Positions 1-34,042 of a stretch of 34,042 nucleotides of DNA are shown here, piece by piece (positions within the stretch are counted from its first letter, which is position 1; every line of letters begins with the position of its first letter). The stretch is from Lachnospiraceae bacterium. Its GTDB lineage: Bacteria > Bacillota > Clostridia > Lachnospirales > Lachnospiraceae. The stretch lies in the NCBI GenBank assembly GCA_024403485.1, contig JAKSRT010000016.1:1-34042 (forward strand). The letters run 5' to 3'. A model generated the notes under the pieces. It worked only from the letters and a program-made list of their open reading frames with translations, was not told the DNA's origin and ran no database searches. A program made the translations under genes and the position numbers.

Positions 1-3000
1 TGTCAGCGGATTTATTGCCTGATATAAATCTTCCGTATGTAGTTGTTATGACCACATACGTCGGAGCAAGCCCGGAAACTGTGGAAGCGGTTGTTACTTC
101 GCCGGTAGAAGCCTCCATGGCTACCATAAGTAACATTGAGGGCATAGAATCCATGTCTTCTGAAAATTATTCTGTAGTTATTCTTGAGTTTTCTCAGAAA
201 GCCAATATGGATTCGGTATCGCTTGATATACGTGAAAGCCTGGATCAGCTGAAAAGCTATTGGCCGGATGAGGTCGGAAGTCCAATTATTATGAAACTTA
301 ATCCCAATATGCTGCCTATAATGATTGCAGCAGTGGGTGTTGAAGATATGACACAGGCGGAAGCCGGTGATTTTGTTGAGGATAAAATTGTTCCTGAAAT
401 CGAAAGTGTCGAAGGTGTAGCTTCTGTTTCAACGACAGGTATTATTGAAGAAAGTCTGCATGTAGTTATCTCGGAAGATAAGATATCAAAACTCAACGAC
501 AAAGTCGAAGGGTTAATTGATGAAAAGTTCGAAGAAGCCTATGAGGAACTGGCTGATGCGAAAAAAGAACTCGAAGACGGTGAAAGTAAGCTTGCCGATG
601 CCGAAAAAGAAATCAAAAAAGGTGAAGAGCAGCTTGCTGATGCCGAAAAGAAGGTTGAAGACGGCCGTAATGAGCTGAACGACAAAAAGACAGAGGCAAA
701 TGCGGAACTTGCCAATGCAAAGCTTCAGCTTCTGACTGCAAAGGCAGATCTTGAAGCCGCAAAAATGGATATAAATACAAATCTGACTACCTTGGACGCG
801 CTTGTTTCGGCAAGGGCCGAAATCGTATCAAAGAGGGCTGAGGTAGAAAAGCAGCGTCAATCACTTGTCGATATGATAGATCAAATGGAACAAATGGAGA
901 CTCTGCTGACAACAACGATTCCCGATTCAATATCAGGAATTCTTATGGCTTACGCCGGCGGAATTATGGATGCTGCAACCGCAAATGCAGCGCTTGCAGC
1001 CATACAGGCGCAGCTTGCGGCTACTCCGATCGGTACAGCTTTTGCGGCGGTGGATTTTACCGTAAGTAATGCTTCGCTGCTGGCGGAAGTAAACGGTATT
1101 ATTACAGGATATCTCAGTAGTAGCGAATATACCGAAGGAAAGGCTCAACTGACAGACGGACTTACGAAAATCGATGACGGACTGGCTCAAATTGATGCGG
1201 GAATAAAGCAGATTGATGATAATATTGCATCAACAACAATGGGACTTGGTGTTGATGCATATAAGAGTGCACAACAGGGAGCCCTCGATCAGATAGAGGC
1301 CAATCTGGCTTTGGTTGATGACGGTATTATTCAGCTTTATCAGGGTGAAAATGAGGCAATTATAGCTTTTGCCAACGGTCTTTCCCAACTTGATCTGACA
1401 AACTATCAATTGGCGGTTTCCAGAGCTGAACTGGCAGAAGGCAAGAATACTCTTGAAGGAAGCAAGCAGCAGCTTGAAGATGCAAAGACTCAGATAGAAG
1501 ACGGCCTTGATCAGCTTGATGATGCGAAAACGGATGCAAAAGAAAAGGCTGATATGACAGCTGTTCTTTCTGTAGAAACGATTTCCGGTCTTCTTACTGC
1601 ACAGAACTTCTCCATGCCTGCCGGCTATGTTCAGGAAGACGGTAATTCATATCTTGTAAGAGTTGGTGACAAGCCTTCTACGGAAGAAGAACTAAAGAAA
1701 ATGGTTCTTATGAAGATTCCGATGACCGACGATGAAATCATTACTTTGGCAGATGTGGCTGATATATTTACAACAAATAATGCCAATAAAGTATATACAA
1801 ACGTAAACGGCCGGCCCGGTATTGTTCTTTCTATTCAAAAGCAGACCGGATATTCAACCGGAAATGTTTCAGACGCTTTGCTGGCTAAGTTTGATGATCT
1901 TCGCGAGCGTTATACAAATACGGATATTATTCAGCTTATGGACCAGGGCGTTTATATTGACCTGGTAATGAATACTATTTTTGAAAACGTACTTGTCGGT
2001 GGTTTACTGGCGATTATCGTATTGATTTTCTTCTTAAGGGATATAAGACCTACACTGGTAATAGCAATATCAATTCCGGTAAGTTTGATTGCTGCTCTGG
2101 TACTCATGTACTTTAGCGGTGTTTCACTGAATATTATTTCTCTGTCGGGACTTGCCCTGGGCGTAGGTATGCTGGTAGATAACTCCATTGTAGTTATTGA
2201 AAACATATATCGAATGCGTAACTTGGGTGTGGAACCTAAAGAGGCGGCCATAAAGGGAGCAAAAGAAGTTGCAGGTGCTATTTTTGCATCAACGCTGACC
2301 ACAGTCTGTGTATTTCTTCCGATTGTATTTACGGAAGGCCTTACAAGACAGCTCTTTGTTGATATGGGTCTGACAATTGCCTATTCATTACTTGCTTCTT
2401 TGGCTGTGGCCCTTACCGTTGTGCCCGCCTGTGCTTCGGGAATGCTCAAAAAAGTTAAGAAAACCAAGAGCCGTGAGGACAGCTTTGCGTACAGAGCTTA
2501 TGAGAAATTCTTAAGAGGATGCCTTAAAGTTAAACCGATTGTTCTTTTAGTAGCGATAGGCTTGCTTGGAATTTCTGTTTATGCAGCATATACCAACGGC
2601 TTTGCTTACTTCCCTGCGATGGATTCAACTCAGGTGACGGTTTCTGTCGGTATTGCTGAGGAGTCTGATATAGAGGATGTTAAGGAAGCTACCGACATTA
2701 TTATCGAAAGAATAGCAGAGATTGAAGATGTGGTAGACATCGGTGCACTGGCATCAAGGGGAAGTTTGAGCTTGTTCGGAGCTCAGTCTTCCGACGAGGT
2801 TGTTCCCGGAACTACCATTTATGTTACAACTACGGAAAAACGTACGATGACATCCCAGGAACTTTCCAACGCCATAAAGGACTGTGCTTCCGATTTGGAA
2901 GGAATTACGGTTTCGGTTGAGACATCCACTATGGATATGTCTGCCATGGGCGGTTCGGGTATAAGCATTTCAATAAAGGGCCGTGATCTTGATACACTTT

Positions 3001-4295
3001 ATAAATTGGCTCAGGAAGCGGGAAAAATTATTTCCGAAACGGAAGGTGTCGGTAAAGTAAGCAGTGATACCGGGGATGCAAGTCCTGAACTTCGAGTTCA
3101 TGTAGATAGAGAGAAAGCGGCCGTGGAGGGACTTACGGTTGCGCAGGCCTTTATGCAGATTGCCGATTATGTTAAGGATTCATCGGTTGCAACCACGCTT
3201 ACAACTGCTACAAATGATATTTCCGTATATGTTGATGATGAGACCAGAAGCAATTTGTCGAGAAATGATATTCGCGACATGGAAATAACCTACACCAACG
3301 CGGACGGTGAGGAAGATAAAGTTCCCTTATCGGAAATTGCGGATTATGAAGATGGTGTGGGTATGAGCACCATTAACCGTGTGGATCAGACAAGATACGT
3401 AAGCATAAATGCCGCAATAGCAGACGGTTACAATGTTACATTTGTAACTCAGGATGTGGAAAAGAACATGAAGGCCCTTGAAATTCCGGCCGGCTACTCT
3501 CTTGAATTCGGCGGCGAAAATGAAATGATTATGGACAGTATGCGTCAGCTGGCTCTTTTACTTGTGCTTGCTGTTTTGTTCATTTATCTTATTATGGTAG
3601 CGCAGTTCCAGTCTCTTGGCTCACCCTTCATAATTATGTTTACAATTCCGCTGGCATTTACGGGTGGCTTTGGAGCATTGTTCCTTACAGGTTCAGAAAT
3701 CAGTATTGTTGTAATGATTGGTTTTGTAATGCTGTCGGGCATTATTGTTAACAACGGTATCGTGCTGGTTGACTACATAAATCAGCGACGCGCCGAAGGC
3801 CTTTCAAAGAAGGAAGCCATTATAGATGCAGGCATTACACGTCTTCGCCCTGTATTGATGACTGCAATGACTACAATTCTTGCATTACTTACGATGGCAT
3901 TTTCAAAAAAGATGGGTGCGGATATGACAAAGCCTCTTGCTATCGTAGTTATCGGTGGTATGATTTACGGTACTTTGATGACTTTGATTGTTGTACCTTG
4001 TATTTATGATATTTTTGTAAGAGAAAAGAAGAAAAAAGATGTATTACCGGAGGTGTTCATCGGAGGCAATATGACTGATGACATGACCGAGGAATTATCT
4101 GATGAATTATCAGAAGAACCGGCCGGAGATTTGAAAGAAGATTCTGCTGATGATCTGACAGAAGATTTGAAGGAAGATTCGGTTGGAGATCTGACCGAAG
4201 ACTTGCCTAAAGAGGGTCGTGATGATAATTCGGTTGATGATTCTGATGGCGATTCGAACAACTGCGAAGCGGGTTCGGATGATGCAACTAAATAA
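1..4295 (+). CDS. RND-family efflux transporter permease, 5'-truncated, with long coiled-coil insertion
   Basis: The reading frame is open from base 3, so the real start lies upstream. The first visible residues (LLPDINLPYVVV) match the sequence that follows TM1 in AcrB-type HAE1 transporters. TM2-TM4 follow from about base 1980, with the hallmark GMLVDNSIVVIENIYR; the second half repeats the pattern (MLSGIIVNNGIVLVDYIN). Such pumps are proton-driven membrane exporters. Between about bases 490 and 1550, inside the first porter domain, there are two long Glu/Lys/Ala-rich heptad stretches (about 140 residues each) joined by a less charged segment; they read as an antiparallel coiled-coil hairpin. 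The porter sequence resumes at LTAQNFSMPAGYV. The C-terminus is an about 70-residue Asp/Glu-rich tail, probably cytoplasmic. A terminator follows. Substrate unknown; family call is secure. Confidence 0.93.
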   Translation, partial: SADLLPDINLPYVVVMTTYVGASPETVEAVVTSPVEASMATISNIEGIESMSSENYSVVILEFSQKANMDSVSLDIRESLDQLKSYWPDEVGSPIIMKLNPNMLPIMIAAVGVEDMTQAEAGDFVEDKIVPEIESVEGVASVSTTGIIEESLHVVISEDKISKLNDKVEGLIDEKFEEAYEELADAKKELEDGESKLADAEKEIKKGEEQLADAEKKVEDGRNELNDKKTEANAELANAKLQLLTAKADLEAAKMDINTNLTTLDALVSARAEIVSKRAEVEKQRQSLVDMIDQMEQMETLLTTTIPDSISGILMAYAGGIMDAATANAALAAIQAQLAATPIGTAFAAVDFTVSNASLLAEVNGIITGYLSSSEYTEGKAQLTDGLTKIDDGLAQIDAGIKQIDDNIASTTMGLGVDAYKSAQQGALDQIEANLALVDDGIIQLYQGENEAIIAFANGLSQLDLTNYQLAVSRAELAEGKNTLEGSKQQLEDAKTQIEDGLDQLDDAKTDAKEKADMTAVLSVETISGLLTAQNFSMPAGYVQEDGNSYLVRVGDKPSTEEELKKMVLMKIPMTDDEIITLADVADIFTTNNANKVYTNVNGRPGIVLSIQKQTGYSTGNVSDALLAKFDDLRERYTNTDIIQLMDQGVYIDLVMNTIFENVLVGGLLAIIVLIFFLRDIRPTLVIAISIPVSLIAALVLMYFSGVSLNIISLSGLALGVGMLVDNSIVVIENIYRMRNLGVEPKEAAIKGAKEVAGAIFASTLTTVCVFLPIVFTEGLTRQLFVDMGLTIAYSLLASLAVALTVVPACASGMLKKVKKTKSREDSFAYRAYEKFLRGCLKVKPIVLLVAIGLLGISVYAAYTNGFAYFPAMDSTQVTVSVGIAEESDIEDVKEATDIIIERIAEIEDVVDIGALASRGSLSLFGAQSSDEVVPGTTIYVTTTEKRTMTSQELSNAIKDCASDLEGITVSVETSTMDMSAMGGSGISISIKGRDLDTLYKLAQEAGKIISETEGVGKVSSDTGDASPELRVHVDREKAAVEGLTVAQAFMQIADYVKDSSVATTLTTATNDISVYVDDETRSNLSRNDIRDMEITYTNADGEEDKVPLSEIADYEDGVGMSTINRVDQTRYVSINAAIADGYNVTFVTQDVEKNMKALEIPAGYSLEFGGENEMIMDSMRQLALLLVLAVLFIYLIMVAQFQSLGSPFIIMFTIPLAFTGGFGALFLTGSEISIVVMIGFVMLSGIIVNNGIVLVDYINQRRAEGLSKKEAIIDAGITRLRPVLMTAMTTILALLTMAFSKKMGADMTKPLAIVVIGGMIYGTLMTLIVVPCIYDIFVREKKKKDVLPEVFIGGNMTDDMTEELSDELSEEPAGDLKEDSADDLTEDLKEDSVGDLTEDLPKEGRDDNSVDDSDGDSNNCEAGSDDATK

Positions 4296-4346
4296 AGTGC
4301 AGATTCGGAAAAATCGGCAAATCAAATAACATGCTATATGCGATTA

Positions 4347-4379
4347 TCCCCCTTGCCAAGCCGCAAGGGGGATTTTTTT
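4347..4379 (+). terminator. Rho-independent terminator of the RND gene
   Basis: A 9-bp perfect stem TCCCCCTTG/CAAGGGGGA with an 8-nt loop is followed at once by seven T. It lies 51 bases after the RND stop codon and just before the palindrome array. Confidence 0.93.
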
Positions 4380-4388
4380 GCAAGCGAA

Positions 4389-4573
4389 TTTAGGTAATGG
4401 AAGCGGAAAAACGGAACCTGTTACCTAAATTTCCGGAGTGATGCATTCTTTGCAAGCGAATTTAGGTAATAGAAACAGAAAATCGGAATCTGTTACCTAA
4501 ATTTCCGGAGTGACGCAGTTTTGACAAGTGAATTTAGGTAATGGATGGCAAAAAAAGTATTCTGTTGCCTAAA
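4389..4573. repeat. Array 1: three 41-bp palindromes at exact 72-bp period
   Basis: Palindromes start at 4389, 4461 and 4533. Each is 41 bp, opening with TTTAGGTAAT and closing with TTACCTAAA (TTGCCTAAA in the third). The interiors are A-rich and only partly conserved. The two intervening segments are 31 bp each and alike (TTTCCGGAGTGA...CAAG(C/T)GAA). The last palindrome ends at 4573 and supplies the stop codon of the minus-strand nuclease-like gene. The same architecture (41 + 31 = 72) recurs at 33043-33485 with different interior sequence, so this is a dispersed family. Role unknown; it resembles REP/BIME-type elements in layout. Confidence 0.92.
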
Positions 4574-5387
4574 GGAAAAATTGACTGATGATTCTTTCTA
4601 TTTCATTTACATTTAGTGGGGTTAATGATGTTTCGAAAGTCATTATGAGTTGATCTGATGGATATATTCCATTGCTGCAATAGTTTGAAATTTTGTGCAA
4701 GGCATTATCTTTGTATGTAATATTGTCCATTAAGCCGAAATGTTCCCAATAATATATTTTTAATGTCTTTGGATGCATCACTGTGAAGTCAGGATGATAG
4801 GTTACCCCGTTGATATTTAAAGGGAATTCATATTTGAAAGGGATTCCGTGAGAAGATAGACAAGTAGCAATTAATACTTCGGATTTTGAACGAACCATAT
4901 GCCCGGAGATTGTTTTGTGAATCAGTGATTCGGGATGAATTGGGGGAGAGTCTGGTTCTTGATTAAGCCAGGCTTGGATAATGTTTTCGCTGCAGGCATC
5001 AATGGGTATATTTTTGAGATTAAGGTTGTCTTTATGAGACAGATTAGTATTTTTTAATAAGGGACTGTAGCAACGATTTGATAATAAGTTATATGTACAT
5101 TCGGGTTCATTTAATACCTTTAAATATTGTTCGGCGGCATTTTTCTGCTTTTTTAAATCCATAAGCAGAGTACTAAAAAATAGTTTGTTTGCTAACTCCT
5201 GCGCTAAGCTGCTTTGTGAACGTTTTAGATATTTCCTTTTACCGTTTTTTTCAACAAACCATTTGATATATTTTCCGGAAGAATAGCATCGTAGTTTTCC
5301 CGGCGGAAAGTGCTTGATTTGCTCGGTTATTTCGGTTATTTGCAGATTCAAATTATCTATTTCTGCTTTTATTATGTTTGAATTCAC
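4569..5387 (-). CDS. PD-(D/E)xK nuclease-like protein (hypothetical)
   Basis: A 272-residue protein with a GTG start at 5387, chosen because AGGAGGT (5392-5398) sits four bases upstream. Residues 1-95 are predicted mostly helical and charged, with a Lys/Arg-rich patch at 31-56. The C-terminal half has the order expected of a PD-(D/E)xK fold: VRSKSE (Glu170) on a helix, Y-x-H-PDF (Asp200) on a strand, then IYYWEHFG (Glu215). The usual Lys of ExK is not at the standard position; His216 is adjacent. From memory, similar proteins are common and often multicopy in Clostridia and annotated as hypothetical. No signal peptide or membrane segment is seen. The TAG stop lies inside the right arm of the last palindrome of array 1. 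Nuclease activity is inferred from motifs only. Confidence 0.75.
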   Translation of the reverse strand: MNSNIIKAEIDNLNLQITEITEQIKHFPPGKLRCYSSGKYIKWFVEKNGKRKYLKRSQSSLAQELANKLFFSTLLMDLKKQKNAAEQYLKVLNEPECTYNLLSNRCYSPLLKNTNLSHKDNLNLKNIPIDACSENIIQAWLNQEPDSPPIHPESLIHKTISGHMVRSKSEVLIATCLSSHGIPFKYEFPLNINGVTYHPDFTVMHPKTLKIYYWEHFGLMDNITYKDNALHKISNYCSNGIYPSDQLIMTFETSLTPLNVNEIERIISQFFL

Positions 5388-5534
5388 TGGTACCTCCTGT
5401 GTTTTGATTACTTGTTGCGAAAAAGAGTGAGAAGACAGACGATATATAAAATTACAGCCAGTTAAAATGTATGGTGTCTATTTCTCGGAAAAATATAGAT
5501 AAAAAAGAAAGAATTGAATAAAGAAACTAACACA

Positions 5535-5563
5535 ATCATAGGTGCTATATGTTTTTAAGTCAA
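5535..5563 (-). promoter_or_regulatory. Predicted promoter of the nuclease-like gene
   Basis: On the minus strand TTGACT (5563-5558) is followed after 17 bases by TATGAT (5540-5535), close to the sigma-A consensus. It would give a leader of about 140 nt before the GTG start at 5387. The gene therefore has its own promoter, divergent from the DUF3592 gene. Confidence 0.6.
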
Positions 5564-5605
5564 TATGATAGAATAATATTCAAATAATAATTTGGAGGGG
5601 GAAAT

Positions 5606-5998
5606 ATGGCTTATGCAATTATAGGAATAATAGTGCTGCTCATCGGCGCATACATCCTTATGGTGGAAATAAGCAGGAGAATACGCTGCACAAAGCAGGT
5701 AAAAGGAAAAATATGTGCCGTTGTTCAGCAAAATGACTTTGAATTCAGAAATTCGAGAGCTAAGGTTTATCATCCGGTGTATGAATTTGAAGCTGATGGT
5801 CGGATTATTAAAGGGCACTACAAACAGTATAATAAATCAGACGCCTGGTTTCAGGTCGGAGCCGAAGCAAAAATCAGATATAATCCGGACAAACCTGACG
5901 AGTTTGTGGTTGTGGATGCAGTAAGTGAACTTGTAACAGGAACGTTTTGTGCATTGGCAGGAATTGTGCTGATTATTATTTATTATGTCAGACCATAA
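5606..5998 (+). CDS. Small membrane protein, DUF3592-like
   Basis: 130 residues. The ATG at 5606 follows GGAGGGGG (5593-5600). A hydrophobic helix at residues about 3-20 and another at about 108-127 flank an exposed beta-rich segment. That segment carries VYHPVYEFEADGRIIKG and, later, VGAEAKIRYNPDKPDEFVV, the pattern of DUF3592 proteins (a strand pair followed by YNPxxP). Function is unknown. It stands alone between the divergent nuclease-like gene and iorA, which has its own promoter; no terminator was seen after it. Confidence 0.75.
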   Translation: MAYAIIGIIVLLIGAYILMVEISRRIRCTKQVKGKICAVVQQNDFEFRNSRAKVYHPVYEFEADGRIIKGHYKQYNKSDAWFQVGAEAKIRYNPDKPDEFVVVDAVSELVTGTFCALAGIVLIIIYYVRP

Positions 5999-6008
5999 AA
6001 TTTCTGCT

Positions 6009-6037
6009 TTGACGATATATATATGCTTTGCTAAAAT
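6009..6037 (+). promoter_or_regulatory. Predicted promoter of iorAB
   Basis: TTGACG (6009-6014), 17-base spacer, TAAAAT (6032-6037). It lies about 130 bases upstream of the iorA start; no clear regulatory hairpin is seen in the leader. Confidence 0.55.
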
Positions 6038-6165
6038 TATAGAGATGATTATTTAAAAACGGAAAATGTGACAGGTAAGCTGAAGTCCATTATTCCGATT
6101 TTTAACAAGACGGGTTTGTACAGAAACTAAAATATACAGAAAGAAAAAGAAAGGAACTATCAGAC

Positions 6166-7899
6166 GTGGAAAGAAAAATTATGCTTGGTAACGCTGCCAT
6201 AGCCCGCGGCGCCTATGAAGCGGGAGTAAAGGTAAGTGCTGCTTATCCCGGAACTCCCAGTACTGAAATCAGTGAAAATATTGTCAATTATCCTGAAGTT
6301 TATTGTGAATGGTCACCCAATGAAAAGGTTGCCTGCGAAGTGGCTATCGGTGCATCCATGAGCGGAGTCAGATCTATGTGCAGTATGAAACATGTAGGTC
6401 TTAATGTGGCAAGCGATCCGCTTTATACAGCTTCTTACATAGGAGTAAACGGAGGTATGGTAGTAATCGTTGCCGACGACCCGGGCCTTTACTCATCACA
6501 GAATGAGCAGGACACCAGAATGGTGGCAAGAGCAGCAATGGTTCCCGTAATTGAACCTTCCGATTCTCAGGAAGCTAAGGATTTTATCAAAATTGCATTT
6601 GATTTATCCGAGGAATACGATACCCCTATTATTTTCAGAACAACCACGAGACTTGGTCATTCCCAGGGACTTGTAACGTTGGAAGAAAGAAAAGAAATAG
6701 AAGATAAGGCTTATGAGCGCAATTCCGCAAAGAATGTTATGATGCCCGGAATGGCAAAGAAACGCCACATATATGTTGAAGAGCGTCTTAAGAAGATGTC
6801 CGACGACGGTGCCAAAATGGCAATTAACAGAGTCGAAATGGGTGACACAAAGGTTGGCTTTATCACCTCCGGTATTGCTTATCAGTACGTTAAGGAAGTA
6901 TGCCCCGAAGCCAGCGTTCTTAAACTCGGACTGGTAAATCCTATCCCTAAGGCAATGATTAAAGACTTTGCTTCAAAGGTTGATAAATTATATATTTTCG
7001 AAGAACTGGAGCCTGTAATTGAAGAACAGGTTCGTGCAATGGGCATTGAATGTATCGGAAAAGAAGTATTTACGGTTCAAGGCGAATACAGTGCCAATAT
7101 GTTAAGAAAAGTGTTAAAGGGAGAGGAACCCGAAAACAAGGCAGTCGAGGTACCTGCAAGACCTCCGATTCTTTGTCCCGGATGCCCTCACAGAAGCGTT
7201 TATACGGCACTTAAGAATCTTAAAATTCATGCAGCCGGCGATATCGGATGCTATACTCTCGGTGCGGTTGCACCACTTAATGTGGTAGATACCGCTGTAT
7301 GTATGGGATCAAGTATTTCTACTCTTCATGGTATGGAAAAAGCAAAGGGCCGTGAATTTATTAAGGATTGGGTTGCGGTTATAGGTGATTCAACATTCCT
7401 CCATACAGGCGTTAATTCGCTTATGAATATGGTTTATAACAAGGCGACCGGAACAGTACTTATTCTTGATAACTCTACAACCGGTATGACAGGTCACCAG
7501 GACCATGCGGCTACAGGTAAAACCCTGATGGGTGAGCCTACATATGCAATTGATATTTATAATCTTTGCAAAGCCATGGGTATTGATAATGTTGTGGAAG
7601 TTGATTCATATAATCAGGCAGAGCTCACTAAGGTCATCAAAGAAGAGGTGGCAAAAGAAGCAGTTTCCGTTATTATTTGTAAAGCTCCCTGTGCGCTGCT
7701 TAAGGGTCTTAAGTTCCCCAATGTATGCAAACCGGTATCGGAAAAGTGTAAAAAGTGCGGCGCTTGTTTGAAGCCCGGATGTCCTGCTCTTACAAAGAAT
7801 GAAGACGGAACAATTTCAATCGATATGACAATGTGCAATGGCTGTGGACTTTGTATGCAGATGTGTAAGTTTGATGCCATCGATAAGGTAGAAAGGTAG
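6166..7899 (+). CDS. iorA: Indolepyruvate:ferredoxin oxidoreductase, alpha subunit
   Basis: 577 residues with a GTG start after AAAGGAAC. With IorB it oxidatively decarboxylates aryl-pyruvates from aromatic amino acids to aryl-acetyl-CoA, reducing ferredoxin in the cytoplasm. The N-terminal pyrimidine-binding domain opens with MLGNAAIARGAYEAG and AAYPGTPSTEI. A CPGCPHR motif (Cys337, Cys340) starts the thiamine-diphosphate domain, which carries the GDS...DNSTTGMTGHQDH cofactor motif. The C-terminus is a ferredoxin-like domain with two clusters: CxxCxxCxxxxC (528-539) and CxxCxxCxxxC (557-567). Length is close to the family norm. iorB follows after 12 bases, so the two are co-transcribed. Confidence 0.96.
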   Translation: MERKIMLGNAAIARGAYEAGVKVSAAYPGTPSTEISENIVNYPEVYCEWSPNEKVACEVAIGASMSGVRSMCSMKHVGLNVASDPLYTASYIGVNGGMVVIVADDPGLYSSQNEQDTRMVARAAMVPVIEPSDSQEAKDFIKIAFDLSEEYDTPIIFRTTTRLGHSQGLVTLEERKEIEDKAYERNSAKNVMMPGMAKKRHIYVEERLKKMSDDGAKMAINRVEMGDTKVGFITSGIAYQYVKEVCPEASVLKLGLVNPIPKAMIKDFASKVDKLYIFEELEPVIEEQVRAMGIECIGKEVFTVQGEYSANMLRKVLKGEEPENKAVEVPARPPILCPGCPHRSVYTALKNLKIHAAGDIGCYTLGAVAPLNVVDTAVCMGSSISTLHGMEKAKGREFIKDWVAVIGDSTFLHTGVNSLMNMVYNKATGTVLILDNSTTGMTGHQDHAATGKTLMGEPTYAIDIYNLCKAMGIDNVVEVDSYNQAELTKVIKEEVAKEAVSVIICKAPCALLKGLKFPNVCKPVSEKCKKCGACLKPGCPALTKNEDGTISIDMTMCNGCGLCMQMCKFDAIDKVER

Positions 7900-7911
7900 G
7901 AGGTTCGAATC

Positions 7912-8484
7912 ATGGAAACAAAAAATATTATGATAGTCGGCGTAGGCGGACAGGGAACACTTCTTACCAGCCGTATTTTAGGTGGTATCATGCTGAGTGC
8001 AGGTTATGATGTAAAACTTTCGGAAGTACACGGAATGGCACAGCGTGGAGGATCTGTAGTTACTTTTGTAAGATATGGCGATAAGGTTTACGAACCCATT
8101 GTAGAAGAAGGTCAGGCAGATGTTCTTATCGCCTTTGAAAGACTTGAAGCATTAAGATATGTGCAGTTTCTTAAGAAGGACGGTGTTATCATCGTAAACG
8201 ATCAGAGAATCGATCCTATGCCGGTAGTAACCGGAGCTGCACAGTATCCTGAAAATATTATTGAAAACCTTTCAAAGGATTATAAAGTATATTCGATTGA
8301 TGCCCAGGCGGAAGCACTTAAGATGGGCAATGCCAAGGTGTTCAATATCATTGTTCTGGGTATGGCTGCAAAGCATATGAATTTTTCCAAAGATGAATGG
8401 CTTAAGGTTATTGAAGAAACGGTTCCTCCAAAGACCGTTGAAATTAACAAGGCCGCATTTATCAAAGGATTTGAATCGGTATAA
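7912..8484 (+). CDS. iorB: Indolepyruvate:ferredoxin oxidoreductase, beta subunit
   Basis: 190 residues, ATG after TAGGAGGTTCGAATC, 12 bases downstream of iorA. It is the gamma-type catalytic partner of 2-oxoacid:ferredoxin oxidoreductases: NIMIVGVGGQGTLLTSRILG (the GxGGQG motif) at the N-terminus, then EVHGMAQRGGSVVTFVRYG, typical of IorB. There are no Fe-S cysteines, as expected, because the clusters are in IorA. A strong bidirectional terminator follows. The call is secure from both motif and synteny. Confidence 0.96.
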   Translation: METKNIMIVGVGGQGTLLTSRILGGIMLSAGYDVKLSEVHGMAQRGGSVVTFVRYGDKVYEPIVEEGQADVLIAFERLEALRYVQFLKKDGVIIVNDQRIDPMPVVTGAAQYPENIIENLSKDYKVYSIDAQAEALKMGNAKVFNIIVLGMAAKHMNFSKDEWLKVIEETVPPKTVEINKAAFIKGFESV

Positions 8485-8497
8485 GGTGAAAAGAAAT

Positions 8498-8524
8498 AAA
8501 ACCGGCAGTGTGACTGCCGGTTTT
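8498..8524. terminator. Bidirectional terminator between iorB and the MATE gene
   Basis: A 12-bp perfect stem AAAACCGGCAGT/ACTGCCGGTTTT with a 3-base loop sits 13 bases after the iorB stop. T-runs occur on both strands, so it can also end the convergent MATE transcript whose stop is at 8565. Confidence 0.9.
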
Positions 8525-8564
8525 ATTGTTAAGTCAATGAGCGAAGCGGAATCGATGTGTTTAA

Positions 8565-9926
8565 TTACAATGAGCCGCCGGATGAGGCTATTTTCTTTCG
8601 CCATGGGCCGAATCTGTATCGTAAAATACACACAACGGAAACTGTTGCCCAGGTAAGGCCTGCAGCCCACCAGATTCCCCACATACCGATAAGTGCAATA
8701 CCGGTGAGAAGGTTTGAATAAAGAATACGGCAAAATACTTCCGTAATTCCGTTGATCATCGAAAATGCCGCATCCCCAACTCCGTTTAACACACCACGGG
8801 GAACATAGATAACACCAAGGAAGAGGTACATAATTCCGGTGATTCGAAGGGCGGTAGTACCGATTTCGATTACTTCCGGGTCGTTAACAAAGATATTAAC
8901 GATGCTTTTACTGAAAATAAGTACAATCGGAATCATTACCGCATTGTATATTTCCACAATTGCCAGCCCGCGTTTAAAACCGGCTTTGATTCGCTCGGCA
9001 TTACCTGCTCCGTAATTCTGTCCGGAGAAGGTTATAAGTGCGAAACTCATGGCACCGTAAAGCTGCGAAATGATAAGGTCTACCTTGGCTGAGATTGTAT
9101 ATACGGCCATTACTGTTGCACCGAAGGTATTAACGACACCCTGAAGAACTATCATCGAAAGTGCAATCATCGAACTTTGTAATGCCATGGGAACACCTAA
9201 TTTAATGGAGTGGAAGATAATTCCGCGGTGAGGTTTCCAAAATTCTTTTTCTGCACGGTAATACGGTAATTTAATGAATGCATAAGAAAGACTTACAAGT
9301 GCGGCAACTGCCTGAGAAATAATAGTAGCTATTGCGGCACCTCTTACACCCATATCAAATCTGAGTACGAACAGTAAATCCAAAACGACATTTAACAAGC
9401 TTGAAAGTATCAGGAAATATAAAGGTGTTTTTGAATCTCCCAAAGCTCTGAGTACGCTTGCTACGGAATTATATAAAGCGATAAATATTATTCCGAACAC
9501 CGTGGTGCTTAAATATAAGGTTGACTCGGGAAGAATATCTTCCGGCGTATTCATGAGTTTTAATATGTCTTCGGCATATATGAAACCCACTGTCGTTGCT
9601 AAAAAAGAAGCACCGATAATCAGGTAATATGCATTGGTTACAGTGGATTTTATTCCCTTGTGATCTCCGGCCCCGAAATATTGGGCAACAATGATGCCGA
9701 CACCGTTTGCAAGGCCCATACTAAGCGATATAAAAAGGAAATTAAGAGAGCCGCATGTGCCGATTGCCGCTAAAGATGAAGCACCGACGTAGTTTCCTAC
9801 GACAAATGAATCCACCATGTTATAAAGCTGTTGGAATAAGTTTCCTATGAAAAGAGGAAAGGCAAATTTTAATAAATGTTCCGTAATATTGCCCTGAGTC
9901 ATATCTCTGACTTTGGAAGCGCTCAT
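8565..9926 (-). CDS. MATE family multidrug/sodium antiporter
   Basis: 453 residues, ATG at 9926 preceded by GAGGT. The start MTQGNITEHLLKFAFPLFIGNLFQQLYNMVD is characteristic of bacterial MATE exporters, with the Q-x-x-Y-N-x-x-D-x-x-V-V-G-x-x-x-G signature, and about twelve hydrophobic segments follow in two six-helix halves (second half from about residue 240, MALQSSMIALSMIVLQG). It is an inner-membrane, cation-coupled exporter of unknown substrate. It is monocistronic, divergent from the pseudokinase-VWA operon and convergent with iorAB. No regulator gene is beside it. Confidence 0.94.
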   Translation of the reverse strand: MSASKVRDMTQGNITEHLLKFAFPLFIGNLFQQLYNMVDSFVVGNYVGASSLAAIGTCGSLNFLFISLSMGLANGVGIIVAQYFGAGDHKGIKSTVTNAYYLIIGASFLATTVGFIYAEDILKLMNTPEDILPESTLYLSTTVFGIIFIALYNSVASVLRALGDSKTPLYFLILSSLLNVVLDLLFVLRFDMGVRGAAIATIISQAVAALVSLSYAFIKLPYYRAEKEFWKPHRGIIFHSIKLGVPMALQSSMIALSMIVLQGVVNTFGATVMAVYTISAKVDLIISQLYGAMSFALITFSGQNYGAGNAERIKAGFKRGLAIVEIYNAVMIPIVLIFSKSIVNIFVNDPEVIEIGTTALRITGIMYLFLGVIYVPRGVLNGVGDAAFSMINGITEVFCRILYSNLLTGIALIGMWGIWWAAGLTWATVSVVCILRYRFGPWRKKIASSGGSL

Positions 9927-10073
9927 TTCTTTTTACCTCTATAAAAACAAAAATAATAGAAATTTATGGGCATAACCCGATAAGCATAGTAAATGTAGCA
10001 TTTTTTGGTGTTTTGTAATTGTAAAAATATACTTTTTAATTGAAAAAACGGTCACAACGACATTAACGCTTAA

Positions 10074-10102
10074 TTGAAAAATGATGCATAAAATAGTATT
10101 CT
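10074..10102 (+). promoter_or_regulatory. Predicted promoter of the pseudokinase-VWA-PurA-like operon
   Basis: TTGAAA (10074-10079), 17 bases, TATTCT (10097-10102), about 60 bases before the first start codon of the operon. The surrounding 230-bp divergent spacer is very AT-rich, so chance matches are possible. Confidence 0.4.
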
Positions 10103-10160
10103 TTTAAATGAGGGGAAACTATATACTATTGTAAGAAATCACTATTTACGGAGACGTTGT

Positions 10161-11057
10161 ATGATTAGTTTAAAATGTAAAAACTGCGCCGGTGAAATGT
10201 CGGTGGATTTAAAGGGAGAACTGGTTTGCCCGTACTGTGGAAGCAGAAACCATTTTTCGGATGTGGAATTTGCTGAATATAAGAATTTCAGGTTAAACCT
10301 GCTTAATTATTTGAGGGCGTCGGCTGATGCAGCGGCAGATGCGGCGGATGATACGTTTCTTTGGTCACACCATGATAATGTGAATTTCACTGCGGCAAAC
10401 GGTGTCAATGTAAGCATAGATTATCTTTTTTGCTATGAAGAGGATTATGTAAAAACTTACGTGGCAAGAGACTCGGTTATTTTTATTTTTGACGACCGGG
10501 ATAAGCAAAAAATCGACGATATGATTTCCGGAATAGGAATGCTTGATTATCCCTCGGCGGACTTAAAAAATCTCGACAAGTATTTCCCTAAAATGAAATC
10601 AAGAATAGAACTTAAGGATGGCAAGAATCTTGTTGCTTTTTCAAAGCCTGAGAACGTGTATCCCTTGTATGCTCTCGGTAATTTAAAACCTGAGCATGCT
10701 GCATGGGTTGTATCAAGACTTGAAAATTTTGCCTGTGTGTTTGAATTCAGTGATATTGTTCATAACGGTCTTTCGATAAATTCGGTATTTATTAATCCAA
10801 GAACCCATGAAGCTTATCTGTACGGTGGCTGGTGGAAGGCAAGACGCAAAAGAAACCTTTCCGAACAGAATGACCTTAATGAACTTCGAAAGATTGCATC
10901 AAAGCTGATGGGACAATATATCGCGGATGCTCCGAAGGAATTTAAAGAGTTTATTTCCGGAAAACCGGCAGAAGATGCCTATGCCGACTTTGGAAAGTGG
11001 GATGAAGTAATAGAAAAAGGCTTTGGCGGTCACAAATTTATTAAGCTTGATATGTAG
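10161..11057 (+). CDS. Zinc-ribbon protein with a protein-kinase-like (pseudokinase) domain
   Basis: 298 residues, ATG after GGAG. A zinc ribbon is clear: Cys6-x2-Cys9 and Cys23-x2-Cys26. Residues 90-290 have the order of a protein-kinase fold: a beta-rich lobe, a hinge-like KNLVAFSKPENVYPLYALG (155-173), a helix, then HNGLSINSVFINPRTHEAYL (201-220), which sits where the kinase HRDLKPENVL catalytic loop would be, followed by YGG (221-223) in place of DFG, and C-lobe helices containing DLNELRKIASKLMG. The catalytic Asp, Lys and Asn positions are Gly203, Ser205 and Ser208, so phosphotransfer is unlikely. The kinase relation is my inference from pattern and needs a profile or structure search. 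It is first of four genes; 35 bases separate it from the first VWA gene. Confidence 0.6.
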   Translation: MISLKCKNCAGEMSVDLKGELVCPYCGSRNHFSDVEFAEYKNFRLNLLNYLRASADAAADAADDTFLWSHHDNVNFTAANGVNVSIDYLFCYEEDYVKTYVARDSVIFIFDDRDKQKIDDMISGIGMLDYPSADLKNLDKYFPKMKSRIELKDGKNLVAFSKPENVYPLYALGNLKPEHAAWVVSRLENFACVFEFSDIVHNGLSINSVFINPRTHEAYLYGGWWKARRKRNLSEQNDLNELRKIASKLMGQYIADAPKEFKEFISGKPAEDAYADFGKWDEVIEKGFGGHKFIKLDM

Positions 11058-11092
11058 ATTTTAACTGAAAATTTTGAAGGAGTATTGTTTTT

Positions 11093-11986
11093 ATGGGAAG
11101 AGGCAGTTATACGGCAAGTGATTGGAGCAGATTGAGAAAAAGCAGATCGCTTGACAGTGCAAGCTCGGCAAATCAGATATTTTTGAAAAATGAAATGGAT
11201 CCGCGTTTTGACCCTCGTTTCATTGCCAAACGAGAGGCAAGGGACAGTGAAGAACATCCGAATTCCACTCCTATTATGATTGGTGTTGATGTTACCGGCT
11301 CCATGGGGTATTTATCTACACAGATTATTAAAGAGTCATTAAACGAATTAATGCAGAAATTGTATTCATCAAATCTTGTTCAGGATCCACAGCTTCTTTT
11401 TGCCGCTATCGGAGATGCCAGAACGGATTTTGCTCCGTTGCAGGTAACCCAGTTTGAATCGGATATAAGAATAGCTGAGCAACTGCTTGATTTGTGGATA
11501 GAGAATCGTGGAGGAGATGCGCCGGAGGACTATCAGCTTCTTTGGTATTTTGCAAAATATCATACAGATATCGATTCATTTAATAAGCGTGGAAAGAAGG
11601 GCTATTGCTTTACGATAGGTGACGCGGATTTTCATGAAGAACTGGAAGCCGATTCGATAAGCAAAGTATTCGGCGATAAACAAAAGGCCGACTTATCAAG
11701 TAAGTGCCTTGCCGAAATGGCGAGTGAGCAGTATGAAATATTTCACATTCATATCGACGGAAACTCAAAACCGGTAATTATGGACAATATTATTCCGGGA
11801 AGAATAATGGTTGTAAATAAAGATATGGTGCGATATTTGCCTGAGATTATTATAAGTGCCATTCAAATAACTAACGGAATGGACAAGAAAGCGGTTGTTG
11901 ACCAGTGGGGAGACATGGCTAAAAAGGTTGTGGCCAGGGCCATTAGCGATTTATGTATTGTCAGTGGTTCGACCATTAAATTCTAA
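11093..11986 (+). CDS. VWA-like (metal-ion-dependent adhesion fold) protein 1
   Basis: 297 residues, ATG after GAAGGAGT. Residues 60-72 read PIMIGVDVTGSMG, a VWA MIDAS motif DxTxS (Asp66, Thr68, Ser70). RGGDAPEDYQLLWYFA (139-154) and the strand CFTIGDADF (172-180) supply the later metal-site positions. VWA domains bind a divalent ion and mediate protein-protein contacts. The N-terminal 30 residues (GSYTASDWSRLRKSR...LDSAS.ANQIF) are nearly the same as in the next gene and precede the VWA fold. No signal peptide, so cytoplasmic. It is the shorter of two sister genes, without the C-terminal tail. Exact role unknown; context suggests a scaffold partner of the pseudokinase. Confidence 0.8.
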   Translation: MGRGSYTASDWSRLRKSRSLDSASSANQIFLKNEMDPRFDPRFIAKREARDSEEHPNSTPIMIGVDVTGSMGYLSTQIIKESLNELMQKLYSSNLVQDPQLLFAAIGDARTDFAPLQVTQFESDIRIAEQLLDLWIENRGGDAPEDYQLLWYFAKYHTDIDSFNKRGKKGYCFTIGDADFHEELEADSISKVFGDKQKADLSSKCLAEMASEQYEIFHIHIDGNSKPVIMDNIIPGRIMVVNKDMVRYLPEIIISAIQITNGMDKKAVVDQWGDMAKKVVARAISDLCIVSGSTIKF

Positions 11987-12022
11987 AAATAAAAAAGGAC
12001 AAAATGTTCAGGAGGCAGCAAA

Positions 12023-13258
12023 ATGGGATACGGCAGCTATACAGCAGGAGACTGGGCGAGACTTCGTTCGAGCAGAGGGCTTGATTCGGCCAGCAATGCA
12101 AATCAGATTTTTACCAGTTCGTCAATTCAGGATAAGTACAATTCAAGATTTATAAACATCAGAGAATCCTTTGACAGTGAGGACTCACCTAATTCAACAC
12201 CTATAATGTTAGGCTTTGACGTGACCGGGTCTATGGGCTATCTGGCTCAGGAAATAGCTACCAATTCTCTTAATGAAACTATCATGCAGATTCTTACGAA
12301 AAAACCTGTAAGCGATCCGCATATGATGTGTATAGCTATAACAAATCCTGACGATCCGATTCAGGCTACACAGTATGAAGCGGATATCAGGGTTGTGGAA
12401 CAGCTTCTTGATTTCAAACTGGGCGGTTGGAATGCATACGGATATGATAACCTGCTTTGGTATTTTGCGGCCAAACATACAAAAATCGACAGTTACGAAA
12501 AGCGCGGAAAAAAGGGAATAATAATCGGTATCGGTGATGAAGTTGTGGGAGCCGGTAAAAATGTTCTTACTCAGGCCGGTATAAAGAAATGCTTTGATGA
12601 TGACGTTAAATCGGATATTTCTTTTAAGAAAGCACTTGAAATGGCATCCGAAAAATACGAGGTGGTACATATTGTTGTGGGTGAAAAGTACAGAATGGAC
12701 GGAAATTCATCCTCCGGTCGTGAATCATATTCCGGATGGTGTGCGGCCCTTCCGGGACGTGTAGCAAGAGTGGAAGATGTTCATATCGACTGCCTTGCGG
12801 AGGTAATAGTTGCAATTCTTATGATGTTAAACGGTGCCGATAAAGAAACTGCACTGGCAGGGCTTGATAAAGACACAAGAGCAGTGGTTGAATACGGTAT
12901 TGCAGATTTTAAGCCCATTAACCCGGGAACCTATGTTGCGCCAAGCGGTGGAGTGACGGAAATTGCTTCCGAAGCTTTGACAGAAACACAGGAAGATGCT
13001 TCAGGCGCAGATCAAACTTCGAGTGCAGCCCGGGAAGCGACTTCGGCAGGAACCCAAACTTCGAGTGTAGCACAGGCTGATGCAGCAACAACTTCGGACA
13101 ATAACGCGGTCGATAATACACCCAAAAAGACTTTGACAGAACAGTTTATTGAAAAGAAGGCCGCGGAGAAAGCCGCTATGGCCAATGCTTCAGCACCTGC
13201 CGCTGATAAGACAAAGAAAAAAGGATTTTTACATGGTTTATTCGGTAATAGGAAGTAA
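12023..13258 (+). CDS. VWA-like protein 2 with low-complexity tail
   Basis: 411 residues, ATG after CAGGAGGCAGCAAA, 36 bases after VWA protein 1. Same build: N-terminal GSYTAGDWARLRSSR, then PIMLGFDVTGSMG with the MIDAS residues Asp66, Thr68 and Ser70, and WNAYGYDNLLWYFAAKHT in place of GGDAPEDYQLLWYFA. The VWA part ends near residue 300. Residues about 310-395 are an Ala/Thr/Ser/Glu-rich linker, followed by a basic, aromatic end (KKKGFLHGLFGNRK). The last 26 bases overlap the start of the PurA-like gene in another frame, which implies translational coupling. It looks like a tandem duplicate that diverged in the acidic metal-site loop and gained a tether. Confidence 0.8.
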   Translation: MGYGSYTAGDWARLRSSRGLDSASNANQIFTSSSIQDKYNSRFINIRESFDSEDSPNSTPIMLGFDVTGSMGYLAQEIATNSLNETIMQILTKKPVSDPHMMCIAITNPDDPIQATQYEADIRVVEQLLDFKLGGWNAYGYDNLLWYFAAKHTKIDSYEKRGKKGIIIGIGDEVVGAGKNVLTQAGIKKCFDDDVKSDISFKKALEMASEKYEVVHIVVGEKYRMDGNSSSGRESYSGWCAALPGRVARVEDVHIDCLAEVIVAILMMLNGADKETALAGLDKDTRAVVEYGIADFKPINPGTYVAPSGGVTEIASEALTETQEDASGADQTSSAAREATSAGTQTSSVAQADAATTSDNNAVDNTPKKTLTEQFIEKKAAEKAAMANASAPAADKTKKKGFLHGLFGNRK

Positions 13259-14432
13259 CTTTGGTGATGAGGGTAAAGGACTGGCAACAGATTACCTGGC
13301 TTCAAAAGCGGGAACCTCTCTTGTTGTGCGCCACAACGGAGGTGCTCAGTCAGGTCACACTGTGGAGTTATCCGGTCCTGACGTGAAACGTTTTGTCTTT
13401 CACGAACTATCCTCAGGTTCTTTCAGACATGCTGATACATACTGGGCGGAAACGTATTTCCCGGATATGTATAAACTTGACGAGGAAATAGAAGCCTTTC
13501 ATGATATGGAAGGCTTTTTTCCGTGCATATATGCTTCGCCGGACTGCAATATTACAACCATAGACGACATTCTTCTTAATATGCTGTTTGAATCGGAAAG
13601 GGAACAGCGTCACGGAAGCTGCGGAATGGGAATTAATGAGGCGGACCTTAGGAAAAAAGCGGGATTTGGTATAACATTTAAAGAACTGTTTTCCTACGAT
13701 GAATACTCGTTGTATTTAAAACTTCTGCGAATCCGAAGAAACTATTCCGACCAAAGGCGGTCGGGAGCATCAACGGGAACATATCTTGATATGCTTACCG
13801 ATGATATGGTTCTTATGAATTTTGCCGAAAAGGTTATAAGAAACAGAAAATATGTTACGATTTGCAACGATGCGAAAGAACTGTTCCATAAATATGACCG
13901 GGTAATATTTGAAGGTGGCCAGGGTCTGCAGCTTGATTCGGAAATGGAAGCGAATCAGCCCCATGTTACGGCTTCGAGAACGGGACTTAACAATGTCCTG
14001 AAAATATTAAAAATGGTTAACATAAAATTGGACGAGGCAATATATGTTTCCAGAACTTACTTAACAAAACATGGTGCCGGCCCCCTTGCCAATGAAAACT
14101 CCAAAATAAAAGAGAAGTATGGAATAGTAGATAATACAAATGTCGAGAACGAGTGGCAGGGAGCCATTCGATATGCAACCTGGGACAACCCGAGAAAAAG
14201 TGTTTTTGCCGTTAAACAGGACCTACAGTGTTGTCCGTATCCGATAAGAACTTCTCAGTTTATAACCCATTTAAATGAGACGGGTGACAGGGTTCTTTTT
14301 GCCGGTGGTGATTTATCTATAGCCGAATATATGAATCATGCGGATATAAGAAGTGTTTTTGATTCATATTATCTCTCAAGAACACCCTTCTCGGAGGATG
14401 TTATTAAAGTCGACACGAAAACGGAATCGTGA
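13233..14432 (+). CDS. Adenylosuccinate-synthetase-like enzyme (PurA paralogue)
   Basis: 399 residues. The frame is open further upstream, but the ATG at 13233 begins MVYSVIGSNFGDEGKGLATD, aligning with the PurA N-terminus, with AAGGA before it. Conserved: GDEGKG (11-16, catalytic Asp12), NGGAQSGHT (His42, the general acid), EGGQGLQLD (227-235), and R-x6-GAGPLANE. Differences from standard PurA: GSCGMGINE (128-136) for the TTGRGIGPAY segment, a short insertion before GAGP, and NEWQGAIRYATWD (306-318) where the Arg-rich aspartate-binding loop TGRxRR is expected. PurA joins IMP and aspartate using GTP; this protein keeps the GTP/IMP chemistry but may use another acceptor. It could instead be the organism's ordinary PurA, which its VWA-operon setting makes less likely. 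Confidence 0.82.
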   Translation: MVYSVIGSNFGDEGKGLATDYLASKAGTSLVVRHNGGAQSGHTVELSGPDVKRFVFHELSSGSFRHADTYWAETYFPDMYKLDEEIEAFHDMEGFFPCIYASPDCNITTIDDILLNMLFESEREQRHGSCGMGINEADLRKKAGFGITFKELFSYDEYSLYLKLLRIRRNYSDQRRSGASTGTYLDMLTDDMVLMNFAEKVIRNRKYVTICNDAKELFHKYDRVIFEGGQGLQLDSEMEANQPHVTASRTGLNNVLKILKMVNIKLDEAIYVSRTYLTKHGAGPLANENSKIKEKYGIVDNTNVENEWQGAIRYATWDNPRKSVFAVKQDLQCCPYPIRTSQFITHLNETGDRVLFAGGDLSIAEYMNHADIRSVFDSYYLSRTPFSEDVIKVDTKTES

Positions 14433-14481
14433 TATTGTTTTTTAGAACGGATTTTAAATGATTACTATAGGAAAGGACAGT

Positions 14482-14508
14482 ATGTCGGAGTATTTGGCGA
14501 TATTCTGA
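14482..14508 (+). other. Eight-codon ORF with good ribosome site, in frame with uppP
   Basis: GGAAAGGACAGT is followed by an ATG opening MSEYLAIF and a TGA at 14506-14508. The frame after the TGA is the uppP frame. It may be a leader peptide that loads ribosomes for reinitiation at uppP, or a relic of a former N-terminal extension. Confidence 0.4.
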
Positions 14509-14523
14509 TTGGATACGGATATT

Positions 14524-15327
14524 ATGTTAGAGATACTTAAAGCGTTATTGTTGGGAATAATTCAGGGTTTGACGGAATTTTTGCCGGTTTCAAGTTCTGC
14601 ACATTTAAATATTTTTCCTTGGATTTTTAACTGGGAAATAACGGAGTCCTTTGATGTTGCCCTTCATATCGGAACTCTTTTTGCAATGCTTATTTTCTTT
14701 TTTAAGGACTGGATTGCGCTCCTTGTGGGTGGATATAAACAGACAATCAAAAAAGAAAAGAACGTTGAGGGTAAAATGTTCTGGATACTTGTGGTTGCCA
14801 CTATAGCCGGAGCGGTGCTGTCACTTGGCCTCGATAAAGTTTCTGAGATGATTATCGGAGACAACTTAAACCTTGAAATGGTTATTATTGCAATAACACT
14901 TATTATTATGGGTATTGTTTTGTATTTGGCGGATGCTAAGGCTTCTTCAAATATCGGGTATGAAGACATTGACATGAAAAAGGGTGTGCTTATCGGTGTT
15001 TCACAGGGACTTGCGGCGGCTTTTCCCGGGGTGTCCAGATCCGGCATTACCATGACGGTTGCCAGAACTCTTGGAATTGATCGTGAAAGTGCAGCCAGAT
15101 TTTCGTTTATGCTTGCGGCTCCCATTACTGCAGCAGCGGTAGTATTTGATTTGGATAAATTTTCCTTTGATGCCTCTTTCTTTGTTGGTGTTGCAGCCAG
15201 CTTTATTGTAGGACTTGCGGTTATTAAGTTCCTTTTGGACTTTTTGAAGAAAAGAAGCTATAAGGCATTTGCAGTTTATCGTGTCATTTTGGGAGCAGTC
15301 GTAATTGCGCTGTTTTTTATAAAGTAA
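14524..15327 (+). CDS. uppP: Undecaprenyl-diphosphatase
   Basis: 267 residues from the ATG at 14524 (MLEILKALLLGIIQG), the usual UppP start; a TTG at 14509 is also possible. It dephosphorylates undecaprenyl pyrophosphate at the membrane, recycling the lipid carrier for peptidoglycan and giving basal bacitracin resistance. Both family motifs are present: GLTEFLPVSSSAH near the N-terminus and PGVSRSGITMTVARTLGI with AARFSFMLAAPI later, among about eight hydrophobic segments. It lies 91 bases after the PurA-like gene. No strong ribosome site precedes ATG 14524 directly; the good one belongs to the micro-ORF at 14482, so coupling is plausible. A terminator follows. Confidence 0.95.
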   Translation: MLEILKALLLGIIQGLTEFLPVSSSAHLNIFPWIFNWEITESFDVALHIGTLFAMLIFFFKDWIALLVGGYKQTIKKEKNVEGKMFWILVVATIAGAVLSLGLDKVSEMIIGDNLNLEMVIIAITLIIMGIVLYLADAKASSNIGYEDIDMKKGVLIGVSQGLAAAFPGVSRSGITMTVARTLGIDRESAARFSFMLAAPITAAAVVFDLDKFSFDASFFVGVAASFIVGLAVIKFLLDFLKKRSYKAFAVYRVILGAVVIALFFIK

Positions 15328-15345
15328 CAGCATATTGCTTTTGGG

Positions 15346-15373
15346 AAAAGGAGCCGTTATGGCTCCTTTTTTT
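15346..15373 (+). terminator. Terminator of uppP
   Basis: AAAAGGAGCC/GGCTCCTTTT stem with a GTTAT loop and a seven-T run, 18 bases after the uppP stop codon. Confidence 0.93.
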
Positions 15374-15417
15374 ATGTCCTTATTTACCTCACATTACGCT
15401 CACATTACGGAAGGGTA

Positions 15418-15445
15418 TTGACAAATAATAACAATATGATATCAT
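15418..15445 (+). promoter_or_regulatory. Predicted promoter of the ABC-SPFH operon
   Basis: TTGACA (15418-15423), 16-base spacer, TATCAT (15440-15445). The -10 box lies inside the double palindrome at 15434-15458, so a bound protein would block it. Just upstream the 11-mers TCACATTACGC and TCACATTACGG occur in tandem (about 15389-15410). Confidence 0.55.
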
Positions 15446-15458
15446 TTTGATATCATAT
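15434..15458. promoter_or_regulatory. Operator-like double palindrome
   Basis: The perfect inverted repeat ATATGATATCA-TTT-TGATATCATAT contains the self-complementary octamer TGATATCA twice, 11 bp apart, about one helical turn. It overlaps the -10 box of the ABC operon. Similar sites serve GntR/YtrA-type repressors of ABC-exporter operons, but no regulator gene is nearby, so the binding protein is unknown. Confidence 0.65.
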
Positions 15459-15535
15459 AAAAACAAGTATCTAAATACTGCTTGTTGTGCAAGCCAATAA
15501 TTTGAAACGGAAAATGCTAAGTAGGAGAAAGAAAC

Positions 15536-16249
15536 ATGCTTGAGATTAAAAATTACACAAAAATATACGGTGGGGATAAAAAAGCCTGTGATGATGTAAA
15601 TATTACAGTGGAGGCCGGCGATATTTATGCGTTTATCGGACATAACGGTGCCGGCAAGAGTACTACAATAAGAGCTGTTGTAGGTGTTCTGGATTTTACG
15701 GAAGGTGAGATTATTATTGACGGACATTCTGTAAAAACAGAACCTATGGAATGCAAAAAGGTCACTGCGTATATTCCCGATAACCCGGATTTATATGAAA
15801 ACTTAACCGGAATTCAGTATTTAAATTTTATAGGAGATGCATATGAAGTCGGTTCGGCGGACAGAGATGCACGTATTAAGAAATATGCGGATATGTTTGA
15901 AATAACCGATTCTCTTGGGGATCTGATTTCCTCGTATTCACATGGTATGAAGCAGAAGGTTGCGATTATCGGAGCACTTATTCACGAGCCTAAGCTTATG
16001 GTTCTTGATGAACCTTTTGTTGGTCTGGATCCAAAGGCAGCATTTACGCTTAAAGAAATTATGCGTGAAATGTGTGAAAAGGGAGCGGCTGTTTTCTTTT
16101 CAACCCACGTTTTGGATGTAGCTGAAAAGCTTTGCAACAAAATATCAATAATCAAAGGCGGCAAGATTATAGCAAGCGGTACGATGGAAGAACTTACGAA
16201 CGGACAGACCCTTGAAGAGGTATTCCTGGAAGCTACAAACATACAGTAA
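15536..16249 (+). CDS. ABC exporter, ATP-binding protein
   Basis: 237 residues, ATG after AGGAG. Walker A GHNGAGKST (about 36-44), signature SYSHGMKQKVAI, Walker B LMVLDEPFVGLDP and the H-loop FFSTHVLD are all present, so it should hydrolyse ATP. The N-terminus MLEIKNYTKIYGGDKKACDDVN is typical of CcmA/YtrB-like ATPases of drug or peptide exporters. It is the first gene of an operon with the permease (34 bases downstream), SPFH, Arc-like and DUF1648 genes, behind an operator-like palindrome. Likely envelope-stress or antimicrobial-peptide export; the substrate cannot be told from sequence. Confidence 0.94.
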   Translation: MLEIKNYTKIYGGDKKACDDVNITVEAGDIYAFIGHNGAGKSTTIRAVVGVLDFTEGEIIIDGHSVKTEPMECKKVTAYIPDNPDLYENLTGIQYLNFIGDAYEVGSADRDARIKKYADMFEITDSLGDLISSYSHGMKQKVAIIGALIHEPKLMVLDEPFVGLDPKAAFTLKEIMREMCEKGAAVFFSTHVLDVAEKLCNKISIIKGGKIIASGTMEELTNGQTLEEVFLEATNIQ

Positions 16250-16283
16250 TCGAAATAATCTGAGATTGTATTTGGAGATAAAT

Positions 16284-17885
16284 ATGAAAAGTAAGAGAAT
16301 GCTTTTGGTTAAAACATTTCTTAAATCTACAAGTTACAGAAATGCAGTTAAGTACTCAACAGATAAAAAAAGAAAAAATAACAGTATAGGCAACATGGTG
16401 GCATATGGGATAGTTTATCTGATGCTGCTGGTGTATGTTGCCGCCGGCAGTATAGGTCTTTCAATGTCGGGAATGACATCGGCTATCCCCGGTATGTGCG
16501 GCATTTTAACTGTTGCAATGTCCTTTATATTAACTCTGCTTAAGTCGGGAGGATATCTTTTCGGATTTAAGGAGTATGACATGATAGTGGCTATGCCGTT
16601 TGAAATAAAGGACATTGTTGCTGCTAAATTTATATATATGTATGTAAAATCACTTCCCATGCTTGTGGTTATGTCATTAGCCACATACATTGGATATGCT
16701 ATCGGAGAAGGATTTGATTTCTGGGTCCTGCTGATATGGTTGTCCCTTACATTTGTTATGCCGGTCCTTCCTATGGTTATAGCTTCCGCACTTGGAGCGT
16801 TAATAGTAAGAATGGGTTCAAGGTTCAAGCATAAGTCGATAGTCCAGACTGTACTTATATTTGTGGTAGTTATGCCTTGTTTCTTTGCACGATATTTTGT
16901 TGAATCGATTTTCAAAGAAGACAGGCTGGCGGATGTAATGGATGGCGTGGCAAATTCATTGGAAAGAACAAAAAAGTTTCTTCCCGATGTTGCATGGTTT
17001 AGCAAAGCGGTTAGTGAAAAAAGTGTGCTTTCAATCGCTTTACTGATAATAACCACCGTCGTTGTTTTTGAATTGTTCTTTATTGTGGTCAGCAGATCGT
17101 ACAGAAAGGTTAACTCAAGACTTTCATCGGGAACGGCCCACAAAGCGTATGAGCTTAAAGCTCAGAAGCAGAACAATATGATTAAGACTATAGCATTCAA
17201 AGAATTTAAGAGAATGACCGGCTCAACAACCTATATAACAAATGTTGCAATGGGAGAGGTTATGGTTTTGGTTGTTGCAATAGCAGCTGTTTTTGTCAAA
17301 GCCGAAACGCTTATAGCAACGGTTACGAGCGGTGCACCGCTGACTCCTTCGCAACTGGCTCCGGCTATGCCTGTATTTATATATTTTCTTTTGGGAATGG
17401 TGCCTTCGACCTGCTGTTCACCTTCTTTGGAGGGAAAAAATTATTGGATAATGAAGAGCCTCCCGATTGATGTTATGACGGATGTCAAAGGAAAAATATT
17501 ATTTAACATTTATTTGACTGTTCCGGTGGGTCTTATAAGCATGCTGGCGATATCTTACTGCTTCAGATCATCGTTTATCGACATAATCATGTCATTGGTT
17601 CTTATTACAGTGCTTTGCCTGTTTTCTTCAGTCTTTGGATTAAGATGCGGACTAAAACACAGAAAGCTTGACTGGGACAATGAAGTTGAAGTGGTAAAAC
17701 AGGGTTCGGCGGTGGCCTCTTATCTGTTGCCTAATATGTTTGCTTCTATGATTGTTATGGTCGCAGCGGCTGCAATTAATATTATTTTCGGATATAAATT
17801 GCTTGTTTACATGGCGCTTATTGCAGTATATGGTCTGCTGACACTTTGGAGTTGGACTGCAGTAAAAAAATATGCGAAACGTTAA
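16284..17885 (+). CDS. ABC exporter, membrane permease
   Basis: 533 residues from ATG 16284, chosen for TTGGAGATAAAT just upstream; the frame is open further back but would overlap the ATPase gene. Hydrophobic segments come in two groups, residues about 36-210 (four to five) and about 260-530 (six to seven), separated by a charged stretch after residue 275. An internal KTIAFKEFKRM segment before the second group is common in ABC-2-type exporter permeases. It has no ATPase motif and pairs with the preceding gene. The next gene starts 99 bases later with no clear terminator between, so the operon probably continues. Confidence 0.88.
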   Translation: MKSKRMLLVKTFLKSTSYRNAVKYSTDKKRKNNSIGNMVAYGIVYLMLLVYVAAGSIGLSMSGMTSAIPGMCGILTVAMSFILTLLKSGGYLFGFKEYDMIVAMPFEIKDIVAAKFIYMYVKSLPMLVVMSLATYIGYAIGEGFDFWVLLIWLSLTFVMPVLPMVIASALGALIVRMGSRFKHKSIVQTVLIFVVVMPCFFARYFVESIFKEDRLADVMDGVANSLERTKKFLPDVAWFSKAVSEKSVLSIALLIITTVVVFELFFIVVSRSYRKVNSRLSSGTAHKAYELKAQKQNNMIKTIAFKEFKRMTGSTTYITNVAMGEVMVLVVAIAAVFVKAETLIATVTSGAPLTPSQLAPAMPVFIYFLLGMVPSTCCSPSLEGKNYWIMKSLPIDVMTDVKGKILFNIYLTVPVGLISMLAISYCFRSSFIDIIMSLVLITVLCLFSSVFGLRCGLKHRKLDWDNEVEVVKQGSAVASYLLPNMFASMIVMVAAAAINIIFGYKLLVYMALIAVYGLLTLWSWTAVKKYAKR

Positions 17886-17984
17886 GCAATACATAATGAT
17901 GTAAAATATGAAACAAAACGTTGTCTGGTGGTTAACATAAAACAAAAACAAGGGAACAATCCCGGTAAAATGGAGGAATTCAAA

Positions 17985-18956
17985 ATGACAGAAAAGATTT
18001 TAAGTAAAAAGAAAAACGGTATGGCAATGATGCTTTTGTTCATGGTACTGTATCTTGCTTTTGTCGGTGTATTTGCGTTTGGTATTGTCAATAACCCGAT
18101 TCTGGCGGTTGTTGGCGGTGTGTACATGGCTTTCGGATGGATACCTTTTTGCGGACTCAGAGTACTTAAGCCCCAGGAGGCGCTTGTACTTACTTTATTC
18201 GGAAAATATATAGGAACACTTAAAGGTGACGGATTTTACTTTGTAAATCCCTTCTGCTCCGCCTTTAATCCCGCAGCAACGACTAAACTTTCTCAGAGCG
18301 GAGATGTTGCAGGAGGACAGCAGGTTTCAGCCGAAATGTATTCCAAAAAAATATCATTAAAGATTATGACATTAAACAATACAAGACAGAAAATCAATGA
18401 CTGTCTCGGCAACCCTATTGAAATAGGTATTGCCGTAACATGGAGAATAGTCGATACGGCAAAAGCAGTATTCAATGTGGAAAATTACAAGGAATTTCTT
18501 TCTCTTCAGTGCGACACAGCTCTCAGAAACATTGTAAGAATATATCCCTACGATGTGGCTGAAAATGTTGACACAACAGGTGACGGAGTTGCCGACGAAG
18601 GCTCACTCAGGGGCTCCAGTGAAGTTGTTGCCGGACGTATCAAAGAAGAAATTCAGAAGCGTGTTGAAGAAGCAGGTATTGAAATTGTTGAATCAAGAAT
18701 TACTTATCTTGCTTATGCCCCCGAAATTGCGGCAGTAATGCTTCAAAGACAGCAGGCATCGGCTATTATCGATGCCCGTAAGATGATTGTTGACGGTGCG
18801 GTAGGTATGGTTGAAATGGCTCTTGAAAGACTTAGCGAAAAAGAAATCGTTGATCTTGACGAGGAAAGAAAGGCTCAGATGGTTTCCAACCTGCTGGTTG
18901 TTCTTTGCGGAAATCACGATGCGCAGCCTATTGTTAACTCCGGATCACTGTACTAA
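17985..18956 (+). CDS. SPFH/Band-7 domain membrane protein
   Basis: 323 residues from ATG 17985, chosen for GGAGGAATTCAAA directly before it. Two membrane segments (about 13-35 and 38-55) are followed by the SPFH pattern: LKPQEALVLTLFGKYIGTLKGDGFYFVNPF, then ITWRIVD-like AVTWRIVDTAKAVFNV, then REIxxRxxEAGIEIVESRITYLAYAPEI and LQRQQASAIIDARK, which is typical of flotillin/stomatin-like scaffolds. These organise membrane microdomains and often accompany exporters or proteases. In Clostridia such a gene commonly precedes a small Arc-like protein, as it does here (20 bases downstream). Confidence 0.92.
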   Translation: MTEKILSKKKNGMAMMLLFMVLYLAFVGVFAFGIVNNPILAVVGGVYMAFGWIPFCGLRVLKPQEALVLTLFGKYIGTLKGDGFYFVNPFCSAFNPAATTKLSQSGDVAGGQQVSAEMYSKKISLKIMTLNNTRQKINDCLGNPIEIGIAVTWRIVDTAKAVFNVENYKEFLSLQCDTALRNIVRIYPYDVAENVDTTGDGVADEGSLRGSSEVVAGRIKEEIQKRVEEAGIEIVESRITYLAYAPEIAAVMLQRQQASAIIDARKMIVDGAVGMVEMALERLSEKEIVDLDEERKAQMVSNLLVVLCGNHDAQPIVNSGSLY

Positions 18957-18976
18957 TATTGTATGAAAGGACAGTT

Positions 18977-19174
18977 ATGGCTGAAAAGAAACAGGTGCCT
19001 TTAAGGTTAAATGAAAAATTGTATAACGCGCTGGCAGCCTGGGCTGAGGATGATTTCAGATCCGTAAACGGTCAGATTGAATACTTACTAACCGAGTGCG
19101 TTAAACAGCGAAAGAAAAACGGTAAATATGTAGGCGAAGAAATTGATGCGCCTATAGAACTGGACATTGAATAG
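18977..19174 (+). CDS. Small Arc/ribbon-helix-helix-like protein
   Basis: 65 residues from ATG 18977, preceded by GAAAGGACAGTT; an upstream TTG in frame lacks a ribosome site. The pattern KKQVPLRLNEKLYNALAAWAEDDFRSVNGQIEYLLTECV is an RHH fold: a basic strand (PLRL), helix A (LYNALAAWAEDD) and helix B (VNGQIEYLLTECV), resembling Arc-family DNA-binding proteins. It follows the SPFH gene closely and may regulate the operon or adapt the SPFH protein; neither is shown by sequence. Confidence 0.82.
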   Translation: MAEKKQVPLRLNEKLYNALAAWAEDDFRSVNGQIEYLLTECVKQRKKNGKYVGEEIDAPIELDIE

Positions 19175-19183
19175 GGGAATGAT

Positions 19184-19663
19184 ATGAACAGAAGATATAT
19201 AACTGTTGCACAGTTTGCGGTGGAAATTCTTTCATACGCAGTGTTGCTGTTTAGTCTTGCTTTAGCAATTTATTATGCGGTAAATACTGATGGACAAATT
19301 CCGACTCATTATGCATTTGACGGAACAATAGACGGATACGGCTCACCGATGTTTTTGCTCATTATGCCGATCATGATGCTTATTATGCATTTGATAATGT
19401 TGTGGACTATTCATTTTTCGAATCCGCATAAATGGAATATGTCTTTTAAAGTGAATGAGGATAAAGAATTAATTGTTTATCACGATTTCATATGGATGTA
19501 TGTTTTGTTTGATTTGGAATTTGCGATTTACAGCCTTTTATATGTGATTCAGATGATGCGAAACGGTGCTTTATTTGCTCTTGCAAGCATTCTTTTTACA
19601 GCGGTGATTATACCGACGGCAATAGTGCCGCTTGTTATGGCAAAGCGTCATAACGCAAAGTAA
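19184..19663 (+). CDS. DUF1648 domain membrane protein
   Basis: 159 residues, ATG after AGGGGAATGAT, 9 bases behind the Arc-like gene. The DUF1648 signature (IPTHYAFDGTIDGYGSP, about residues 37-53) lies between the first and second of about four membrane segments. DUF1648 proteins often sit in YtrA/GntR-controlled ABC-exporter operons; their function is unknown. It is the last gene of the operon, followed by a large hairpin with a T-run. Confidence 0.88.
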   Translation: MNRRYITVAQFAVEILSYAVLLFSLALAIYYAVNTDGQIPTHYAFDGTIDGYGSPMFLLIMPIMMLIMHLIMLWTIHFSNPHKWNMSFKVNEDKELIVYHDFIWMYVLFDLEFAIYSLLYVIQMMRNGALFALASILFTAVIIPTAIVPLVMAKRHNAK

Positions 19664-19673
19664 TTCTTTTGAT

Positions 19674-19748
19674 AAACCTTCTTTGAACAGGGACTCATAA
19701 CAGTTAGCTTTTGTGCTATGTCATGAGACGGTTCGGAGAAGGTTTTTT
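19674..19748 (+). terminator. Large rod-like hairpin terminator
   Basis: The 15-base arms 19674-19688 and 19731-19745 pair throughout if two T-G pairs are allowed. Inside them are a second imperfect stem (ACTCAT.ACA/TGT.ATGAG) and an inner TAGC/GCTA. A run of seven T follows. It is unusually long for a terminator (about 72 nt) and could be a processed small RNA or a regulatory 3' end. Confidence 0.75.
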
Positions 19749-19825
19749 TGTGAATTATTCCTAATAATATTTCTTGTTTTTTCCTTAATTCGTTATTGTT
19801 TTTGTTTCTATTTTGGCGTTGATTT

Positions 19826-19834
19826 TGGTATAAT
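19826..19834 (+). promoter_or_regulatory. Extended -10 promoter of the PBP gene
   Basis: TGGTATAAT is a perfect -10 hexamer with an upstream TGn, 45 bases before the start codon. The -35 region is only a T-rich stretch. Confidence 0.6.
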
Positions 19835-19878
19835 AAAACAGATTGTGGGAGTATATTTTTTTTGAGGTTTAAATAGAT

Positions 19879-22605
19879 ATGAATTACGGAAAAGACGGTA
19901 TCAAAAGGCGTCAGGAATCTCTTAACGCCAGAGGTCCAAAATGGTCTAGAAAATTGTTGCTTCTTATGACAGAAGCGTTGTTTGTGGTGCTGATTGGCGG
20001 TGCTGTTATTATGGCTGCTATGGGAATAGGTGTATTTAAAGGTATGCTGGCTTCCGCACCGGATATTTCAAAAATAACGGTAACTCCATCAGGACGTTCT
20101 TCGTTTGTGTACGATGCAGACGGTAACCAAATCGCAAAACTGGTTTCTGCCAATGCTAACCGTATACCGGTAGGCTCGCAGCAGATTTCGCAGGCAGCCA
20201 AGGATGCATTTGTAGCAATTGAAGATGAACGTTTTTACGAGCATAACGGTATTGATATTCAGGGTATTATGCGTGCGGGTATAAAAGCCTTGAAGGATAA
20301 GTCACTGTCTCAGGGTGCTTCGACCATTACCCAGCAGCTTTTAAAGAATAATGTATTTACAAGCTGGACCGAAGAAGAAAATAACGTTGAAAAAGTAAAA
20401 CGTAAGATCCAGGAACAGTACCTTGCAATTCAGCTTGAAAAGAATATGAGCAAGGACGACATTCTTGTTAACTATTTAAATACCATTAATATGGGGCAGA
20501 ATACCCTGGGTATAGAAGCTGCGGCACTCAGATATTTCGGAAAGCATGCCAGTGAGCTGGATGTTTCGGAAGCTTCGGTAATTGCAGCCATTACACAGAA
20601 CCCTTCAAGATATAATCCGATCATTCATCCCGACAATAATGCTTCCCGTCGTGAGGATGTACTGAGGAATATGGAGAGACTCGGATATATTACCGAAGCC
20701 GAGAAAAAGGCTGCTTTGGCTGATAATGTATACGATAGAATACAGACGGTAAACTCTGTTCAGGGCGAAAGTCAGGTTACTTCTTATTATGTTGATGCTG
20801 TTACGGAACAGGTATACGACGACCTTCTCGCAGCTGGATACAATGAAAATCAGGCATACACGCTTATGTACAGTGGCGGTATCAAGATTCATTCTTATAT
20901 GGATCACGATATTCAGCAGATTTGTGACGAAGAATTTGCCAGAGAAGAGAATTATCCGACCACAAAGTGGCAGCTTAAATACCGATTAACAATTCAGAAG
21001 GCTGACGGTTCGCTTGAAAATCACAGTTCCGAAATGTTCAGATCTTATTTCAGACAAAGCAACAGGCAGTTCAATATGCTTTACAAGGAAGAAGAGAGCG
21101 CATATGCGGATATAGAGACTTATCAGCAGGCAGTTCTTGAAGAAGGCGATGAAGTATACGCGGAATCAATTACTCTTACCGTTCAACCTCAGATTTCCTT
21201 TACTGTTATCGACCAGAAAACAGGTGAAGTAAAAGCAATGATTGGAGGTCGAGGCGTTAAGGAGGCCAGCCGTACATTTAACCGTGCGACTCAGTCCATG
21301 AGACAGCCGGGATCCTGTTTTAAGGTGTTGGCTTCTTTTGGTCCCGCTATTGATGCTGCCGGATTTACACTGGCAACAACAGTTAATGATGCGCCTTTTA
21401 ATTATTATAACGGAACCCCGGTATCAAACTGGTACGGAAAAGATGAATATTACGGACTTTGTAACCTCCGTTACGGAATATACTGGTCACTAAACGTTGT
21501 GGCGGTAAAAACCATCACAATGATTACCCCTGAACTTGGTTATCAGTATCTTCTTAATTTCGGTATTACTACGCTTGAAGATGCAAAGGCTGTCGGGGAC
21601 CAGATATATACAGATATTGGTCAGCCCCTTGCACTTGGCGGTATTACCAATGGTGTTATAAATCTTGAACTATGTGCTGCATATGCAGCAATTGCCAATA
21701 TGGGCGTGTACATCGAGCCCAGATTATATTCGTTTATCGAGGACGCTGACGGAAACATAATTATAGATAACCGTGAGCTAAAAACAAGACAGGTTATTAA
21801 AGATACAACCGCATATCTGCTTACTTCGGCCATGAAAGACTGTATCAGCAGAGGTACGGGTACGAATGCAAGATTTGCGGGAATGTCAATGGCCGGTAAA
21901 ACAGGTACAACATCAGATTCCAAGGATATATGGTTTGCGGCGTATACTCCGTATTACACAGGCTGCTGTTGGGTTGGATACGATGAACCGGTAGAACTTA
22001 ACAGTGCCGAATCACAGATGGGACAAAAACTTTGGAAAGCTGTTATGCAGCGTGTCCATGAGGAACTTCCGGATATTGGGTTTGAGGTTCCTGAAGGAAT
22101 CGTTAGATGCGCAGTATGCAAACAGTCAGGAAAGATACCTACCGAATTCTGTACAGAGGTGTATGAGGAGTATTTTACAAAGGATACGGTTCCGGAAGAT
22201 CCGTGTAATGTTCATTATGTAGGCCGTATATGTCGATATGATAACCTTCCGGCTACAGCACAGTGTCCTTTCGCTTATGAAGGCGTTGGCTGCTTTATTC
22301 CGCCTGAGGATGAATCACTTTGGGCAGGTTCCGCAACACTTGATGCAACACTTGATCCTTTGGCAGCTGAAACGACAGTTCCAACAAATACAACAGGTCA
22401 TTGTCAGCATGATGAGGCTTTCTTCTCTCAACCTAACTGGGAAGATATTTACTATATTCAGTACAATGAAATTTTGGCAAGAAATGGCTGGACTGAGATG
22501 CATAATTACGATGAATATCATCGTGAAGAGCAGAATGAAGAACAGCAGAATTCTGAACAGATAACGGAACAGACAACCGATCAGAACCAGAACGGCGGAG
22601 AATAA
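19879..22605 (+). CDS. Class A penicillin-binding protein (PBP1A type)
   Basis: 908 residues. A short cytoplasmic end and one membrane anchor (about 26-52) lead into a GT51 glycosyltransferase domain: EDERFYEHNGIDIQGIMRA with the catalytic Glu, then QGASTITQQLLKN. The transpeptidase domain has all three active-site motifs: Ser479-x-x-Lys482 (GSCFK), Ser537-x-Asn539 (SLN) and Lys674-Thr-Gly (KTGT). A Cys-rich segment (CAVCKQSGKIPTEFC and further Cys pairs) follows, then a Gln/Glu-rich tail with many NEEQQNSEQ-type residues. It polymerises and cross-links peptidoglycan outside the membrane. Its stop overlaps the next start (TAATG), so it is coupled to the YigZ-family gene. Confidence 0.95.
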   Translation: MNYGKDGIKRRQESLNARGPKWSRKLLLLMTEALFVVLIGGAVIMAAMGIGVFKGMLASAPDISKITVTPSGRSSFVYDADGNQIAKLVSANANRIPVGSQQISQAAKDAFVAIEDERFYEHNGIDIQGIMRAGIKALKDKSLSQGASTITQQLLKNNVFTSWTEEENNVEKVKRKIQEQYLAIQLEKNMSKDDILVNYLNTINMGQNTLGIEAAALRYFGKHASELDVSEASVIAAITQNPSRYNPIIHPDNNASRREDVLRNMERLGYITEAEKKAALADNVYDRIQTVNSVQGESQVTSYYVDAVTEQVYDDLLAAGYNENQAYTLMYSGGIKIHSYMDHDIQQICDEEFAREENYPTTKWQLKYRLTIQKADGSLENHSSEMFRSYFRQSNRQFNMLYKEEESAYADIETYQQAVLEEGDEVYAESITLTVQPQISFTVIDQKTGEVKAMIGGRGVKEASRTFNRATQSMRQPGSCFKVLASFGPAIDAAGFTLATTVNDAPFNYYNGTPVSNWYGKDEYYGLCNLRYGIYWSLNVVAVKTITMITPELGYQYLLNFGITTLEDAKAVGDQIYTDIGQPLALGGITNGVINLELCAAYAAIANMGVYIEPRLYSFIEDADGNIIIDNRELKTRQVIKDTTAYLLTSAMKDCISRGTGTNARFAGMSMAGKTGTTSDSKDIWFAAYTPYYTGCCWVGYDEPVELNSAESQMGQKLWKAVMQRVHEELPDIGFEVPEGIVRCAVCKQSGKIPTEFCTEVYEEYFTKDTVPEDPCNVHYVGRICRYDNLPATAQCPFAYEGVGCFIPPEDESLWAGSATLDATLDPLAAETTVPTNTTGHCQHDEAFFSQPNWEDIYYIQYNEILARNGWTEMHNYDEYHREEQNEEQQNSEQITEQTTDQNQNGGE

Positions 22606-23240
22606 TGAACGAACCATATAAGGTGTTATTAGAGGGCGGAGAAGCGGAGACAGAGCTTAAAAAGTCCCGCTTTATCGCTCATGTTAAAGCTGTCGGATCC
22701 GAAGAAGAAGCACAGGCTTTCGTAGCGGAGCAAAAGAAAAAATACTACGATGCAAGGCATAACTGCTATGCTTATGTCTTAGGCAAAGACGGAGACAAAG
22801 TTAAATACAGTGATGACGGAGAACCGGCTCAGACCGGAGGTCTTCCGATATACAATGTCTTAAAAGAAACAAAAATCCGTAACGTATGTATAGTGGTTAC
22901 GAGATATTTCGGTGGAACATTACTGGGAGCGGGCCCCCTGGCCAGAATGTACGGTGAGGCAGCCAAGCTTGGTTTAGATGATTCATTAATCGGAATAATG
23001 TGCTACGGAGCTACAATGGATATCAATTCCGATTATTCAGACAGTGAGAAGATAAAACGGTATTTAGAGAAAAATAATGTGGAAGTAGTTGACATAACAT
23101 ATTCAAATGATGTAACACTTCACATCAGATGCAGTTTTGAAATGCTTGAAAAGATTAAAGAGGAGATTGTTTCTTTAACTGCATCAAGAGCTCAAATGAC
23201 AAAAACCGGGGAAGATTATTACATTGCACCCGAAAATTAA
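22605..23240 (+). CDS. YigZ/IMPACT family protein
   Basis: 211 residues; the ATG shares its A with the PBP stop codon. The N-terminal half has the UPF0029/IMPACT pattern: KKSRFIAHVKAV, ARHNCYAYVLG, DDGEPAQTGGLPI and VVTRYFGGTLLGAGPLARMYG. The C-terminal half is a ferredoxin-like DUF1949 domain (about 140-205). Bacterial relatives (YigZ, YvyE) are small soluble proteins of uncertain, possibly translation-related, function. Coupling to a PBP gene is not a known functional link. Confidence 0.93.
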   Translation: MNEPYKVLLEGGEAETELKKSRFIAHVKAVGSEEEAQAFVAEQKKKYYDARHNCYAYVLGKDGDKVKYSDDGEPAQTGGLPIYNVLKETKIRNVCIVVTRYFGGTLLGAGPLARMYGEAAKLGLDDSLIGIMCYGATMDINSDYSDSEKIKRYLEKNNVEVVDITYSNDVTLHIRCSFEMLEKIKEEIVSLTASRAQMTKTGEDYYIAPEN

Positions 23241-23314
23241 ATGATATTGTAATTTACTGTGTAGAAACGGGTAGATTATAGCAGTTTACATAACTAAAAC
23301 ATTTTTGAAAGAGA

Positions 23315-23397
23315 GGTGATTTTATTATGAAGAGTAATTCACATGTGTCTTCGGACAACCCCCTTCCCGCCGCGGCGAACTTTACAATAAAATCACT
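23315..23397 (+). ncRNA. Structured 5' leader of mgtE (candidate regulatory RNA)
   Basis: Arms 23316-23326 (GTGATTTTATT) and 23386-23396 (AATAAAATCAC) pair perfectly over 11 bp. The enclosed segment holds TGTC-TTCG-GACA, a UUCG tetraloop hairpin, and the self-complementary GCCGCGGC. The left arm covers the ribosome site of the small ORF at 23327. It does not match the M-box Mg2+ riboswitch as I know it. It may be an uncharacterised Mg2+-responsive leader. Confidence 0.5.
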
Positions 23398-23428
23398 GAA
23401 ACGGAGAAAATGTTATGGAAGAAATTAG
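23327..23428 (+). CDS. Small leader ORF upstream of mgtE
   Basis: 33 codons with the strong ribosome site AGAGGTGATTTTATT before the ATG. The peptide is polar, then reads NPLPAAANFTIKSLKRRK, basic at the end. It overlaps the mgtE start by 14 bases in another frame. Pro codons flank the middle (ccc-ctt-ccc). Translation through it would open the hairpin at 23316-23396, so it could couple or attenuate mgtE. By analogy only, the enterobacterial mgtA leader peptide mgtL is also a Pro-containing Mg2+ sensor. It is unproven and could be chance. Confidence 0.45.
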   Translation: MKSNSHVSSDNPLPAAANFTIKSLKRRKCYGRN

Positions 23429-24746
23429 AGAATTATTGGAAACAAAGCAGTACACAACTCTTCGTCAGATAATAACCGAACTGAATGATGCGGATATCGC
23501 ATCCATAATGACAGATCTTACCGAAGAGGAAATGCTTAAGGTCTTCAGAATTTTACCTAAAGACCTGGCTGCAGATGTATTTGCTTATCTTGAGGTTGAA
23601 GACCAGCAGGTTATCATTTCATCTCTTTCGGATTCTGATGCGGCAAACATTATAAACAATATGATGGCCGATGATGCTACCGACCTTTTCGAGGAAATGC
23701 CGGCCAATATTGTTAAGAGACTTCTTGCCAATGTAAGCCCGGAAGCCCGAAGAGATATCAATCATCTTCTTAAGTACCCCGAAGATTCCGCCGGTAGTAT
23801 CATGACCGTGGAGTATGTGGACTTAAAGGACAACTTAACCGTAACCCAGGCTCTTGAGAGAGTTCGAAAAGTCGGTGTGGATTCCGAAACGATTAATATC
23901 TGCTATGTGCTTGATAACGGACGTCATCTTATCGGTACGGCAGCATTAAGATACCTGCTTCTTAGCGATCCGGACGCGATTATCGGCGACATAATGCACG
24001 AAAATGTAATTGCTGCCAATACCTTAATGGACCAGGAAGAAGTAGCAAAGCTTTTCAAAAAGTACGACTTTACCTCGATGCCGGTAGTTGACAATGAAAA
24101 TCGACTTGTCGGTATTATAACCATCGACGATATCGTGGATATCATTGAAGAAGAAACTACGGAAGATATTGAAAAGATGGCAGCTATTATGCCGTCTGAC
24201 AAGCCCTATATGCGTACCGGCGTTTTTGAAACCTGGAAAAAGCGAATTCCGTGGCTGCTGCTCCTTATGGTTTCGGCAACATTTACGGGAGGCATTATTC
24301 ACAGCTTTGAAGATGCGTTAAGCACATGTGCCGTTCTTACCATGTTTATTCCGATGCTGATGGATACAGGCGGTAATGCGGGCGGACAGGCCAGCGTTAC
24401 AATTATTCGTGGTCTTTCACTTGAAGAGATAACGTTTAAGGATATTTTCAGAGTTATATGGAAAGAAGTCAGAGTTGCTGTTTGCTGTGGTGCAACACTG
24501 GCGGTTTGTAATTTTGCGAAGCTTCTTTTAATCGATCGCGTTGCAATTGATGTGGCAGTAGTTATCTGTTTAACACTTGTAGCAGCCGTTGTTATTGCAA
24601 AATTTATCGGATGTACCCTTCCTATGTTGGCAAAGAAGGTTGGCTTTGACCCGGCGGTTATGGCGAGTCCGTTTATTACAACTATCGTGGATGCTTTATC
24701 ACTTCTTATTTATTTTGCTATAGCGACAGCAGTTTTAGGACTATAG
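23415..24746 (+). CDS. mgtE: Magnesium transporter MgtE
   Basis: 443 residues, ATG after CGGAGAAAATGTT. Domain order is that of MgtE: an N-terminal acidic helical domain (ADIASIMTDLTEEEMLKVFRILP, about 1-125), two CBS domains (about 130-250, with TSMPVVDNENRLVGIITIDDIVDIIEEE), a linking helix, and five membrane segments (about 275-440) holding PMLMDTGGNAGGQASVTIIRGL, the pore signature. The cytosolic domain senses Mg2+ and gates the channel. Length is normal. The upstream structured leader and small ORF suggest additional expression control. Confidence 0.96.
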   Translation: MEEIRELLETKQYTTLRQIITELNDADIASIMTDLTEEEMLKVFRILPKDLAADVFAYLEVEDQQVIISSLSDSDAANIINNMMADDATDLFEEMPANIVKRLLANVSPEARRDINHLLKYPEDSAGSIMTVEYVDLKDNLTVTQALERVRKVGVDSETINICYVLDNGRHLIGTAALRYLLLSDPDAIIGDIMHENVIAANTLMDQEEVAKLFKKYDFTSMPVVDNENRLVGIITIDDIVDIIEEETTEDIEKMAAIMPSDKPYMRTGVFETWKKRIPWLLLLMVSATFTGGIIHSFEDALSTCAVLTMFIPMLMDTGGNAGGQASVTIIRGLSLEEITFKDIFRVIWKEVRVAVCCGATLAVCNFAKLLLIDRVAIDVAVVICLTLVAAVVIAKFIGCTLPMLAKKVGFDPAVMASPFITTIVDALSLLIYFAIATAVLGL

Positions 24747-24792
24747 ACGTAGATTATTCAGTATAAAAATAAAAAACAGGAGACTGGAAATT

Positions 24793-26052
24793 ATGAACTT
24801 TAAGACACCTCCCATGGGTTGGAACAGCTGGGACTGTTACGGTGCAGCCGTTACCGAAGATGTAGTCAGAAAAAATGCAGATTATATGGCTAAATATTTG
24901 AAACCTTTCGGTTGGGAATATGTAGTTGTTGATATTCAGTGGTATGAACCCAAAGCCGTTAACAACGAATATCGTCCTTTCACTGATATGTGTATGGACG
25001 AATACGGAAGATTCCTTCCGGCACCGGAAAGATTTCCAAGTGCCGCTGACGGCAAAGGCTTTAAACCGTTAGCCGACTATGTGCATTCTCTCGGACTTAA
25101 GTTTGGTATCCATATGATGCGTGGTATTCCCCGTCAGGCTGTTCATAAGAATACTCCTGTTTTGGGAACCGATAAGACAGCAAGAGACGTGGCAAAAACA
25201 GCCAGCATCTGCGTATGGAATACGGATAATTACGGACTTGATCCGCATAAAGAAGGTGCGAGAGAGTACTATGACAGCATATTTAAATTATATGCTTCAT
25301 GGGGAGTGGATTTTATTAAATGTGATGATATCTGCAGAGAACTTCCTCACGAGGAAGAAGAGCTTGTTATGCTGAGCGAAAGTTTACATAACTCAGGAAG
25401 GAATATGACTTTATCCCTGTCTCCCGGACCTGCACTTCTTGAAAAAGCTGAACTTTATAAAGAAGTGTCAAATATGTGGCGCATAACCGATGACTTTTGG
25501 GATAAGTGGGAACTTCTTTATGCCATGTTTGAAAGAGCCGAAAAGTGGTGCACTCACACGGGAAACGGTCACTGGCCTGACTGCGATATGCTTCCGATTG
25601 GCGCACTTCGTCAGTGCTACGATGAAAATGAATGGACAAAATTCACTGAAGACGAGCAGATTACTATGATGTCGCTTTGGTGTATTATGAGAGCTCCGCT
25701 TATGATTGGTGCAGAAATGACAAAGTTTGATGATTTTTCACTTAAACTTGTTACTAACGAAGACATTCTTTCGATGCTTAAGTATGCACGCAATTCTCAT
25801 CAGGTTTGGAAAAAGAAAATTGATGGCAATGAATTTATTCTCTGGACAGCAGGCTCTGTTAACGGCGGAAACTATGTAGCCTTATTCAATACAAGTGATG
25901 TTGAAGCAATCGGAACGTTTGGAGCAGAAGATATCGAAATAGAAGCACTTAATAACGGTAAGGAGCTTTGGAGCGGTGAAAAACTTGCTGATACAGATCG
26001 GATTTGTACTAAAGTTCCTGCTCACGGTGCTAAGGTTTACTACTTTTCTTAA
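24793..26052 (+). CDS. GH27 alpha-galactosidase-like glycoside hydrolase
   Basis: 419 residues, ATG after ACAGGAGACTGGAAATT. It begins with the GH27 signature PPMGWNSWDCYG. The strand VDFIKCDDICR provides the nucleophile at Asp178 (KxD), and WRITDDFWDKW the acid/base at Asp233/Asp234. A beta-sandwich end with LFNTSDVEA and the KVYYFS terminus completes the family pattern. There is no signal peptide, so it should act on sugars taken up into the cytoplasm. GH27 also includes alpha-N-acetylgalactosaminidases and isomalto-dextranases, so the exact linkage is open. No sugar transporter is adjacent. A small hairpin terminator follows. Confidence 0.88.
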   Translation: MNFKTPPMGWNSWDCYGAAVTEDVVRKNADYMAKYLKPFGWEYVVVDIQWYEPKAVNNEYRPFTDMCMDEYGRFLPAPERFPSAADGKGFKPLADYVHSLGLKFGIHMMRGIPRQAVHKNTPVLGTDKTARDVAKTASICVWNTDNYGLDPHKEGAREYYDSIFKLYASWGVDFIKCDDICRELPHEEEELVMLSESLHNSGRNMTLSLSPGPALLEKAELYKEVSNMWRITDDFWDKWELLYAMFERAEKWCTHTGNGHWPDCDMLPIGALRQCYDENEWTKFTEDEQITMMSLWCIMRAPLMIGAEMTKFDDFSLKLVTNEDILSMLKYARNSHQVWKKKIDGNEFILWTAGSVNGGNYVALFNTSDVEAIGTFGAEDIEIEALNNGKELWSGEKLADTDRICTKVPAHGAKVYYFS

Positions 26053-26054
26053 TA

Positions 26055-26083
26055 CGGTTTAAGGATATGATAAACCGGTTTTA
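26055..26083 (+). terminator. Possible terminator after the GH27 gene
   Basis: CGGTTTA/TAAACCG (7 bp) with a 9-base loop, followed by GTTTTAT. It begins 3 bases after the stop codon. The T-run is short, so it may leak into the EAL gene. Confidence 0.6.
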
Positions 26084-26121
26084 TATAATCGGTGAAGCAA
26101 TATCTGTATGAGAGGATATAT

Positions 26122-28224
26122 ATGGATCAGACAAAGAAACACAAGAAAATAAAAAAAGTCAAAATATGGCCTTCGGTTTTAGGGTTATGTTTAACCTGCT
26201 TTATAATGCCGATTTTATTTGTTATGGTTCTTTCTTTTTACCTTTCGGGTATAACCGGATCACGGTTTGTTGATGGCATTCACAGTGCACAAAGGGCAAT
26301 TGCGGAGTTTGAACTGGTGACTAAGGAAACTCCCGAAAACGAAGAGGCGGTATTTAATTATATTTCCGTCCTGGTGCCCAGTCTTGAAGGAATGTACATT
26401 CTTGATGAAACCGGGAACATTTCGGAGTCTTTTGGCACAAAGGACGTGGAGCTTTCAAGTCTTAAACCTGTAAGCAGAAGAGATGCGTTTTCTGATATTT
26501 CAACCACCGGTTTAGTTGTATATGTTGATCAGTCGATTGCTGATTATATCACAGTTGACGGTGATTCATTTACAATAAACAGTAACCTTATGTCGGAATT
26601 GCTTGGCCAGATTTTTTCCAACGAGAAGTTTATAAACAATATCGGAGATCAGGATTTGTTTTCTGCAGAAGCTTATGGCATAGATTTCTGGTTCTTAAAG
26701 GGTGAAGCTTCGAACGGGTTGTTGGCTAAATACAGATTTTCCTTCTCATATCTGGATTATTTCTATATCATGGGAATATTTATTGTTTCGGGCATTTTCT
26801 TTGTGGCACTTATGTGGTTTTTTGTGTCAACAATCATTCGAAAGATATATTACAAATCGAGAATGTATTCGATTCTATACCGTGATAATGAGACTAACGG
26901 AAAAAACACTCTGTTTTTCCACAGAAAAGCCTGGGAACTGATGAAGGGAAGCGGAAAAAAGAGACAGTATGCTGCGGTTAACATAAGATGCGAAAAATTC
27001 AGATCCCTTCGTTCCTGTTACGGCGTTTTATGGGCGGGACAGCTTTCAACGGCAATATACGACAGTCTTAGAAAAAGCATAACCTCCAAAGAGGTTGTGT
27101 GTTATATGGGGGACGGAGATTTTGGCCTTTATTTAGCTTATAAAGATGTACCGTCTCTTAATTTAAGAATAAAGAAAATAATGGACAGCCTTTCGATGGT
27201 AACTCCGGGGCAGAAATTATATTACTCTGCCGGTGTATGCGCTTCGCCGGGGCCTAAGAGTGATACCGAAGCTACATTAAACAATGCAGCCAATGCAAGA
27301 AGTACAATTACTGATGCCACCGCGGGCGAAATTAAGTGGTTTTCGCAAAAACTTCACGATGAGCAGGTTTGGGAGCGTACTGTAGAAGCGCAGATGCAGG
27401 GTGCTATGGAGCGCAGGGAATTTGAAATGTATCTTCAGCCTAAGTATACCGCCAACGGCGAGGAACTTGGCGGTGCCGAAGCTCTGGTTAGATGGATTCA
27501 CCCCACTGAAGGCTTTATTCCCCCTGGAAGATTTATACCGATTTTTGAAAAGAACGGTTTCATTACCGCTCTTGATGATTATATGATTTCTGAAGTTGCA
27601 AGGGTTCAGGCAAAATGGCTGTCTGAAGGCAGAAAACTTGTGCCTATTTCCGTAAATGTATCCAGAGCACATTTTATGAATGAAAAGCTTGCGGAGCATA
27701 TTCGCGATATAGTAGACAGTTATGGAGTTCCGCATGAATATGTTGAACTGGAACTTACTGAAAGTGCTTTCTTTGATGATAAGCAGACACTTATAGAGAC
27801 TGTCAAGAAAATGCAGGCCTTTGGGTTCCCTGTTTCAATGGATGACTTTGGTGCAGGTTATTCTTCTCTTAATTCACTTAAGGAGTTACCGCTTGATGTG
27901 ATTAAACTCGATGCGGATTTCTTCAGAGGTGAAGAATCCGGAGGAAGAGGTAAGGTTATCGTAAGCGAAACAATAGATCTTGCCAAGCAGCTTGGAATGC
28001 ACATTGTAGCCGAAGGTATTGAAACTCGGGAACAGGTTGATTTCTTAAAGGACCAGCAGTGTGATCTTATTCAGGGTTATTTCTTTGCCAAGCCCATGCC
28101 TGTAAGTGAATTCGAACAGAGGGCTTACGCGGCCAAAAACAGCGAACCGGTAGCCGAAAACAGCGAGCCGGTGGTCGAAAACAGCGAACCGGTAGCCGAA
28201 AACAGCGAGCCGGCAAACGTATGA
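26122..28224 (+). CDS. Membrane-bound EAL-domain cyclic-di-GMP phosphodiesterase with degenerate GGDEF
   Basis: 700 residues from ATG 26122 (AGAGGATATAT upstream). The N-terminus has a basic end, TM1 (about 17-40), an extracytoplasmic sensor segment and TM2 (about 212-235). A GGDEF-like domain follows, but its signature reads MGDGDFGL, so it is probably inactive or allosteric. The EAL domain begins at about residue 430 and keeps every catalytic element: EALVRW (Glu453), SVNVSR, ELTES, MDDFGAGYSS, VIKLD, AEGIET and QGYFFAKPM. It should hydrolyse c-di-GMP in response to an outside signal. The C-terminus is a four-fold heptapeptide repeat (NSEPVAE). It converges with the next gene with a 12-base gap. 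Confidence 0.93.
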   Translation: MDQTKKHKKIKKVKIWPSVLGLCLTCFIMPILFVMVLSFYLSGITGSRFVDGIHSAQRAIAEFELVTKETPENEEAVFNYISVLVPSLEGMYILDETGNISESFGTKDVELSSLKPVSRRDAFSDISTTGLVVYVDQSIADYITVDGDSFTINSNLMSELLGQIFSNEKFINNIGDQDLFSAEAYGIDFWFLKGEASNGLLAKYRFSFSYLDYFYIMGIFIVSGIFFVALMWFFVSTIIRKIYYKSRMYSILYRDNETNGKNTLFFHRKAWELMKGSGKKRQYAAVNIRCEKFRSLRSCYGVLWAGQLSTAIYDSLRKSITSKEVVCYMGDGDFGLYLAYKDVPSLNLRIKKIMDSLSMVTPGQKLYYSAGVCASPGPKSDTEATLNNAANARSTITDATAGEIKWFSQKLHDEQVWERTVEAQMQGAMERREFEMYLQPKYTANGEELGGAEALVRWIHPTEGFIPPGRFIPIFEKNGFITALDDYMISEVARVQAKWLSEGRKLVPISVNVSRAHFMNEKLAEHIRDIVDSYGVPHEYVELELTESAFFDDKQTLIETVKKMQAFGFPVSMDDFGAGYSSLNSLKELPLDVIKLDADFFRGEESGGRGKVIVSETIDLAKQLGMHIVAEGIETREQVDFLKDQQCDLIQGYFFAKPMPVSEFEQRAYAAKNSEPVAENSEPVVENSEPVAENSEPANV

Positions 28225-28236
28225 TAACTGAACGAT

Positions 28237-28743
28237 TTATTTGAACCATTTAAGCATGGGAGCGACTTTCTCGTTGACGGTTGCCAGCATATCGGAGGCT
28301 TCCTTTATGTTTTCCATAATTTCCTGGATTTCTTCCACATCAATGGAATTTATCAATTGAGCGATACTGTCAAAATCGATGCTTTCAATTGATTTTCCGA
28401 TTTCTTCGAAATGCATGTTGTTTATTTCGTCGAAGGTGTCCATATATACGGTTATTTTGTCATAATCGATATTTGTTATGGTCTCATAGACAGGAGTTAG
28501 CCCTTTTGCAATCTGGAGTCCTTTATAGCCTACAAATCCGGCTCCGGCTACAAGAACGATTAAGAAAAATAAATTAGCGATAAGAAGAATTCGGTTTATC
28601 ATTAGTGATGACCGAATTTTTTTATACATTTTAGTATTGCTGTCAGCTGATAAATCGGGGGTGACTGGCATAAAATTATTTACGGAACCTGAAGGAATTG
28701 TATTTTCATTGTTATTGTTAGATGCGATATTGTTTGAATCCAT
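28237..28743 (-). CDS. Hypothetical single-pass membrane protein
   Basis: 168 residues, ATG at 28743 preceded by AGGAGA eleven bases upstream. Residues 1-38 are Asn/Ser-rich and probably disordered. One membrane segment (about 52-75, INRILLIANLFFLIVLVAGA) is followed by a helical, acidic domain with repeated Ile/Asp/Glu heptads (IESIDFDSIAQLINSIDVEE) that suggests a coiled coil. No family is recognised. It is transcribed towards the EAL gene and away from typA, sharing their intergenic region. Confidence 0.75.
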   Translation of the reverse strand: MDSNNIASNNNNENTIPSGSVNNFMPVTPDLSADSNTKMYKKIRSSLMINRILLIANLFFLIVLVAGAGFVGYKGLQIAKGLTPVYETITNIDYDKITVYMDTFDEINNMHFEEIGKSIESIDFDSIAQLINSIDVEEIQEIMENIKEASDMLATVNEKVAPMLKWFK

Positions 28744-28858
28744 TTTTTTTGTTTCTCCTGACTGATTATTTGTGGGTTAATACTACCTAAAGGAATTTTA
28801 TTTCGCTTTTTGTTTAAAGTCAAACGCTATTATGCCCTATTTTTGTGCATTTGTTTTA

Positions 28859-28887
28859 TTGTAGGCAAAAATTATGAGTGCTATAAT
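28859..28887 (+). promoter_or_regulatory. Predicted promoter of typA
   Basis: TTGTAG (28859-28864), 17 bases, TATAAT (28882-28887). Transcription would begin near 28894, giving a leader of about 84 nt that carries a micro-ORF and a terminator-like hairpin. Confidence 0.65.
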
Positions 28888-28911
28888 CCCTTATTGTATA
28901 AGGAAAATTGT

Positions 28912-28947
28912 ATGGAATCCCGAAAGGGATTCTTTTTTAAAGCATAA
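28912..28947 (+). CDS. Putative 11-residue leader peptide of typA
   Basis: AAGGAAAATTGT precedes an ATG that opens MESRKGFFFKA and then TAA. The peptide lies exactly over the hairpin at 28915-28938, with three Phe codons on the T-run. Ribosome position on this ORF would decide whether the hairpin forms. Too short for family evidence. Confidence 0.4.
   Translation: MESRKGFFFKA
28915..28938 (+). terminator. Terminator-like hairpin in the typA leader (possible attenuator)
   Basis: A 7-bp perfect stem GAATCCC/GGGATTC with a GAAA tetraloop, then six T. It lies 28 bases after the -10 box and 40 bases before typA, so it would terminate typA transcripts unless relieved. It may alternatively be a terminator of nothing else nearby, as no + strand gene ends here. 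Confidence 0.7.
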
Positions 28948-28977
28948 GTCATAGACGGCAAAAAGCGAGGTTTTTTT

Positions 28978-30807
28978 ATGACAAAATCAAGAGACGACAT
29001 CAGAAACGTTGCAATTATTGCTCACGTTGACCACGGAAAAACGACATTGGTTGATGAGCTTTTAAAGCAAAGCGGTGTATTTCGTGAAAATCAGGAAGTA
29101 GCAGAACGAGTAATGGATTCCAACGATATTGAAAGGGAACGTGGTATTACCATTCTCTCAAAAAATACAGCGGTTACTTATAAAGATACCAAAATTAATA
29201 TTATTGATACTCCCGGTCACGCAGACTTTGGCGGAGAAGTAGAACGTGTACTTAAGATGGTAAACGGTGTTATTTTGGTGGTAGACGCGTTTGAAGGTCC
29301 CATGCCACAGACTAAGTTCGTGCTCAGAAAGGCCATGGAACTAAAACTTCCGGTTATTGTTTGCGTTAATAAAATTGACCGTCCTGAGGCCCGTCCTCAG
29401 GAAGTAATCGATGAAGTATTGGAACTTCTGCTTGAACTTGATGCAACAGATGTACAGCTTGACTGTCCTTTTGTTTTTGCTTCGGCAAAGGCAGGAACAG
29501 CATCTCTTGATCCGGAAGTTCAGGGTGTTAATATGGCTCCGCTGTTTGATACTATTATTGATTATATTCCTGCACCTACAGGAGACAGCGAAGCCGGCAC
29601 ACAGCTACTTATTTCCACCATCGACTATAACGAGTATGTAGGCCGCATCGGAGTCGGTAAGGTTGATAACGGAACAATAAGTGTTAACCAGGAAGTTATA
29701 ATTGTTAACCATCATGAACCCGATAAGCAGAAAAAGGTTAAGGTTTCAAAACTTTACGAGTTTGACGGTCTTAACAAGGTAGAAGTAAAGTCTGCTGATA
29801 TCGGTGCTATTGTTGCAATTTCGGGTATTGCGGATATTCATATCGGAGATACACTTTGTTCCGTGGACGATCCTAAACCCATTCCCTTCCAGAAAATTTC
29901 GGAGCCTACAATTGCAATGCATTTCGTGGTCAATGATTCTCCGCTTGCGGGTCAGGAAGGAAAATTTGTAACTTCAAGACATTTGCGTGAAAGACTATTT
30001 AGGGAACTTAATACCGACGTTTCTTTAAGAGTAGAAGAAACTGATTCAACCGACTCTTTTAAGGTTTCCGGACGTGGCGAACTTCATCTTTCTGTATTAA
30101 TCGAAAATATGAGAAGAGAAGGCTTTGAATTTGCCGTAAGTAAGGCTGAAGTTTTATATAAAAAGGATGAAAACGGCAAAAAGCTTGAGCCTATGGAGCT
30201 TGCTTATATTGATGTTCCTGAAGAATATTCAGGTACGGTTATTGAAAAGCTTTCAATACGTAAGGGCGAGCTTAAAGAAATGGGACAGGGAAACGGCGGA
30301 TATACAAGACTTGTATTCTCTATTCCTTCCCGTGGACTTATCGGATATCGAGGCGAGTTTATGACCGATACCAAAGGTAACGGTATCATGAATACTATTT
30401 TTGACGGTTATGGCCCTTACAAGGGAGACATTGCATACAGAAGCCAGGGCTCACTTATCGCATTCGAAAGCGGTGAAACCGTAACATACGGTCTTTTCAA
30501 TGCACAGGAGAGAGGTATTCTCTTTATCGGTCCCGGTGAAAAGGTTTATTCCGGTATGGTTATTGGACAGACCGGTAAGGCTGAAGATATTGAAGTTAAT
30601 GTGTGCAAAAGAAAACAGCTTACCAACACCCGTTCTTCAGCTGCAGATGAGGCGTTGAGACTTGTACCTCCCAAGATTTTAAGTCTTGAACAGGCGCTTG
30701 ACTTTATCGATACCGATGAACTTCTTGAAGTTACCCCCAAAACACTTCGTATCAGAAAGAAGATTTTGGACCCTACGCTGAGAAAGCGTGCAAGCTTTAA
30801 GAAATAA
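28978..30807 (+). CDS. typA: Ribosome-associated GTPase TypA/BipA
   Basis: 609 residues, the family's usual size. The G domain has AHVDHGKTTLVDELL (G1), RGITI (G2), DTPGHADFGGEVER (G3) and NKIDRPEARP (G4). Domain II, an EF-G-like domain III and the TypA-specific C-terminal domain follow (FIGPGEKVYSGMVIG and NVCKRKQLTNTRSS). TypA binds ribosomes and supports large-subunit assembly and growth under stress or cold. It is monocistronic: its own promoter lies upstream and a lysine riboswitch with a separate promoter lies downstream. The start is ATG after AGCGAGG. Confidence 0.97.
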   Translation: MTKSRDDIRNVAIIAHVDHGKTTLVDELLKQSGVFRENQEVAERVMDSNDIERERGITILSKNTAVTYKDTKINIIDTPGHADFGGEVERVLKMVNGVILVVDAFEGPMPQTKFVLRKAMELKLPVIVCVNKIDRPEARPQEVIDEVLELLLELDATDVQLDCPFVFASAKAGTASLDPEVQGVNMAPLFDTIIDYIPAPTGDSEAGTQLLISTIDYNEYVGRIGVGKVDNGTISVNQEVIIVNHHEPDKQKKVKVSKLYEFDGLNKVEVKSADIGAIVAISGIADIHIGDTLCSVDDPKPIPFQKISEPTIAMHFVVNDSPLAGQEGKFVTSRHLRERLFRELNTDVSLRVEETDSTDSFKVSGRGELHLSVLIENMRREGFEFAVSKAEVLYKKDENGKKLEPMELAYIDVPEEYSGTVIEKLSIRKGELKEMGQGNGGYTRLVFSIPSRGLIGYRGEFMTDTKGNGIMNTIFDGYGPYKGDIAYRSQGSLIAFESGETVTYGLFNAQERGILFIGPGEKVYSGMVIGQTGKAEDIEVNVCKRKQLTNTRSSAADEALRLVPPKILSLEQALDFIDTDELLEVTPKTLRIRKKILDPTLRKRASFKK

Positions 30808-30844
30808 GGTTTTTAACTAAATTTTGATATGGTATACAATCCTA

Positions 30845-30873
30845 TTGACAGTAGTCAAATAGGGTGCTAATAT
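30845..30873 (+). promoter_or_regulatory. Predicted promoter of the lysine-riboswitch/dapAB operon
   Basis: Consensus TTGACA (30845-30850), 17 bases, TAATAT (30868-30873), with transcription expected near 30880, just before the riboswitch. Confidence 0.75.
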
Positions 30874-30892
30874 AGCACACAAGTAAATACTG

Positions 30893-31075
30893 ACACGGTA
30901 GAGGTCGCGTTGATCATTAGTAATCAGTCGGATGTGACGGACACAGATGATGACTGATAAAAGGGTGATACGCCGAAGGAACACTTTCGCCGGAAGGTGG
31001 GTCCTGGGAATACATTGAAGAAATGTATAACTGTCATTTGTTTAGGCAAATGGGGAGCTATCATATTTTGAAGAT
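30893..31075 (+). ncRNA. Lysine riboswitch (L-box)
   Basis: The conserved L-box blocks occur in order: GGTAGAGGTCGCG (30898-30910), AAGGGTGATACGCCGAAGG (about 30960-30979), a GCCGG...GGTGGGTCCTGGG segment (about 30992-31009), and GGGGAGCTATCAT (about 31052-31064), which pairs back to the first block. A terminator hairpin follows at 31079. It senses lysine and shuts off dapA-dapB, which make the diaminopimelate precursor. Its position right before dapA fits. Confidence 0.95.
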
Positions 31076-31078
31076 AGG

Positions 31079-31112
31079 ACTGACCGTATTTCGTTATATG
31101 GTCAGTTTTTTT
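31079..31112 (+). terminator. Riboswitch expression-platform terminator
   Basis: ACTGACC/GGTCAGT arms with an imperfect inner pairing GTAT/ATAT and a seven-T run. It sits 110 bases before dapA and would end transcription when lysine is bound. Confidence 0.9.
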
Positions 31113-31222
31113 GTGTAATTAGGATATTTCTTTTCGTATTACATAAAAAACAGGCACTTTCTTATGATCCGTGCAGAATATCATGTTTGGGCAAGGCCCG
31201 TTATCAGAAAGGAGCATTTAAT

Positions 31223-32158
31223 ATGCGTACACCTATTTTTACAGGAGCTGCAGTAGCTTTAGTAACACCTATGAAAGCTAACGGCGAAGTTAACTACGAA
31301 AAACTCGACGAACTTATTGAATTCCAGATTGCAGGCGGTACAGATTCAATCGTTGCCTGCGGTACAACCGGTGAAGCTTCAACTCTTTCTCACGAAGAAC
31401 ACCTTACAGTAATTAAGCACACAGTGGAAAAGGTAGCAGGCAGAGTTCCCGTTATTGCAGGAACAGGTTCAAACAGCACAGAAACTGCTATTTATCTTTC
31501 TGTTGAAGCTGAAAAAGCAGGAGCAGATGCTCTTTTACTTGTTACGCCTTACTATAATAAGGCTACTCAGAAAGGCCTTATCGAGCATTTTGTTAAGACA
31601 GCACAGGCAGTAAAGATTCCTGTTATCCTTTACAATGTGCCCGGTCGTACCGGCTGCAATATTCAGCCTCAGACAGTTAAGGAAATTGCAAGACGTGCAA
31701 GCAATGTTGTAGCGATTAAAGAAGCAAGCGGTGATATTTCTCAGGTTGCCGCACTTGCATCCATTATGGACGATGATTTTGCAATTTATTCAGGTAATGA
31801 CGATCAGATTGTTCCTATTCTTTCTCTTGGCGGTCTTGGTGTTATTTCCGTTCTTTCAAACGTTGCACCTAAAGAGACTCATGATATTGTAGATTTATAT
31901 TTAAAGGGTGATGTTAAAGCCAGCTGCAAGCTTCAGCTCGAGGCAATTGATCTTATTAAGAGCCTGTTCTGCGAAGTTAATCCTATTCCTGTAAAGACTG
32001 CTTTAAATCTTATGGGTATGAATGCAGGTCCTTTAAGACTTCCTCTTACGGAGATGGAAGGTTCAAACGCAGACAGACTTAAGGCATCCCTAGAAAAATA
32101 CGGAATTGACTGCTCAAAAAATCAGGTTATTAAATTTAATGATTTAAGCAGAGACTAG
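31223..32158 (+). CDS. dapA: 4-hydroxy-tetrahydrodipicolinate synthase
   Basis: 311 residues from ATG 31223, chosen for AAAGGAG eight bases upstream; the frame is open further back without a ribosome site. The enzyme condenses pyruvate and aspartate semialdehyde in lysine/diaminopimelate synthesis. All active-site residues are visible: the Schiff-base Lys166 in VVAIKEASGD, Tyr137 and Arg142 in LYNVPGRTG, Thr48-Thr49 in CGTTGEASTLS and Tyr111 in TPYYNK. It is slightly longer than usual at the C-terminus (ending FNDLSRD). Controlled by the upstream lysine riboswitch; dapB follows after 62 bases. Confidence 0.97.
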   Translation: MRTPIFTGAAVALVTPMKANGEVNYEKLDELIEFQIAGGTDSIVACGTTGEASTLSHEEHLTVIKHTVEKVAGRVPVIAGTGSNSTETAIYLSVEAEKAGADALLLVTPYYNKATQKGLIEHFVKTAQAVKIPVILYNVPGRTGCNIQPQTVKEIARRASNVVAIKEASGDISQVAALASIMDDDFAIYSGNDDQIVPILSLGGLGVISVLSNVAPKETHDIVDLYLKGDVKASCKLQLEAIDLIKSLFCEVNPIPVKTALNLMGMNAGPLRLPLTEMEGSNADRLKASLEKYGIDCSKNQVIKFNDLSRD

Positions 32159-32220
32159 GAAAAAAGTCTTGTGGTTTTCAATTTGTTGATGTGAAATTCG
32201 CAGAAAATGAGGATGTTAAG

Positions 32221-32976
32221 ATGACAAAGATTATAATGCATGGTTGTAACGGAAAAATGGGTCAGGTTATTACCGGAATATGTAACAGTGATCCCAATGC
32301 GGAAATTGTAGCCGGAATTGATATTGCGGATAATATTTCCACAAACGGTTATCCCGTATTTACCAATATAGATGATTGTAATGTTGATGCGGATGTGGTA
32401 ATTGATTTCTCAAGTGCAAAGGCAGTGGATAAGCTTCTTGATTTTTGTGAAAAGAAACAGCTTCCTTTGGTTCTTTGCTCAACCGGTCTTTCCGAGGAGC
32501 AGATAGCCAGAGTAAATGAGCATTCAAAGAAAGTGGCAGTACTTAGAAGCGCCAACATGTCCCTTGGAGTAAACACTCTTTTGAAAGTGCTTAAGGATGT
32601 GGCGAAAGTTCTTGTACCCGCAGGTTTTGATGTGGAAATCGTAGAAAAGCATCATAATCAGAAATTGGATGCACCCAGCGGAACCGCACTTGCATTGGCT
32701 GATTCCATTAATGAAGAATTTAACAACGAATTTGAATATGTTTATGACAGATCTCAGGTAAGACAGAAGAGAGGTGCAAAAGAAATGGGTATCTCAGCTG
32801 TCAGAGGCGGAAACATTGTCGGTGATCATGAAGTTCTTTTCTGCGGCACCGATGAAGTAATAACAATTCAGCATACCGCATATTCAAAAGCAATTTTTGC
32901 TAAAGGAGCGGTTGAAGCAGCAAAGTTCCTTAAGGGAAAAGAAGCCGGTCTCTATGATATGAGTCAGGTGGTATAA
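32221..32976 (+). CDS. dapB: 4-hydroxy-tetrahydrodipicolinate reductase
   Basis: 251 residues from ATG 32221 (TGAGGATGTTAAG upstream), giving the standard start MTKIIMHGCNGKMGQ with the NAD(P)-binding glycine motif. The signature EKHHNQKLDAPSGTA (142-156) carries His144, the catalytic His145, Lys148 and the substrate-binding Ser-Gly-Thr. It reduces the DapA product in the cytoplasm. Second gene of the riboswitch-controlled operon; a strong hairpin follows, then array 2. Confidence 0.97.
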   Translation: MTKIIMHGCNGKMGQVITGICNSDPNAEIVAGIDIADNISTNGYPVFTNIDDCNVDADVVIDFSSAKAVDKLLDFCEKKQLPLVLCSTGLSEEQIARVNEHSKKVAVLRSANMSLGVNTLLKVLKDVAKVLVPAGFDVEIVEKHHNQKLDAPSGTALALADSINEEFNNEFEYVYDRSQVRQKRGAKEMGISAVRGGNIVGDHEVLFCGTDEVITIQHTAYSKAIFAKGAVEAAKFLKGKEAGLYDMSQVV

Positions 32977-33007
32977 ACACAGAGAAGTTAATATTTGTAA
33001 GCATAAT

Positions 33008-33041
33008 AAAGCCCTCTTTACCGCTTGGTAATGAGGGCTTT
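33008..33041 (+). terminator. Hairpin terminator after dapB
   Basis: AAAGCCCTC/GAGGGCTTT plus an inner TTACC/GGTAA stem around a GCTT loop, with one T-T mismatch between them. The stem is strong but only three T follow directly. It abuts the truncated first unit of array 2. Confidence 0.8.
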
Positions 33042-33042
33042 C

Positions 33043-33485
33043 ATCACCTAAATTCCATGGCGCGTCGGACTTGAGTTGGCGACTTTAGGTAATAAGTTCC
33101 GGAAACTTGCATCCATTACCTAAAGTCCATGGCGCGTCGGGTTTAAGCCGGCGACTTTAGGTAATACGTCCCGGAAACTTGCATCCATTGCCTAAATTCC
33201 ATGGCGCGTCGGGCTTGAGCCGGTGACTTTAGGTAATAAGTCCCGGAAACTTGCATCCATTACCTAAATCCCATGGCGCGTCGGGCTTGAGTTGGCGACT
33301 TTAGGTAATAAGTCACGGAAACTTACTTTCATTACCTAAATTCCATGGCGCGTCGGGCTTGAGCCGGTGACTTTAGGTAATAAGTCCCGGAAACTTGCAT
33401 TCATTACCTAAATTCCATGGTGTGCCAGGCCTTCAAGGAGCGAGTTTAGGTAATGGATGCCGAAAAACAGCGCATGTTGCCTAAA
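33043..33485. repeat. Array 2: six full 41-bp palindromes plus a half unit, 72-bp period
   Basis: TTTAGGTAAT starts at 33084, 33156, 33228, 33300, 33372 and 33445; each palindrome is 41 bp and ends in ATTACCTAAA or TTGCCTAAA. Spacing is exactly 72 bp except the last step (73). A right arm alone (ATCACCTAAA, 33043-33052) in the correct phase marks a truncated first unit. The 31-bp segments between units start TCCATGGCGCG and hold a second small stem. The first five interiors read AAGTCCCGGAAACTTG-CATCC; the sixth differs, opening GGATGCC. All frames carry stops within each unit, so it is non-coding. Same family as array 1. Confidence 0.93.
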
Positions 33486-33627
33486 AGCAGATTGAATAAG
33501 AGTTAGTTGTGTGTTAATACCTTGTCAACGGATTACCGATTGCCGGATGATAATAAGAAAAACATCAATGAGTATATAAAAAGCAACATTAATGCAAAGC
33601 TTCAAAGAAATAATGGCAGAGTCGAAA

Positions 33628-33709
33628 AACAGGCCGGAAAAAGGGGCTCCCGCCTTGGAAAACAGGCCGAAAAAAGGGGCTCCCGCCTGAAAAACAGGCC
33701 GGAAAAATA
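33628..33709. repeat. GC-rich direct repeat, 2.5 copies of 32-33 bp
   Basis: Units begin at 33628, 33661 and 33693 with AACAGGCCG, an A-run and GGGGCTCCCGCCT. The third is cut short. Each unit can form a small stem AGGC...GGG-GCT-CCC-GCCT. It lies between array 2 and the terminator of the cold-shock gene; no function is evident. A 67-codon open frame crosses it but has no ribosome site. Confidence 0.8.
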
Positions 33710-33710
33710 A

Positions 33711-33739
33711 AAAGGGAAGAACGAAATGTTCTTCCCTTT
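33711..33739 (-). terminator. Terminator, best oriented for the minus-strand cold-shock gene
   Basis: A 12-bp perfect stem AAAGGGAAGAAC/GTTCTTCCCTTT with a 5-base loop. On the minus strand it is followed by TTTTTATTTTT; on the plus strand the T-run is weak. It lies about 130 bases beyond the csp stop codon. Confidence 0.85.
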
Positions 33740-33740
33740 A

Positions 33741-33868
33741 CATTTTAATCATAAAACCGTATTGCTAATTCTAAATATCCTATATTGTTACTAAATATCT
33801 ATATTGTAGAAAAGGCACATCGTGTATCTGATTAAACGATTAAAGACCTGTGTTAACAGTGCTATTAA
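33741..33868 (-). other. 3' untranslated region of the cold-shock gene
   Basis: An AT-rich stretch with no ORF. It contains two near-identical 20-mers, CTAAATATCCTATATTGTTA and CTAAATATCTATATTGTAGA, in tandem around 33770-33810. Probably transcribed with csp up to the terminator at 33711-33739. Confidence 0.4.
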
Positions 33869-34042
33869 TTACTTAATAACAGAAACGTTAACAGCCTGAG
33901 GTCCCTTTGCTCCGTCAGTTACTTCGAACTCAACAGCAGCGCCTTCTTCAAGAGACTTGAAGCCTTCTGCATTGATTCCGGAGAAGTGAACGAAAACATC
34001 GTTGCCGGATTCGTCAGAGATAAATCCGTAACCTTTCTGGTT
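33869..34042 (-). CDS. Cold-shock protein (CspA family), truncated by the window end
   Basis: 57 residues are visible from the frame entering at 34042 to the TAA at 33869-33871. They begin [20 protein letters not shown], which contains RNP-1 (KGYGFI) and RNP-2 (VFVHF), and end [17 protein letters not shown], a complete CspA C-terminus. About ten N-terminal residues lie outside the window. Cold-shock proteins are single-domain nucleic-acid chaperones. A long 3' UTR and a strong terminator follow. Confidence 0.96.

Follow-up and report, generated by a model that had tools for sequence, protein, structure and literature searches.

We propose, with moderate confidence, that a gene for a PD-(D/E)xK-like protein and the palindromes beside it make up a REP/RAYT-like two-part repeat system, in which an unrelated nuclease with a sequence-reading N-terminus would act on duplex DNA. 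Among homologues of this gene we observed association with palindromic arrays, co-variation of half-site and protein, co-occurrence of gene and palindromes across genomes, helical phasing of the arrays, and changes in unit number at orthologous sites. An earlier note on this DNA had suggested a REP/RAYT-like system with a different nuclease; the association, the co-occurrence and the co-variation support that suggestion.

The window locus and its protein

The window, by which we mean the whole stretch of 34,042 nucleotides analysed, carries three 41-bp palindromes at 4389..4429, 4461..4501 and 4533..4573 (no strand assigned), with start-to-start distances of 72 and 72 bp. They run into the gene for the PD-(D/E)xK-like protein at 4569..5387 on the minus strand (272 aa, GTG start), and both the coordinates and the exact 72-bp period agree with the earlier description. 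Palindrome 1 reads TTTAGGTAAT ... GTTACCTAAA; the right arm is GTTACCTAAA in palindromes 1 and 2 and GTTGCCTAAA in palindrome 3, and palindromes 2 and 3 deviate from perfect symmetry. The stop codon, which had been placed in the last right arm, is indeed there: TAG, the complement of 4569-4571, lies within the right arm of palindrome 3. This gene-side array starts just past a terminator-like hairpin (4346..4373, plus strand) found 3' of the preceding gene. A second, dispersed array of the same palindrome, with 72-bp (once 73-bp) repeats and without such a gene, was found at 33044..33485 (no strand assigned), some 28.5 kb away where 28.6 kb had been given; the three homologues of the host genome are located elsewhere. 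Within the window the strict palindrome pattern matches four times, each time in the second array, versus 0 in 100 dinucleotide shuffles, and a pattern one letter shorter also catches gene-side palindromes 1 and 2. A chance origin of the arrays was rejected by shuffles (0/100 for the window, 0/110 for Markov shuffles of the homologue loci) and by control ORFs. The palindromes were also considered as a known RNA element and rejected as such: Rfam gave only one match in the window, a lysine riboswitch elsewhere (30891-31068, plus strand, 110 bits, well over the Rfam cut-off). The claim that the gene has its own promoter could not be established: there is one 10/12 match at 5563-5535 on the minus strand, but promoter-like sites in the region number 5 against a shuffle mean of 5.8. 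Two tandem repeats were also seen, one of 33 bp at 33624-33707, near the second array, and one of 21 bp at 28132-28213, at the end of a long open frame.

The C-terminal nuclease-like domain of the protein (residues 151-271; 4575..4937, minus strand) matches the C-terminus of PADLOC PDC-S68 at E=1.9e-30. The C-terminal 120 residues match the same profile end in 75/75 members (best E 6e-36), a HEAT/PD-DEXK model matches 52/75, and PHROG endonuclease and Holliday-junction-resolvase models match weakly and in few members. Invariant residues in 75 aligned homologues include E170, D200, F201, E215 and H216, so the three motif residues singled out earlier are constant throughout: Glu170 in R-S-K-S-E (codon 4878..4880), Asp200 in P-D-F (4788..4790) and Glu215 in W-E-H (4743..4745), all on the minus strand. 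E215 precedes H-x, not x-K, and the usual (D/E)xK lysine is absent from its textbook place; we use the name PD-(D/E)xK because of profile kinship and motif order. The PDC-S68 match in every member and the invariant E...D...E set argue for a nuclease core, and the protein is likely to cleave DNA.

The N-terminal part (approximately residues 1-90; 5118..5387, minus strand), a putative half-site-reading domain, has no convincing match to a known family. Pfam and NCBIfam gave scattered single-member matches at the N-terminus and no family that applies convincingly; in the window protein the N-terminal match to DUF4297_antiphage (E 0.0037) is far below cut-off. A sequence search for solved homologues in the PDB likewise gave no convincing match (best E 0.03), and hhalign found none between the N-terminus and the tyrosine-integrase arm-binding domain, a weak test made with one integrase sequence. 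No match to a Y1/HUH transposase was found in the window protein, nor for the 75 members among the 25 of 48 families listed.

Arrays beside the gene, their phasing and their half-sites

Arrays were scored within 800 bp of each homologue. When exact 8-mers had to occur two or more times per orientation, 53/110 homologues scored, versus 4/89 control ORFs taken from their loci and 0/110 Markov shuffles. Allowing one mismatch and requiring a score of 5.5 or more gave 66/110, 3/89 and 0/110 (Fisher p = 7e-19). We kept the 5.5 threshold unchanged for new loci, namely 49 from family and phylum scans and 60 hand-picked from the listed family matches; the hand-picking left out several at contig ends or with an internal stop, and some for no set reason. 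These 109 loci yielded 101 full-length homologues, of which 12 were dropped for being at least 95% identical to earlier ones, leaving 89. In this later deduplicated set 58/89 homologues were array-bearing against 5/89 shuffles, the sole control here. The expectation that homologues lie next to arrays more often than random genes was thus borne out in both sets when set against the 3/89 control ORFs. The array is upstream of the gene in 53/65 cases in the first set and 46/56 in the second (one of the 66 arrays was dropped from the orientation count, as all its copies point one way). Counting against our reading, the 800 bp searched around 35-40% of homologues showed no detectable array. Three of eight C-terminal-only proteins (L170, L172 and L173) also reach at least 5.5, in wider 1400-bp windows that include coding DNA; most of these frames run off their loci, so they are not a fair array control and speak neither for nor against.

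The arrays are phased with the DNA helix. Distances between half-sites of the same orientation, in the range 40-130 bp, cluster at 52-53, 63-64, 73-74, 84-85, 94 and 106 bp, that is, at 5 to 10 turns of B-DNA. At 10.5 bp the per-locus medians reached R = 0.78 over 64 loci; the 54 loci of the second set gave R = 0.745. When one array was taken per 50%-identity cluster, R was 0.81 at 10.5 bp over 63 clusters, 1000 jittered controls giving R of at most 0.43, and 58/63 clusters fell within 1.75 bp of a whole-turn count where a third would be expected. In many arrays one inverted-pair spacing is constant and the other varies, in some by about one turn: L098 has a fixed spacing of 27 with a partner of 57 or 67, and L053 has 29-30 with 33, 44 or 66. 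The whole-turn periods together with these spacing shifts therefore point to proteins on one face of duplex DNA. Recognition of single-stranded hairpins was rejected as the main mode on the ground that array periods follow helical turns. For five single palindromes, hairpin folding was nevertheless better than for shuffles. Arm variants were one-sided in 35 cases and two-sided in 0 (59 palindromes), and 31 versus 0 in a set of 81 palindromes. This fits independent half-sites, but it is weak evidence given that only 1.6 two-sided changes were expected with independent arms in the first set, where no arm could have more than one mismatch.

Half-site and protein co-vary. In the first set, half-site similarity correlates with protein identity (Mantel r=0.33; none of 2000 permutations did as well, the best giving r 0.10), the rank correlation being only 0.08, and the signal comes from close relatives: 26/30 pairs at least 60% identical have similar half-sites (similarity >0.6), and for pairs below 60% mean half-site similarity is at baseline. 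In the enlarged set of 121 arrays r was 0.21 (0/1000 permutations). At a stricter similarity cut of 0.65, 33/59 pairs at least 60% identical were similar, and half-sites therefore do change within that range of identity. N-terminal identity (approximately residues 2-90) predicts the half-site with the C-terminal part controlled (partial r 0.184, 0/1000), while C-terminal identity with the N-terminal part controlled does so weakly (partial r 0.043, 34/1000). From this correlation we infer that the N-terminal part may be the half-site reader. Several same-motif pairs have no other common gene in the 1-5 kb compared (for example L058/L101/L090/L190, L005/L023 and L024/L028), showing that the half-site travels with the gene; inheritance of shared flanks was accordingly rejected as the sole cause of shared half-sites. 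Other pairs, such as L011/L024, L021/L022, L009/L010 and L025/L029, have neighbouring genes in common and are apparently orthologous loci. Altogether, these comparisons of sequence give strong support to the claim that the enzyme recognises its cognate half-site, which we consider very probable. We also noted that L007, L020 and L015, whose proteins are only 41-43% identical, have the core TATCCCA in common with different preceding bases; this may reflect convergence or long conservation.

Gene and palindromes across genomes

The host genome (G000; 2.19 Mb, 73% complete) contains 32 palindromes of the form TTTAGGTAA-N-TTACCTAAA, compared with 0 for a reversed-pattern control and 0 in 17 congeneric genomes. 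We examined 13 stretches around palindrome sites, and all consist of runs of strict half-site alternation, 32/40 = 72 bp, with a few stray one-mismatch half-sites at the edges; 12/13 arrays do not overlap open frames of at least 100 aa. Across the 59 palindromes of these stretches and the window, 496/531 arm position pairs are unchanged, a conservation that is partly built in by picking palindromes at no more than one mismatch per arm. Agreement within a site is 81% for palindrome loops and 68% for array linkers; between sites it falls to 41% for loops and 31% for linkers, which argues that each site expanded or was homogenised locally. The palindrome and its spacing appear to be the main things common to all sites of this genome. 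Linkers and loops this little alike between sites mean that recent whole-array copying is not visible, which weighs against our reading.

Three diverged homologues are found in the host genome. The other two are 38% and 29% identical to the window protein, and different repeats lie beside each: L003 has an upstream array of 63-bp period with the quite different half-site CATCTAAA, and L002 has degenerate upstream repeats of the TTTGGTAGGCC type (score 5.0, under the 5.5 threshold). Within the genus the gene occurs in 11/18 genomes at E <= 1e-5, with as many as 10 matches in one genome; in a few cases two matches are fragments of a single gene. Of 42 within-genome pairs that align (25 loci, six genomes), one exceeds 70% identity (L005/L023, 79%) and a second exceeds 60% (L004/L014, 61%). 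In this partial view, which samples part of the genus matches, near-identical gene copies appear rare and palindromes many.

We then compared gene and palindromes for three half-site families in 18 congeneric genomes, giving 54 cells. Palindromes of the TTTAGGTAA family occur only in the host genome. Those of the TTGACTAA family occur in G006 (8), G007 (17), G012 (7) and G015 (21) and in none of the remaining genomes, with a cognate gene in three of the four (G006, G012 and G015). Palindromes of the TTATC[C/G]CAAT family occur in G007 (16), G008 (26) and G015 (29) and in none of the remaining genomes, with cognate genes in 3/3: G007 holds L020, G008 holds L005/L023 and G015 holds L007, all flanked by half-sites of this family. 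Two cases count against our reading. The closest gene in G007 (identity 61% with L024, 71% with L028) adjoins TAGGGTCAT instead, and G008 has a like gene (L017) yet no TTGACTAA palindromes. A further gene, L015 in G005, adjoins a similar core, [G/C]TATCCCA, whose preceding base keeps the array outside the searched pattern; we counted it as another half-site, not as cognate. Gene and palindromes agree in 53/54 cells, G007 being the exception, or in 52/54 if L015 is taken as cognate (Fisher p = 5e-8 for 53/54, a value that overstates the evidence as the genomes are related). Arrays are thus not equally common in genomes lacking the gene, the outcome that the earlier note had said would speak against it: there is one discordant cell, or two with the gene of G005 as cognate. 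The assembly of G007 is 96% complete and holds 17 TTGACTAA palindromes with no cognate gene found, and one four-unit TTGACTAA array is located some 750 bp into contig C109. The cognate gene may be missing from this assembly or may have been lost.

In G015, G008 and G007 the TTATC[C/G]CAAT palindromes form a discrete element of about 230 bp, typically with four palindromes spaced approximately 71, 51 and 71, and many copies carry GTTATGTAAACC and its reverse complement between the outer palindrome pairs. Among 20 copies aligned, the flanks look unrelated, four orthologous pairs excepted. Five CCC sites are orthologous between G015 and G008: each holds four palindromes in G015, whereas G008 has one, one and two at three sites and four at the other two. 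Since in G008 the genes belonging to this clade go with CGC half-sites, the CCC elements of G008 appear orphan and partly decayed, five sites being too few for a decay test. Two shared intergenic sites carry a CCC element in G015 and a CGC element in G008, too diverged for conversion in place to be told from replacement. A comparison of sister genomes for empty sites found no clean one, which counts against the insertion step of our reading; one of the sites compared differs in G007 by a segment of 3.3 kb. Another dispersed repeat family, approximately 70-190 bp long, was seen at L132 (9518-9704) and at dozens of places in G007 and G008.

In the host family, Lachnospiraceae, a homologue is present in 99/348 sampled genomes at E <= 1e-40 (78/282 good-quality ones), and nearly all matches at this cut-off are full-length among those listed. 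In a phylum sample of 398 genomes 13 match at E <= 1e-15; five have full-length copies, all in the host family, and the other eight match in the C-terminal part only, mostly inside larger proteins. The best 80 of 554 relatives in named genomes are mostly from Lachnospiraceae and other Clostridia and also include Treponema, another spirochaete, Fibrobacter and Saccharofermentans. Among these best 80 of 554, arrays lie beside 6/6 spirochaete, 3/3 Fibrobacter and 1/4 Saccharofermentans loci. No array was found for one relative from a phage collection.

Mechanism, alternatives and known systems

We infer that the enzyme binds and cleaves DNA and causes the repeats to spread. The gene product would be a sequence-specific DNA nuclease whose N-terminal part reads a half-site of approximately 9-16 bp and whose C-terminal PD-(D/E)xK-type domain cuts or nicks near half-sites. 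A dimer, or an assembly along the array, would bind inverted half-site pairs on duplex DNA, and array units whole helical turns apart would place the bound proteins on one helix face. One gene (rarely two) per half-site family would then sustain many intergenic palindrome copies, much as RAYT does for REP. Of the possible routes we favour cleavage or synapsis at half-sites with subsequent recombinational repair among units, which would copy, expand or contract units in place and occasionally seed a new site. We hold this reading at no more than moderate confidence because its weakest step is that cleavage drives the repeats. More tentatively still, and at somewhat under even chances, the system may be a separate kind of selfish repeat: a restriction-fold nuclease with its own half-site-reading N-terminus, helical-register assembly on duplex DNA, palindromic arrays driven by cutting and copying, and dozens of mutually blind specificities in one bacterial family.

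The main rival holds that the nuclease was domesticated and has kept only its DNA binding, with the arrays as operators or chromosome-organising sites maintained by host selection. This is unlikely, though it deserves real weight: the arrays are mostly upstream (53/65 and 46/56), in the first 53 of these the closest half-site stands 70-370 bp away from the protein start, the helical phasing fits cooperative binding, and half-sites are retained between varying linkers, a pattern that resembles selection on sites. Catalytic-type residues are nevertheless invariant in 75 proteins, the dispersed arrays are particular to a species and vary together with the gene, and one subfamily has an element of fixed architecture at many unrelated places that looks mobile. 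A second rival is a phage-defence or restriction-like nuclease, with the palindromes as a side effect, decoys or self-recognition marks; the nuclease domain does match the C-termini of candidate defence proteins (PDC-S68, 75/75) and of plasmid proteins annotated as AAA ATPases or UvrD/RecD/RecQ-type helicases. We regard this as improbable, since the PADLOC match is confined to the nuclease domain and a chromosome with 32 or more full palindromes would presumably expose an unprotected restriction host to dangerous cutting. It is very improbable that an ordinary Y1 (IS200/RAYT-type) transposase spreads the palindromes with the nuclease gene merely nearby. The host genome does have one Y1 transposase match, but the 3.3 kb around that gene contain no array, only one isolated near-half-site, and we rejected this transposase as the driver; moreover, the half-site co-varies with the nuclease, and helical phasing favours duplex sites over hairpins.

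REP/RAYT is the best-known case of a bacterial enzyme living with its own palindromes, and a second, unrelated solution would, if true, show that such repeat populations arise by convergence. In the excerpted text of Nunvar et al. 2010 (PMC2817692), the hallmarks of RAYT are palindromes beside the gene, co-evolution, and repeat abundance that tracks the gene. Going by excerpts on REPtrons and BIMEs (PMC2817692; Bertels and Rainey 2011, PMC3116915), the present system is similar in having a gene beside palindromes of alternating orientation, in that gene and repeats co-vary and gene presence goes with repeat abundance, and in that repeats are dispersed and species-specific; a gene 3' end drawn into the array, seen here in the window, is reported in them for four rayt genes. 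The enzymes are unrelated, a PD-(D/E)xK-type protein here and an IS200/IS605-related Y1/HUH tyrosine transposase in REP/RAYT. The excerpts also describe a GTAG tag, whereas the present half-sites have no common tag, and often more than 100 pattern-exact palindromes per genome against 7-32 here in the families counted. The present arrays lie mostly on one side of the gene, unlike those of rayt in these excerpts, so 'flanked' applies only loosely, as 'beside'. Compensatory arm changes, which the excerpts call common in REPINs, were not seen here, and this is weak evidence as few were expected. Array periods of whole helical turns are a further difference from REP/RAYT. As far as these excerpts define it, the present system works like a REPtron and is not a member: three hallmarks are present and the defining enzyme is absent. 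The CGTC-tagged palindromic repeats, as given in excerpts of PMC3733652, are likewise dispersed palindromes without an attached Y1 transposase, but they are reported to have no dedicated adjoining transposase gene, whereas most gene loci tested here adjoin their own palindromes.

In the full text of open-licence PMC papers, preprints not included, our search found REP/RAYT work and no account of a PD-(D/E)xK gene accompanied by palindromes of its own, and nuclease genes with matched palindrome arrays seem to be undescribed. Homing and free-standing endonucleases are sequence-specific nucleases whose effect could rest on break repair, as here. Unlike with homing endonucleases, the likely recognition sites here multiply and also adjoin the gene, and near-identical gene copies are rare. 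The 121 array-bearing loci are a natural library pairing protein with half-site, from which an N-terminal recognition code can be worked out. The helical phasing adds an exact and falsifiable lead on how the protein assembles on duplex DNA. For many of the arrays between genes in gut bacteria, the label of anonymous spacer would no longer hold, and where lineages carry different half-sites (CCC in G015, CGC in G008), the decay and replacement of a repeat population can be followed. PDC-S68 proteins have the C-terminal nuclease-type domain in common with the present family, but their profiles are approximately 1200-1270 positions long and the family matches only the C-terminal end. The same nuclease domain was also seen in larger proteins (L169-L176) and in plasmid matches H4-H13, the plasmid proteins being annotated as AAA ATPases or UvrD/RecD/RecQ-type helicases; such larger proteins are a possible origin of the present family.
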